Shown here piece by piece: positions 1 to 64,000 of a stretch of DNA of 64,000 nt; the first letter of the stretch is position 1; the number at the start of each line of letters is the position of its first letter. The stretch covers positions 1,619,270 to 1,683,269 of the forward strand of contig SMSO01000007.1 of assembly GCA_004764695.1 (NCBI GenBank), given 5' to 3'. Both the position numbers and the translations under genes were made by a program. A model generated the notes under the pieces. The model saw only the letters and a program-made list of their open reading frames with translations, was not told where the DNA came from and did not search any database. This stretch comes from Schizochytrium sp. TIO01 (Eukaryota; Sar; Bigyra; Thraustochytrida; Thraustochytriidae).

Positions 1-566
1 GGTAACTTGCGAAAGCGATTCCCCATCAGAAGAATAGTTTTAACATCATTCAACTGGACAGTTAATGTGCTTTCAAGTTCTCGAGGCACTTCTTCAAAAT
101 GCTTCCATTGAAGAGAAATCACTTTTGAAGATAAAGCTGCACGTAGCGCTGATTTCACAATCTCTGATTGATCTAAGTAGTCGCGCTGCTCTGGGTCCTT
201 TGCTGAAGGCAGTTTGTCCAGTAAGAATTTTTTCCGTAATGGATTTGGATTAGGCTGCATTTTCTCAATAATATTTTGTACTCGAAAAGGGCCATCTGTA
301 GCAACCCGGCGTTCATATCGTCTCTGTTCAAGACGCTTCCAATCTCTTCTTTGAACTCCATCTGCAGTTTGCACACGTCGTTCTTCAAGTGCATGGGCTT
401 GGGCACCCATGGCTTTCCTGGCTAGAGCATGAGACCCAAGGCGTCGATACGCTTCACCATAGGTTTCAAACTCGCCAATATTGGCTTCACCTCCTCCAGG
501 GAATAAGAAGTCATCTTGGTCATCCTGATTAGGTTTGCGGGCCTCGTAGCTGACCGTGGAGTCCAT
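1..566 (-). CDS. Leucine-rich-repeat protein, N-terminal part (cut by window edge)
   Basis: An open frame runs from an ATG at 566-564 on the minus strand to the window edge without a stop, giving 188 residues of an incomplete protein. The first ~110 residues are charged and rich in Arg, Gln and Glu, with a helical stretch (ALEERRVQ, RRDWKRLEQRRYERR). The end of the visible part has the spacing of leucine-rich repeats: a VQLNDVKTILLMGNRFRKLP segment matches the LxxLxLxxNxFxxLP pattern and is preceded by a weaker unit ending in VPREL. LRR proteins usually act as protein-binding scaffolds; no specific role can be read here. The start ATG is the first in the frame and has purines around it (GGGATGG). 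The rest of the gene lies left of the window. Confidence 0.7.
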   Translation of the reverse strand, partial: MDSTVSYEARKPNQDDQDDFLFPGGGEANIGEFETYGEAYRRLGSHALARKAMGAQAHALEERRVQTADGVQRRDWKRLEQRRYERRVATDGPFRVQNIIEKMQPNPNPLRKKFLLDKLPSAKDPEQRDYLDQSEIVKSALRAALSSKVISLQWKHFEEVPRELESTLTVQLNDVKTILLMGNRFRKL

Positions 567-3441
567 CCCCACGTGCACGCTCCGTACCCGCTTGCACGTC
601 CTCGCTTTTAGTTCTATGCAATATTACTGTCTGATTTCAATGATCGCATGTGAGCAGCTTTAATGAAAAGGTACTCTGGGCTTTGCATGGGGATCCCTTT
701 AATTGCTGCCTTCTCTCCTTCAAAGATAGCTAGCTTACGAACTATGTGCTCATTTATAAAGACGGGTTCTAGGTTGTACTGTAGACTTTACCCCCTTAGT
801 GTCATTTTGAAAGGAAAGCTTAGACATATCCGTTGAACATATTTGCCTTGATCGTTTCATATAGTGTCATAGAGTCATATAGCCTCTTATAGTCTTAGCT
901 CAGTATGAGTATATTAAGGAGGATGGGGTGAATCTATTGATGGCTAGTTATGAGCACCCAGTGAAAGAGCGCACCAATTTTATGGGTTTATAGGTTGCGT
1001 AGCCCCATATTTTTACCTGCAAGTTATCGATGCAATAAAATAAGTGGTGAATGGAAAGGTGAAAACCTCTAGAAATATATGCTCCGGTGTTTTAACGTAG
1101 TCTTTGATGCCAAGTCATTCTTTGGGTAAGCTTAGAATCACTCCTACATAGTTTAAAGAGTGTCCAATAACACAGGAGTACTAAACAGGAGGAAGCGGGG
1201 CCTCAAATGTCGTTAAATAAAAAACAGAAGTGATATTTGAAGGCTGGTCGGTCGGTAAACGTCAAACTTCGTAGGCTGAGAAATCGGAGTAGATTAAATA
1301 TCTTACTACTTGTGCAATATAAGGAAAGCTGAGAATTAAATAAGTATGAGGATGAGTATACCCCCACTCAATACACATTGACGCGCACGCAGAAAACTGA
1401 CTTCTAAACTTACATCGATAGGATTAAATTTGAGACCTGGGCAGCGATATGAGACCAACAATTATTGCACCATTCTACATTCTGCATACTGATGATTTAT
1501 TCTCATTCTAAGCTAATCGTCACACCGCAAAGCCCAACATCGTTGTTGTTTTTCTTTCAAATATGGAGTCTCACTTCAACTCTACATACTCATTTTTTAT
1601 ATCTGCCTGAAGTCCTCTTCTCCTTCGCAGCTTCATTTAGAAGATATTCTTCTATCGATGGATGCTGCGGCTCTTGGAGTGGTGCTTCGCGCGTGGCATC
1701 ACATACATACTCTCAAAAATTGACCGACTTAAGTATGAAGTTCATCGTACCTCTGGCGGCTGAACAAAGAAACTAGTGATGCTCGGGCAAATACTACTAC
1801 CTGGTTTGTGCTATTTTCTCAAGACCAGCGAGATATTGGTTTGCCTTCGTACTTTCTAGATGGGTTTTCAGAAACAACTAGGTATGCGCGCATAAAAGTT
1901 TGCATTGTACATGCACTTGAATCATGTGCATATCGTTCGGCCACTGAAAACTTCTTTATTTTTTTTTTTTCCCCCTTTTGTTTTCATTCCAAGTCGAAGG
2001 AGTGTATAAAGAAAAAAGGAAGGTAATCATTGGAAACTTTAGCCATTTTAATTATTTCTTTAGCTGTCGATACTCAACTCGAAAGTGTAATTCCAACTTG
2101 GCTGTCTGATGCTTTTAACCGAAAGCTTTGAAGCTAGAATTATTCTGACTATTCTTCTGCTATTTTTGTCTTCCCTGTTCAAGTTAATCTCCCTCTATTT
2201 TATTTCGATAGACGAAGACTTAAAAATAAATTAATGAAGAAGAAAAGCAAAGGCTCGTAAAACGGGGTCAAGAACGACTGTAAATTGTAGGTAGGCACGA
2301 ATAGGGCAGCAGTCATTTAGCCAGTGAAGGATGCTTCTTGACGGCAGACCGGTGCTTAGATTTTCTTGAGACCAGGGCCAGCTTGCAGGCCTGGAGTTCT
2401 GGCATCATGCTTACCACTATTGTGCTGATGACCATATTTTGCTCCAAATGTGCAGCCATGCATATTGCGGAAAACCTCTCGAGGTTTCAGCCACCCAGAT
2501 GCCGTAGGCTTGCTTCATGTGCTGATGTATGGTTGTCATTTTCAGAACCAAGTACAAAGTGCGGTAGATTTACCGACCTCGCGCTCTTTTCGAGACGGGC
2601 CGGTCTCACATCGTTCGGGGAGCCTGTTTTGATCGTGACCTAGCGCGAGCTTACGAGTGGCGGGCTGGTACTTGATATTCTGTGTTCTGCAATCGCCGTG
2701 CTTTGTCTACCTGGCAAGCGCCGTTGACAACGCCGCGGAGGTGGTGGGTCTTACGCAGATGGTATGATGTGTTAAGTAATGGGAGGTGCTGGAAAGCCGG
2801 GCCAGCTCTGAGGATTACACAGGAGTGCGAAAGTGGAGTTTGCGAGACTTGAACTACACGCACAAAGGGAGATGGATATACCGTTCGTTGGAAGACAAGT
2901 GCCTCATAGCAGGCAGGCGAAAGGAAGGGAACGGGGCAAGGCTCTTGAAGAAGGGGATTACGAGGGTTGAGAGAGACTTTGTAATATCGAAATGGACGAG
3001 TGGAATGCATGACATACCTGGGGTGTCTATTCTTGGTCCTTATCAAGTCTTCGTCAGAGGAAGGGGCGAAGTTGACTAGAGACTGCGACCTTCGTCGAGA
3101 GTACGACGTGAAGCTTAAGATGACAATTTGGCAAATCGCTACATTGGGTTTTGACTGATACACCAATATTTAGAAAAGAGATTTTAAACAAAAAAAAACT
3201 TTAGAAATAAGTAAAAAGGAACTATCAACTTAAAATAAAAAGTACGGGCAGCTCTACCAAAAACAATACTGGCCTGACTTCCTCGTATCTAAAGAGCTTC
3301 TGCAGTAGAGAATTCTTCTCAACCATTTTTTTTTACAGCAGAACCAAATCTATCTTGAGAGGAGCGTCGTTTCGCGGAAGCTTTCGTCAAGCTGACTGTA
3401 TATAGAAGCGAGCTCGACAGGCCTACAGTAACACTACAGAA
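567..3441. other. Intergenic, no supported gene
   Basis: About 2.9 kb with only short frames that look like chance. It is AT-rich to ~2.3 kb and contains a T/C run near 1960-1980. Roughly 2.34-3.12 kb is visibly GC-richer and is open in several frames on both strands, but no translation resembles a known domain. It could be a decayed gene or a non-coding transcript. The last ~200 bases before 3442 are probably the promoter and 5' UTR of the next gene. Confidence 0.5.
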
Positions 3442-4548
3442 ATGCTCAGGAATACACAGAATGAAGCGGAGCGCATGTACAGGCTATGGAGTTACAGATC
3501 GCGATATACACTTTTAATGAGTGTAGCATGCTTATCAGTTTTTGCACTACACCATATTGGCAAGGAGTCTTTATCAAGCTGGTCATATACCTCAGAGAAC
3601 TTCATGCAAGATTATGGTAAACCAATGCGCATCTTGAATTCGGTTTGGGAAGCAGGCAGCAACTCAAGAAACGAAGATGAAACTTTCCATGCCCCCAGAA
3701 GAGCCCTTCGGAAAAGGAGAAAAGAGACTCGTTCATATGATATGCCAGATAGCGGATGTGGGTCAAATTTGTCTCAAGCAAACTGCGAGTCTTTCCGAAA
3801 TTGCCTTTGGCAATCCAATCGATGCAAATTTTCCTCCACTAACTCAACTCGAGTTCTCTTCATAGGTAACTCTCTCACGATCCGCAACGATCTTCCAGAT
3901 ATGTTTGCAAGTATGAGTTCAAATGCTGGGAATCCTGTAGTTGTTCGTATGGAGGCCTTAGCAGGTCGTACTTTTCAATATCACGCTAGCGCCACGGCTA
4001 CATCCACTGCCATGGAGGAGTTTGACGACTGGGATGCTATTGTTTTACAAGAGCAAAGCAGCTTCTTTTCTTACCCTACTTGGAAATACGTATCTACTAG
4101 CATTCCTTATGCCAGAACTCTTTATGAAATGGCACGCGAGCGCTCTACACGCGTAATCCTCTTTCAAACTTGGGCATATCGTGGTGGTAACCCAAGTTAT
4201 TTAACTGGACTCAATGACGACTTTTTTAGTATGCAAGATCGAATAAGTAGTGGCTACAATTATGCAAGTGATGCCCTTCAAGAGCTACGCCGCGATACAA
4301 CAGACGCTGCAATTGTAGTTGCTCCTGTGGGTGAAAGCTTTCGCAGCGTTTTCGCAGGATATCAAACGAAGCTTTATGAGCTTGACTGGAAGCATCCTCA
4401 GCCTCTTGGAACATATCTTGCAGCGAGTGTTTTTTACGCAACTATCTTTCAACAATCACCAGTAAAAATTAACTACCGGCCCAAAGGTATTAGCAAGTCT
4501 GACTCCAAAGCTATGCGTGCCGCTGCTGCAGACATCGCGCTTGGATAA
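3442..4548 (+). CDS. Membrane-anchored SGNH-family hydrolase
   Basis: A complete 368-residue protein. Residues ~22-38 form a single hydrophobic segment after a basic N-terminus, a type II signal anchor, so the catalytic part should face the Golgi/ER lumen or outside. A stem region follows, with four cysteines (C106, C115, C121, C128). The SGNH fold starts at ~136: block I is VLFIGNSLT with Ser144 as nucleophile; the block III region is DAIVLQEQSS (~199-207); block V is DWKHP with Asp315 and His318 as the rest of the catalytic triad, followed by the usual G-x-Y-L-A-A. Family members are esterases, lipases or carbohydrate acetylesterases. The substrate cannot be told; a glycan esterase is plausible from the anchor topology (inference). 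The start is the first ATG in the frame. Confidence 0.85.
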   Translation: MLRNTQNEAERMYRLWSYRSRYTLLMSVACLSVFALHHIGKESLSSWSYTSENFMQDYGKPMRILNSVWEAGSNSRNEDETFHAPRRALRKRRKETRSYDMPDSGCGSNLSQANCESFRNCLWQSNRCKFSSTNSTRVLFIGNSLTIRNDLPDMFASMSSNAGNPVVVRMEALAGRTFQYHASATATSTAMEEFDDWDAIVLQEQSSFFSYPTWKYVSTSIPYARTLYEMARERSTRVILFQTWAYRGGNPSYLTGLNDDFFSMQDRISSGYNYASDALQELRRDTTDAAIVVAPVGESFRSVFAGYQTKLYELDWKHPQPLGTYLAASVFYATIFQQSPVKINYRPKGISKSDSKAMRAAAADIALG

Positions 4549-6677
4549 AAGCTCAAACTATTCCACCTTTTGTATTATTTTGTACAGCATCTTTCTTAAC
4601 AAAATCGATTCTGTTTGTAGAAACAAAAGACATGAACTGCTGGCGCTATCAAAGATGTTATAACTGTCCCCTTTGACTAGGTAGTTTGAATCTCTTGTAC
4701 TGCAAAAGCTGATATAATAGTTTTGGACACATGACTGAATATAATGCATATGCGAGGTACTCTCTGCCAAGAGTAATAGAACTAAAAGTACTGGAACTGA
4801 ATTGTATAGACATATGAACAATTGTGTTCTTAAATTTCTGAATAATATCTGGTGTACGTCTTACTACACAATACTCGGGTGGGGCAACCCCACAATCTGA
4901 AGTGCGCGTTTTTGTTTCAAATACAAGTAAATGTATAGACCAGTTGGATAGTTGAGTTAGACTACATTCACGGTAAATGAACAAAATTGAATATTGAAAC
5001 GAGAAATCAACAATCATTCCTTTGAGTGATACTGTAGCGGTGCATTGGGATGAGAATAGCCTTCGCTTATGTCAATCTTAATTTTAAGTGAGTGCCGAAT
5101 TTTGAGCGCAATGAGAACAGAACGCCTAAATAGAGCTATTCCGTAATTCGAATGGAGTATACATGATTTCTCGTAGTGAGGGTACTCGTAAGTAGAATAC
5201 ATAAAGTTTAAGAAGAACATAAGGTTTGAGAAGAACAGTAGCGATGAGGTTAAGTGAGGGGAAAAGATGAAGCTGGAAAGCATAAGTTTAAGAAGAACAG
5301 TATTTAAGTGAAGCATAAGTTTTAGGATAAGTTAAGGTTCTATGTAACAGTCAATAATATGATGAAGTATATTAAAGTTACAGAGTAGACCACCCTGTGT
5401 TCTTTTGACAATTACAGTAAAGTCTAATTCTACTAGCTACTAGTTTAAAGTGAATTTTAAAAGGTGGGTTACTGTAAGACGCCCGCCCCCTTCATATATT
5501 GTTAGATAATTGGTCCGTATAGGTTTTTCTCCCTCAAAGACCAGCAGTGCAGCGCTAAGTATGTGCACTTCAGACAGTCTGCATTGTCGAGACAACTTAA
5601 GGAGATTCCAAAGTAAAAAGTCATTATTAAGGAACAATTTGCTCGTGCGTTTCGGCTCTCCACAAACAGCCCCTAAGCCAACAATTATAGTCACAGTAAT
5701 ATCAAGTCCTTCGATAAAGCCTCTCGGGATGGCGATTTACAACATCCTATCATTTCGTATAAGATCAATCAACTTTCTGCTGCTTTTTTAATATCAGTTG
5801 AAGAGGTGAAATGAATGACAGGACTCTATATTTCAGTTACCAGGGCTATATTGTTTTAAACGGCTAAATAAGAATTCTATAGTAAGTATATTTACCGGTG
5901 TAGTCTCATATATATATTTAATCAAAAAATTAAAATTTAAATTTTAAAAACGTTTTTGATTTTTAAAATGTTTTATAGGCAAAAGTGAGTAACGCAAACA
6001 TCACATTATTGAGGCAGGGTTTGCATCAATCATCAATTAGGGGCTCTAGCAACCATACGCCAACTGCTCTTATGATTCGCAGGCGCATCAACCATTGACG
6101 CACTCTCCCGTGTAACTACTGACCATAAAAGATCCGTTGACAAAGCATGTGCAATGAGGGAAATTGAACTAGGCTGGACCTTTTTCTTTCAAATATTTCG
6201 TAATTGAAGTGGTTGTAGCATATGAGGGGAAAAGAGGTGTATACCTATTACCGATGAAAGTCTTCCATTCGTATACCTCTGTGGTTCTACTTCTGAATAG
6301 ATTATTATTCATTACGTTTATGTATAAGTGGTTACCTTTTCGGATAATATAGAGGGCTGAAAATAAAGGTAACCTGAAATAGAAACGAACACTATCATAG
6401 CACTTACCTCCATCTGACAAGCACTTAATGAACAGCGCATAGTATTTGAATACCTGACTAATATTAACCTTACTCTATTCGTACTTGGTCTTGTGCAAAA
6501 CTAGAGTACATTTTGCCTTCAAGACCTACAGAGTAAGCAAGCCATACTCAACTTGAGGTGGGTTCTAGTAGAAAACAAAGTACAATATACTATCGAGACG
6601 AGAGGAATCGCAGCATCTTCGAAGTAGACTATTTCTTAAATGGACGAAGGCGAGAGCACCTAACCAACGAAGTTGCA
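4549..6677. other. Intergenic, AT-rich, with short repeats
   Basis: No gene recognised in ~2.1 kb. It holds three near-copies of a 17-base AAGTTTAAGAAGAACAT-like unit (5203-5300) and an 18-base perfect AT palindrome at 5930-5947. The 3' end (6558-6677) is open in frame with the channel gene downstream but has no ATG, so an upstream spliced exon of that gene may exist here. Confidence 0.5.
5203..5300 (+). repeat. Degenerate 17-bp A/G-rich repeat, three copies
   Basis: Near-identical copies at 5203-5219, 5221-5237 and 5283-5299 share the core GTTTRAGAAGAACA. The first two are adjacent and the third lies ~45 bases on. Function unknown. Confidence 0.55.
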
Positions 6678-9600
6678 ATGGCGGACACTTTACGGCGCTC
6701 TATGCGCCAGCGTCAGGCAAGCTGGAGTCTAACAATGGAAGATGGCATGTTTTCAAGGAGAACCAGCCGTGCTCTATTTGGACACCAGCAACAGCAGGGA
6801 GCACTTGGACAAATTGAAGTAAAAAACCCAGAGATCATGGCAAAGTTCTACGAACTTGATATGTGTCGTATCGAACTTCGCCAACTTGCTATTCGTATCC
6901 AAAAGAATGGAGGAGTTGATTTTGCAGATCATCGCAAAAATGGCCAAACCTACCGTCGTACTTTCGCAACCTTAGAGTTTGTTCGATGGCTCGTCGACAC
7001 ATTTGGCTTAAGTCGCGATTTAGCTTGCCTCATTTGCAAGGAGATGTGGAAACAAGGCATTATTTGGGACGCAGAAGATCCATATGCTGCTTTCTCAGTC
7101 AGCGAGGGCGCATTCTATCAGGTTGCTCACCCGTACGCAATTAATTTGCTTCTTCTTCCTTCAGAGATGGAGCAACTTTATGAAGAGGCAAGAGATCGGG
7201 CTGGACCTAAACGAGTTGACAAGTATTTAGGAGGCAGACAGATCCATTCCTGCTTTCCAAGTTCTGAATTAGTAGAGTGGATCATGTCAGTGTATTCAAT
7301 CAAACCACGAGAGCGAGCGTTGCAAGTTGTACAGCAAATGGCAAATGAGGGTTACTTTTTCAATGTAAACGGTTCAGATCATATCGTTGACTCTTCGAGC
7401 CAATATCTTCAACATAAACATGACTATATTGGCAACCTCATTCTCAGTAAACGCCGAATGGCGTCTATGGGGAACGATATTGCGAATCTCTATGAGCTAT
7501 GCGTAGATCTCGAATGCGCAGGACGGAGACCTCCAGTGACTGTGAGTCTTGCAGCTTCATTAATTGAGAACCTTATTCAAGACTGTAGCTTTGTGAAAGC
7601 GAAGCATGTACTTCTTATGATGAAGCGAGCAAAGTTTGTGCAAGTTCAGTCATCCCAAGTCTCGAAACAGCGCACAATTAACTCTCCGAGATGGCATCCA
7701 AGCACATTATGGAAAAATCTCAAAGGGCTTTCGTCGATGAATCAGGAGCAAACATTACTGCGAGAACTTGGAAACGATGGTGACCCTGTCAATATCATGA
7801 TAGATGGAGCGTTTGTGAATTTAAAGACGCGACGTTTTAAAAGGAGTAATTCTGGAGCGGCTGTACATCCCGAAGCGGAGGATGGAGGTACAACAGAAGA
7901 TGAGTTAGAAGGCCAGAACACTATCGCTGACGTACCGAAAATGCGACTTTCACGTGATCGAGGTGAGACCAAAATTCAGAACCTTGCCGTTACACTCATG
8001 TCGCATCTTGGCGGTAGAAATAGTGGAAAGCTGAACTCATCACAGATCCATCAGAGCGCCAGAAGTCAAATTTATAGAGCTATTCTGCACATCATCTTTT
8101 GTTTCACATTGTGGACTCTAGTTTTTTCTTCAACTCAAACTGAACTTAGTTTGAATGAGGGTTTAAAAGAAACGATTAAGACGTCGAACAACTTCAATAT
8201 GATTAGTTCGGCTAAGGAGTTTCTGGTTTGGACCCAAACCGAGATTGAGAATGGGTTTTCATGGCGAGGCACTCAATATACCTTATTAGAACCCCCGCAT
8301 ATACTGTTTGGGATTGCAGACAAGCTGTCGGAATGTAGCTCGATCCAGAAACTCGTAACGTCTGCTGCACAAAAGGCAACGCTACATACACCTACCTACG
8401 ATCCTTATATTCCAATTGACAATGAATCTGTACCGACCGAGTGCTACCTGAATCGTGACAGTCATGCAGATGGAGCTGAGAACTCGTATGATTATGCGTC
8501 TCTGGTCGAGCTTAGCTGCGTTGACAATATAACAACATGCCCAGAACAATTTCAATATATTCAGAATAAATATCTCTCAGCTGAAAACGAGGTGTTAGTA
8601 GAGCGCATGGCGCTGGAGGTAACCTTACTAGGGTTTAAGGCTAATCCCCCGGTCATCGTTCGAGTTACTGCACATGCTAAGTTCTCTGCAATAGTAAACA
8701 CTGTCTTGGTACGCTTTATACATGTACCTGACCAGTTAAGCTTGTCGCCACTTGAACATTTTCTAATTTTCATGTTGGTGATGGTTTCCTTAGATTTTAT
8801 TCTGCTTGCATGCTTGGGTGGAAGCTCATTTCTTTTCGATGTATCTAAGCTTTTCCATGTGGCTCGTATCATATTGCCTATTATCGGCCTTCACATTCAC
8901 AAAACTTTCGAGATTGAACTATTTGATTATCTTTCTACAATTTCGTGGGATAACTCTAGGGAGTATCAAGGAGCAAAACGCGAGGGGTTTGAGCGTCTTC
9001 ATCATCTAGACCTTTCCTCACGGGTTTGTTTCGTGGGCGCCATGTTTCTTGTATCTATGAGTTTGGCGTCGTATATTGGAGGTCCAAAGTACAACATCTT
9101 TGATGTCTTACAAAAAACGTTAAAATCCGTCCATGAAGATGTGAAAGTTCTAGCCATAACTTTCGTAATAACTTTTGTCGGCTTTGTATCAACCTTATAT
9201 GCAATCATGAACTCTTTATCGTCACTCTTTGCTACTCCAAGCTCAACAGGTATGACATTGTATGGTTCATTATTTGGTGGAGCTCCATGGTCTACATTTA
9301 TGGAACTCCGAAGTACCAGTCGCATACTCAGTACTCTTGGGTTTGTTTCGATGGCCATGTACCTCTTTCTCTTTATCATTATGATTCTTAACATGTTTGT
9401 AGCAATCATCATTCAAAGCTACCAAGCACAGAAGCACGACGAAGCAGTTCTTCGAGCAGAATTTATTCGACATCTACATGCGTCTGAGGGAACGAGTGAT
9501 ATTTCAACACTCAAAAATTACCTTGGAGAGCGCCTTTATGAGATTGTCGATAATTCCAATGATGAGCGAAAGAATTTGCGATCAATACTAGCAAAATCGA

Positions 9601-9875
9601 TCTCAAACCTCGCTGACCACTTGAGGAGTTCCGCAAAGGTTCACCATGCAAATGACTCAATTATAAGTCAGTCAACTTCGGAAGCAATGATCCACGATCC
9701 TCCTTCGGAGATCAAGCAGTCTTCGGCTGCGCGCCCAGCGACCTTTGTACGACCCCCAGTAGCTAGACAAGACAGTAAAATTCTGAAGAAACCTGCAATT
9801 CTCACATCACAGCCATCGAGTACACAAACTGGTCTTCCCCAGAACTTACCCAAGAAACTTCAGCATATGCTGTAA
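6678..9875 (+). CDS. Tandem-DEP polycystin/TRPP-like cation channel
   Basis: A 1,065-residue protein from the first in-frame ATG; the frame stays open 120 bases further up without an ATG. Residues ~68-152 form a DEP domain (FVRWLVDTF, LACLICKEMW, GAFYQVAHPY) and ~168-248 a second one (IHSCFPSSELVEWIM, ALQVVQQM). A charged linker leads to a polycystin-type channel. TM1 is ~466-484 (ILHIIFCFTLWTLVF). A ~210-residue extracellular loop follows with six Cys, starting FLVWTQTEIENGFSWRGTQY like the polycystin (TOP) domain. TM2 is ~693-714, TM4 ~782-801, TM5 ~825-845, a pore loop ~855-872, and TM6 ~886-913 (FIIMILNMFVAIIIQSY). This is the six-helix TRPP/PKD2 plan, normally Ca2+-permeable and often ciliary. 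DEP domains bind phospholipids, GPCR tails or RGS partners, so membrane- or receptor-linked gating is a fair inference. Its 3' end converges on the next gene with 107 bases between stops. Confidence 0.8.
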   Translation: MADTLRRSMRQRQASWSLTMEDGMFSRRTSRALFGHQQQQGALGQIEVKNPEIMAKFYELDMCRIELRQLAIRIQKNGGVDFADHRKNGQTYRRTFATLEFVRWLVDTFGLSRDLACLICKEMWKQGIIWDAEDPYAAFSVSEGAFYQVAHPYAINLLLLPSEMEQLYEEARDRAGPKRVDKYLGGRQIHSCFPSSELVEWIMSVYSIKPRERALQVVQQMANEGYFFNVNGSDHIVDSSSQYLQHKHDYIGNLILSKRRMASMGNDIANLYELCVDLECAGRRPPVTVSLAASLIENLIQDCSFVKAKHVLLMMKRAKFVQVQSSQVSKQRTINSPRWHPSTLWKNLKGLSSMNQEQTLLRELGNDGDPVNIMIDGAFVNLKTRRFKRSNSGAAVHPEAEDGGTTEDELEGQNTIADVPKMRLSRDRGETKIQNLAVTLMSHLGGRNSGKLNSSQIHQSARSQIYRAILHIIFCFTLWTLVFSSTQTELSLNEGLKETIKTSNNFNMISSAKEFLVWTQTEIENGFSWRGTQYTLLEPPHILFGIADKLSECSSIQKLVTSAAQKATLHTPTYDPYIPIDNESVPTECYLNRDSHADGAENSYDYASLVELSCVDNITTCPEQFQYIQNKYLSAENEVLVERMALEVTLLGFKANPPVIVRVTAHAKFSAIVNTVLVRFIHVPDQLSLSPLEHFLIFMLVMVSLDFILLACLGGSSFLFDVSKLFHVARIILPIIGLHIHKTFEIELFDYLSTISWDNSREYQGAKREGFERLHHLDLSSRVCFVGAMFLVSMSLASYIGGPKYNIFDVLQKTLKSVHEDVKVLAITFVITFVGFVSTLYAIMNSLSSLFATPSSTGMTLYGSLFGGAPWSTFMELRSTSRILSTLGFVSMAMYLFLFIIMILNMFVAIIIQSYQAQKHDEAVLRAEFIRHLHASEGTSDISTLKNYLGERLYEIVDNSNDERKNLRSILAKSISNLADHLRSSAKVHHANDSIISQSTSEAMIHDPPSEIKQSSAARPATFVRPPVARQDSKILKKPAILTSQPSSTQTGLPQNLPKKLQHML

Positions 9876-9982
9876 ACCTTAAATTTAGAAACAAGCTGGA
9901 CACCAAAACTTCGTTTCTATTTATAAAAAACCTAATGAATCCTAACTTTAAAATGATTCTCTTGTAAAATTCATTCTGAAAG

Positions 9983-11246
9983 CTATGGTGACTTTTGGTG
10001 GGGACGTTGGATCGATAGCCTCGCTTCTCTGGTTCCTTCTGAATTAAGCTCTATCAGGAAGAGGTCTTGACCATCGATGTTTCCATTAGTCTTCAGATGT
10101 CGCAGCGCGAATGCTTTCCTGCCATGGCTATGGTAAGCTCTTGGACTAAGATTAAATTGATTTAGAGAAGGAATCCACGGGGTGGAGTATCGAGCGAAGT
10201 TCCATCGTGACTCATTTGTTGCGCTCACTGATGCGCCAAAAACCACTTCATTTTTGCCGAGTCTCTGTGCATAGGCTCGGCATGCGTTCTGCATGAGCGC
10301 AAGCACAAGGCCCAGTGCAGAGACGATTGTAGCTCTTTGCTCACTCAGCACTGGGTGACTAATTGAATTTTCATCATTCTGTAAGGTGCTTTGACCTGTT
10401 TTTTTCATTTTATTAAATGTTGAACAGCGCCGAAGTACAAATTCTACCGTGTGAGTTATCTCAATCTTATCTAGCCTCCATGTAACGACCTAGCTTTTAA
10501 ATCTTCTCCAAAAAGCGTAACAATGATATAAAAGATGTTTTTCTCGGACTAATGGGGCCTATTAAACTTTACAACAAGAAATAGGAATTAAGAAGCAAGA
10601 AACTTACAGAGCAAATGAAGGTCATCAATAACAAGTGTGTGCACAGTTGCGTCGGAGACGTGCATGTTACCCAAATAAGTAATGAGATCTTCATGCGATT
10701 CAACATATTTGAAGACTACGCGCTTCATGAAATGCTCTACCTGGCTCTCGGGAAGAGAATCATTCACACGGATAGGGGGGTGACTGAGAAGCTTCTCCTT
10801 CTGACAAATAATCACAGCAACACCATCTTGAATTCGTCTTACTCGTTTCAGTGCCATCTAGCAGTTAAACGAAACACCATTGGTTATAATTACGAGTTAG
10901 TATATTCCCACATATATGACCTCTTGATCTAACTTACGTTGAACAGCAAGGATGTGCGACAGGATCCTTGCGCTCCTTGCAAGAGAAAACCTGACACATG
11001 TGAATCCCCTAAATTGTGATTTGTGTCATTTCGTCCATATGCAGAAGCTCGGCTATTTTCAAGATCCGAAACTTTTCGTGATAAACCTTCAAGGTCATAG
11101 ACCTTATCGCTCGACTCGTCCTTAGAAGAAAAGCTCAGACCAGACAAGCTCCGGGTCGAGCTCCGCTTTTGCAAAACTTGGTTATCCTCTAAAGGAAGAA
11201 AGAGCTCCTCCGCCAAAAGCTCTCCAGAGAACCTCTCGGCTGTCAT
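9983..11246 (-). CDS. SWSAP1-like RecA/RAD51-fold protein with degenerate Walker A (three exons)
   Basis: Three exons, 11246-10938, 10857-10608 and 10395-9983, join to 323 residues. Intron 1 (80 nt) is GTAAGT...CTAG in phase 0. Intron 2 (212 nt) is GTAAGT...AACAG in phase 1 and rebuilds a Cys codon across the junction. Exon 1 ends in a P-loop-like GAQGSCRTSLLFN (91-103); the usual G-K of GxxxxGK[T/S] is C-R. Exon 2 continues with a RecA-like strand (GVAVIICQKE) and a Walker B-like TLVIDDL (177-183). The order P-loop, xCQKxKLLSHPP strand, then LVIDDLHLL resembles SWSAP1, the RAD51 paralogue-like partner of the SWIM protein SWS1 in homologous recombination. Exon 3 has a second helical/strand half (ALGLVLALMQNAC). 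It lies head to head with MRE11. Another P-loop ATPase remnant is possible. Confidence 0.6.
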
Positions 11247-12549
11247 CTCTGCTCTTTACACGGCTTGTCGTCCTCACTCTGTTGACCAAAATGACCAAAC
11301 GAGTTTAACGGAGGACCAGTTGAGCAATCAATACACGTTCCGCCAGAAAAATTACCAAGATGACTAACGACCACTGCTGATACGTTCACAACTCTCGGTT
11401 TACCACCTAGACAAAGGTATATATGCTGCTTATTCTCACTTTGTTATTGCGCCACACCTCCTGTTCATGCTCAAAGTACCGTCAGCGAGACTGGGAGACA
11501 GGGAACTTGAAGGTATTATATATAAAGTTTGCTTTGGGGTGGATTTGACGAGAACCCAAAGCAAAGAAGAGACTGACTGTAGCAAAGAAACTTTAGATTG
11601 ACAGGATTAGCTAGCACACACTCGAGGTGTCTTGGTACCGCCACAGGCTCCTTCCTCCTATGGATACCTTCAAGTTAGCAGTGTGGTCGCTAGCACTGGT
11701 TATACAACCAAGACCATAGCTTTGCTCATTTACACGTACACGATTGTATGTTGATTGCCCTCTTGCCCACAGTGTGCTACTATTGTCAACTGGCGAACAT
11801 AAGTCATCAAACCGTGGCTTGTACTCTATTGCAGTCACGACAACAACATAGCGTTATCGGCACTCGCCTGCTAGAAGAGGTGCTACTGTTGGACTCTGCG
11901 TCAATTACAAAGCTATCATGATGTTGAGCAATACTTCAAGAGTCTATCACAGTTTTAGATATTCAAGTTATTCATGTTGATGCTCATAAAATTTGCACAA
12001 CCCAATTGTGAGGATTATGCGTTCCGCATATTTGCGGCTTCAAGTTGAAGCCACCATTCCTCTATCCTTGAATTATGGAAGGAAATGTATAGATTGAAAA
12101 AGAAATTAACTTCATCTACAATCTGCGACGTCCAAAGGAAATCTGCGTCATGCTGAGAGTTTCACATGCTAAACTTGCATGGCGATGCTGACGAATTTTC
12201 AAGAAATGGCTTCTGGAGAATTTTGGCGATTTTCTGTGCCTTGGGTTCTGATGGTCGTTAATTTTTTATTTATTTTAAAATCATGAAATAATTAGTTGAG
12301 AGCACTTCACACAAATTACCTGAACAGACTGCGAACGAACGAGACGTCCTTGTGCTCCCAACCACTTTTAGGCTCGGTCGCGCCGGTGGGTTTGACACGC
12401 CCTCGAGTTGTATCGGGGCGAAGCCTCGCTACTACCGGTACTGTGCTACGCACTTTGGAAGTGCGGAAGAGTAGAGGATCGATTTGACTATCCATCTCAA
12501 ATTACGTGCTTTGTTGGGCCTCTGAGGTTTTGCTTGCTTTGAGAGCATT
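11247..12549. promoter_or_regulatory. Shared upstream region of the SWSAP1-like gene and MRE11
   Basis: About 1.3 kb between two divergent recombination genes. No supported frame. A TATA-like ATTATATATAAAG lies near 11515-11527, but it is ~270 bases from the nearest ATG, so its use is uncertain. No tRNA or repeat seen. Confidence 0.4.
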
Positions 12550-15359
12550 ATGAGCGTCTCGAGTGACGATGAAAACTCAACGCGTGCCATAGAGCGACTG
12601 GAGAAAGAACCACCTGGTTCCGATGTTTTGCGTATTCTCGTAGCTACCGACAATCATTTGGGCCTGAATGAAAACGACCCTGTTCGTGGTGAGGTAAGTT
12701 CATTGTAGGAGGAAATCGATGATTAGGAGGCCAAGGATAATGCATTCGCAGATGCATCACAAAGCTTCATATTGCTACACTGTAGCTTTGATCGTGCTCG
12801 TTCGTAGGATTGAATTCAATGAGATGGGTCTTATCTACTGCGTTTTTTTGAAATGCGTTCCGCGTCTCATCAAAGTGATATCCTCTGGATTCATCTGCAC
12901 CTTGAGGCGGATTAATGACTAACACATACACTAAATCAAACTGCTGCATCTCAATTCGACTTGAACTGTATGAATTCAAAATAATTGAACTCAACGGGAT
13001 ATAATGGATATGAACGAACCACATCATATTGATTTCACAGGACTCGTTTCGTACCATGGATGAAATATTCAAGATTGGGCGGAAATGCCATGCTGACATG
13101 GTGATTCTCGGGGGCGATCTCTTTCATATTAATAAACCCACACGAAGCACAACGATCAAGACCCAAGAGTTGTTTCGGAAGCACACGAGAGGTCGGCGGC
13201 CGGTCGACTTAATCGTTCGAGGCCAACAATTTGGCCGCGATGGTAAGACTCCCGTGAATTTTGAGGATGAAAATTCGGCGGTGGATATGCCGATCTTTAT
13301 GATTCACGGTAACCATGATAACCCAACTCATGATGGGTGCAATGTGGTGGCACTTTCTCCCCTGGACATATTGCAGGCTGACGGACTTGTGAACTACTTC
13401 GGACGTGTTCAGAAAATGGATGATGCCGTCTTAGAGCCGGTTCTTATTGAGAAGGGGAACGCAAAGCTCCGGCTGTATGGTATGGGCTGGATTCGGGATG
13501 AACGAATGCATCAGATGTTTCATAATAACTGCGTATCCTTCAAACGACACATTCCGCGCGGAACTGAAGAAGGGTATAGCAGCAGAGAAAGCCAACAGCA
13601 TAATGAGGATGAGGTTGGACAAAATATTCATGATAAAGACTGGCTTAATGTTTTTCTGGTTCATCAAAACCGTGACTACAAGGGTCGTGGAGCTAAAAAT
13701 TGTTTCAATGATGAAATGATTCCTTCCTTTATGAACCTCGTGTTCTTTGGCCACGAACACGAGTGCCTGATCGAACCGCAGCAAAGTATCAGACATCCGG
13801 AGACCTTCCTTTCTCAACCAGGATCTTCCGTCGCAACCAGTCTGATTGAAGCAGAGGCACAACCAAAGAGTGTCGGGATACTTGAAGTCAAGACAGATCA
13901 TACTGGCACCGCGTCCTTTGAACTTACCCCTATCCGTTTGCGTACGGTACGTCCTTTCATCTTCGACGAAGTTGTCCTCGAAGAATTTCCAGAACTAAGT
14001 AAAAACGTTATGGAGGCAGACAAGATTGAAGCTATTAGCATGCTCTTGGCTGCTAAAATTGATGAAATGATTAGAACTGGGCGCGAAGAATACCATCGGC
14101 TCAATCCCAATGCAACATCTCGAGAGGTGAGGGAAACGCTTCCGCTTATTCGTCTTCGTGTAGAGCATACCCATTTTCCTGTGTTGAATCTCCAGCGTTT
14201 TGGCGAAAAATTCAAAGGAAAAGCTGCCAATCCAAACGATTTGGTTTATTTCTACAAACGGCGCAAAGTTCGGGAGAAGACTCAAAAGAATGAAGGCTCA
14301 GGAGAACTGAACGATGAAGACTTGGAATTGCCTGATGATGAGATCTCTGCTGGAACTCGTATTAATGCTCTTCTTGAGAACATCCTCAGTGGTGATAATA
14401 AACTCACTTTTATTCCCGACCGTGAGCTTCATTACAATATCCAGGAATTTGTCGACAAAGGAGAAACTAAGCTCCTTGAGCATTATTTAAATGATGTTCT
14501 CAAGTCTCACCAAGAGCAAGTCTTACGAGGTCGTCGTAAGAAGTCTAAGAAAACCGACGAAGATCAAGGAAAGGATGGCAATGATGATCATGACAACAAC
14601 GAAGACTACAGCAGTGACGATGACGGAGATAATGATGTTATGCCAGATGGAAATCATATCACCGAGGTTATTCGCAGAGATACGGAGCGTCGAAACAGGG
14701 AAGCCTCAGTCAACCTTAGCCGCTCGTTGCAAAGTTTTCAAGATACAACAGATGGAGCTACAGACAAAACGACGAAGAAAAGATCAGTCACATCTCGAAA
14801 CGGGACCGGCTCAAAGTCTAAGAGCACATCAAGGCCCAAGTCCAATCGCGACAGGGACAATGATAGCACAGCCTCAATGGATGACGACAGTGAGTACAAC
14901 GATGATAATGAAAGTATTAGTAAAGCCTTGTCTGGCAAAGCGAAGCGGAAAACTGCGTCTCGAGCAGCTTCAAAACGAAAATCTAAACTCGAAGATGACG
15001 CTATTGTGCTCGATAGTGACAATGATGATGGCGACAGTGATGATATTCGTTCGTCAGCTGCGCGCAAACCGGCACAAAAATATCGTCAGCAAAAACTAAC
15101 TCTGGAGAAGGCCAATACCAAGAAAGCTTCTTCTAGGGGCGGGAAGCAACAGGTCATTTCTGAGAGCAGCGATGATGAGAACGCTTCCTTTTCCACAAGT
15201 CGACAAAATCCCTCAAGCAAAACTACATCACGTACACCATCTAGGCAGCGGGCGGCTAAAAAGAGAATTGCCTACAAAGAAAGTGATGATGAAAGTGATG
15301 ATGAAAGCGATTATAGTGCGCCAAAGAAAGCTCCATCGAAGCGTCCGAAAAGAAAATAA
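12550..15359 (+). CDS. MRE11: MRE11 double-strand-break repair nuclease (two exons)
   Basis: Exon 1 is 12550-12693 and exon 2 is 13041-15359, split by a 347-nt phase-0 intron (GTAAGT...TTCACAG). The joined protein has 820 residues. Exon 1 supplies phosphodiesterase motif I (ILVATDNHLG, D34/H36) and ends DPVRGE; exon 2 continues DSFRTMDEIFKIG, as in eukaryotic MRE11. Motif II is GGDLFH (72-77), motif III GNHD (138-141), motif IV LVHQNRD (H256) and motif V FFGHEHE (H286, H288), followed by SQPGSSVATSL. All Mn2+-binding residues are present. The Mre11 DNA-binding cap follows (~300-460), with the LRVEHTHFPVLNLQRFG element. The last ~300 residues are low-complexity, acidic/basic and Ser-rich, usual for MRE11 tails. 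It acts in the nucleus with RAD50 and NBS1 in end resection and damage signalling. An ATG inside exon 2 would lose motif I, so the spliced start is preferred. Confidence 0.95.
12694..13040 (+). other. MRE11 intron
   Basis: Starts GTAAGT and ends TTTCACAG. Removing it joins VRGE to DSFR in frame, restoring a conserved MRE11 stretch right after metal-binding motif I. In-frame stops inside confirm it is not coding. Confidence 0.93.
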
Positions 15360-15629
15360 CTCTTCAAGAGCCTCGATTATAAGAGGGCTGATTTTTAATG
15401 ACAAATCATTTTTCAAAGGCTTAACATTTTGAGTTTCACAGATAGATGGCTTTAGTACCAAATATATTTGAAATTGGCATACGAAGAGGCTCATTTCTGG
15501 TCTTTTTAGGGAGGAGACCTCTACAATTTAATCACTTAATAGATCCGGGCGTTTTTCGAAGGCGAAAATGTGCGATTTATAAAAGTAAGGGTGTGTGTCA
15601 GTAAGTTTGGGATTGAATTTGAGGATATT

Positions 15630-18600
15630 TTACTTTTTGCCATGTCTTGCAAAAACCCGATCATTTGCGATTGGATCATACCTATCTTGCCTTGCTGACG
15701 ATGGCGATCGATGGGAGCGCTGCGATTTCCTAGCATGGGTTCTCGGCCGATTATCACTCTCAGCACTACTAGGACTTGGGCTTGCACGCCGTCGCCGGGG
15801 CGGGGATTTCCGCGAGCCTTTGCTCTTGTTATTTCGAGGCCGAAATGACCCATCAGAGGCATATGAGTCTGATTCTGACTCGGACTCCACTGTGCGCCAA
15901 CCCTTCCCACGCTTATCCTTCGGAGAGCAAGATGCGTCTGAAGTAGATGAATAATCTTTATCATGTGCACCCCCTCGACGATGGCGACCTGATCGGTGCT
16001 TACGAGGACTACGGCCACGTCTTTTGTCGAGCGGCAAGCTTCGATTGCGAGGGGATCCAGATCTTTTGGAGGATGAACTATGATGTCTTTTGGGGGAAGA
16101 TGTATTCTTGCTACGTCTCTGACGCCGCCGTGTTCCATGACTATGATCATCATCATCTTCATCGGTATGTTCACTACTTTCGTCCAGAAACGCGTCAGCA
16201 ATGATTGCTCTCAAAGCATTATCATCACGACTCAGAGCAAGTCCTGCATAACTCCACTGCTTTTGCCAATCTTGATCTGGTTCGTACAATGATGTTGAGG
16301 TTACATGAACATCGCCAGGTTGGTGCTGAAGGAAACGGTCTGCATGACTACGCAGGGTTGCAGCAAATTTAGCTTGTGCTCTAACCCTAGCTTTGGCTGT
16401 CTCAGCATGGTCCACGACTCGATGAACAGTAGATCCAGCATGATCATAGAATACTTCATCACTGTGTTGGGCTGCAAGCAAGTGAAGAGAGCTATTTGAA
16501 GTGAAACCTGCCTTTTCTCTAGAGAATTCATCGATTGCACTCTGTAATCCTAGGTATTCAGCTCTCTGTGTTTTGGTAGCACCATTCTGAAGCCAGCGAT
16601 TAACTTTCACATCGACGTTATGACTAGATGTGCGTGGGGACCCAGTAATAAGAGCTTTAGATGCAAGCATACACGACATTGAAGAAGCAGACGAAGGGCC
16701 TCCGAACCCATCGTGACCGCTTCCATTCACAGTAGTTCGCGTTTCATCCCCACTCTCAGAGCTTTTGAACCGTCGGTTGTGACGAGAATTCTCTCTTCTT
16801 AATCTGTCTTGCTCATGCATGAGATCTGAAGCTTCTCGCGCGGTAACAAGGTCCTGGCGCATGATCACCCATCTTAAAAAGTCATTGTAGTGGATGAGAT
16901 CATGATTGTCAAATTGAGCAAACTTGCTGCCTAACGCATAGACTTCAGCTTCGGTAAGAGGTAAGCCGAGTACGCGTGCACCCTCACGGAATTCTCGTCG
17001 GGTAATTCGTCCGTCTCCAGAGACGTCAAAGACCCTAAAAATATCATTGTAGTCAGTCCCATCAGCCTGAACTTCTTTCAGCCTCCGTAAAACACGTGCA
17101 GCTAATTGATCCATTTCAAGCTCAGAGAATCCTGCAAACCGGACAAAGGCACCGTAATTAACCTGGTCATTTGCTCGTGGGTCGAATTTAGCGAGAAGCA
17201 CCTTGCGTTCACTCTGGGAAAATTCAAGGCCAAGGCGCTGCAGTCCAGAGAAAAACTCTGTTTGGGTACAATAGCTACGCCCATGCGGATCAAAACAATC
17301 AAAGACAGCCTGCAAGTTCATTGAAGATCCACCTCCCTGCATAAGAGCAGCGGTTCGTATCGAATTTCGAATACTTGATTCTAGTCCTGAAAGGTCATGA
17401 TCCTGTATCGTTCCAGCCTCACCATGTGGCGCAACGAAGTCAAGAAATGCAACGTAGTCTATTCGAAGTGATCCTCTATTAGAAGAAGCAAAGCGTCGCA
17501 TTAAGTACTTCATCTCTGACTCCTGAAGACGAAGACCTAGTACTGAGAGGCAAGTTCTACGAAAATCAACGCGGGACACTAAACCTTTGTCGCGAGGGTC
17601 TATTCCCCTAAATACAGACCAAGCACTGATTCCCCGGGCAGCGGCTGCACGGAGTTGCTCTCGAATGGCGTGTGCAAGTGCCTCATCAGAATGCATCAGA
17701 GATTCAAACTTTATGTAATCAACCCGATCTCCATTAGCATCATGTACAGGCCCCTCTAACTCACTGGGACTGGGTTTACACAAAGCTGCTATGGAGCGTA
17801 AATCCTCCATTGCCACAACAAGGCCAAGTCTACGAACACCTGTAATGAATTGAGTGAATGACAACGTTCCCTCACCAGACCGATCAAGTTCTTCAAACGG
17901 CTTTCGAATACGCATAGCTTCACCTCGTGCTGTACTCAACTCCAGAACTTGTTGCTTGACTCTTTTAAGCGCATCCTGGGCATGAACTGCTGGATCTTTC
18001 CCGTTTGACAGCTTTCCATGTTGTTTCTTTGCGCGTTCACGACTATCAACACGTAAGAGTCGTAGAAGCTCACAATAGTCAATCTGACCTTGTGGAGTAT
18101 TTGGGGCCACAAGTCTCAAGCGGCGGTCTAAAAGATGCATCTCAGGTTCTGTTAAATTACATCCTAGGAGAGCGCACGCTTTCACAACCGCTTGCAGGGG
18201 TATGTAGTTCGATGAACCCTTCGTAAAAAGTTCAAATGCATCTGCTGGGCTCGTGTTACGCATTTTGGCGCGCCGAAAAGAATTTTCAAGGCGTAGTAGG
18301 ATCTCATCTGCACTGTCGATGATGCTTACTTGTTCCGGTCCTCCAGTTCGGCCTTCACCACGTTCCAGGATTTTAATAAGTAATTTCCAGCTGACTGACC
18401 CTGTTTTTTTGGAATCAAGAACCTCAAAGAGTACGTCTAAATGTTGGCGTTGCAGGTTATGAATGTGAGCTGCATTCAAAGCATCCTGCAAAGATGCAAA
18501 CGTCATACGTCCTGGTCGTGATGGGATATCTGCAAAGTCTTCCAGTAGTCCTGGGAAAGAAAACACGGTGTTCTGTTTTGCCGCGGCAGTCTTGGCGCGT

Positions 18601-20069
18601 CGAATTCCTTTGCGTAGCATAGTGAGCACATCGAAGAACTCTTCGCTGTAGTCTGCTTCATCAATGTCAGAGTCGAAAGAAGCGTCACTTTCAGCATCGG
18701 GTACTGTCGTAGGCGACAATGAACGTCGGCGCAATGGCGATGCTCGAGGAGCTTTTGCTTGACGAATACGTTCGAAGGGAACATAACGTTGATAGCTACC
18801 GTCATCAAATTTGATATCCACGGATTTACCACTCTTGTGGACACGTTCTATGACTGCGGGTAGCCAAGTAGTACCAGCAAGAAATTGAGCTTCTATAAGA
18901 TCGCCTGGTCGAGGATGTTGAGTTGCGTTCAAAGTGGGCTCGAAACTAGGAGTTTCTTCTTTTTCATAAAGGGATTTTCGCTGTGCTTGATTAGGGCTCA
19001 GGGCAAGAACTGCATTTTCAGCTTCGATCCTGTTCATGAATGCCTTGATACGTTTCAATGGGACTCGATTTGTGTTATGAGGATCGAAGCGTCTATAAAT
19101 AACACTCCATTCCCGACGAGAACACGAGACACCGAGGTCAAGCAATATGTTGCGTAATTGCTTTCGAGAAAATGTTAAGACTTGGTTGGGGTCTTCATCT
19201 GCTGGTGCAGTGAGTAGCGAGGTCCAACCATGTTTAGCTTGTTTTGCAAGAATCTGAGTTTTGATTCGTTCTAACAACTCGTCTTTCTTTTGACCCGCTT
19301 TACCACTTTGACTATGTTCGTCAGAAGAAGAATCATATTGTGAAGAGTGACTGTTGTGCGAGTCTTTCTCTTGGCTGCTATCTGAGCTTTGACCCGAGTC
19401 GCTATTCATATCACTACTACTGCTCGAAGAGTCAGCTTCTTCGTTTGAGTCAAGCAAGTCAGTCTCATCAAGATTCACTGTCTGCTGAAGATCCTCAAGC
19501 CTATCTGGAAGAAGTGCTCCAATACCGATTTTGAGACGCGCCTCACTATGCTCTCCCACGAGCGCGTAAATTGTCGAAGTCAAGCTAGTGCGTACGTTGG
19601 AGAGGCTTAGATGAGTGGTGGCTCGATGAAACCGCTTACTGTGCTGGGAGCGAGCAAACACTGCTACAGTCACATGTCCTGTGCGCCCCCATCGATCAAA
19701 AACTGCACACCAGCCCTTCCAATCAGCTTGAAGCGTTATGGGAGATATGGTTGTGCTCTTTTGACTTTTGTTGCTTGCTGCCGAGAGTGACCGCGGTCGG
19801 AAGAAAGAGAGTCGTGAGGGTGCTCTTGCACGCACAATAGTTGCCCAGATTACGGGAGTACGCAGAATCTCTCCGCTACACGAGATCTCAGCAAAGACAG
19901 CCCACCCACCATTTTCCTGTGAATGAGATCTAGTCCGTCTTTTCCTCGATGAGGACGAGCCCGACCTTACTCGTTGGGTCTCGTCGTGGACCTCTTGCTG
20001 ATTTTTCACAGTAACCGTAACATTCTCAAGCTTTACTGCGAGCTTGCGAGACTGCTGCGACACACTCAT
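15630..20069 (-). CDS. Large C2-like / Tudor-like / EF-hand repeat protein with RS-rich tail
   Basis: A single-exon 1,479-residue protein from the first in-frame ATG (20069). Residues ~8-185 look like a C2-type beta sandwich (AVKLENVTVTV, GWAVFAEISCSG, GHVTVAVFAR), followed by a Ser/Asp-rich linker. A Tudor/SH3-like module spans ~384-439 (RPGDLIEAQFLAG, DIKFDDGSYQRYVP). From ~280 to 350 and from ~480 to 1070 come repeated helix-loop-helix units of EF-hand type, mostly with degenerate loops. The clearest canonical loop is DVSGDGRITRRE (~1015-1026), with Asp/Ser/Asp and Glu in the coordinating places. The C-terminal ~200 residues are rich in Arg, Ser and His, like splicing or cytoskeletal low-complexity tails. 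A calcium-responsive scaffold is inferred; no enzymatic domain is seen. It converges on MRE11, with 270 bases between stops. Confidence 0.8.
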   Translation of the reverse strand: MSVSQQSRKLAVKLENVTVTVKNQQEVHDETQRVRSGSSSSRKRRTRSHSQENGGWAVFAEISCSGEILRTPVIWATIVRARAPSRLSFFRPRSLSAASNKSQKSTTISPITLQADWKGWCAVFDRWGRTGHVTVAVFARSQHSKRFHRATTHLSLSNVRTSLTSTIYALVGEHSEARLKIGIGALLPDRLEDLQQTVNLDETDLLDSNEEADSSSSSSDMNSDSGQSSDSSQEKDSHNSHSSQYDSSSDEHSQSGKAGQKKDELLERIKTQILAKQAKHGWTSLLTAPADEDPNQVLTFSRKQLRNILLDLGVSCSRREWSVIYRRFDPHNTNRVPLKRIKAFMNRIEAENAVLALSPNQAQRKSLYEKEETPSFEPTLNATQHPRPGDLIEAQFLAGTTWLPAVIERVHKSGKSVDIKFDDGSYQRYVPFERIRQAKAPRASPLRRRSLSPTTVPDAESDASFDSDIDEADYSEEFFDVLTMLRKGIRRAKTAAAKQNTVFSFPGLLEDFADIPSRPGRMTFASLQDALNAAHIHNLQRQHLDVLFEVLDSKKTGSVSWKLLIKILERGEGRTGGPEQVSIIDSADEILLRLENSFRRAKMRNTSPADAFELFTKGSSNYIPLQAVVKACALLGCNLTEPEMHLLDRRLRLVAPNTPQGQIDYCELLRLLRVDSRERAKKQHGKLSNGKDPAVHAQDALKRVKQQVLELSTARGEAMRIRKPFEELDRSGEGTLSFTQFITGVRRLGLVVAMEDLRSIAALCKPSPSELEGPVHDANGDRVDYIKFESLMHSDEALAHAIREQLRAAAARGISAWSVFRGIDPRDKGLVSRVDFRRTCLSVLGLRLQESEMKYLMRRFASSNRGSLRIDYVAFLDFVAPHGEAGTIQDHDLSGLESSIRNSIRTAALMQGGGSSMNLQAVFDCFDPHGRSYCTQTEFFSGLQRLGLEFSQSERKVLLAKFDPRANDQVNYGAFVRFAGFSELEMDQLAARVLRRLKEVQADGTDYNDIFRVFDVSGDGRITRREFREGARVLGLPLTEAEVYALGSKFAQFDNHDLIHYNDFLRWVIMRQDLVTAREASDLMHEQDRLRRENSRHNRRFKSSESGDETRTTVNGSGHDGFGGPSSASSMSCMLASKALITGSPRTSSHNVDVKVNRWLQNGATKTQRAEYLGLQSAIDEFSREKAGFTSNSSLHLLAAQHSDEVFYDHAGSTVHRVVDHAETAKARVRAQAKFAATLRSHADRFLQHQPGDVHVTSTSLYEPDQDWQKQWSYAGLALSRDDNALRAIIADAFLDESSEHTDEDDDDHSHGTRRRQRRSKNTSSPKRHHSSSSKRSGSPRNRSLPLDKRRGRSPRKHRSGRHRRGGAHDKDYSSTSDASCSPKDKRGKGWRTVESESESDSYASDGSFRPRNNKSKGSRKSPPRRRRASPSPSSAESDNRPRTHARKSQRSHRSPSSARQDRYDPIANDRVFARHGKK

Positions 20070-21301
20070 TATTGAGGCACACCTGCGCAGTATGCGGACA
20101 GCTACCCCGGCAACTGCGCGCCTGTGACCTCTACTGTGCTGCAACGCCCTTTCAGAGAGGCTTGGTTGTCTTTGTTTGTAGTGGGATTATTATGTCCCAG
20201 TGAGCGCATTTGCAGATTGGAAAGGTCCGTTGGGTAAAAAATAAATAAGAAATCCCAATATTGGCAAACATAATAATAGAAACTATTGCCAGACAGAACT
20301 AATTTTGAACTATACATGCGCCGCGATCTAATACTGTAAATCACGTATACCGTAGATCGCTGCAATGCAAGCTTCATTATACGCTCTCAAGGTAACAGTA
20401 TATTCCTTGAATTGGCATCACCGAGCAACAATTTTAAAGCTCAGAATGGGTTAGCAAACCTCAGGTTCACGCAGATGTTCAACATACGAAACAGTGCTCC
20501 TCTACATATAGTTAATACAATAGTTTTAGCATTCAGGGGATTACTAATGCAGGGATTGATATGGCTGGAATGCTTATTAGCCTGAAATCTAAGGAAACAA
20601 ACCCAACACAAATGAAGAACTCTGACTTTGGCAATAATAATTAATAATCACTACATTGGTTATCTCTCAAATGCGAACCATAAGTCCTTCTAACTTGAGC
20701 AGTTCCGATGAAGGACGAGCTTCATCAACCATAGGGGGGGGGGAATGATAAGCTGGGCTACGAAAACTATTACGCATACAAGAAACCAGCCACGGTCATT
20801 GCTGTCACAATACTCATGCATGATACAACTAGAGATCCAAAGTAAAAGTCAGCGATAATAATGCATCAGACTTACTTAAAATGCATCTTCAAGTTCCCCA
20901 TTCTAGTGTTATGTTTACATCTGATCAACGCACCGAAACTTATTGAGTAATCCAATCAAAGCAGAGCTCATGGCATATTGATTCACAAACTTGGAAGGGT
21001 GGTGAAAAAAAAACAAAAAACACCATCTCCAACTTGTGTAACAGCGCATAGGGAACATGTGCTTGCGCTCACTTGCAAACATCTCAAACCGGCATTGCAC
21101 GGCGAGAGCGATACGCCCCTTTTCTTCTCCAATGATCAGAGGGTTATACAATCCGGTGATCTCTTGAGTACTCAAATCAAGCGCAATCAAGTTGAGAACG
21201 TAGAATATGCATATATCTATAAAGAGAGAGATTTAGATATGTGTGTTTTACTAAAAAATCTAACTCAAATTGACGGAGAAGAACACGTTTTGGGGATCAT
21301 G
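20070..21301. other. Intergenic, no supported gene
   Basis: About 1.2 kb. It should contain the promoter of the EF-hand gene (right-hand side of its start) and the 3' flank of the next minus-strand gene. A run of ten G occurs at 20734-20743. Otherwise nothing recognised. Confidence 0.5.
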
Positions 21302-22090
21302 TCAACTATTTTCTTTAACAAGCAACGATGAACATGGGCGGCCCTGCTCAAGAACATGAATTACACGATCAATGGAGATCCAATTGTAAACATGGCGATC
21401 AGCATTCCCAAATTCTGTGATAGGTCCTACCATCAGATGTGCATGAAGATACCCGACAGAAGGTGTCAGATGAAATCCAAGTTGGATGTTCTCAGGCCGT
21501 AGCCAAAATTCGATTTCTCGGCCTTTAAGATCATAGTCCTGCCAGATATGTTTAAAGTATGCACGATTTAATTCTACGAAGTCCTGGCTGTATTGTTTCA
21601 TTTTATACATTAGTGGTAGGTCTTTAACCTCAAGATCGAAGAACCACCGCAAGCTTACAGGAACTTCAGGATCAGTATCTGTTTCCCGGACTCTACTTCG
21701 CATCGCATGCATGCTAGGGATAAGCAGCATGTGCCACACAACGGCTAAGTCATGACCAGCAATGCCACGAAACGCTAACACGTCATCATCTTGGATGTAA
21801 AATCCCTTTCGACCGCTGTTAGCGGGCCTTGCAGGAATCAGCTCAAGCCGACCGATCTGAGAAAATATTTTGCCCCCTCGGGATATTGCTTCTTCTGTAA
21901 GCTCCCCATGATACTCCCATGAATCAACATCTTCATACATACCAGTTGGGTTCTCCTCGCTCAGTTTCTGATCAAGCACCGAGCTTTCCTTCTCTTGAAG
22001 ATCCAAGTTGAGTCGATAGATGGCTACCTTCTCATCAAAGATGCCACTCTGAGCATTGTTTGTCTTATTCGTGGCCTCGTGAAGGCCCAT
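21302..22090 (-). CDS. HIT-superfamily (DcpS-like) protein
   Basis: From the first in-frame ATG the protein has 262 residues. The frame stays open another ~140 bases upstream without an ATG, so an unseen 5' exon is possible. The N-terminal half has short beta-like segments and a VDSWEYHGELTEEA stretch. The HIT fold is in the second half. A WHMLLIPSMHAM segment resembles the conserved hhhhIPxxH strand. Near the C-terminus, GYLHAHLMVG corresponds to the histidine triad (HxHxHxx), with Tyr at the first His and both following His kept. The spacing LRPENIQLGFHLTPSVGYLH is close to scavenger decapping enzyme DcpS, whose central His attacks the cap pyrophosphate. A nucleotide hydrolase is likely; the exact substrate is unknown. 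Confidence 0.65.
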   Translation of the reverse strand: MGLHEATNKTNNAQSGIFDEKVAIYRLNLDLQEKESSVLDQKLSEENPTGMYEDVDSWEYHGELTEEAISRGGKIFSQIGRLELIPARPANSGRKGFYIQDDDVLAFRGIAGHDLAVVWHMLLIPSMHAMRSRVRETDTDPEVPVSLRWFFDLEVKDLPLMYKMKQYSQDFVELNRAYFKHIWQDYDLKGREIEFWLRPENIQLGFHLTPSVGYLHAHLMVGPITEFGNADRHVYNWISIDRVIHVLEQGRPCSSLLVKENS

Positions 22091-23573
22091 TTCGCTGTGT
22101 ACTTCGAGCTGCAATACTTTGATCTTGGGCTTCGATCTAAAGATCGCTCGCGTTTGCAATTCGAGATTTACCCTCACCTCAGCGTCTAGTTTCTCCAACA
22201 GACTCAGACCCTCAGAGACTTCAGAGAAGCTTCAAACCGTGACAAAGCCGATTCAGGTTTGACATGTCTACACTCAATCAGACATGATAAATTGCTAGCA
22301 GCTATTAATGATCTAGTACTCTACCTCCTTTGTCCATGATCATCATGACGAGTCAAACGAGCAGCCGGTTCTCAGTACTCTGATAGCACCGCATATATCA
22401 ATAACGCTAAGAGTCCTCAATTCCTGCAGAACTAAGGCATCGACTGATTGCCAAAGGGTTGCGGAACCCACTGCATTTGCAGTGGGGTATGTTAGGTGTC
22501 TTTGAAGAATTAAAGAATGTGTCTTTTTTTAATCTACGCATATCAGTGAAGTTGATGGTAGGTATAAATGTACTACACATGAAAGACGTCTACTATACCC
22601 CATATGAGTGCAAGAGATGGAAGTCCACTTGAGTACCTGTAAACGAGCGCACTTTAGCACCGGCTTGAACTTCAAGTCCTTTTAAAGAGGTGGTTCATGC
22701 GACAACTTCGTCACTCACTTTGGAATAGGAATAGCCGGTCTAGTTAATGGGCTACCTACATTCCACCAACGTCAACGATATCTAATACTTCATTGTGGAC
22801 GAGATTCTCAGTTGGGACCCGTTCTCAATTGTGGATTGCAAATTCGATCGTCAGCTAGTATTGAGGGTTGTTTAAGTTTGCAAGAGCTCTCCGGTATCCT
22901 AGCAAATGAGATAGTGCCTGGCGACGGCAACAAATTAGAGTGCCTTCCGTGTGCTAGGTACTCAATTTGTTGGACTCAAGAGCCTGAGTAGGTAGGTAGG
23001 AACTTTAAGCCGCTTAAGTTAAAAGACCAATCTGGTACCGCAATGACTGTGGCACCAGTGCTTAGAGGTTGAGGACAACCAATATCGATGATTGGTTAGC
23101 TTCTGGGATGAGGCAGTAGGGTAGCACCGCGATTGGTAACTTACTTTTTTAAAAGTCGTGAAATTGTCGTTGGAGATTGTACGACAGGCAATAGCGACTT
23201 CCTTTGTGACATTTAGCTTGACTTCTCCACGTTAACAAGGTGAGGTTGTGGCGGTTTTGTGCAAGCGGCTGGTGTAGGTGCAACACCATGTTTCCTTCAA
23301 CACTTTGAATGGAGGTATATCAGCAAGACAGTTTTACTTCTTAGTAGGCTTACGGGTTGAGACAGAATGGTAAACATTAGTAGAAGAGGGATAAAAGCTT
23401 TGCATCTAGACTTGACAAAAGACAGCATCAAGCCGTTGAGTTCTCGCGCAACTGGAAAGGGGCAAGGAAGTGTTGCATATACTAGTTAAATGATATTTGC
23501 TGAAAATGTATTATGTCTAAACAATGTGCGGTACACGAAGAACCACAGAATACCTTGTCTTCCACGCACTGTT
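22091..23573. other. Intergenic, possible 5' exon of the HIT gene
   Basis: The first ~145 bases are open in frame with the HIT gene. Beyond that nothing coding is recognised. A 20-base perfect hairpin (arms CCCACTGCA / TGCAGTGGG, loop TT) lies at 22467-22486, and a GTAGGTAGGTAGG run at 22988-23000. Confidence 0.45.
22467..22486. repeat. Perfect 9-bp inverted repeat with 2-base loop
   Basis: CCCACTGCA-TT-TGCAGTGGG. It could form a cruciform or RNA hairpin. There is no poly-T tail and no adjacent gene end, so a terminator role is not supported. Confidence 0.6.
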
Positions 23574-24779
23574 TTATGAAAAGGCACCAGGTAAAGAAGG
23601 GAGAGTGGTCTCATTATGAGAGGAACTTTCCTTGGTCTTGGATCCAGCAGAGTTTGACAACGACAGGTTCGAGGAGGATGCCGGTGTCGCCAAGGCGTTT
23701 CTTGCTGCAGCAGATCCTCTCAAGTCATCCATAGGTTCACCGAAGGCACGGTCTGGTTTAGGTGCCGCACCAGAACCCTGTGAAATGCGGACAAGGGCTT
23801 CCTGCACGCGACGCTTATCCTTCAGATTACGATCCAGGATTGCCTTAGGGTCTGATTCACGTTTTGTTGCGTCTACATAGGTGTACGAGTACGTATAACG
23901 CTCCGGAAAGGATGGGTAATGGCCTGGCACATATAATGGTCTTTCGAGCGTGTCCTCTTGGCGCGGCACATGTGGCTTGTTAGTATCCTTGGTTTTCTTG
24001 TCTTTGTCACTGTCGTTTTTCTTGTCTTTGTCTTTATCAGTTGCACCAGAAGTGGTTGCATTCTGGGCTCCCTTGCCATCATCAACATCCATGGCATTTG
24101 ACTTGTCCCCCGAAGACGAGGTCGCGGCGCCGTCTGTACCCTCTGTAGCAGTGGTGCCATTCGCAGTGGCCGCATCCTTGGCTTTCGCATCAACTGACGT
24201 AGTACTACTATCTACTGAAGTTTTGGTAGCTGCATTGGTCGCAGACTTTCCATCATTCTGTGCGGATGAGGCTTTGGCGTTTCCAGTGCCATCTTCACTC
24301 TTTGAGCCGTCTTTCCCCTTATCTGCATCTCCATCGCCCGATTCTCCCGTTTTCTGCCTTTTAGCAGAGGCCAAGAGGTTTGCTGCAGTGCTTGAAATTG
24401 CTGGAGCTTTGCGCTTTTCACCATACTGCTGTGCCCTGCGTGGCCTTTTGTCTACAGGAAATGCCGGAATGCCTGTAGTGTAAGGCACTTGCCACGGGAC
24501 CTCGCGGCACATGCGCTCCAGATCCCTCCAATCTACTCGGTTAGGCTCCAATCGATCAAAGGACTGCAATAGATCCAATAGGTTACTCTCAGTGCGCCCA
24601 TCGTGCTCGGCGTAAGTGCGACAGAGGCGCCCAATTTTTTCAATGTACTTTCCAATGACATCGACAAAGGTGTCGAAAGCGTGGCCTTCTGCAGCGCCGT
24701 CGAAGTCTCCAAACTCCTTGGATTTGCAGATCTGCGCGACAGCGATGCGCAGCACCTGGTGCGCAAACTGCTCACTCAT
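23574..24779 (-). CDS. TAF8: TFIID subunit TAF8
   Basis: A complete 401-residue protein from ATG 24779. Residues ~3-78 form a histone fold of the TAF8 type (HQVLRIAVAQIC, HAFDTFVDVIGKYIEKIGRL, NLLDLLQSFDRL). A long Ser/Thr/Lys/Asp-rich disordered linker (~110-275) contains a probable nuclear signal (GEKRKAP, SAKRQK). The conserved TAF8 C-terminal motif follows at ~280-300 (RPLYVPGHYPSFPERYTYS), then a DRNLKDKRRVQEALVRI helix. TAF8 pairs with TAF10 through the histone fold and carries TAF2 into TFIID, so it acts in the nucleus in core-promoter recognition. Both the fold and the PxHxPxFPxxxTY motif are present, so this call is firm. Extra open sequence upstream of the ATG is Ser-rich and probably 5' UTR. 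Confidence 0.93.
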   Translation of the reverse strand: MSEQFAHQVLRIAVAQICKSKEFGDFDGAAEGHAFDTFVDVIGKYIEKIGRLCRTYAEHDGRTESNLLDLLQSFDRLEPNRVDWRDLERMCREVPWQVPYTTGIPAFPVDKRPRRAQQYGEKRKAPAISSTAANLLASAKRQKTGESGDGDADKGKDGSKSEDGTGNAKASSAQNDGKSATNAATKTSVDSSTTSVDAKAKDAATANGTTATEGTDGAATSSSGDKSNAMDVDDGKGAQNATTSGATDKDKDKKNDSDKDKKTKDTNKPHVPRQEDTLERPLYVPGHYPSFPERYTYSYTYVDATKRESDPKAILDRNLKDKRRVQEALVRISQGSGAAPKPDRAFGEPMDDLRGSAAARNALATPASSSNLSLSNSAGSKTKESSSHNETTLPSLPGAFS

Positions 24780-26168
24780 AGTCGAGAAAATCTCGCTAAG
24801 GGGCTTTGGAGCCTGGCAAGACTTATCAGAAGATCTTGTAGCGATTGATAAAGGGGTAGCGCAAAAGTGCGATGAAAGCAATAGATTCGAAGAAGACGAT
24901 CGATGCGATGAATCTGATGAACTTCGAAAAATGCGATGGGTTTTACGAAATCGATGAGTGGAGACACGCAACGATTTCTGAATTGAACTCTGAGATTAGT
25001 CAGTCACTAAAGTACGGATTTCAATTTTGGTCAACGTTATGAAGGCGCACAGCTGCAGAGTCTTCGGAGTAGCGCTGGTTAGTCACAATGAAGACGCCAG
25101 TGATCTACGTGAAAGGCCAGTGCTGAGCCAGTGGTCACGCCAAGCCAAGGCAAGCTAAACGCGACTCAGCCAATAGAGAAGATGTTATTCAATCCAAGTC
25201 TCTCTTTCGCTCTGTCTCTTTCGGGCTAGCTAGCCAAGGAAACACAAGCTTGACGGGAGGGGTGTAGATGACCACACCAGTGCCCACACACACTTGACCC
25301 GCGATGGAGCTCTGCTGCAGCTCCCAATCCAGAAAAAGAAGACAGCAACTTGATGATTGATCGATTTTTTATTTTACTTTTTCACCTAACTTGAATATTA
25401 GCGAACGAGAGGATTAACTGATAACTACATAGTTTAAATAGTAAGGCTGACTCGACCAGAACAAAAGAGGGAAAAACCTTGCGAACAGTTTCGATGTGGG
25501 TAAGCAAGAATAAAAAATGTGAATGAGAGTCATGACGTCACATCATTGCAGTATCTCAGTTCGACAAAACTAGGAGGTCAACTCAACTTTACTAGATCGT
25601 GGTGTTATGTTGAAATGGTTAGAGAAGCGAAATGCTGTACTTTTACCCAAGGATCTTATCCTCGTGTTTTCCATTTGTGCTTTTATAAGGTTGAGAGCAA
25701 CAGAAAATTCATGATCCAGGCAATGGACCTGAGCATACATTCGAAGTCAATAAGTGTACTAGTATGTATGGGATTTTAAAACAGCGTCTATTTTTGTAAG
25801 TACTCAAAGTGCTTGTAAAGAGGGAAATTTGATACAGGAATTAACATATTCAGATAGATGTCTCCATTGCTTGCTCACTATCCTGAAAGTAGAGATACCA
25901 AACGGAGAAATACATTAGACTAACGTGTTCGGCATTATGCTCATCAAGAAAGAACATGCGAAGCATTTCTAGCGATTTTTTGATGACCTTGCACGGGAAT
26001 AGTTATACACTGCAACGATCATAGTTGGGTGTCCTTACACTCATGACTTCAAGCCAAATGTTGACCATTGAGATGAGGACAAAATCGATAAAGTGTTCAA
26101 GTCATTTTTCTCATGCCTTCTGCATTCATTCAGAAATTTAGGCAACGACATTTGTACCAGAATTATTG
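24780..26168. other. Intergenic, no supported gene
   Basis: About 1.4 kb containing the TAF8 5' flank (the open but ATG-less stretch to ~24970) and the 3' flank of the next minus-strand gene. No domain, RNA gene or repeat recognised. Confidence 0.5.
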
Positions 26169-27290
26169 TCAAGTAGCAGAAAAAGATGACGTGGAAGGAT
26201 CCGCCTTTGAACTTCCATGTTCATGAAGGGTATTCGAGCTTGTAGTTGTTCGGGTACGAAGTCGAGGTCGACGAATAGGATTCCGCTTAAGTCGACTTGC
26301 ATATAACCTAAATAGAGAATGAAGACCTTCGTGAGGCAAAAGCAGCATCTGCACGATCATATCGTCCAGAGTAGCAAAAATCTGGACTGCTACAAGGTCG
26401 GTGATGACGCTCATAGCGGAGGATCCTGAGTCATCAACAATGATAAAGAACGAAAGAGGAAAGAGTGACCAGGTGAGCAATGCATCCGGCAACAGACCAA
26501 ACAGACGATAAAATGCAGACCACCATTCCTCCTCTTCCCTCATTCTATCTGAGGTTAGATTGTTTTCAAATCGACGTCGACACAGATGGCGGGGTAGGCC
26601 CATTACCGTCAAAACTAGTAACAGAGGAAGGCTAAACAATACGGCAGCCAGTGCAAGAACTGTACCCCGAATCGAGTACTCCAGCAGGTTGTAAGAGGAG
26701 ATCTTCTTAATCAATGTCATTGTTGGTTCCTGACGGTCACCTACAAGTATGAGCCATGTAAATCCCATTTCAAAAAGACTTGGCAAGAGAAGAGCAACGG
26801 ATAGGGCATATCCTACACGCTGATAGACTGCTAGAATAGCACTTGTGGGCTGATTCTGGTCCTGCGCAGTTTCATCATCGTTTTGCATAACCCAGATGCC
26901 CCACCACACGAAGACTAAGAGCGTCCAGCAAACGAGACCTTTGACAAGCATCATCTCATTAGAGTACATCAGTTCTAGTTTCTGCAGCTCCACATGGGTT
27001 TCCCCGTCTTCAAGACTTCCTCTAGACTCGAGACTATTGTCACTTGTGCTTGTTGCAGCATTGCCCGTATTATTGCCAGTAGTTCCCCTGCGTCTGCCGC
27101 CCTGACTAGACGACATTAATTGTAGTTTCCTAGTAAGTTCCTCAATCCCCTCCCTGTGTTGATCATTGAGCTCCTCATCATCAATCTCATGAACCATTCC
27201 TGGTCCGCTGTCTACCAAGCCGGGTCTTTTGGCATCTTGATCTTGTCGCTGGTCCAGGTGACCGGTTTCAAGGTCACCTGCACGAGTCAT
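26169..27290 (-). CDS. Unknown multispanning membrane protein
   Basis: A 373-residue protein from the first in-frame ATG; the frame is open 159 bases further upstream without an ATG. The first ~105 residues are polar with an acidic stretch (HEIDDEELND) and a Gly/Arg/Asn-rich part. Then come about five hydrophobic segments: ~115-133 (GLVCWTLLVFVWWGIWVM), ~157-181, ~205-230 (VLALAAVLFSLPLLLVLTVMG), ~265-285 (LPDALLTWSLFPLSFFIIV) and ~295-318. The last holds acidic residues within the membrane span (SVITDLVAVQIFATLDDMI). Intramembrane acidic residues suggest transport or channel activity, but no family is recognised. The C-terminal tail is Arg/Ser/Thr-rich. The gene is head to head with a small two-exon gene, their ATGs 248 bases apart. 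Confidence 0.7.
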   Translation of the reverse strand: MTRAGDLETGHLDQRQDQDAKRPGLVDSGPGMVHEIDDEELNDQHREGIEELTRKLQLMSSSQGGRRRGTTGNNTGNAATSTSDNSLESRGSLEDGETHVELQKLELMYSNEMMLVKGLVCWTLLVFVWWGIWVMQNDDETAQDQNQPTSAILAVYQRVGYALSVALLLPSLFEMGFTWLILVGDRQEPTMTLIKKISSYNLLEYSIRGTVLALAAVLFSLPLLLVLTVMGLPRHLCRRRFENNLTSDRMREEEEWWSAFYRLFGLLPDALLTWSLFPLSFFIIVDDSGSSAMSVITDLVAVQIFATLDDMIVQMLLLPHEGLHSLFRLYASRLKRNPIRRPRLRTRTTTSSNTLHEHGSSKADPSTSSFSAT

Positions 27291-27538
27291 CTTCAAGGCC
27301 AAATTATTCTTCGATACCCTGCCCTTCGAGACACAGTTTTCTAGAGTTGATCTCCGCTCGGCGTGGCGCTGCTCGATTGCGAGTCCACAAGCAAGTCGTG
27401 CTGCTCCGGGACAGCCACGCGAGTAGCGGGTAGCAAGTACTGTATACACGCGCTGTTTTTGTGTGATGATTGATTACGTTTTATAGGTGTGCAGAGTAGC
27501 TCGAGGTCGAGTAATCTCTGCACCAATTCTCTGAAAAT
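27291..27538. promoter_or_regulatory. Probable bidirectional promoter
   Basis: 248 bases between two divergent ATGs. No TATA box is evident. The left part remains open in frame with the membrane-protein gene, so its true start could be further up. Confidence 0.4.
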
Positions 27539-28016
27539 ATGGGAGGGAGTAACAGTAACATTGTCCAATGGCGCGCTGACAAGGACATCCTACATAGGTA
27601 TGCAAAGTTTGAGCTGACACGAAAGGTCAGTGTGCAAATGATGCATGTTTATCTGAGTTTAGTGCTTTCTCTGCTGACTGGAATGGTTTGCTTTGTTTTG
27701 TTCTGTTCTGCTGTAACTGACTGATTTCGATTCTGTTGGCACCAATTTAGGTACAATTAATCGTAGGCCCAGCAGATACCTCTAGAGTGTGGATACGCTT
27801 GAAACCAATGCCTGTCTGCTAATTCGAAACAGTTGCTTAGCAAGTCTGGAGCGATGTCATTCTGCCTCGAAAAGTATAGGGAAAGAAACGGAAAACCTCC
27901 AGGAGGTTCGTAGTGTCTTGAGCCACATGTGGCAACATCTAAACAACATCTCAGAGTATCTCAAACAATTGCCTGGTGCACATTCGACTTCCTGCATTTT
28001 ATATGTATATTTCTAA
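27539..28016 (+). CDS. Small helical protein, N-myristoylation motif (two exons)
   Basis: Predicted exons 27539-27625 and 27786-28016 are joined by removing a 160-nt intron (GTCAGT...CTCTAG, phase 0), giving 105 residues. The N-terminus MGGSNS fits the N-myristoylation consensus (Gly2, Ser6). The rest reads as amphipathic helices (SLERCHSASKSIGKETENL, SHMWQHLNNISEYLKQL) with heptad-like spacing. Size and helical build recall small BLOC-1/BORC subunits or SNARE-like helices, but no family can be claimed. Support comes from plausible splice sites, a coherent helical reading across both exons and the head-to-head position with a membrane-protein gene. A stop lies just before the exon 2 start, so the acceptor choice is forced if exon 2 is coding. 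Confidence 0.4.
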
Positions 28017-28650
28017 AAATAAAACCATCAAGAGGCTTTTGTTTTTTCTTCTTAAACATTTTTCTATTTTTTTTTTTTTAAATTATAATTAAATAGAAAT
28101 AAATTAACGCAAAGATTTTTACCAATTTATTGAAAAATAAAATAGTAGAAATGATAAATTCCGCACTCACTCACTCACTCCGCTTTGTTTTTATTTTTAT
28201 TTTTATTTTTATTTTTTTGCAAATTACACATTGATCCGCATACTCGAAGCTTAAGTGCACAAAACCCAGTCCAACATGTTATTTACGTGCCACGATACCT
28301 TCCATTATCTGAAGTCACAATGCAATGCCTTTCTTTGTTGCATAATATATCATATTAAGGCCAAAACCGCTTCACTTCCTTATTGTAATGTAAGAAAATG
28401 TCAAAGCAAAGTATAAATTGCGCTCTTAAGTTTAGTCACTCCGTTCCTCTTTATAATTGGATTCGACCAAAACATTTTTTGTTGGGGGGAAAACAAATAT
28501 AAATAGGCCTAATTCTAAAAAAAGATGGCGGTATTTGGGATTACGAAAATAGTCAGAAATTGCACTGCGAATCAGAACCCGAGCCACGTGAGCTCCTCAA
28601 GATCTAAGGAACGTGCTGTTTGGACAGCTTGGTAGACACTAATAGTCACC
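28017..28650. other. Intergenic, microsatellites and 5' flank of pantothenate kinase
   Basis: AT-rich. It starts with an AATAAA-like AAAATAAAACC just past the preceding stop, a possible poly(A) signal. It holds a (CACT)n run at 28164-28180 and a (TTTTTA)n run at 28187-28218. No coding content. Confidence 0.55.
28164..28218. repeat. (CACT)n and (TTTTTA)n microsatellites
   Basis: About four CACT units followed six bases later by about five TTTTTA units. Confidence 0.85.
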
Positions 28651-29853
28651 ATGCGGGAGTTCATAGTGAGCAAGCTATGCTGCGGTTTGGACGTGGGGGG
28701 GACGCTGGCGAAGGCGGTCTTCTTCATTCCGGACGGACATGAACGCGGTGCAGATATCCACTCTACGCTCACAGACGCAGCGTGGGTAGAAGACGATTTA
28801 CGTATGCCAGCTTGTGGAGGGCATCTCATGTTCCTCAAGTACCTCAGCGCTAGAGTTGACCAAGCTGGTCGCAATGTACGAAAATACAACCTTCTCAGTC
28901 GAGGGAATCGCATTGATGCCACAGGTGGCGGAGCGTACAAGATGAGCGACGCATTTATGGAAAAACTTGGTATAGAACTTCACCGCCACGATGAAATGGA
29001 AAGTCTCATGCGGGGACTTTTGCTGATGGCACTTGTACCCGGAGAGGCATTCTCCTTGCGTAACATTCTCTTTAAAGGGACACTTGGTCCTGCTCGTGAG
29101 CGAATTGAGACCGAGGCGGAGACGCTTGATGCTAGTGATGGTACTGGATTTCTTGTGGTCAACATTGGAAGTGGGGTTTCTTTTGTTCACTGTACGAAAG
29201 ATGGTTATGAGCGCGTGGGAGGCTCAAGCCTAGGAGGTAGTACTTTTCTGGGTCTCACGGCGCTTCTCACAGGTGAGGACAGTTTCGATAAGGCCATCGA
29301 CCTCGCTGCGAATGGGGACTCTGCTAGAGTAGACATGCTTGTGCGCGACATCTACGGCGAAGGTAAAGAAATTTACGGATTAAAGGGGACAACATTAGCG
29401 TCTTCATTTGGTAAAATGATCTCTCGCAAAAACAGAGATGAAGCTCGACCTGAAGATATTGCTTTGTCAACACTAATTATGTGCAGCATGAATGTAGCTG
29501 CGCTTGCACATCTGCATGCCAAGTCTCGAGGAACTCGACACATTGTCTTTACAGGATCGTTTTTGGCCCGCTCTGGCCGAACATTTTCTCCTGAGGATCC
29601 TGCCTGGGATCACTCCACGAGTGAGCTGCATCTCCACAAACGTAATTCTATTGCCATGAAAACCTTAGCATATGCTGTTTCATTTTGGTCAAAGGGCGAA
29701 CGCAAAGCCGTCTTTTTTCGTCACGAAGGATATCTCGGTGCCCTTGGCGCACTTACTCACGCTGGTGTGCAGGTAACACATGCAGGCCAACCACTTCCTC
29801 AACCCTCCATCGTTGAAACATCTGCTGCTACATCTGTTCCTGCCAAACTCTAA
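28651..29853 (+). CDS. PANK: Pantothenate kinase, eukaryotic type (type II)
   Basis: A complete 400-residue single-exon protein whose ATG sits in a strong context (CACCATGC). It phosphorylates pantothenate with ATP in the first, committed step of coenzyme A synthesis. The acetate/sugar-kinase-fold signatures are in order: phosphate 1 motif CGLDVGGTLAK (~8-18), ATGGGAYK (~92-99), DEMESLMRGL (~113-122) with the catalytic Glu region, and VNIGSGVSF with GGSSLGGSTFLGLTALLTG (~170-210) for ATP binding. The C-terminal HEGYLGALGAL completes the fold. Length matches the ~370-400-residue catalytic cores of human PANKs without the long N-terminal regulatory extension. No targeting signal is evident, so it is probably cytosolic. 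Confidence 0.95.
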   Translation: MREFIVSKLCCGLDVGGTLAKAVFFIPDGHERGADIHSTLTDAAWVEDDLRMPACGGHLMFLKYLSARVDQAGRNVRKYNLLSRGNRIDATGGGAYKMSDAFMEKLGIELHRHDEMESLMRGLLLMALVPGEAFSLRNILFKGTLGPARERIETEAETLDASDGTGFLVVNIGSGVSFVHCTKDGYERVGGSSLGGSTFLGLTALLTGEDSFDKAIDLAANGDSARVDMLVRDIYGEGKEIYGLKGTTLASSFGKMISRKNRDEARPEDIALSTLIMCSMNVAALAHLHAKSRGTRHIVFTGSFLARSGRTFSPEDPAWDHSTSELHLHKRNSIAMKTLAYAVSFWSKGERKAVFFRHEGYLGALGALTHAGVQVTHAGQPLPQPSIVETSAATSVPAKL

Positions 29854-31300
29854 ATCAAATATTGTCCCTGATTCTATCTATTTTCTTTTCTCTCCTGTTT
29901 TTATTTATGTCAACTTTTCTGAAGATATTGGAGAAGGCCAACTTTGTCCGTAAGATTATTGTCCATAGCACTCACAAGAGATTGAGATTTCACACTACTT
30001 TTTGTACCATGCTAGCTACCTAGGTGTCTAATGATGGATTTCAAGAAAGTCACTCTCACAATTCCTAGCAATCCTTTTACTTTGATACAACCTCAAGTCA
30101 AAGTATATTTCTCATGACTTAAGGTACCTAGTTATCAATCTAAGTAGTAGGTAGCTACCTGTTTCAGCTGAGTCGGTTAGCCCTCTTGAGGGTTGCTGCT
30201 GCCACCATTAATTCGTAGTCTCAGATCGCTTTCTTCTTGCACATGGATCCAGTTTTATTGGCGGGGGCGCTTTTTATTTACTTACTTACTTACTTACCTA
30301 TTTATTCTTTTCTTGACACCTCAGGCATAGCTAAGAACTCATTTATGACACTGTGCCGCTCTCTCAAGATCTTCATGTTGTCCAAATTGCTCGATGATCA
30401 GGGATCACATCTACCTACCTACCTACCAATAATAGTGCCTGGCTGGGTTAGTAGCAGACTAAGTGCTTCTAATTCTCTCTGACGATGGTTCACGCGCCTT
30501 TCTTAATTTCCCGAGTGACCCTGCTCTGCCTCGCGAGAACAAACCTCAACCCTGTCATCTTTAGGTCATCTTTAGTTTCCTGAGCACTTTCCGGGTCTTC
30601 GCTCGCTGCCTGTGAGTATTTAGGACTCTATGTATGCATGGATGAGTGTAGTGCAGTGCTGCTCTGAGGCCCTTCCTTCCTCAGGCCACCCTGAATCCTC
30701 AGGTGAACAAGTGAATAAATAAATCCCTACCAACTTCCCTTAAAAATGAACGAATGACTACCACTACACTGTAAATCTCACTTCGATCTATCTTCCGGTG
30801 ATATTCCCTGTTTGGTGGACTTGCTCGAAACAACGACCTCTTGCCAGTGCACCACCAGGACACAGCTTTACGAAGCTACAAAGTCTTGGCCTCGAGTTCA
30901 CCCCCATTCTCAGAACTACTTCCCAGCGAGCAATGATCTGAGTGCCCAATGAGTTATCGCACAGTAGCTTTTGGCCTGTGCAAGTGGGTTATTGCTCTTC
31001 CACAGTGACCTATAATCGTCCTCCACAATGGAGTATACCGTATGTTACATTCTTGGTCCTTCTCCGCCATACAGAATACTGTAGAACGAGTGGGATCAGT
31101 ATATAATATATATCCTACGATAACGAATGATACTGAGCCTCTAATCTTCGTTGCCCTCAATCGTTACAATCCAGGTACATCTGCGCGGCGCCAGCTCCCG
31201 TTCTAGTGCGCGTGCGGCGGCCTGCTTGTGCGTGAGCTTCCTCGTCGCCCCGTTTCCTTCTCCCCTCTTTGGTCTCTCGCTATCTTGCGTGTCCTTCACC
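29854..31300. other. Intergenic, repeats and iron-transporter promoter
   Basis: No gene. Contains a palindromic AGGTAGCTACCT near 30149-30160, (TTAC)n near 30279-30299 and (CTAC)n near 30411-30427. A TATA-like tract lies at ~31098-31112, ~190 bases before the transporter ATG. The last ~150 bases are pyrimidine- and GC-rich, like a 5' UTR. Confidence 0.5.
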
Positions 31301-32203
31301 ATGGCCTCTGAGAAGACGCCTCTTGTGGGCCGCGATGGCGCCGCTGGTCCTCACCGCGATCTCTCCCTGGCTCGCGACGCCTATGCCAGCCACAATGCCG
31401 ATCTTTCTCGCAAGGCTCACCAGGCTGCTTCGGCCTCCCAGGCTCAGAACCACGAGGATGGCCACCAAAGCGAGGGCGACTTCATTAAGAGCGTGGTTTT
31501 CGGCGGCCTCGACGGCATTTTGACGACCTTTGCCATTGTCTCTGGTGCCACCGGTGGCTCTCTCGGCGTGGAGGCTATCCTCATTCTCGGTTGGAGCTCC
31601 AAGCTCGCTGATGCTCTGTCTATGGGTCTTGGTGACGCCCTTTCGTCGCGTGCAGAGCTCGAATTTATTTTGAAGGAACGCGAGCGCGAGTACTGGGAGT
31701 TCGACAACTACCCAGAGGGCGAGAAGGAGGAGATGATGGAGCTTTACAAGATGCGTGGTATGACCGAGTCTGACGCTAAGCTGGTAATTGACCTCATGGC
31801 TGACCACCGCGACTTCTTTGTTGACGTTATGATGGTTGAGGAACTGGGTCTCCAGGTCCCTACCGGCGACGAAAACCCTTGGTTCGAAGGCTTCGTTACC
31901 TTCTGCTCCTTCATCTTTTTTGGATTCTTCCCGCTCCTTGGATACTGCATCTTTCCCTTTGCCTTCCCGCACATGTCTGATCATACCTTGTTTGTGATTG
32001 CATGTGTGTTTTCGGGCCTCACACTCTTTGCGCTTGGAGCTGTGAAGTCCATGTTCTCCGTGAAGACGTGGTACACATCGGGCTTTGAGATGCTCATCAT
32101 CGGATCTGCAGTTTGTGCAGTGGCGTACTCTATTGGCGCACTTACAAGCGCTGTTGTTGGTATTGACCCGGACCAGATTGAGATGGGCAGTATCAAGAAC
32201 TAA
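31301..32203 (+). CDS. VIT1: Vacuolar iron transporter (VIT/CCC1 family)
   Basis: A complete 300-residue protein starting at ATG 31301 (CACCATGG, ideal context). Family members export cytosolic Fe2+ (or Mn2+) into the vacuole in exchange for protons. The N-terminal ~60 residues are soluble. TM1 (~62-82) has the signature GGLDGILTTFAIVSGATGG with Asp71. TM2 (~88-112) carries SMGLGD, with Met108 matching the conserved transport-path Met. An acidic cytosolic helical segment follows (~118-185: EREREYWEFD, EGEKEEMMELYKMRGM) corresponding to the metal-binding domain. TM3-5 are ~198-224, ~228-250 and ~260-285. All hallmark residues are seen. Codons are more GC-ending than in neighbouring genes (GGC, CTC, GCC), which suggests high expression rather than transfer. 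Confidence 0.93.
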   Translation: MASEKTPLVGRDGAAGPHRDLSLARDAYASHNADLSRKAHQAASASQAQNHEDGHQSEGDFIKSVVFGGLDGILTTFAIVSGATGGSLGVEAILILGWSSKLADALSMGLGDALSSRAELEFILKEREREYWEFDNYPEGEKEEMMELYKMRGMTESDAKLVIDLMADHRDFFVDVMMVEELGLQVPTGDENPWFEGFVTFCSFIFFGFFPLLGYCIFPFAFPHMSDHTLFVIACVFSGLTLFALGAVKSMFSVKTWYTSGFEMLIIGSAVCAVAYSIGALTSAVVGIDPDQIEMGSIKN

Positions 32204-33294
32204 GGGATTCACTAACATTTAGCGACAATATGGAAGCACACCATGTCCCAGCGAAATAACATAGCTGGATGCGAAATCTTTTGCCGCTTTAGGAGCAATC
32301 CTAGAGCATTTTGAACCCCTCGCTTCTCTAGCACACATCAGGAGTGTCGAGCAATGCTTATGCTTCAGCAGGATCTATTGATCTGTAGAATATAGATGTT
32401 TAGGTTTGGTTTGTTGGGGGGATGGGCGAGAGGAGACTTCTAGTGTGATTAGATAAGCAGAACGCCGGTGTTTCGTTGCTCATCAAAGATGGATGCATTT
32501 TTAATTAGAACTTGACATGTGCGGGAGGGCTTCGTTTCTCCTCGCAGGTGTCTCTGGTGGAATGACTCGTACATTGGGCGGTGTTTGCTCTTCCTCTGCA
32601 GGTAGTGGATACAGATATCAGTAGACCCTCTCAATTCTCTCTTTTTAACCTGCTCCTTCCCTTCGTTCATGATCTTTTTTATGAGATGGGAGCGAGCACA
32701 AACTCAAGCAACATCAGTAATTATATAGGCCACGACAACAATGGTACGATCGTTATCATCTTTTACAACAGGGACACTCAGTATGAGATCCTATACATTA
32801 TATGTTAAGAGCCTATATACATAAGTATACTTACTTTTCTTTCTTTCATGCATGCATGTTTGGTTCTTTCTTCTTGTGAAGCCAAAAATAAGTATTGCAA
32901 TTCATTGAGAAGAAAGCCCAACTTTCTTTAAAATAATGTTGCAGCTTTTTTAAACGCTCTCCCCACAACACTTTTCGCGCTATTGGAGATGGAAATATAT
33001 TATGTCGTGATTATCTGAACCACATGAATACTTGCTAGTTATTCAACTGCATTATCGCCATCTCATTTTTAAAACTGCAAGTCCAAGCAACTAAAACTAG
33101 GCAACACTCCTTGATCAAGATAGAGGAAACTATGGTAATTTATATTAATTAATTCAAGATACGAAGGAATCTCGTTGTTGAGGCTCCAGCAGCTAGCAAC
33201 TATCTTCTATTGTTAAATAGAGTTTGGCATCATCAGCAGCAGCCATTTTATCAAAGATCCCTAAATGCAGAAACGGCTTCCAGTCATCAAAAAC
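32204..33294. other. Intergenic between convergent genes, no supported gene
   Basis: About 1.1 kb of mixed composition, AT-rich from ~32.7 kb. No RNA gene, long repeat or domain recognised. Confidence 0.5.
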
Positions 33295-34302
33295 TTAGAG
33301 CTTTCCATTGATAAGGTAGTCGCTGATCTGAACATCGGCCTTGCCAGTATCAGCCAGGTCGCCCTCGAAGCGGCGGCGGCGGAATTCGCCCCAGGTAAAC
33401 GGCGAGTACATTGCAGGAACCATGTCGCGCGTTCGCTTTTGCAGCACAGCATCGTACGCGGGGTTAAGGAAAAACGGCGCAGAGTACCGGTCGGCCTCCG
33501 CGTTCGCAAGCACGCGGTGCAGTGGCGATTGAAAGCGGTCATTGGACCAGACTTGGCACACATCACCAATATTGATAATGAAGGAGTTCTTCGCAGGGTG
33601 CACTCGAGCCCAGCGCTGTGCAACGCGATCAAACACCTGTAATGAACACGGGTCTCCTTCACGCTGACGCAGAACTGTCAACATCCCGGCGTCAGTGTGG
33701 CGGTTCACAGAAAGCACTCCATCTTCTTCAGGGTTGGGCTCCGCTCGATCCGAGTGCCAGTCCTCAGCAACAATGCGTTTGTCTTTGCAGGTCGGATAGA
33801 AATTGATACGCAGGAACGAAGTGTTCGGACGAAGCTCAGGGTCAAATGTGTTTGCAGGGAGGTCGAGGCCACTCGCGAGAAGGCTTGCCAGATGCAAGGC
33901 AAGATCTTCAACTTCTGTAAAATAAGTCTTGACCTTGGCTGTGAAATCCTCGGGCTCATTGGGCCACTGATTTGTACCGTCGATGGCAAATTCGCCCTCG
34001 GCGCCGACGTCAAAGCACTCCTTGAAATCTGGGGTCTGCTTGGTGAGTTCGTCGTCGAACCATCCGCGAGTGTTGTTTGCGTGGCGCTTCACGAGGGATT
34101 TCTTGCTCTTTGGCAACTTGAAAAACCTCTGCACAGCATCATCAAAGGCATCGATGGTGCCCGAGCTCACACTGTGGTTGACCACCTGGAAAAAACCCCA
34201 GCGTTCACACGCATCGCGAACAGCATGAACTACCTCGGTCTCGTTGCGGCTTAGGTCGATCACCGGCGGCTCCGTGCCCTTACGAAAGTCATCCACGGAC
34301 AT
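33295..34302 (-). CDS. 2-oxoglutarate/Fe(II)-dependent oxygenase, isopenicillin-N-synthase-like
   Basis: A complete 335-residue protein from ATG 34302. Such enzymes oxidise small molecules using Fe2+, O2 and 2-oxoglutarate. The N-terminal DIOX_N region is visible (PPVIDLSR, ~12-19; ERWGFFQVVNHSV, ~33-45). The catalytic jelly roll holds the iron ligands in RHTDAG (His202, Asp204) and SPLHRVL (His262). The 2OG-binding R-x-S is RYS (Arg272, Ser274), with the usual ~60-residue and ten-residue spacings. FLRINFYP before the first His is also typical. The length matches plant and fungal relatives (gibberellin, flavonoid or beta-lactam oxidases). The substrate cannot be inferred, and no biosynthetic cluster surrounds it. 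Confidence 0.93.
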   Translation of the reverse strand: MSVDDFRKGTEPPVIDLSRNETEVVHAVRDACERWGFFQVVNHSVSSGTIDAFDDAVQRFFKLPKSKKSLVKRHANNTRGWFDDELTKQTPDFKECFDVGAEGEFAIDGTNQWPNEPEDFTAKVKTYFTEVEDLALHLASLLASGLDLPANTFDPELRPNTSFLRINFYPTCKDKRIVAEDWHSDRAEPNPEEDGVLSVNRHTDAGMLTVLRQREGDPCSLQVFDRVAQRWARVHPAKNSFIINIGDVCQVWSNDRFQSPLHRVLANAEADRYSAPFFLNPAYDAVLQKRTRDMVPAMYSPFTWGEFRRRRFEGDLADTGKADVQISDYLINGKL

Positions 34303-36130
34303 CTTCTCCTTCACAGCTGCTACGGCTTCTCTCTTCCAGCTCGGACCGATAGATAGGTAGATAGACACCAAACTCGGGCCTGTTCTCCAGAGTCCTGCCA
34401 GCCAAGTCTAGCGAGCGGCAATCAGCTGTTCGGGTGGACCTCGCAAATCGACGAATTAGCGATTTGACGACGACTACGATTTCTTTTTATTTTACTCTGC
34501 GTCCGTACTCTAAAAAAAATTAAAAAAAATTGCAGAAGCAACCATCCCAGAAATCAATGAATCATCAATCTCCAACGCCAGGTCCAAAGCCTTCGGGGGG
34601 CACCTTGCGTGCGTGGTGTCAGCGACCACCTGCACTTGACCTCTCCTCCAAGCGCAGCCTCAGTCTCCGCAGTCCTGAAGCCGTGATTCCGTGGCATACT
34701 ATGCATTCCTGTGCATCTCTGTCTATCACATAACTGCAAATATACTGTATTTATGTACGGCACAACGGCGCAATAACCAATAGCCAATTCTGAAGGCGTC
34801 CCGCGATTCGTTGAGCTGGGACCTCTGCGCCCCGACGGCGCCAAAGCAGGCGGCTGGCCTTGGGCCCGGCCCAGGTGGCTCCGGGGCTTTCATCCGGCCA
34901 GACTGGCCGCTTCTGTGAGAGGCGAGGCGCTCGGCAGAGAAAGTTGATTGGGCAGAACTCACAAAACTTGGACAAATGTATACAGAAAAAGAGGGTACCG
35001 ACTGAGTGAGGTCTTATCTATCGGCGGAGACCGGGAGCGAAGCTGGCTGGCTGTACGGCGGGTGGTTGTGCGAGCAAGGCCAGGGACCGGCGCATGGTTC
35101 TCCATGGGCGCAGGCGGGCAAGCTCGCGAGAGCAGATCCTCCTGCATCGATCGATGGACGATGATCGTCACGTGAGGTTGTGTTTTTTGTCGATATCATT
35201 CTCATTTTTTGTAAGTTCTCCTTATTTTCATTTCATTTCATTTTATTTTATTTTATTTATTTATTTTATTTTATTTATTTTATTTTATTTATTTTATTTT
35301 TGAAGTTTAGAAATAAGAGCTTTTCTTTAATTAATTTAAATTAAAAACCAAAATCCAAAAAACATTACAATGATTAAACACGACGAGGATCGTGCATGAA
35401 ATGAATAACAAAGAAATGAAGAAGAACTTGAAAAACAAGCAAAAGTAACTGTGCTTGGGCGGACCTCAAGCCAGAGCTATAAGCCACGGATAACTTGCCG
35501 AAACAATACGCTGAGCAATCCTCCGCTCGCTCGAAGTTCTACTACATGCGCTTTCTTGGTGATCGAAATTATCAAAATAGATGAAAACACTCTTCTCTGA
35601 TAATAGTATAAACAAAAAACCACCCACAAAAAGCGTAGTGGCACCTCAGTAGTAGTCCCAGTGTGTGCAGAACGTACTAGGCACTCATTCAGAACGTTCT
35701 TCGCACGTTCTATCCAGCGTGGAGCAGATCGAACTTTTGCAATGTTTGGAACAAATATATCGTATAGAACACATGGAACGTCTCGAAGAACAGCGGTATT
35801 TTCGAAGGAAACAAGAAATCTAACAGCTGTAGCAGAAGTCGCGACAGAGTTGACGCCGTTGCCTGTGCAAGCGCCGCGTGCACTGCGTCCCGGAATCCAC
35901 GCAGCAAAGTTTTCTGTCCCTCACTGTCATATATCGCTGCAGCAGCTGCGCTTCGCAGTTAGTTTTCTTGAGAGGGGCCTCCGATCTGGGCTCGGAAGCC
36001 CGTTTGGGAGTCGATCGAACGGGCGACAGTCTCGAGAAAGACAAGCAAAAGCGCTGTGAAGGGCGACAAAGACAAGGCGACAAAGATTGATTATTAAATC
36101 GTTGATTTTGAACTATCTTACAGTCGCAAG
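34303..36130. other. Intergenic, T/A-rich repeat tract, SEC66 upstream region
   Basis: No supported gene over 1.8 kb. ~34.8-35.1 kb is GC-rich (CGI-like) and 35222-35301 is a (TTTTA/TTTAT)n tract. A short open stretch ending at 35823 (…HMERLEEQRYFRRKQEI) reads like a coiled coil after a plausible acceptor, but it has no start or upstream exon. The last ~60 bases hold TTACAG upstream of the SEC66 ATG, so a 5'-UTR intron is possible. Confidence 0.45.
35222..35301. repeat. (TTTTA)/(TTTAT) low-complexity tract
   Basis: About 80 bases of interleaved TTTCA, TTTTA and TTTAT units with almost no G or C. Confidence 0.9.
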
Positions 36131-36814
36131 ATGTCTTCCGAGGATCAGCAGAACGCGGAGGTGCCTGTGGAGGAGGTGCTGACGGCGCAGCAGGCCTTGG
36201 TTTTGGTCTGCGTGGTGCTTGCCACAGCGCTTTTCTATGCGTATCGTTGGTACAAAAAGAGCCAAGCTAACAGCGATGAGAATACCATTATGGACTATGA
36301 GTTCGTCCTGCCTGAAGAGAAAGCGATATTCATGAACATCTACAAGCAGAAGCCCGAGGACAAGAAAGAAAACATGGCTATGCTACAGGAGTGGCGCAAG
36401 GCTCTCATGCAGGTCCACTTCAAGCGTGTGTTGAAGGTGATTGCACTTCACGAGCAGGTGAATGCTGACTACAGAACACAAACTACGTTGTATAAACGTG
36501 GTGTCGCCGTTTCGATGTTGCCACAGGTTGAGGCTGCTAAACGCTTAGTGGAACGCGAGGTCCAGGAGTGCGGTCAGATTGCAAACCAACTGCAGCCCAA
36601 CTGGGGTCGAACCATCTTTCAGGAGGCTTACAAGATGAAGGAGGCCATGGATGCCAAGAATGCTCAGGTACAAGCGCAGGCCGACAAGGAAGCCAGAGAA
36701 AAGCGCGAGGCTGAGCTGATGCGTCAGGCCAAAGAACTTCAGGAGAAGGAGGAGGAGCTCTTGCGGAAGCGCGCAGAGGAAGACTTGTTGAAGGAGACGA
36801 AAAAAGCAAAATAA
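36131..36814 (+). CDS. SEC66: SEC66/SEC71-like ER translocation subunit
   Basis: A complete 227-residue protein. The N-terminus is acidic and followed by one transmembrane helix (~19-38, ALVLVCVVLATALFYAYRWY), then basic residues. The cytosolic part carries the Sec66 family core: YEFVLPEEKAIFM, LMQVHFKRVLKVIALHEQ, RLVEREVQECGQIANQLQPNWGR and IFQEAYKM (~155-180). Q-P-x-W-G-x-x-I-F-Q-E-A is the most diagnostic stretch. The tail is a charged coiled coil (~180-227). In fungi Sec66 joins Sec62, Sec63 and Sec72 in the post-translational translocon of the ER; this homologue suggests the organism has the same accessory complex. The ATG is the first in frame after an upstream stop. Confidence 0.88.
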   Translation: MSSEDQQNAEVPVEEVLTAQQALVLVCVVLATALFYAYRWYKKSQANSDENTIMDYEFVLPEEKAIFMNIYKQKPEDKKENMAMLQEWRKALMQVHFKRVLKVIALHEQVNADYRTQTTLYKRGVAVSMLPQVEAAKRLVEREVQECGQIANQLQPNWGRTIFQEAYKMKEAMDAKNAQVQAQADKEAREKREAELMRQAKELQEKEEELLRKRAEEDLLKETKKAK

Positions 36815-38403
36815 TTTTCATTCATAGATTCCTCTTTTGCAATAACACAAGTTATACACACATACAAATTATAAGGAAAAAGAAAAGAAAAGCGAAATTA
36901 AGTGCGCATGCAATCTTTTCTTTCTTTTCTTTTATTCGCCACATGCAGGTACCAAGGTCCTACTTTTTGCCACTGATTATTTCATTCAAACAACAGAGCA
37001 GCGTGCTATCAATAAATTCCAAGTTTGTTTTTACTCAGGTACTGGTTTGTTTTTGTTCATATTCTTACGTATTCGATATTATAGCATTAGAAAGACCATC
37101 AACACTCACAATCGTTTGGGCATACCTCAATTGATTATACCCTCACGAGTGAATAATGCGTTAACCTTTTGAAGGTTGCACCAGTTTATTTGCACCTTTC
37201 TTGTGCGAGCAGGCATTCATGTAGGTTCTAACCGAAAGTGAAAATCTTCGCAACTTGCTTAACTATGCCAAGTTCATGAAAGCAAGACAGCATGCGCTCA
37301 ACGACAAGGTGTGCGGGAGCAACATGCAGGTTAATCAAAAGATGTGATACAGCCTGCCCAAAAGTGACCAAGCGAATAAATGCATTTTCAATTTTAGTTT
37401 TGTTTCAATAATCCACACCAATCCATTCAAGAGTACATTTCGTGCAAACCAAAATCGCAGCCGCCCTTTTGCTCTATTCCACGAACCTAGCTCAGTTAGT
37501 CCAGGAAGCCTACAACTATAATATGTTTCGCATGGCTTTCTAGGAGAGGTTGTATCATGCGAGCCCGAGTGGAATGCGAATCCCTCCGTTCTGATCTACT
37601 CTGGAGCTCAGAAAACTGATCCTTCTATCTTTAAAAGATCACAATAGCTATCGTTCATCAAAAGCCCTAAGTAGCGCGGATACACACGCCTCGCGTGCAA
37701 AAGATACGCAAAAAGGAGACTATAGACTCCAGTGATGAAACCAGTAAGGTAGCAGTGCTTAAGCTAAGAAGAGTGGACTTGTGATGCAGAGAAGGAAAGA
37801 CCGATTAAGGAAATGGAATGCAGCAAATGTGTCGAACTCAATCGCGATGACAATAACCCCCAAGCCTTCGTCCAAGCAATGAAAATATTCCTCAAATGTT
37901 GCATGATATCAGGTTAAAAAGTTTTCATTGCAATCCCACCAGGCATGTAGCACAAATACTTAGTCTCCGATCAAATCTGGGTTTTGTTGAAAGTAAGTAA
38001 CTCATAATAATAAGAAGTGAATGTAACCAGCCGTATGTAAACTCCTAGTGTTATATAGTAATCTTAGATGTTCTTGTTCTTGTTGTATCTGTATTTCAAA
38101 GAGGGGCAACACCTCATCACCAAAACAGAGACCTACCGCCCTGGGCAGTCTGCGCGAAGCTGTTGCCGAGAAGAAGGCTTGAAGATAGATAGAAAGACCC
38201 ATATCAATGTATGTCAGCGTCTTCTTCCACTCTTTCTATCTTCAGGATAATACGATCGTCTAATTCCCTGTTCTACCTATCCTTCCTTTGGCAACCTAGA
38301 GCCCAGGATCTATATCTTCAAAAACAAGTATGGAACGAAAATAGAAGAGAAAGAAACCAGTACCAAGCTATATCAAGCTTCGAGATAATAGCTTTTGATT
38401 CGC
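36815..38403. other. Intergenic between convergent genes, no supported gene
   Basis: 1.6 kb, AT-rich near both ends. A purine-rich stretch at ~36875-36895 is followed by a TTTCTTTTC stretch at ~36912-36932. No RNA gene or domain recognised. Confidence 0.5.
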
Positions 38404-39844
38404 CTACTTCCGCCTCCTCTTTTTGGCGCTTGCTTTCTCTTCGTCCCCCCACTTGATCTTCTCTCGCTCAAAGGCAATCCATTCCACATCGCCGTCATCA
38501 TAACTCACACGGTACTCATTTAAAGAGCTGTTCCACTCTTTGATGGTGCCGGCAAAAAACTCCTTTTCGAGAGGCCATAGCACGCGAAGACGACGGCCGA
38601 TTGCAGCTTTGCCAAAAGGGACATTTTGCTTTGCAGCTGCCTTTTGCGCTTCCTCTGCAAATTCAGCCTCTTCTTGACACGATCGCTTTGAGCGCCGCCC
38701 AGCGATAGATCTCTCCTTCGCTTGCGTGCGAGTCTCGCGTGCTTCCGAACCGACGCTCTTTGCGGAGACTGGACGACGAGGCGTTGTGCGCGTAGGCGGT
38801 GCAGGAGAGCCCCTACGTGCCCGCTTGCTTGGGGTGACATCCAGAAGACTTTCACTATCGGCAATTCTGCTAGCTCTGCGAGATGACCTAAATTTACCAG
38901 CAGGTGTTATTAGGCCTTTGTCTTCTTCCCAATCTTCCTGTTCATCATTATCATTTTGCACTTCTTCCTCCCCTTCGTGCCCTTCTTCATCGACGATATC
39001 TTCGTCATCTTCCTCATCCTTTGCTTGCTTCACTGGTGTCTTCCTTGCAGACGCCCTTTTGTTTGCCTGCTTCTTCATGGGTGTGCGCCTTACGGGCGTC
39101 TTTTCTACATGTGTGTCATCCTGGACCTCTTTGGAGTCATTGTCATCCTCAAGGCCAGAGTCGGTATCTGTTTCTTTCGCAGCATTATTGCCGTACTTTC
39201 TCCGACTGCTGCCAGAGACCGAATTCTTTTTCTTTGTTGCAGACTTGCTGGTGGTAGCAACAGCCTCAGATTTCACAGCTATTGTGTTTTCTTGATTATC
39301 CATAGATTCTTTGCGAGAGATACGTGGACGAGCCTGGAAAGGGTCTGTATCGCCCGCTAAAAGCTTCTCTAGCTCCGTTCTGCGACGACGTTTCGAAGTA
39401 GGAGAACGACCGGGTGTTGTTGAAGAGGAGGCTTCTCTCTGTGCTTTCATTGGTGTCATGGGCTCAGTTGTCTCTGCACCCTGCGGGTGCGCCGATGCGG
39501 AGTCTTGATTGGGAGTCTCCTCAATTGAATCGGAGTGAGCACGTCCAGCACCCAAACTTGAGACTGACGATGAAGAAGATGTCAAGGAAAGAGATGATTT
39601 TGTTTTCCGAGAACTTAGCGCCATTTCTTCAACTTCAGTGCTTATTACGGTTGCCGTTGGCGCTGGAGAGTTAGGCGAGCTTTCAATATCCTGTGCTCCC
39701 TGAGTGGGATTTGAATCGCGATCTCCTTCCTTCCTGTCTGTGTCAGGTTGCGACTGCGATGAATTTCCACCTTGAGGAGACAGTTTGGGCGAAGAAGATC
39801 CTGCATCGTCTTTTCCTTCTTCCTGAGCATCACTGGACTCATGA

Positions 39845-39885
<41 letters not shown>

Positions 39886-42456
39886 AACCTCACCCTCTCC
39901 AACTTTTGAAGCGGCCGCCTTGGCAGCAACCCGTTTTGCACGAGCTTCGGCTAGAGCGGCTTCTCGATCAGCGCGAGCCTTGCGCTTTGCACGAGCACGA
40001 AGGCGCGCCTTTTCACGACGGTGTTCCATGATAACCTCCGGAATAATATAGTTGCACAAGAGATCGGCAATAACATCCTCCTCGGGGTCCAAGAGCCGCC
40101 ATGTAAAGAGATCTTCTTCATCTGGCGACATTGCAGTTCCATTCTCAAGAAATTTCATCTCTTCAGAGACACCTGTGTTCTCATAGCGCACCGTGGAAAG
40201 CCCTGTTTTCTCCTTATAAGTCATACATTTAGCAGGATACTCCTGTCCTTCCCAGGTCACGCAAACGCGTTTGCTAACAATTCGTTTCGGTGTCCATTTG
40301 CCGCCCTTTTCGACAGTTATCTTCTCCACAGGCGCTGGTGTCGCCGCTCTGCTGGACCGCTTCGAAGGTGTTGAGTGCGATCTTAAGGACTTTGTCTGAG
40401 TTTCATGGAGTTGGCTTGCCAAAGCAGCCTCAGCTTCCTCGATTAGAGCTTGGTCTCGTTGCTGACGCTCGTCTTCTTTCTTGGCAAGAGCCTCATCAAC
40501 CTGGAACGCCCTAAATCCTAAGATAGAGGAAACGTGTTGTACAGGGGATGCTGGGCCACTTGACAGACCTGGGCTTCCCATGGCAGATGGAGATCCCAAG
40601 GCCTCCACTTCAATGCCACCAGCCATACCAACCTCAAATAGCAAACCAAGTCCGCATAAGGAAGACGCAGAATTTTCATCCTCTGTTGCCTCCACGAGCT
40701 TCTCTGGCACAACTTTTTTGCCTTTACCACGAGAGGCTGCCACCGGGCTTGCACCAAAAACTGGTAGAGCCTCCTTTCGAGTCTTTATAACCTGCTGATG
40801 TTCCGCAGAACTCGCAGATGAGGAGGTGAGACGGCGACTCAAGAGTTGCCGAGAGTGCTCCTGATGCTTTCGTTGCTGTTGCTGCTGTTGCAATTGCAAC
40901 TGGAGTTGTTGCTGGCGTTGAAGTTCCTGCTGGTGCCTCAATTCGCGCAGAACTTGCTCTTCTTGGACAAGGCGCGCCAGGTCAATTGAATCCTGGCGTT
41001 GTTGCTGCTGAAACTGGCGCTGCTGCTGATGGTGGAAATGTTGTTGCTGTTGTCGCTGATGTAAAGCATATTGTTGTTGTTGTTGTTGTTGTTGTTGATA
41101 ATGATGATGCGCAGGTGATGAAGACGCTTGCTCCTCCTGCATGCGTTGCAAGTATTCTGAGATTGTGGCAGCTGGATCTGGCGAATCCATAGCTGCTGCA
41201 GCGAGCTCTGGGGATTGTGCCATCAGCAATTGCAAATTGTGCTTAGCAAGCATCTGCGTTTGTTGTTGCATTTCATGAATCTGCTGGAGTTGATGAAGCT
41301 GATCTCTGGAAAGACCAATGCCTAGCGAAGACAAAATTGTTTGACTAACCATTTGCTGCTTGAGGGTGGCCACTACCGAGCGCAGCCGCGTAGCGAGCAC
41401 ACCAACAAGCTCTTCCGTAACCAATGCTAGCGTCTTGGAAAATTGTGCATTGAAAATGCTTCGTCCATAAGCTTCAGCCTCATGTTCCGAATGTCCATTT
41501 TGTAGCCACAGTTGTGCGGCCTGTGTGGAGAGCATGAGTGCACCAATTTTGAGGTTCTTCTGTGCATTGAAAAATAGCACCACCTGCTCTCTAGTCAACA
41601 ATTTGAACCCATACTGCGCTCTTGCATCTCCTGCCCTTTGCAATGCCATGCCCAGATCACCGTCTTCTGCTTCAGCAAAAACTGCCAAAAGAATCTCTGC
41701 CAATTGTCTGGCAGCATTTTCGCAATCTGAATCGTCCATGCTGGCGTCTACCACGCCATCCGTCAACGCTTTACACGCCTCTAGGAGTTCCTCCTGAGTA
41801 TCATTACTTCCACTTCGGTTACCAATAAGCTGGTTCATCATAGAGTGTCCTCCCCCATTGATGTTTATGTTGCTACCGATGCCAAGATTGCTACCTTCAT
41901 TATGGTTGTTGTGGGCAGCCATCTTACTGTTGCTAGCTCTGTTCGCAGAGGTTTTGGCAGCTCTGCCTTTGCCACCGATGCTAGCATTATTGTTGTTGCC
42001 GTTGCCGTTGCTCATAGCACTGGAGGTGTTTCTGCCTAGCGCTCTGCCGCTGCTCATGTTCGTTGGGGATTTGGCATTCGCGATGCCAAGATTTGAGTCG
42101 CTTCCGTATGCAAGATTGGCAGAGGCGGTGCCTTTGGCGGTGTTATTGGCGTTTTTGAGGCTGTTGGCCCTTGCAGGGCCGGTCTTTGCGTTTGCTTTCT
42201 TTCTGGGAGTGGCCTTCGTGGGGGGCCTTCCTCTAGTGTTCTTCGCGGTCCCAGCTTTCTCCTCCGTGTTCTCGCTCGCGCTCGTGGCATTCCTGCGCGA
42301 TGTTTGCGTCGTCGCTGTCCTGGGTGCCTTCAAGGCGGAGACCATCATCATGTCGGCCCTCGACACAGCCGCAGGGACCACACTCGGCAGCGACCGCGAC
42401 GCCGACAGCTGCGAGGGCGACGCCTGCACCGCGGGACGCCGCTCCTCAGCGAGCAT
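38404..42456 (-). CDS. Large poly-Q protein with two Tudor/agenet-like modules
   Basis: A single-exon 1,350-residue protein from ATG 42456. The N-terminal ~200 residues are Ala/Lys/Asn-rich with nuclear-signal-like basic patches. Residues ~210-400 form a helical domain with no family match (LTREQVVLFFNAQKNL, LALVTEELVGVLATRL). A Gln/His-rich region follows (~445-540), including a run of nine Gln. About 730-805 resembles a Tudor/agenet module (RVCVTWEGQEYPAKCMTYKEK, STVRYENTG) followed by SPDEEDLFTWRLLDPEED. A long acidic/Ser stretch contains a run of Glu (~880). The C-terminal ~70 residues hold a second Tudor-like barrel (IGRRLRVLWPLEKEFFAGTI, YRVSYDDGDVEWIAFE), similar to PHF/agenet DNA-repair and cohesin-linked proteins. 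A chromatin-binding role is inferred from these barrels; nothing catalytic is seen. Confidence 0.8.
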
Positions 42457-42805
42457 CGCCCGCACGCACAGACAGGCCCGACCTGCACTCAATCAATCGT
42501 CGATCGATCGGGCTTTGTTGTTGCCGCTGATGTTTTTCTCGTTGATTGATTCAAGTTGTTTCTTGTTCACGCTTTTCTCTCGACTTCGATGTTTCAATTG
42601 TTTCCATTACAATGTTTCACATTCTTTCAACTCAATCACTCTTTTCTTCAAGTTTGCCCTCCTTCTTTCTACTAACTAATTATACTAATTAATTATCATT
42701 AATCAATTAACACAGCAATCATTCACATCATTCATTCAGAAAAGCGAAACAGAGGGGAAAACTTTACTTACAAAGAGAAAACAAACAGCTTTGAAAAGAA
42801 ACCCC

Positions 42806-42883
42806 AAAGAAAGAAAGAGAGAAAAAGAAAGAGAGAAAAAGAAAGAAAGAAAGGAAGAAAAAGAAAGAAAAAGAAAGAAAGAA
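42806..42883 (+). repeat. 78-base pure purine tract, (GAAA)n
   Basis: An uninterrupted A/G run built of GAAA and GAGA units. Such mirror-like purine tracts can form triplex (H-)DNA. It lies ~350 bases upstream of the poly-Q gene start. Confidence 0.9.
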
Positions 42884-44010
42884 CCTAAGTCTGCTACTGC
42901 TACTGCTAATACTGCCAATACTACCACCTACTTGAAAGGAGCTGAAATGCACCAATTCTTTCGATGGGCGAAACACCCGTTCTTTGGCTCCTCCAATTGA
43001 ACTCGAACTCGAAAGCGGTCTTTGTCTGCGTCCTCAACATTCGCGTTCACGCGTGATCAATACCCAAATTAGGCGGCCACATTTACGCACAGCTACAGAA
43101 CTAAACTAAACGCTGTCGATCGATTCCAACTTTCGTTATTCGAGGTTTCGCTATTGTTAGTGTCAGTCACAATATATTTATTTATTCACTTCTCGATGTT
43201 TTTCAATTGAGTTAACATATTTTTAAAAAAACCTGTAAAAGTCTTTTCTCACGCAGTCAACTAGCACTTGCCTACAGACTACAGTAGGAGCCCACTCTTT
43301 CTTACATGATGGGTGTTCGTTCCTTCATTCACTTTTCAGAGCCTCTGCTTTTTAGCTGTTTACTTACTCTACTCTTCGTCTTTTTAGGAGCTTTTGTATA
43401 ATTTTGTTCAAAACTTTATGCTACCCACGTGCCTAGAAAGTGCTAGTCCCCATTGTCCTCCTTTCTTCTTCCTATCTCCCCTCTTCAAACTCTCTCCCAT
43501 CTCCTCTCAGAGTGTATTTTATTGTATTTTATTCGGTTCTGCCCTCGAAATAGCTAGGCAGTTCTCTATACGCGACTAGTAGCATCTTTTTCACCTTCCT
43601 CTTCCTGACAACTATTTTAATACTCTTTTTTACAAATACAAAATCTGTAGAAAACTCTCTCTTTTTTTTAATTTAAATTAAACTGCATTTACAGTGTAGA
43701 AACGAGCTTGCACATTTAGTACGTATCTCGTTCATCTTTTTCTTTTTCTTTTTCACCTTTTTCGACTGGGATGACAAATGTTTTTACCATTATTAACTAG
43801 TTAGATAGCTTAAACACTAAAGCTAAACATATTGTTTTTGTCTTCGTTTTAAAATCTTACTTTAAAAACATGCCATATTTTCAATTTACAAAATAGCCTG
43901 AGGAAAAGGAGGCGTATTTTTTTCCCTCCCTCCCCTCTAGTTAAGGGGAGGATAGCGAATTGGTAGCGAGCGCGTATACGATGCTACACCCACCTCAGAA
44001 CTCAACTCGA

Positions 44011-44078
44011 GTTTTCAATGAGTTTTTCAATGAGTTTTCAATGAGTTTTCAAAGAGTTTTCAATGAGTTAGTTTTCAT
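44011..44078 (+). repeat. Tandem GTTTTCAATGA repeat, about six copies
   Basis: Copies of an 11-base unit with one-base insertions or substitutions (GTTTTTCAATGA, GTTTTCAAAGA), ending GTTTTCATGA. Confidence 0.85.
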
Positions 44079-44213
44079 GACGGAAATCGTTAACGCAGAG
44101 CTGTCTGTCTATAAGTTCTAAGTTTCCCTCCCTGAAAGTCTGCTTTGGCATCTCCGGTGCGTCGTATGTGGGTGTGATCATCATCATCGCCATCGAGGTT
44201 GACTTCCTTCGGG

Positions 44214-44235
44214 TACCTACCTACCTACCTACCTG
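44214..44235 (+). repeat. (CTAC)n microsatellite
   Basis: About five tandem CTAC units, the same motif that recurs singly in other spacers of the window. Confidence 0.85.
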
Positions 44236-45365
44236 TCAAACAAACGAATAATTGGTCGCCAAGAAAGCGCAACGATATGCTACCTCCCAGAAAGCGCGAT
44301 GTGCGAATGAGGATTCTATTCACAGAAAGAAAGAAGCCAAGGACTACGTACCTCGTTTGCAACCTGAAAAGGTATCAACACCGATGAACGAAAGCGACGT
44401 TGGATCGATCTCCTTTGAGAGTTGGGATGTTTGAGCAAATTGCTCGCCCGCCCGCTCGCTCCGTTTCGCTTTCCTGGGCTCCGTGGCGGACTTGCCTTTC
44501 TTCGGCTTGAGGCAGACCCAGCCGTGGTGTACATTTCAAGGCTGCATGCAGCGCGAGGAGATGGACTACTTGGGTGTCAAGGATTACGAGAAACCAGATG
44601 CTGCTGCTCTCCTGATCCACTGGGTTGGCCTTCTTTCCCTCACGAGTGAGGTGAGCTCAGGCTGCAGACCTACCCATCCATCAAGCGACGCTTCGAAGCG
44701 CAGCGCTTTGCGTGACACTGCACACGCTATGCATTATACGTGCATTCATTGCATTGGATTCCGTTCGAGTTCAACCTTCTTCTTTTCATTGACTCGCCGT
44801 CTCTTACTTGTAATCACACGGCACGACAGGAAGAGGCCTCAGAAAGAAGAAACCTCATCCAATGCACGAGCTTGTCGCAGGAAGCCTCAGGATCGCTCGC
44901 TGCGTCGTGCGCTTAAAGTCAGCCTTAGAGCTGGCCTGCGCCTGAGCTGGTCTGGTCTGGTCTGGCCTGGACTGTCGAAGGTGTCAACGCAGCGCGAACT
45001 TTCAAGCTTTTCTTCGAAGCCTGCAGTACTTTACTTGGTGCTCACTCGTCTCAGTTCTCACGTCGCTTTGCAGCATCGCCATCATTCCCATAATCGACGC
45101 CAAGAAGCTCTTGGAGATGAGATCAACTTCTTATTGGGTACCTTGGCACTACTACCACCTAGCACCTTCCTACCTACCCCAAATTGAACCACGGAAAGCA
45201 AAAGCTTATGCGAAACAGAAAAGTGGAAACTTGGTTGGCACGCGAAAGACAACAAACAACAAGACAACCTTAACACCAAAAACTCCTCAAGCCCTCGAAT
45301 CCAGGCAACGAACTCTTTGTTCGCTTGCAAGCTCATCGAGGGCGGCATTTACTATGACAACAACC

Positions 45366-45388
45366 TGAGTGAGTGAGTGAGTGAGTGT
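45366..45388 (+). repeat. (GAGT)n microsatellite
   Basis: About five tandem GAGT units grading into GTGTGCGTGCG. Confidence 0.85.
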
Positions 45389-45660
45389 GTGCGTGCGTAG
45401 CCGCTTTATCATATCTGCCTGACGTCACTCGCCTGCATCGAAGGACGTTATCAGGTGGTCAGCCACTACATTCTCTTGGTGCTCGTCGTCCTCTCCGTCT
45501 CCAGCAGCGAGGTACCTCTAGAGGTTGCCCATTCTATTGCCTGCTAATGCCTGCCCACTTCCTTAAACCGCAGAGCAAGCAAATGCCAAAAAACGTGCCC
45601 TCGGTCGCAAACATCACATCCTGAACCAAACCCAGACGAGCAAGCAAAAGCAATCATTTA

Positions 45661-45726
45661 ATGCAATGCAATGCAATGCAATGCAATGCAATGCAATAAT
45701 GCAATGTAATGCAATAATGCAATGCA
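45661..45726 (+). repeat. (ATGCA)n pentanucleotide repeat
   Basis: Seven perfect ATGCA units followed by variant units (ATAATGCA, ATGTA). Confidence 0.9.
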
Positions 45727-46111
45727 AAGTCACAGCAATTAGCAACTCCTCGCGCGCACATATGCACGCCTTGCTGCGAGTTTCATCCACGAAACCAGAA
45801 CAGAACCAGCCACAGCACGTTCACTCCTTCATGCATTCCTCCAAGTGCGTGCAAGCATGCATGGCATGGCATGCATTTCCCATGACCCATGACCTGACTA
45901 ATGGCATGAGTTGATCACTTAGTTGTCTTGGCACCTGCTCTGATCTTGTTCGTCCTGAATCACAGCTTATGCGTCCACGTTGCCGGCGTGTACAATGCAC
46001 CCAAACACAGCCAAGTGCCCGTCCATCGATGAGAAAACAGCTAGCTATAGCACAGCATAGTATAGCACAGGATAGTGTAGCACAGCATAGAGCAAAGTTT
46101 TGGAGGCGCCA

Positions 46112-46196
46112 TTTCGTTCTTTCGTTCTTTCGTCTTTCGTTCTTTCGTTCCTTCTTTCGTGAGGAAGAGAGAACGAACGAGAAGAGCGACGAACGA
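46112..46196. repeat. (TTCGTTCT)n and inverted GAACGAAC partner
   Basis: A TTTCGTTC-rich tract (46112-46159) followed by GAACGAACGAGAAGAGCGACGAACGA. The two halves are imperfect reverse complements and could form a hairpin. Confidence 0.7.
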
Positions 46197-46408
46197 TCAA
46201 CCCTCTTCTTTCGATTGGAGCCTGAGGAGCGGTGGAGGGCTTCTTTGCGGGTTTAGGAGGCAAGAGATCGTGAAGAGATCGATCATCTCTGTGCGTTCTC
46301 GCTCTTCTCTGTGTATTGATCTGTCGATTGTTTGTCTGTCTGATTGCACTATTGAGTTGTTATTCCCATTCGACGCGTGAGAACTCAACTCAGTCAGAGC
46401 CATTTAGA

Positions 46409-46507
46409 AAACAAACAAACAAACAAACAATCTTTGTTTGTTTGTTTATTTGTTTGTTTGTTTGTTTGTTTGTTTATTGGCTTTGGCTTTGGCTTTGGCT
46501 TTGGCTC
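46409..46507. repeat. (AAAC)n / (TTTG)n inverted microsatellite plus (GGCTTT)n
   Basis: About five AAAC units, a short spacer, about eleven TTTG units with one TTTA variant, then four GGCTTT units. The first two parts are reverse complements and could pair as a long hairpin. Confidence 0.9.
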
Positions 46508-46817
46508 TGAAGAACTTCAAGGTTTCATGGCTTTCGCAAGAACTGCAGAAATGAGGAACCGGCGATGACAACATCAGAAGAGAGAGCTCCGACGGGAAAG
46601 CTGTTCTTTGGCATTGGCGGAGCGAGTTTGACTGACAGCCTTCGCGACGATCTTCGAACCGCATTTGATTGATTTTGGCGGCTATTCGATACTTTGCGAA
46701 GAGATGAATGAGTGAGTGAGTGAGGAAGTACTGTTTTTCTATATATATTTATTTTATGAAAGGTACTTTATAAGAATAAATCAAATAGCTTTGTAATTAC
46801 TCCCTTCTTTTACCTCA

Positions 46818-46851
46818 AATAGATAGATACATAGATACATAGATACATAGT
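46818..46851 (+). repeat. (ATAGATAC)n microsatellite
   Basis: ATAGATACATAGATACATAG-type run of about four 8-base units. Confidence 0.8.
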
Positions 46852-46920
46852 GCAGGTAAAAAAAGGTAGAAAACTTCCGCTGCTGCCCATCTATCTAGCT
46901 TTATTTTCCACCAAGTCCAT

Positions 46921-46977
46921 CTCCTTCCTTTCTTTCTTTTTCCTTCCTTCTTTTCTTTTTTTCCCTTCTTCTCCCAC
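46921..46977 (+). repeat. Pyrimidine tract (CTTT)n
   Basis: An almost pure C/T run of 57 bases, the strand counterpart of the purine tract at 42.8 kb. Confidence 0.85.
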
Positions 46978-47100
46978 AGCGCAGCGAACCTATAATTTTA
47001 TTTCCCCCCGCCGATACCTAGTAGTAGCTACCAGGCAGGTAGTAGCTCCGCCGTGCGAAAAGGTAAATAAAATACGCCTAATAACGTACACACGTGACAA

Positions 47101-47138
47101 GAAGAACAAAAGAACAAAAGAACAAAAAGAACAAAAAG
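47101..47138 (+). repeat. (AAGAACAA)n repeat
   Basis: About five AGAACAAA/AGAACAAAA units in tandem. Confidence 0.8.
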
Positions 47139-47462
47139 ACCCGGGTTGTTCAGGCGTTGTTCTTAGTCAGAATGTTCCAAAGGGCGTTCATTTTCCTCGT
47201 CTCCTCTCCTTCGCGTGAAACTCGTATCAAAAAGGCCGAAAGAGACACGCACCGAGTTCGCTAGAAGCCCTATAGTTTAGGATAAGAGGCACGGGCCTCG
47301 GAGGCAGCGGCAGGAAGAAATCAAAAGCAGAAGAAGAAGAGACAAAGGAGGAATGCGAGAGGCCTCGAACGTAGCGAAAGGCCGGAGCGGAGAGGCCGAA
47401 GGCGTGGCTATCTGTGAGAGCCCTGTCGATCGATCGAACGATTTGGTGTATTGATGGATCGA

Positions 47463-47508
47463 TTTGGTTGTTGTTTGTTGGTTGTTTGTTTGTTTGTTTG
47501 TTTGTTCA
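47463..47508 (+). repeat. (GTTT)n microsatellite
   Basis: GGTTGTT units grading into about six perfect GTTT units. Confidence 0.85.
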
Positions 47509-47758
47509 GAACTGTTATTGATTGGGTGTATGTATGCTCTGCTTACTTACTTACTTCCGCGAGACTGGCGGCACGCGAAAGCTTAGTTGCGCAGGAAGGC
47601 CTCATACGAGTATTGTGGGGAGCCCGCCGCCGTCATTTGCAGACAGAGACAGTCCGATTTTAGGACGCAGTTTTGAAAGTCTCTAAATTCCGGCGAATTT
47701 CAATTTGGAAACCTCGATGAAATAAATAAAGACAATTTATGAAAGTTAGTTTTTAAGT

Positions 47759-47785
47759 AGAGTGAGTGAGTGAGTGAGTGAGTGA
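47759..47785 (+). repeat. (GAGT)n microsatellite
   Basis: Six tandem GAGT units, the same unit as at 45.37 kb. Confidence 0.85.
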
Positions 47786-50439
47786 TCTATGCGAAGCGTA
47801 GCTGGCACATACCCACAGTGAGGTGGTGTTGTCTATGTTGTCCAAAGTTCAAGTTGTTGAATTTTATACCTAATTATTTTTAATTAGGATATTTAACTTA
47901 TCTTTTTTTTTTTTTTTAATTTCAAAAAGGAGGCTTTCCTGTGAGGCTAAAAGGAGCATTGAGTGACAGATAAAATACAGCATTTTCAAACAAGGTGTAT
48001 AAAAAGCACTGAGTGCGATGTACGTATGTCACGGTAGCGATGAAAGAAAAGTGGAATTTAAATGAATAGGGATGTTTGTTTCTGTTTCCTTACTGTTTAG
48101 GGGTTTAGCTTTTGAAGCCTTTTCTTTAAACAGTCTACAGAGCTAAGTACATTATTTCTGAAGGAATAAAAGAAGTAAAAGAGAGCAGCAAATGGTATGA
48201 AAGAGTTTATTTATCTTTCCTTTTGTGTTCGCGCGCGCTTCTTTCGTGCCTCCTTCCAATGTCTGTGCAGTCGTTCCACTTGTTCTCTGAGGTGTTCTAG
48301 CGTGGAAAGAGTCGGCGACTGGGGATAGACGGAAAGCTAGTGTCTCCTTTTAAACGTACTGTGGGAAGCCCCTTTGAATCCTCTCATTGACGTCGCGGTG
48401 CGGGGAAAAGGCCAGCCTTGTAAAGGCCCATACTTCGCTCCAGATCTCAACTCGTGGAAGCGCTGAGGGGGATGTGGGAGGATGTGGGGAGAAAATTTGC
48501 ACAATTGAGCTGACCGCGAGGGGCGCGCGACGAGCGAATTCAAGAATTTTGATATAAGAGGAAAACACTTCCTCACAGAACACTGAGAGGATTTAGCTCC
48601 AGTGGCGATGGGAGGAGAAAATCAGGTGGTGGGTCAGTGGGGCCTGGTCTATTCCTCACGGAGGAAATCAAATGCGAACACTTTCCCCGAATCAAGCTCG
48701 CACTCGTAGGAGTACTTTTACCTATTTACTTTTCACAACTGGAGTTTTAAAGAATTAAAGTAAACATGGTAATGAATAAACAAAAGAAATATGGTACTGC
48801 TTCTTTTACTTTTAATTAAAAAATACAATTAAAATTAAAAAAACAAGAAACAAAGAAAAATGACAAATGTATGAAAAAGATCACTTGGAAAGGCCAGAAA
48901 CGAAGTCTCTGCAGCGTCTAAAACGAAGCGAGCAAACCGACCTGATCGAGGCGAAGATTGCTGGATATATGCACAAGAACCTCGGGAAAAGGCTTGGCCA
49001 AGGCATAGTTACCAGAAGAGGCACTATCCTGGGCTTTCTCCCTCCAGCTTGAACGACATGGCCGAGGGGAGTTTCGCTTTCCTCAGAGGCTTCTTATCTG
49101 GGACCTTGCGGTGATCCCGAACATTTGGGTGTGTACCACAGTAGTAGTATGTTATAGAGGACCTAGGTAGATTGTACCTACCTACTATCGCTTTGTGGGA
49201 GCAACCGAAGAATGCGACCATTTTGCAAAAACGAACTTCTCGAGCATGGACTGGAGATGCGCATTTTCAGAGCTGCTGAATATGGAACAGGACATGCAAC
49301 TGAAGATGATATTCTGATGAGGTGGAGAAGCTTGACTCGATAGGCAGGATCTCCAATGCAAACTTGGTAAAGTGGGCTCTCGATGGAACAGATCAGCTGT
49401 GGTACCTAACCATGTTGTACGTGCTGCCACAGTTTCATATATAAGTTCAGAAATTATGGGTCAATGATAGACACTCACGGACTGGTGTTGAGGTGGGCGA
49501 CGATCGGGCTTTACTAATCATAGAAATGTAGAATCGGATTATGAAGAATAAATATGGATCGACGTCCACAGATTAAGGATCAGAATACTTTCTATGGTGC
49601 ATTCTTCGGTGATGGATGAAATAAGGCCCAGTCGCGGCCCAGAAAAGAATAGCAGTTTTATGAAGTCCCCTGAAACTACGACTGTTTGGGCGGGCTTATC
49701 GCCAAGAATCTCACTAGTGCACTGGCCATTTCAATCGCTCAAGCGAAGCTACCTGACTCGCGTTGCCCGCCTGGATGAATGGGAATGCTAGGAGGAACAA
49801 TAGAACTATCAAATGATAACGGTTGCGGTCAATACACAATATTGATTCAGCTATGATTACAAAGAAATTTGGAATGCATGAGAAGACTTAAGAAGGCATT
49901 GTATACTTAGGCTACTAGAGCAAGCGATCTGCTGACATTGGACATTGAACATCCAGGTAGGCTGCTTCATATTCTAGTTAGGATACCAAGATAGACCCTA
50001 TCTCCATTGCACAGCACTCAAGGGGGGTTAGGTTATCTTATCTCCTCTACCTTTAATTCAGGGTTTCCCCTTAAATATTCTCTTGATCAGTATTGAAGTA
50101 GTATACAGCTAAGTGTCCTCTGCGCCCTCTACTACACAAGCTAATCTGCGATAATCAGGTAGTGCGCATTCACTCTTGAGTTCCCTTGACCTCACTTCTT
50201 CCTGCTTCATAGTCACATTTTTGTCATATACAAGTCTTCATACGACTTGTATTACTAGTGTGCAAGGACGGTGGTGATGTTTTATAAACATGACCCGCCA
50301 ATCGGAAGTTTCGATATTATTCTGAAAATTCTAGTATGACGTATTGCCGGATGCATTAGGTTTATAGCGCAAGTATAATGGTGTAAAGAGTATGCCATAA
50401 AATAGTCTTATCTGGCCTTAGCCTTGAATTGCTCGTGAT

Positions 50440-53400
50440 CTAAGCATGTTCACTCCCCTCTTGAGCACTCCATAAAGCTGCATAGGCGCCATCATTCTTG
50501 GCAAGAAGCTCTTTATGAGTACCCTGTTCGACAGGAACTCCATTAGAGAAAACAACAATCTTGTCAGCATTCTGAATCGTAGTGAGTCGATGAGCAACTA
50601 CGAGAGTTGTAGCCTTTAAATCGTTGATCATTGTATCAAGAGTCTCCTGTACAATACGTTGAGACTCATTGTCCAAAGCGCTTGTAGCCTCATCAAGTAG
50701 CAAAATTTTGGGACGGCGCATTAAGCATCGTGCCAAGCAAATCCGCTGTCGCTGCCCACCACTCAGCTGGCTGCCTTGAGGACCAACATCGGTCTCGTAA
50801 CCTTGAGGGAACTGCATGATAAAGTCATGAGCATTAGACTTCTTGGCAGCAGCTTCTACCATCTCCTGCGTGACAACAATGTCTCGTCCATTAGCATCTG
50901 GCCCAGCCGGGATACCATAGGCAATGTTTTCAAACACTGTGGTGGCAAAAAGCTGGCCTTCTTGCTGTACATATCCAATTTGTTGGCGTAACCACGGCAC
51001 GTAGGCTTCTTTAGTTTCTACACCCCGGATTTTCACGGATCCGCCTGACGCATCATAGAAGCGTTCCACTAAACTAATGCAAGTGGACTTGCCAGAACCA
51101 GATGCGCCAACTAGGGCCACAGTTGTACCGCCCTTGATGTGCAAGGTCATGTTATCATAAATGAGAGCATCGGGACGGCTTGGATAGGCAAAGGACACTC
51201 CATCAAATGTGATGTCGTCTGAAACAGCCGAATCTTCTTTGAGACCAGATTGATCCTCCGGGTCGATTTTGGACTTGCGGTCGAGAACGCGGAATACATT
51301 GTTGATACCTACACTAGCCTTAGCAAGATCCGGTGCCATCGCAGCAGACTGACCCATACCGAAGCCCACCATGAAGATCACCATGATCGAAGTGAATACA
51401 TCCACAAAGGAGTAGCCTTTGTACACAATGAGGCGGGCTGCATAGAAGAACGCAACAGAATATACAGAAAAGGTAACAGCCTGGGAAAAGCCAAAGCCAA
51501 AGCCAGCACTGATACCTTTCTTAACGCCCAGCTGGGAGGGGCCCACAAGGAATTCATCGTACAAATCAACAATCCAAGTACGTAGGTTAAATGCGGTGAC
51601 TGTACGTACACCATAAATAGCCTCGGTAAGGACTTGACTGGCAACAGACAGGGCTTTCTCGTCCTCCTTGGCGAGACCACTCATGATCATTGTTTGCATC
51701 GCTCCACCTACAATGACCAGAGGCAACATAGCCATCATGACAAGAGTAAGCTGCCAGCAGTAGAAAAAAGAGATCACGGTGCCAGCTACAATTGTCACAA
51801 AGTTCATCACAGCAAGTCCAAGGCGATTCGTAATACTGGCCTTGACCACAGATGCATCAGAAGCAAGCTTAGAAGTCAGCCCTCCAATGCTATTCGTGCG
51901 ATCATCATAGAAGCCTATTTCCTGGCGCAGTAATGTCTGAAAGAGCTCCGCGCGAATTCGCGTTGTCATACGTTCTCCAATGATTCCAAAATAACTAAAT
52001 TGGGCCCAATAGCCAATCGCTGTATCTATACCTAGACCAATAAAGCAGAAGATGTACGTGTGTGACTTCTCCGTCACAAGCTCTTGTGACGGAAAGAAAT
52101 AGACAGTTGCAATGCCTGAAAAAATGACGCCATAAACAGGCATAATAGCACCGCTGACTAATGCTGACAAGATAGCAGGAATATAAAGTAGCTTGTCAGG
52201 CTTGCTATATTCAAAGAGACGACCCGTCGAAACCTTGTAAAGGTCTTCCTTATCCTTCTTTTTTTTCTTCCCAAAGCAGCCGCCATTAGAGCTTTCATCT
52301 TCCTCTTCAAGTTCATTCTCAGAATCTCGGACATCTTTGTATGACGCAGTGGAAGGAATTGGAGAAGCCGATAGTGTGCACTTGGAGATCGCTGGCTCAC
52401 TTTATGGGACATTGTACTCCCTCTTGGAGACCATGATTCTTCAGGGTTCGAAGCACTGCTTATGTGAGATCCAAACGAACTTGCAATTCTTCGTCCTGTT
52501 CCATAATCTCTTCGATGCCGATTTCATCAGTGTGGTGGTCATCGTGTCCCTGAGATCTGCTAGCCGCGGCGACCAGCGCAGAGTACATACCATCTATTTT
52601 CATGAGCTCAGAGTGGGAACCTTGCTCCAAAACTCCACCAGCGTTTGCACCGAGGACAACAATCTTATCTGCCGTGCGGACAGTTGACAGACGATGGGCA
52701 ATAACAACAGTCGTCCGACGGCGCTTCTTAAGAAGATTATCAAGAGCTCGCTGTACAGTGCGTTCGGACTTGGAGTCAAGAGCTGAGGTGGCCTCATCAA
52801 GAATAAGCGTGTTGGGGTCACGGATGATGGCGCGTGCAATAGCAATTCGCTGCTTCTGGCCACCTGAAAGCGAAGATCCGCGCTCACCAACGAAGGTGTC
52901 AAAACCTTCAGGCAAGTCTTTGATGAAATCATAGGCATTTGCGGCGCGTGCAGCGTCCTCAATCATTTGACGCGTAACAGTAACACCAGGTGCAGCACCT
53001 TGAGCGATGTTTTGCGCCACAGAGGTGGCGAAGAGCACAGGTTCTTGGCCAACCAGACCTATCTGTGCACGGAGAGAGGCAACGTTGAATTCTCGGATGT
53101 CCCGACCATCAAGAAGTACTCTGCCAGCTTCAGGATCGTAAAAACGCATCATAAGCTGGGTCACTGTACTCTTCCCGCAGCCGGAACCCCCAACAAGAGC
53201 AGTGGTTTTATTCGGTTCAATGTCAAGGTTTAGACTCTTGAAAATTATTACCTCTCGACGGGCAGGATAGCGAAACGTGACATCATCGAAACGGTAGTAG
53301 CCAACAAGTTTGCTACTCTCCACTTCTGCGCCAGAGGTACCACTTGAATTAATTTCAGGTTCACGGTCAATAACCTGAAAGATCTTACCAGCGGCAGCGC

Positions 53401-54838
53401 GAGCATTAGTAAAGGACGACAAGCTTGGGGCAGCTTGCCCAATCGACATCGAGCCAATGATGATGGACCAAAAGCAAGCAAGGATGTCTCCCCCGGTGAT
53501 GCAGCTTCCAGAACCATCAGAATAGTTGCAACCACAATTACAAACAGTACATGAACAGACATCAGCCGGATTATTAAGTGTGAAAGAGTCGAGATAACTG
53601 GAGAACTGGCAACCCAGCGCGGTACCTTCTCTATAGCTCATAGACACACCAACCTGACAGTACTTCTGGAATACAGGATCCACACGCGACGCATCGTACG
53701 GATACTGTGCAGCAGCACTATCTTGGTCATCAAATACGATCTTGGTACCAAACCAGAACGCAAGCGCATAGCAAAGGAAGTATACACCAAAAGTGAAGCC
53801 CATGCCTATTCCTTGGGCATAAGACTTGCGAATACCTGCAAGTTCCGCACGGTCGAGCTCTTTGGTATAACGAGCAACAGTACGCCTCTCAATTGAATAT
53901 GACTGCACAGATCGAATAAGGGAGAATGCTTCCTCGGCTACAGCTCCTGCACGTGCGTAGGCCCCAAGGCTACTGCTTGTTGCCTCTGACATAAGCTTCA
54001 CCATCATAAAGCCGCCAAAGGCAACGAGAGGAGACACGGCCAAAACGACAAGGGTTAATTTCCAGCTGTTGACGAGAGCTATGATAAGGCCACCCAAAAA
54101 CATCGCAGCGAATTGAACACCCGCTCCGAGCTTCTCGCCAAGACCCTCACGTATGATAACTGTATTTTCAGCGATTTTGCTTGATAATTCACCAGGGTTG
54201 GATGTGTCAAACCAGCTGATTTCTTGACGCAGAATGGACGCCAAGTACAGCTTGCGGATGCGAAGAGTCATGCGCTCACTCATTATCGTAAAGAAAGCAA
54301 CCTGTCCAAAACCGCAGACAAAGCATGCTGCCATAAGATAGGCAAAAATCTTCGAATATTTGTCCCCTGCGGCAAGGATATCACCTCCGTTGAAATCATC
54401 TAAGAGGCCTCCAAGAATCAGCGAAAATACTGGAAATAATACACCAGTTCCACAAGCACAAATGGTGCCGGCTATCATAAGGGTTATATCAGTGCAATCT
54501 GAATACTTAAAGAGGCCTGAAATGGAGACAGGAGGTGCATCTTTCTCCTGCATGCCCTCAGCATCTTCATTTTTCCCTTTTCCAAAAAGCATCCTGAAGA
54601 ACCAGTATTTATCATCATCCTCAACATCATCCATTGATTTCCGTTGCACGGGTTTAGTGGTCTTAGTGGTCATGTCCAAAATAATCTCATCCCTGGTAGA
54701 GTTTGCTTGCGAATTGCTCACATCTACATTAGTCGCAACAATTGTACTATGTACATTGCCGGGAGTTAGAGATGTCGGCATACCAACTGTAGGCACTGCT
54801 GATGCAGTGCCATCATTGTCTTTATCAGTATGAATCAT
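50440..54838 (-). CDS. Full-length ABCB (P-glycoprotein/MDR-type) exporter, two exons
   Basis: Predicted exons 54838-52481 and 52380-50440 are joined across a 100-nt phase-0 intron (GTTCGT...CCAAG), giving 1,432 residues. The order is TMD1, NBD1, linker, TMD2, NBD2, the canonical full ABCB exporter of the plasma membrane. NBD1: Walker A GGSGCGKS (~550-557), signature LSGGQKQR (~657-664), Walker B LILDEATSALD. NBD2: Walker A GASGSGKS (~1211-1218), LSGGQRQR (~1325-1332), LLLDEATSALD. Both sites look catalytically intact. An acidic/Lys-rich linker (SENELEEEDES, then FGKKKKKDKEDLY) precedes TMD2. TMD1 holds an unusual ~75-residue extracellular insertion between TM5 and TM6 (~374-448) with eight Cys. 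The N-terminus is ~100 residues longer than human MDR1. The donor GTTCGT is weaker than other introns here; a frameshift is the alternative, but the join keeps frame and linker sense. Confidence 0.9.
52381..52480 (-). other. Predicted ABCB intron
   Basis: A 100-nt interval with in-frame stops between two perfectly matching halves of one transporter. It begins GTTCGT and ends CTCCAAG. The acceptor is the only AG that keeps the linker frame open after the last stop. Confidence 0.65.
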
Positions 54839-54995
54839 TGCGATAGCAAGCAAGCAAGTTTTCGAAGTTTGAGGTTTGTTTTGATGTCAAGAGACTTCAC
54901 AAAGCAAACACGTCCGATCAAAATATGATCAAGCCTTTCAAATATGGGATATTTTGTGACCATGTCTTAGATTTGACAAGAACTACATTGAGCCT

Positions 54996-55450
54996 GCGTC
55001 ATAAACTGCTTCAATATGATGCCCTTAACTTTGTTGGGTACAACACACGCCTCAACTGAAGTAGCAAAAGCAATTAATCAACGAAGGTAGGATAAGTATT
55101 GGTAGCAAAGTACTGCAGAGACAATCAAATGTTAACTTTTATCGCAGTTTCATCACGCCATAAGTGTCTCAACTATGATGGTCATGTCTCGTTAAGCCAC
55201 CCTCACACTGTATAACATGAGGAGAGGAACTCACTCGGATCTGGCACGGAATGCCCGGTCAATCCTTCCAGGATTGCATCCCTCTTGCGTCATAAATGCC
55301 TAGAATATGATGAATGTTTTCTTCTTGTTAAATCTCACCACCACCCTCACTGGAATGACCTAATCAGTATTGACGGTTACCACTGCTGCTCCATCAGCAT
55401 GCTGTTGCTTTCGACGTCAAAAATGTCTGCACGATGACGGCTAGTGAGGT
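54996..55450 (+). repeat. Degenerate ~125-150-bp tandem repeat, four units
   Basis: Each unit starts with a variant of CGTCATAAATGCCTCAATATGATG, at ~55000, ~55152, ~55286 and ~55411. The first three carry a later CCACCCTCACT-like element. Spacing shrinks from 152 to 125 bases. No protein is encoded in a consistent frame. Confidence 0.5.
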
Positions 55451-55928
55451 CTCCTCAATGAAGACTGCGCTGGGAATGTATCGGGAACAAACCTTAGAGA
55501 AGTTTGTCCACAAAGTGCATTGTGGCAATAAAGCTAGTGCGCTAATCCTGCTCATACTTATCACGGCTTTGAAGGCGTTCAGAGACCTCAATGAATGCAC
55601 AAAGTTGATTATGAAACCTGTTCTCTCATACACTTCTATTCTTCTATTACCTACCTAGCAGGAAGTATTAAGAAAGAATGCTTTCAAAAGTGTTTTCTTT
55701 TGAACAGATGGGTATATGAAGGCTAACGCTCGATGTTCCCTGTGCAAATATACTATAACTATTCTCTGGGTAACAACAAATCGAGATTCGCTTGATTCTT
55801 TATGAAACAGGCGTGGTTCTCATCAGTAGTACCATCTGAGCCGCTCATAAGCCCTTCAAGGCTGTTCTGCTGCTGTTCTCAACAAACTTTCGTACCACTT
55901 ATACACTATTTACTTACTCAAACCTAAC

Positions 55929-56110
55929 TGTTCTGTTCTACTGGTGGAACCTATTTTACTTTTTGGCCTAACACCAATGCTTTAATGGATGTTCTGTTCT
56001 ACTTGTAGAACAGTTTTACTACTAAGTCCCTAATTAATTACTTACTTTCGTGTTCTGTTCTTCACCCTTATTTATTAAAAAACAATGTTCTGTACTAGTA
56101 GTACTTAGGG
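55929..56110 (+). repeat. TGTTCTGTTCTAC repeat family with a perfect hairpin
   Basis: Four copies of a GTTCTGTTCT/GTTCTGTACT core about 40-60 bases apart. The second includes CTGTTCTAC-TT-GTAGAACAG (55994-56013), a perfect 9-base inverted repeat. Confidence 0.6.
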
Positions 56111-56832
56111 ACTCTGCAAAGCTTCATCATCTAGACGGCTGAAGGCTGTTTTCAACCCAAACATGGCTACTTTATTATGCAGCGAATGATACTGTTGCTT
56201 TCATCTCAGAACCTTGAACTTTCAAGATGTTCATTTACCGTCTTCGTAACAAATCGGTAAATGAACGTAACAAATACTGATAATTGAAGATACGAATGCA
56301 ATGCACACTTCAGATCGTGGGTTTCCCCATCCGACTATTGAAAAGCGAAGTAGCTAGAAAAAGACAAGAATCTATGGCTTTAAAATACATTTAGTTATTT
56401 CTACTTGTGAGAACAAGTTGGGATATGGCAACCAAACCATGCAAATGACACTTTAAATGCACTTGACAGATCTTGACCTGGCTCGTGCGTTTGATACAAG
56501 TGACTAGCCAGAGCCATGTGCTTCAAGTTGCTTGAGTTAACAGTAAATTATAAAACTCTGCAAGGAGGCCTCAGAGTTGGACGACTCGGAAGACAACTTA
56601 GCATCTGTTCTGCTCAGTAGTACCTGCTGGAACGCAAGGAGTCCTTCGCAGTTCCCTAAAAGAGATGAAAAGTTGAAGACAGTGTGGAAGTCGCTGCACT
56701 GTGCCAGATGTACAGAAAAAAACAGCACAATCTCTTCTTCACCACGTTTGTTTGTAAAGGTTGAAATGGTTATGATTTTCAACAAATACATTCGAACGCG
56801 AAAATGAATATGAAAAGTCTCTTGAGCTTTAA

Positions 56833-57018
56833 CAACTTCCTTTAAGTTGGTTAAGAGGTTGTACCACAGAAGATTTACAAGGGTGTATTGCCTCGTTCAC
56901 GGATCCAAAACAATGCTCACCATGGTATGTGAAGTTGTTCTTGGTGTGCGACCATGGCGGTCACGGAGGTGATGCTTTTGCTGACAACCTAAACCTTATT
57001 CCTCCCTCGAGTTTATGA
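56833..57018 (+). pseudogene. Probable PP2C-type phosphatase fragment
   Basis: A ~60-codon open stretch between a TAA (56830) and a TGA (57016) without an ATG. It reads VKLFLVCDHGGHGGDAFADN near its end, which resembles PP2C metal-binding motif FxGVxDGHGGxxAAxF but lacks the Gly between Asp and His. No other PP2C motif is found nearby, so this looks like a decayed exon or gene fragment rather than a working gene. Confidence 0.35.
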
Positions 57019-57297
57019 AAAGTTTATGAAAAGAAGAGAAAATTGAAGATCTGGGAATTGCACTATTCGAAGAAGAAAGCAATATCATAACTGGGGGACT
57101 CAGGTCTGCAATTGGGGTGACGTGCCTGCTGTGCGCCGACGCGTCCCGCGACTGCGCGCGTCGCTATCATAGTTTCCTACGCCGCAAACCTGTCGGTCTG
57201 GTAGGTAGCTGAGTCAGGTGAAAGGTCACACCGCCTTTCGCAGTACATGCACGAAGGGACGAAAAATAGTCTCATCTTCGCTTTGTAAAGAAGAGCC

Positions 57298-58059
57298 ATG
57301 GCCAAGCTCGTAGCGATTCTGAGCGCAGATGCGCCTGCAGCATGGCAGCGTGCTGGTTTTGCTTTACGGGCAGAGCCTGTACCTCAATTTCTTGCTGAAA
57401 AAGGCTGCACTGCATGGTTGACGTTACCTACGCTAAAGGAAAACCTTGCAGTGGGCCTTGTTGCAAAGAATCATAGCCCAACGATCAATGTCGTGCACGA
57501 AAAGTCTGGAATCTTAGGATGGATCTGGAGCGGATCAGAGTTAAAAAGTGACATTGGAGCTTTTCCAACAACATTTGTGAATGAGAAAAATTGCAACTTC
57601 GAAGGCAGTCCTGAAACACACCCCAATGGCCTTATTGGCGTAGACCATATCGTCCTCAAAACTGCTGACATGCGAGCCACACTCGCTACTTTTGAAGCCC
57701 ATGGCGTGTCTGTGATTCGAGAGCGTAGCGATATCTACCCAGGCGTTCTGCAAGCTTTCCTGCGGCCGCAAAATGATACAATTATTGAGGTGGTCAGCTC
57801 TACGAAGGACCGAGTGGGCGGGAATACCATGGGTGGTATGCTGGACATTTCCAAAGAAGGAAATGAAGTATGGGGCCTCACACTGGTGTCAAAGGACATT
57901 GATAATACTGCAGATTTCTTGAGCCCCAATGTCAGCAAGATTCGCCAAGCTCAACAAAAAGGTCGAAAAATTGCCACTCTTCGCAACACGTCATTTGGGC
58001 TTCGTGTAGCTCTTGCCATTATGTCTCCGCACCTCAAAGCCGCTGATTCTAAATTATAG
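57298..58059 (+). CDS. VOC-family (glyoxalase-fold) protein, copy 1
   Basis: A complete 253-residue protein. The N-terminal ~105 residues form the first half (AWQRAGFALRAEPVPQFL, GWIWSG). The second half begins with a VOC beta strand DHIVLKTADM (His117), runs through QAFLRPQNDTIIEVVS (Glu164), then WGLTLVSKDI (~192-201) and ends GRKIATLRNTSFGLRVALAIMSPH. His117 and Glu164 sit where VOC enzymes bind their metal. Family members include glyoxalases, epimerases and dioxygenases; similar two-module proteins with the GRxIATxR...ALMSP ending are common in bacteria. No specific substrate can be given. A second copy follows 617 bases downstream on the same strand. Confidence 0.8.
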   Translation: MAKLVAILSADAPAAWQRAGFALRAEPVPQFLAEKGCTAWLTLPTLKENLAVGLVAKNHSPTINVVHEKSGILGWIWSGSELKSDIGAFPTTFVNEKNCNFEGSPETHPNGLIGVDHIVLKTADMRATLATFEAHGVSVIRERSDIYPGVLQAFLRPQNDTIIEVVSSTKDRVGGNTMGGMLDISKEGNEVWGLTLVSKDIDNTADFLSPNVSKIRQAQQKGRKIATLRNTSFGLRVALAIMSPHLKAADSKL

Positions 58060-58676
58060 GAGCCATGAATGTGATCTTTATTTTATTTTAACAACCACCT
58101 TCTTGTTCTTTACACTGAACTTGTTGCAGTCGATGCTATCAATCTATTAATTTTCTGCAAAAAAAACAAGCAAATCTCAATAAGAATCCAGTATTATCTC
58201 TTGATGTAGAACATCTGATATGGTTTTTTAATATCACGCTTCAAAGTCCCTTATTGCATCCAACCAAAAGATTATCTACTGTTTGTTGTTCATGTTGTAA
58301 CTCTGCTGTATCATTTATATGAACACCGGCAATTCTTTCATCTCCCATCACACGCTTTTGATATATAGTTTGTAGTTTCGATACCCTTTTCAACTGGTCA
58401 AGATTACCTTGGCAACAACGACAATATTTCTCATATGCTATCTTTTTCATTGCATATGTCTAGTGTGGACACCCCGAGTCTTGTATTTACAACATCTCGA
58501 GTCCGACACGACGTCCTTCATAAGAACTCCCTCTCTTTGTCCTCCTGTTTAGTTGGAAAAGAAATAAAGACCAACATGCCAAACCAAATTCAATGCCAAG
58601 AAGCTCCATTCTCTCGACGCGCAGCCTCTAGTATTCACCCGGCTAACCTTCCCGTGAAGAGAACTCTACGAAGAGA
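58060..58676. other. Spacer between the VOC copies
   Basis: 617 bases, AT-rich at the left. No gene is recognised; a 70-codon minus frame has no similarity. The right end is the 5' flank of copy 2. Confidence 0.5.
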
Positions 58677-59498
58677 ATGGCTCGTCTAGTAGGACTGGCA
58701 AGCAGTGACAAGGCGACAGCATGGCAGAGTGCTGGGTTCACACTCTGCGAAGACCCAGTGCCATCGTTCTTACGAGCTTTAGGCTGCTCTGCATGGCTAA
58801 GAATTCCAACACAGTCTATGCAAATGGCAATAGGTATTGGAGCCCGAGATAACTCTGAAAAAGTGGTCGAGAATGGTCTAGTAGCATGGTTTTGGAGTGG
58901 AATTCCAAAACCCCACGGGGACAGTATCCGCATTGGTGAGATCAAAACAATTTTGGTCAGTGAAGATGAAGTTGCACGCAGTATGGGGAGTGATATGGCA
59001 CACGACATCCATGCTAATGGGCTTGTGCGAATTGATCAGGTCGTTGTTCATACTTCAAATCTGCGTAGTGTTCTGAGCTCCTTTGTGGACGTAGGTGTTA
59101 AGGTACTGCGTAAACGGTCAGACCTTTTCGCAGGTACTACTCAGGCTTTTCTCCGGCCTTCAGACGATGTCATCATTGAAGTAGCGGCACCTGATGAAGA
59201 TGCTCCAGATCAGCGTGTGGTAAAACATTTTGCAAAACATGCTAAGCTCACCCACTTATGGGGTTTCACACTCGTTACAAACGACATGAACGCCACTGTT
59301 GCAGCCCTGAGCCCAAACGTTGGAGAGATAATTAAGGCAAAGCAACCCGGCCGCTTTATCGCACATGTCAAGCATCAAGCCTTTGGTCTTCGAACACCAA
59401 TTCCAATTATGTCGCAGCATATCAAAATCAACCGAGGGACCGAAATTGAGGCGCCACCTCGTTCAAGAACCACATTATCAAATACTAGTAGGATTTAG
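58677..59498 (+). CDS. VOC-family protein, copy 2, metal-binding His replaced
   Basis: A complete 273-residue paralogue of the preceding gene. It shares the start (MA[K/R]LV, AWQ[R/S]AGF), the paired-module layout and the end (LSPNVxxIxxAxQxGRxIAxxxxxxFGLRxxxxIMSxH), with a short Ser/Thr/Arg-rich extra tail. The strand that gives the His ligand in copy 1 reads RIDQVVVHTSNL here, so Gln121 replaces His, while Glu168 (VIIEVA) remains. A nearby His125 could compensate, but it is off register. It is either a changed-specificity enzyme or a catalytically dead paralogue. Its end converges on the next gene, 123 bases between stops. Confidence 0.8.
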   Translation: MARLVGLASSDKATAWQSAGFTLCEDPVPSFLRALGCSAWLRIPTQSMQMAIGIGARDNSEKVVENGLVAWFWSGIPKPHGDSIRIGEIKTILVSEDEVARSMGSDMAHDIHANGLVRIDQVVVHTSNLRSVLSSFVDVGVKVLRKRSDLFAGTTQAFLRPSDDVIIEVAAPDEDAPDQRVVKHFAKHAKLTHLWGFTLVTNDMNATVAALSPNVGEIIKAKQPGRFIAHVKHQAFGLRTPIPIMSQHIKINRGTEIEAPPRSRTTLSNTSRI

Positions 59499-59621
59499 TT
59501 CATTTACAAAACAACACATATATTCGAACACTCGAAGCATTCGCGATCACTTAAAGCAGCATTGGCTGTAGCCTGAATTGTGAATGATATTAGACAATAT
59601 GGTAAAATACATTTTCGCCTA

Positions 59622-62600
59622 TTAAATGCAAAATAAAAGATCTTCGATGTCTCCTGTTGAGGAGCTCGTGCCACTGCTTTGACTCTGACTTTCCATTCCC
59701 GTTGATATGGTAGATCTACTTGGTGCACGATTGCGCCGTATGTTATGCTGGCTTTTTGGACCAAATCGTGCAGTTATCTTATTGATTGCAACCAGCTGTA
59801 GGTGTTCGATCTCCTCGCGTTGAAGCTTCAGGTGAGGGAATTTGTTTGACAAACGATTAGAGAAATGAATTCGAATCATCTCAATGAAAACAGGTGATCG
59901 AAATTCTCGGAATCTTGGTTTTTCGGTGATATTATCCACATAGCTACGCAAATGAGGAAAGTTTCGATCCAAGATTGAGAATTTGTGTTCAGCCTCTATG
60001 CAGTCCTCAATGAAGCGAAGTTCTGAGAAAACGAGAATATCAGTCATGCCTAAGTCAGAACCGCATAAATAAGGGCCCGCTCCCTGTGACTCCTCCTCGG
60101 CTAGCATATCATCAAGGAGGCGAAGAATAGACTCTAGCTGCGCCAAATGGTACTTGTTGTTTTCTGGTGCTTCAGACATGCTACCAAATTCCTTCACGCG
60201 AATTTTCACTAGAGCTTCCCGCTCATTGCTTTTTACTAGGTCAGTCACTTGCAATGGACTATGTTCTGGATCTTCGGCGTCTCCATAGAATTTTGCAGTG
60301 AATAAAATTAAAAATGGCTCAGGATAATCAGGCATCGTACTCGTGAATGAATCCAAGCGTTCAAAATGAGCAAGCCAGGACGACACAGCTGGGAAGCCCT
60401 CCGAAGTAATGTTAAAATCATGGAACCAACTACAGCATACCTTTACTGTTCGCCAGATGGAGCAAACAAGTACAATATCGTTTACAGAGCAAGTGAATCC
60501 ATGCAGAAATGGGCCCGGAGTATTCCGAAGTTGATTCTCAATGCCTCCTAAAAGACTCTTGAGAGCACCATACTTTGAAGAGCGCTCAGGGTCATTTGTT
60601 TTGGCTTTGAGATAGGCCTCGCAAATCTCATTGCTGGCATTGAACAAATTCATCTCTGATAGATCGGCTAGAGAATCCATACTACCAATATGCAAGGGAG
60701 TATCAAGAGGGCCATATAATTGCGGGTGAAGTTGACGAAGGACATTCAGAATCATCTGTGACTCACTCGTCCATAAGCCATTCCAGTAAATGCTTGGACA
60801 CATTCCATTCGAAGTAGCAGTAAACCACTCTGGCTTGTCGAGTAGGTCAATTTTGATGGTCTTAAAAGGTATACAGGCCTCTGCCGCAACCATCTCAACA
60901 ACACGTGAATAGGGGCATACCTTTACTAGAAACTCACCGCGATGTACGCAACCAACCGCTAAGTAAATGGTGTTCATTTCAAAGGGCGGGCCAGATACAC
61001 CACCTTGCACAGAGATCGAGCCATCACTTGCCACACGCACACTGTCATGACCATAGCTTGCAATAATTCGATGGATCATTGCAGCTTCAGCCTCAAGACG
61101 CTCTTGAGTCACCTGGCAGCGTAGTGGTTGCCAATCTGGATACTCTTTGGCAAAGTTTTCGCAGGCTATTAGCACAAGAAAGGTCTCAGCTCCTTCATGT
61201 TCGTAAGAGGCTTGCATGGAAGGTGTTCGCATCATTGCGTGGATGTAGCGTTCCAAACGTCCAAGCCCGTACTTTTTTAGTGAGAAACCATCCATCGGTC
61301 GTAAGATATAGTGCACGAAAAACAAAAGCTGTGGCGCAAGAATGAAGTCATCTAGACCTGCTTGAGTGTCACCAGAGAGGAACGGATGCCACGAAAAGCC
61401 ATCAACTTTGCACCCTGCCTGATATTCTTCAAGCAATTTATCCAAAGGCTTTAATACTTTCAGAACTCGAGACAGTCTTTCCATATCAACAGCATCACGC
61501 TGCGGTTCGGCACCTGTGCCATCTGGGCGCATCATGTAGCTATACACAGATAATTTAATTTCCTCACTAAGTGCAAGACACTCATCAAACGAATGATGTT
61601 GGGGCAGCTTCTCTGACTCTTTAGGATAGAGCTCGTACAGTAAACGTAATACTGCATTTGCGCCTATGGTAACACGCTCTTGAGGACCGGGCCCAAGCAT
61701 CATAGGGAGCTGGTCTGGCCGAACCCAATCCGGGCAATCCTCCACATCAACTAGAACAATTTCATAAGAAACCCCGAGAGCCCGTAAGAGAACTTCAATC
61801 TTTTGTGACGACGGACATGAACGTGCCAAACGATCCCCACGATGCTTGACACTCACGCAAAGATGCACTTGGTCACCGTCGCACCGGGGTCTTACCTTGA
61901 CTTTTCGATCACGCTTTAGTTTACAGTATGTGGTACGTTGACCAGGTGCATCCCGGCTCTTGTTCAAAATATCACCTGTGCCCTTACCATGCAAGTTAAC
62001 AATAACCTTACCGCGTGTTTCCTCTGGATTCATTTCAAGCATCTCTTGAACTTGCTCACGGGTAGCAAAAGCAAGCAAGTGCGCATGGCGCTCTAGAGCA
62101 TCAAAGAATGCCCACGTTGACACAGGAAGATTGTGTGGACGATTCAGGCGTTCAGCTTGTTCGCTAAATTTATGATGCAGATAGCGCATGATGTCACGCG
62201 AATTAGAGGTCCATTTGTTTTCAAAGAACACAGCAGGTGTTCGCGCAGACGGAACCGCATCTGTAAACCACGCAGGTTTGTTGTCCCAATCTATGTCAAT
62301 GATTTGGTACGGGATACCTGCTTCCATGATGAACATGGTGACCACCCGAGAATATGGGCATAACCGAACTAAATAATTCTTTACTCGCACACAGCCATAA
62401 CAAATGTAGACAACATTAGCAAGAGGCTCAGCTGGCAGAGAAGTTTGCACTAAGGCTCGTGATGTGTCATTGCGAAGCTCTTCCTTGCGTTTGCGCCGCC
62501 GTCTCCTAGAGTGAGAGGCGACACCACTCCAAAGCTTATCTCGAGCTTGTTCTGAGTCACTTGCCTCGGACTCAGAGGGGATATCAGAATCCCCGCTTGC

Positions 62601-63980
62601 ATCAGCAAGCGCCTCCATTAATTCTTCATGGGTAATACCTACAGCAGCCTGCACAGCGTCGAATTTGTCAAAGTTGGCGCGAATGCCTTTCCCGCCAGCC
62701 CGCCTTTCCATCATATCGCCAAAAAGAATACCTCCAAGTTCTAGGTCTATTCCTTTATATTGTGTTGTACAAACAAGCATATCATTATAGACAGAGTCAT
62801 GCCCCACAAAGCTGACACTTAAAACAATATTCGCCATTTCATCTGGATCAAGTAAAAATCTTCGCAATGGTGACTTTTGATCAATTTCATGAATAATAGT
62901 AGCCACAGCCGTAATGGTTGGGGGGAAGCTTGCTTGTAAATTCTCGTAGCTCACAAAATGTTCTCCCTCCTCGGTGTCGTGAAATCGTAATAACGCTACT
63001 GCCACACGGGTCTCGTAAACAAGGTTGACACGTCGATTACCTACACGAATTAACAGTGTAGGCTTCCCATCACGGGTTGTAACGAGAGCCTTCTTGCTAA
63101 AAACGATGTCTGGTTTAGGAATCTGAAATTTTGATACAACAACAGACAAAACAATCACATTGAGCATAAGACCAGTAAACTGTTGAGCGCAGGCAAGTGT
63201 ATAACAGCCGTACGAACTCGGGAGACAAGGCCCATAGCCAAGTGTTAGTACATTGCTTGTTGCATAGACAGCAGCAATTCCCAGAGTGCCTTGTAGGAAC
63301 GTATCCATTCCTGATTGGCACTCAATACTATTTGCAATAGGCCAAGTGAGTAGTGACCAAAAAAAGCAAGTAATTACATACGAGAGCAAAGACAAGAAAA
63401 ATACAAAGGCCCAACTCCAGTCCAAGAGTACATAATACCAGTTTTTGGCCTCATACCACTTTGACGACCCTGTCCCATGCAGAGCAGATCGTTTCTTGCG
63501 TTTTCCTGATTCAATTTGATCTGGCGCATACCGGCGCTGGGTGTATGAATGTTTATTCTTACGTCGCAGGCGTTCGACACGAAATCGTCGCCATTCGCTC
63601 AAGGAGAGCCCCATGTGATGAGTCTGAAGTCTAGGCATGCGACACTCTTTGCATACATCTTCATCGTTGTGCCGGTGGAAGTGAGAACCAAACCTGGTCT
63701 TATTCCTGCGCCTTAAGCCGGTTTCCTCGTTATGAGTACTCATTTCACTTGCAGATCTAGGTAGGCTGCCCATGGAATTCCTTCGAGTGTTCGGTCCCAG
63801 TGGAAGTTCGCCACTCTCGACAATCATGGCATTCTCCTTGGGATTTTCCGGCTCCTCATCGCTTGATGGTGTGTTACCCATCTGTACTTCATCTGGCGTG
63901 TACACGCACGTTTGCAATGCCGAAATGGGTTCATTTGCGTGCTCACCCCCAGAAGTTGCATTTGACTTCGATCCTGGCAT
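59622..63980 (-). CDS. Inward-rectifier K+ channel fused to three DHAR/CLIC-like GST modules
   Basis: A single-exon 1,452-residue protein from ATG 63980 (AACGATG). Residues 1-180 are a polar N-terminus with a His/Cys-rich patch (~100-124) and basic stretches. The Kir unit covers ~180-445: TM1 ~186-212, extracellular C221 and C252/C259, selectivity filter TLGYG (246-250), TM2 ~263-283 with Asn274 at the rectification site, the PIP2-region PK (288-289), and cytoplasmic domain signatures FSKKALVTTRDGK and RVGNRRVNL. A Ser/Asp-rich then Arg/Lys-rich linker (~460-505) leads to three GST-like repeats at ~522-690, ~704-960 and ~1003-1380. Each opens with a thioredoxin-like strand and a redox Cys motif: CPYS (C541), CPSS (C722), CPYS (C1022), followed by a DxxDKPxWF-type segment and an alpha-helical GST C-domain. 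The redox module pattern matches plant dehydroascorbate reductase and animal CLIC. A thiol- or glutathione-gated K+ channel is inferred. Nothing breaks the frame between the parts. Confidence 0.9.
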   Translation of the reverse strand: MPGSKSNATSGGEHANEPISALQTCVYTPDEVQMGNTPSSDEEPENPKENAMIVESGELPLGPNTRRNSMGSLPRSASEMSTHNEETGLRRRNKTRFGSHFHRHNDEDVCKECRMPRLQTHHMGLSLSEWRRFRVERLRRKNKHSYTQRRYAPDQIESGKRKKRSALHGTGSSKWYEAKNWYYVLLDWSWAFVFFLSLLSYVITCFFWSLLTWPIANSIECQSGMDTFLQGTLGIAAVYATSNVLTLGYGPCLPSSYGCYTLACAQQFTGLMLNVIVLSVVVSKFQIPKPDIVFSKKALVTTRDGKPTLLIRVGNRRVNLVYETRVAVALLRFHDTEEGEHFVSYENLQASFPPTITAVATIIHEIDQKSPLRRFLLDPDEMANIVLSVSFVGHDSVYNDMLVCTTQYKGIDLELGGILFGDMMERRAGGKGIRANFDKFDAVQAAVGITHEELMEALADASGDSDIPSESEASDSEQARDKLWSGVASHSRRRRRKRKEELRNDTSRALVQTSLPAEPLANVVYICYGCVRVKNYLVRLCPYSRVVTMFIMEAGIPYQIIDIDWDNKPAWFTDAVPSARTPAVFFENKWTSNSRDIMRYLHHKFSEQAERLNRPHNLPVSTWAFFDALERHAHLLAFATREQVQEMLEMNPEETRGKVIVNLHGKGTGDILNKSRDAPGQRTTYCKLKRDRKVKVRPRCDGDQVHLCVSVKHRGDRLARSCPSSQKIEVLLRALGVSYEIVLVDVEDCPDWVRPDQLPMMLGPGPQERVTIGANAVLRLLYELYPKESEKLPQHHSFDECLALSEEIKLSVYSYMMRPDGTGAEPQRDAVDMERLSRVLKVLKPLDKLLEEYQAGCKVDGFSWHPFLSGDTQAGLDDFILAPQLLFFVHYILRPMDGFSLKKYGLGRLERYIHAMMRTPSMQASYEHEGAETFLVLIACENFAKEYPDWQPLRCQVTQERLEAEAAMIHRIIASYGHDSVRVASDGSISVQGGVSGPPFEMNTIYLAVGCVHRGEFLVKVCPYSRVVEMVAAEACIPFKTIKIDLLDKPEWFTATSNGMCPSIYWNGLWTSESQMILNVLRQLHPQLYGPLDTPLHIGSMDSLADLSEMNLFNASNEICEAYLKAKTNDPERSSKYGALKSLLGGIENQLRNTPGPFLHGFTCSVNDIVLVCSIWRTVKVCCSWFHDFNITSEGFPAVSSWLAHFERLDSFTSTMPDYPEPFLILFTAKFYGDAEDPEHSPLQVTDLVKSNEREALVKIRVKEFGSMSEAPENNKYHLAQLESILRLLDDMLAEEESQGAGPYLCGSDLGMTDILVFSELRFIEDCIEAEHKFSILDRNFPHLRSYVDNITEKPRFREFRSPVFIEMIRIHFSNRLSNKFPHLKLQREEIEHLQLVAINKITARFGPKSQHNIRRNRAPSRSTISTGMESQSQSSGTSSSTGDIEDLLFCI

Positions 63981-64000
63981 CGTTCCAGACTCAACATCGT

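Follow-up and report, generated by a model that had tools for sequence, protein, structure and literature searches.

A single open reading frame in the thraustochytrid Schizochytrium sp. TIO01 appears to encode a Kir-type K+ channel followed by GST modules resembling plant DHAR and animal CLIC, a reading of its two parts that is supported by sequence comparison. The frame lies on the minus strand at one end of the window (the whole stretch of 64,000 nucleotides that was analysed).

One frame for a Kir part and a GST array

The frame is open from 59622 to 63980 (minus strand) without a stop in the ORF check of the window, so that the earlier note's placing of both parts in one stop-free minus-strand frame is borne out at sequence level. 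Its first ATG lies beyond the window end, at window coordinate 64451, which extends the full protein from the 1,452 residues given in that note to about 1609; there are 1628 codons from stop to stop with no stop between. The part of the frame beyond the window adds a further 151 residues N-terminal to the window protein (P0001), in whose numbering the cysteines formerly called 541, 722 and 1022 are residues 547, 728 and 1028. The features are as follows (residue numbers of P0001).

59622..64000, minus: Kir-GST gene, in-window part; the frame continues to the ATG outside the window
63459..63998, minus: N-terminal region before TM1, residues 1-180, from sequence reading
63108..63446, minus: Kir transmembrane part (TM1, pore helix, TM2), residues 185-297, from phmmer and hydropathy
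63231..63245, minus: selectivity filter TLGYG, residues 252-256
62646..63107, minus: Kir cytoplasmic domain, residues 298-451, Pfam IRK_C
62769..62771, minus: Cys410, aligned with the Cys of Kir2.1 TTQCRSSY
62418..62645, minus: linker, residues 452-527, acidic then basic
62160..62417, minus: module 1 N-domain, thioredoxin-type GST with CPYS (Cys547), residues 528-613
61878..62159, minus: module 1 GST C-domain remnant, residues 614-707
61044..61877, minus: module 2, degenerate GST with CPSS (Cys728), residues 708-985
60213..60971, minus: module 3, DHAR-like GST with CPYS (Cys1028), residues 1010-1262
59859..60212, minus: GST C-terminal domain, residues 1263-1380, orphan (no N-domain of its own)
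59625..59858, minus: C-terminal tail, residues 1381-1458, ending in a Ser-rich stretch

Codon use stays coding-like across the Kir-GST linker. In 47/47 sliding windows the annotated frame outscores the other two on its strand, and its score is coding-like in 45 of them. The linker scores 0.219 per codon with the remaining two frames negative; of 8998 placements away from the used frames, 387 of them open, 4 score as high. With the donor patterns used, the linker contains no GT..AG intron candidate of a length divisible by three; the module 1 tail contains eight, none of which (0/8) has a pyrimidine-rich acceptor by a threshold chosen here. The former description of the fusion as free of stops and introns stands for stops and, with these patterns, for the linker; an in-frame intron may still lie in the module 1 tail. 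The N-terminal region is polar and becomes basic towards its end.

The channel part and its relatives

KirBac3.1 matches residues 185-422 in a phmmer search (E 2.5e-17), and a second pairwise comparison gave E 4.8e-18 for KirBac3.1 and 5.4e-16 for Kir2.2. Likeness to these channels consists in the TM1-pore-TM2 arrangement, the T-x-G-Y-G filter and the Kir cytoplasmic domain; unlike the present protein, the solved Kir channels matched have no GST domains. Hydropathy peaks at residues 199-217 and 270-293. The Pfam profile of the Kir transmembrane domain (PF01007) does not match the protein at E up to 1, and this part was recognised through the alignment to KirBac3.1. The cytoplasmic domain matches IRK_C with E 1.9e-15 and 57.4 bits, against a cut-off of 22.5, over profile positions 1-158 of 174; most bacterial IRK_C matches stop near the same position. 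RDGK and RVGN-R are present in it, and the Kir signatures reported earlier are confirmed together with TLGYG, two hydrophobic helices and a near-complete IRK_C. G254 and Y255 of the filter are common to 27/27 other Kir rows of the alignment, a sharing that is partly circular because 21 bacterial rows were picked by the filter pattern.

The affinity of the Kir part is mixed. Cys227 aligns with a Cys present in 5/5 eukaryotic and 0/22 bacterial rows and so points to eukaryotic channels, while the pairwise scores and the stretch after TM2, which by eye is of KirBac length, point to KirBac. In a tree of 28 rows, built with 21 of the 26 bacterial loci fetched (L108, L113, L118, L126 and L129 were dropped as their pore pattern was unmatched), the Kir part falls outside the eukaryotic clade (support 99/99) on an end branch of 5.41, a placement that is not reliable. 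It is very divergent, with a highest identity of 25% and about 5.4 changes per site on that branch. Because of this divergence and the unmatched PF01007 it may not conduct; PF01007 also misses one of three other Kir genes in the genome (L092). Cys410 is the sole Cys of the cytoplasmic domain and, besides that of Kir2.1, aligns with a Cys in 1 of the 27 other rows; one Cys is not unusual there, since counts in the 22 bacterial rows range from 0 to 2.

No second copy was found: a search of the organism's own genome with the whole protein returned only itself (3 candidates scored), and one with module 3 returned only modules of the same gene. The whole-protein search is insensitive, because it missed the three further Kir genes (L001, L002 and L092) found by family search. 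All three have a Kir cytoplasmic domain, L001 and L002 also have the Pfam Kir transmembrane domain, and none has a GST match. L001 is clearly a channel of the eukaryotic type, matching Kir2.2 at 1.3e-32, and in these other Kir genes the cytoplasmic domain is split by long inserts, unlike that of the fusion. The genome also carries the omega-3 PUFA synthase PfaA, over cut-off, and the lycopene cyclase PF18916 was not found in it.

Outside the genome, viral contigs searched with the whole protein gave three pattern-matching stretches with 0 confirmed, a single-protein query of this kind reaching close relatives only, and phage records searched with the Kir part gave no match. IRK_C occurs in 77/386 genomes of a cyanobacterium-centred phylum set (80 match rows), in 15/398 of a Mesorhizobium-centred set (15 rows) and in 3/9 of a first look, one of which is recounted among the 77. 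A bacterial Kir-GST fusion as source was considered and rejected by frame length alone: in the 784 sampled prokaryote genomes the IRK_C open frames span 77 to 440 residues, which leaves no room for a full-size GST, with one exception of 702, of which the 611 residues scanned match IRK_C and no other Pfam family up to an E-value of 0.1. A search of genome contigs with the GST module alignment yielded 60 bacterial GST loci, 36 of which entered a GST alignment of 40 rows; their frames were allowed to begin no more than 50 codons ahead of it. The earlier note knew of no described channel with this layout, and indeed none is among the best full-text literature matches listed, which is no proof of absence.

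Unequal GST modules

The HMM search suggested in the earlier note matched both IRK_C and GST families in the whole protein: IRK_C at 1.8e-14, GST_N_2 at 2e-24 (three stretches, E up to 1) and GST_C_3 at 8e-11 (two stretches), scores that sum over repeated modules; 9 of the 12 Pfam families listed exceed their cut-offs. Each of the three modules has a CPxS motif as described (CPYS, CPSS and CPYS at residues 547, 728 and 1028). The accompanying DKPxWF-like segment is recognisable in module 1 (NKPAWF) and module 3 (DKPEWF), but reads DCPDWV in module 2.

Module 3 is the best preserved. It aligns with DHAR1 across the N and C domains (E 8.9e-15), and taken alone it matches GST_N_3 at 8.6e-7 (29.6 bits, above the GST_N cut-off) and GST_C_3 weakly (14.5 vs a cut-off of 21.6 bits). 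Its site residues are K, CP and ES; Cys1028, the DKPEWF lysine and the E-S pair align with Cys20, Lys47 and Asp72/Ser73, which hold glutathione in AtDHAR2 (PMC5307357). The N-domain of module 1 matches GST_N_2 (2.3e-13; 51 bits, above the GST_N cut-off alone) and DHAR2 (E 1.3e-8), with site residues K, TP and NS, and its C-domain remnant lacks the central block carrying the conserved G and D. Module 2 alone falls just under the cut-off for GST_N_3 (3.3e-4; 21.4 vs 22 bits). It aligns pairwise with module 3 (E 9e-10), with DHAR (2e-4) and weakly with CLIC1/CLIC4 (CLIC1 0.003 over 11-220 of the piece), and its site is degraded, with C in place of the lysine and GAN at the D/E-S region. A weaker third hydropathy peak (residues 734-752) lies in module 2. 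The all-helical C-domain is not kept in every module: it is present in module 3 by the DHAR1 alignment, and modules 1 and 2 alone have no match to GST_C families at E up to 1. The orphan C-domain matches GST_C_3 (1.1e-8, 35.6 bits) and resembles that of module 3 (E 2e-7), not module 2 (E 0.52).

Modules 1 and 3 share 42% amino-acid identity over 84 codons, with CPYS and KPxWF kept. Their third codon positions agree near chance (0.31 vs 0.26 shuffled, reached by 145/1000 shuffles) and their second positions do not (0.63, reached by 0/1000), which argues for an old duplication under protein-level constraint. The earlier count of three redox modules is too high, since module 3 alone retains its glutathione-site residues together with both halves, module 1 retains the N-half and the site of module 2 is degraded; twelve per tetramer is likewise overstated, and the residues allow four to eight.

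With plant DHAR and animal CLIC, both Cys-GSTs, the array shares CPxS, the KPxWF of its first and third modules, the two-domain alignment of module 3 and, by eye, a long loop ahead of the active-site helix; it differs in being three tandem modules attached to a channel. The motifs given for the DHAR class are VP and DS (PMC4138524); module 1 has TP/NS and module 3 CP/ES in their stead. The Asp that precedes the catalytic Cys in plant DHAR (DCPFS), described as a dehydroascorbate contact (PMC5307357), is not kept either (LCPYS, SCPSS, VCPYS). Sll1902 of Synechocystis (PDB 9r0w), one of six GSTs described there (PMC11673678), resembles module 3 (E 1e-5) and module 1 (E 6e-4); its PDB chain has 399 residues and no channel part known.

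A putative glutathione-sensing channel and its rivals

The best reading, which we hold tentatively and at a little under an even chance, is a K+ channel with a built-in glutathione- or thiol-sensing GST tail. Four subunits would form the K+ pore, and beneath its cytoplasmic gate the arrays would hang, each on a flexible linker, some 76 residues long, that joins the Kir cytoplasmic domain to the tandem Cys-GSTs. Glutathione would be bound by module 3, and probably also by the N-half of module 1, with mixed disulphides forming at their CPYS cysteines, while module 2 and the orphan C-domain would serve as spacers or docking surfaces. Once bound or oxidised, the array may pack differently on the Kir cytoplasmic domain; alternatively, it may add glutathione to a channel cysteine, for example Cys410, and take it off again. 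The outcome would be a K+ flux that follows glutathione state. We infer the tetramer, the conductance, the glutathione binding and the coupling with its sign, and the same holds for the earlier note's in-built link from thiol state to K+ conductance. In favour are the IRK_C match over 158 of 174 positions, the filter and pore aligned with KirBac3.1, the DHAR1 alignment and site residues of module 3, the motifs kept by modules 1 and 3 and the coding-like linker; such a linker, however, need not pass force to the gate. As a precedent, a review has Kir6.1 held closed by glutathione at Cys176 and its oxidant inhibition reversed by glutaredoxin (PMC11631806), and Cys-GSTs carry out deglutathionylation (PMC4138524).

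An analogy is offered by KefC/KefB, held closed by GSH and opened by GSH conjugates according to PMC10224563: in both cases, it is proposed, a cytoplasmic domain lets glutathione control the flux of K+. In Kef, K+ leaves in exchange for entering H+ and the sensing domain is KTN (RCK), so that the fusion would use other parts; no Kef-type antiporter or KTN/RCK family is among the 12 Pfam families that it matches. A stronger version, in which sensor, enzyme and pore in one polypeptide make a eukaryotic glutathione-gated K+ channel, an independent counterpart of KefC, is conceivable but somewhat doubtful; its Cys-GST modules would read GSH/GSSG or conjugates, with a channel cysteine or the Kir gate as their target.

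Among the rivals, it is rather unlikely that the array is a non-catalytic scaffold for placing the channel or holding partners, with the CPxS motifs as leftovers. In EF1B-gamma and metaxins, GST folds provide surfaces for binding and clustering, the array exceeds the channel in size, and it includes a module without the lysine and E-S motif, another without most of its C-domain and a C-domain without an N-domain; the degraded state of module 2, and of one half of module 1, fits a scaffold as well as a sensor. Against this, modules 1 and 3 have retained CPYS and KPxWF despite their divergence, and module 3 aligns with DHAR across both halves. A tethered repair enzyme, whose Cys-GST modules deglutathionylate channel cysteines (e.g. 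Cys410) or detoxify locally and so keep the channel working under oxidation, is unlikely. Deglutathionylation is described for Cys-GSTs (PMC4138524), and S-glutathionylation inhibits Kir channels (PMC11631806). The candidate target Cys410 aligns with the Kir2.1 Cys but is a putative reactive site that may be there by chance, given the bacterial Cys counts.

Two further explanations deny a functional fusion. Separate products, through a false join, splicing or processing between the Kir and GST parts, or a second internal transcript start, are improbable: the junction is seen in one assembly and the module 1 tail has its eight intron candidates, but a separate Kir product would have no stop codon, and the frame preference, the linker coding score and the candidate-free linker all speak against it. 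Least probable is gene decay, in which a one-time channel-GST fusion is no longer under constraint; degraded modules 1 and 2 and the very long Kir branch would suit it, whereas a stop-free run of this length, its coding-like windows and the preserved filter, Kir cytoplasmic domain and module 3 would not.

Where K+ channels are under redox control, exposed cysteines are usually taken to be the targets of free enzymes and small molecules; glutathione gating as a dedicated mechanism is known from Kef in bacteria. In a channel carrying its own Cys-GST array, deletion or mutation of modules would directly probe glutathione gating of a Kir pore. The protein would also be a channel-enzyme fusion in a thraustochytrid, a group cultured for its oils. 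That a channel may read the redox state of the cell by itself is suggested, not proved, by this fusion.

One open frame and its surroundings

The Kir-GST gene lies in a genome of 64.06 Mb in 37 contigs, near one edge of the window (G000:C6:1619270-1683269), and joins an inward-rectifier-like channel part to three cysteine-containing GST repeats (modules 1 to 3, with CPYS at Cys547, CPSS at Cys728 and CPYS at Cys1028) and a last piece, a GST C-terminal domain lacking its N-domain.

Kir-GST gene and neighbouring features (window coordinates)
59622..63980, minus strand: Kir-GST frame, 1452 residues without a stop from the methionine of the earlier note, no stop by the window edge
57298-58059 and 58677-59498, plus strand: tandem frames that look related by eye and converge on the Kir-GST gene
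50440-54853, minus strand: two ABC-transporter halves of 797 and 576 residues, head to tail

The single open frame described in the earlier note holds, but its length of 1452 residues does not, since the first ATG is at window coordinate 64451, past the window edge (L003:3721, in a stretch extending beyond it), giving a protein of about 1609 residues (1628 codons from stop to stop). Residue numbers here are those of the protein P0001 and equal those of the earlier note plus 6. On the same strand upstream, a long frame of 1260 residues with EF-hand matches ends 287 bases before this ATG; on the downstream side, 123 bases separate the Kir-GST stop from the end of a convergent frame. MGTGSS is found in the N-terminal extension (L003:3250-3721, outside the window) and MGNTPSS at residues 40-46, both of which we take to resemble N-myristoylation starts, if an internal methionine is used. 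The frame at 58677-59498 has a weak Glyoxalase_4 match (8.9e-5, below cut-off), and that at 57298-58059 has no match at E up to 0.001; glyoxalase chemistry uses glutathione, and the adjacency may be chance. A stop and 289 bases separate the ABC-transporter halves, where either an intron or a broken full transporter is possible.

Might channel and GST parts belong to two genes, or have been brought together by a false assembly join? A codon score was trained on 12 further long frames from the window, treated as putative genes. By this score, 45 of 47 sliding windows are positive for the Kir-GST frame, which is the best of the three same-strand frames in all 47. The linker between the two parts (residues 446-531; 440-525 in the earlier note) scores 0.218 per codon, a value reached by 4 of the 387 open placements among 8998 linker-length placements outside the frames used, these placements overlapping one another and possibly containing unannotated exons. 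Since several conserved domains of the protein score below the linker by the same measure, coding strength cannot be ranked by this score alone. The linker holds no GT..AG pair of a length divisible by three with the donor patterns used, and the tail of module 1 holds eight. A false join is a small possibility; it would need to be in frame and to match in codon use.

Channel part and GST modules

Against Pfam, the whole protein matches 12 families at E up to 1, nine of them over cut-offs, with scores that sum over the repeated modules: GST_N_2 (2e-24), IRK_C (1.8e-14), GST_C_3 (8e-11), GST_N_3, GST_N, GST_C_2, CLIC-like_N, GST_C and glutaredoxin. Taken alone, the Kir part matches IRK_C (1.9e-15), module 1 GST_N_2 (2.3e-13, with CLIC-like_N and glutaredoxin falling under cut-offs), module 2 GST_N_3 (3.3e-4; 21.4 bits against a cut-off of 22), module 3 GST_N_3 (8.6e-7, with GST_C_3 under its cut-off at 14.5 bits against 21.6) and the last piece GST_C_3 (1.1e-8). 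NCBIfam gives two matches in module 1, both far under cut-offs, and none in the other four pieces. Among solved structures, the Kir part matches KirBac3.1 over 185-422 (2.5e-17) and module 3 matches DHAR1 over 1027-1224 (1.2e-13).

The channel part has both the filter and the cytoplasmic domain and is a divergent Kir. Its highest identity is 25%. In a tree of 28 rows it has an end branch of 5.41 and does not fall within the clade that animal Kir form with the others of this genome (support 99/99), a placement flagged as unsure by the tree program. Its scores lean to KirBac (4.8e-18, against 5.4e-16 for Kir2.2). Cys227 is aligned with a cysteine present in all five eukaryotic rows and in none of 22 bacterial rows. 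The cytoplasmic domain has a single cysteine, Cys410; in the same domain, bacterial rows have between 0 and 2 and the three rows from this genome between 5 and 7. Cys410 aligns with the Kir2.1 cysteine in TTQCRSSY and with one in 1 of 27 other rows; in Kir structures this position lies close to the G-loop gate.

The GST repeats are related to each other. Modules 1 and 3 share 30% identity over 172 residues (E 6e-23) and modules 2 and 3 share 22% over 272 (9e-10), and shuffle controls give z = 35.1 (1-3), 14.5 (2-3) and 15.8 (1-2). The C-domain of module 3 is similar to the last piece (2e-7; z = 8.7), which shows no likeness to module 2 (0.52; z = 4.4, with at least one of 500 shuffles outscoring the real pair). 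Between the N-domains, codon positions 1 and 2 agree well above shuffles and third positions near chance, which is what an old duplication under selection for the protein should leave.

Module 3, aligned to DHAR1 through both domains, has the cysteine and the lysine, a proline where the cis-Pro is expected, and an E-S pair. Module 1 keeps CPYS, NKPAWF, TP and NS and, when aligned with 36 out of 60 retrieved bacterial GSTs, lacks the helical-domain block of conserved G and D; module 2 keeps CPSS, with C in place of the lysine and GAN in place of E-S. AtDHAR2 contacts glutathione through Lys47, Lys59, Val60, Asp72 and Ser73 beside Cys20 (PMC5307357), and in OsDHAR the K47A mutant is about as active as wild type, K8A and C20A being markedly lower (PMC4726096); that lysine is therefore not decisive. 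Among plant Cys-GSTs, DHARs are reported to be marked by a nine-residue insertion before the active-site motif, and VP/DS motifs are given for them as well (PMC4138524). By eye, a long loop precedes this motif in all three modules. The CPxS-type cysteine and, in module 3, the two-domain alignment are like those of DHAR, whereas the Asp preceding the DHAR cysteine is not conserved and the VP/DS motifs are absent, and because of the latter the modules are called Cys-GSTs of the DHAR/CLIC group rather than DHARs.

Occurrence in the genome and elsewhere

Other loci of the genome
G000:C34:569023-572382 (L002): Kir with an insert of hundreds of residues between the cytoplasmic-domain halves
G000:C35:2540800-2546500 (L092): Kir with an insert of the same kind
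G000:C33:1606000-1611500 (L093): 696-residue frame, two glutathionyl-hydroquinone-reductase-like GSTs in tandem (by eye)
G000:C4:608161-617209 (L134/L135): PfaA-type omega-3 PUFA synthase, scoring above its NCBIfam cut-off

IRK_C finds at least four Kir loci, the other three with frames of 575, 902 and 1208 residues and no GST match (Pfam, E up to 0.01; first 858 residues of L002), and no second copy of the Kir-GST gene was found in the genome. The remaining Kir, L001, is clearly of eukaryotic type: it scores 1.3e-32 with Kir2.2, against 1.2e-22 with the prokaryotic channel 1p7b and 2.6e-18 with KirBac3.1. A stretch of the L002 insert resembles a C2H2 zinc finger (E 5.4e-4, under the cut-off), and a similar motif is seen by eye in L092. 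GST_N_2 has 22 matches, two being modules of the Kir-GST gene. Thirteen of the other 20, in nine stretches, were examined by eye: they are glutathionyl-hydroquinone reductase-like, zeta-like, mPGES-2-like, omega-like and sigma-like GSTs, none fused to a Kir; the frames of the remaining seven are between 137 and 309 residues long. L093 has two GST_N_2 matches, one below cut-off, so GST tandems exist elsewhere in this genome. For CLIC-like_N, one other gene is over the cut-off and module 1 is under it. PfaA-type PUFA synthase is, among eukaryotes, a mark of thraustochytrids; the PfaA matches overlap on one stretch of the profile, and no match in the 14 control genomes exceeds the cut-off. A search of the genome for lycopene cyclase PF18916 gave nothing. 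A thraustochytrid source is probable.

No relative of the Kir-GST protein was found in viral contigs by a search reaching close relatives, and none of the Kir part in phages. In two prokaryotic phyla, 77 of 386 and 15 of 398 genomes have IRK_C, always in frames between 77 and 440 residues long except for one of 702, in which the 611 residues scanned match IRK_C and no other family. The earlier note knew of no described channel with this layout, and among the literature matches listed there is likewise none. A study of Phytophthora describes many novel domain combinations, such as K+ channels with four monomer motifs in one exon (PMC2705460); thus channel fusions are not foreign to stramenopiles.

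A putative glutathione-sensing array

The Kir-GST architecture is real and unusual, and to this extent the first reading was right; it was partly over-read, in the twelve redox modules assigned to a tetramer, which would instead carry four whole and four half modules with plausible sites. The sequence shows a single frame, its domains and site residues, and constraint between the modules; tetramer formation, conductance, glutathione binding, coupling and the sign of the effect we infer. The closest working analogue of the proposed gating is Kef, closed by glutathione and opened by its conjugates via a cytoplasmic domain (PMC10224563). According to a review, Kir6.1 is closed when Cys176 carries glutathione, an inhibition undone by glutaredoxin (PMC11631806), and Cys-GSTs are described as deglutathionylating (PMC4138524). 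From these precedents together, we propose that module 3 (and module 1) of the array may detect glutathione and that the array may act on the gate, either through the way it packs or through a chemical change of a channel cysteine. Such a function is plausible for this channel.
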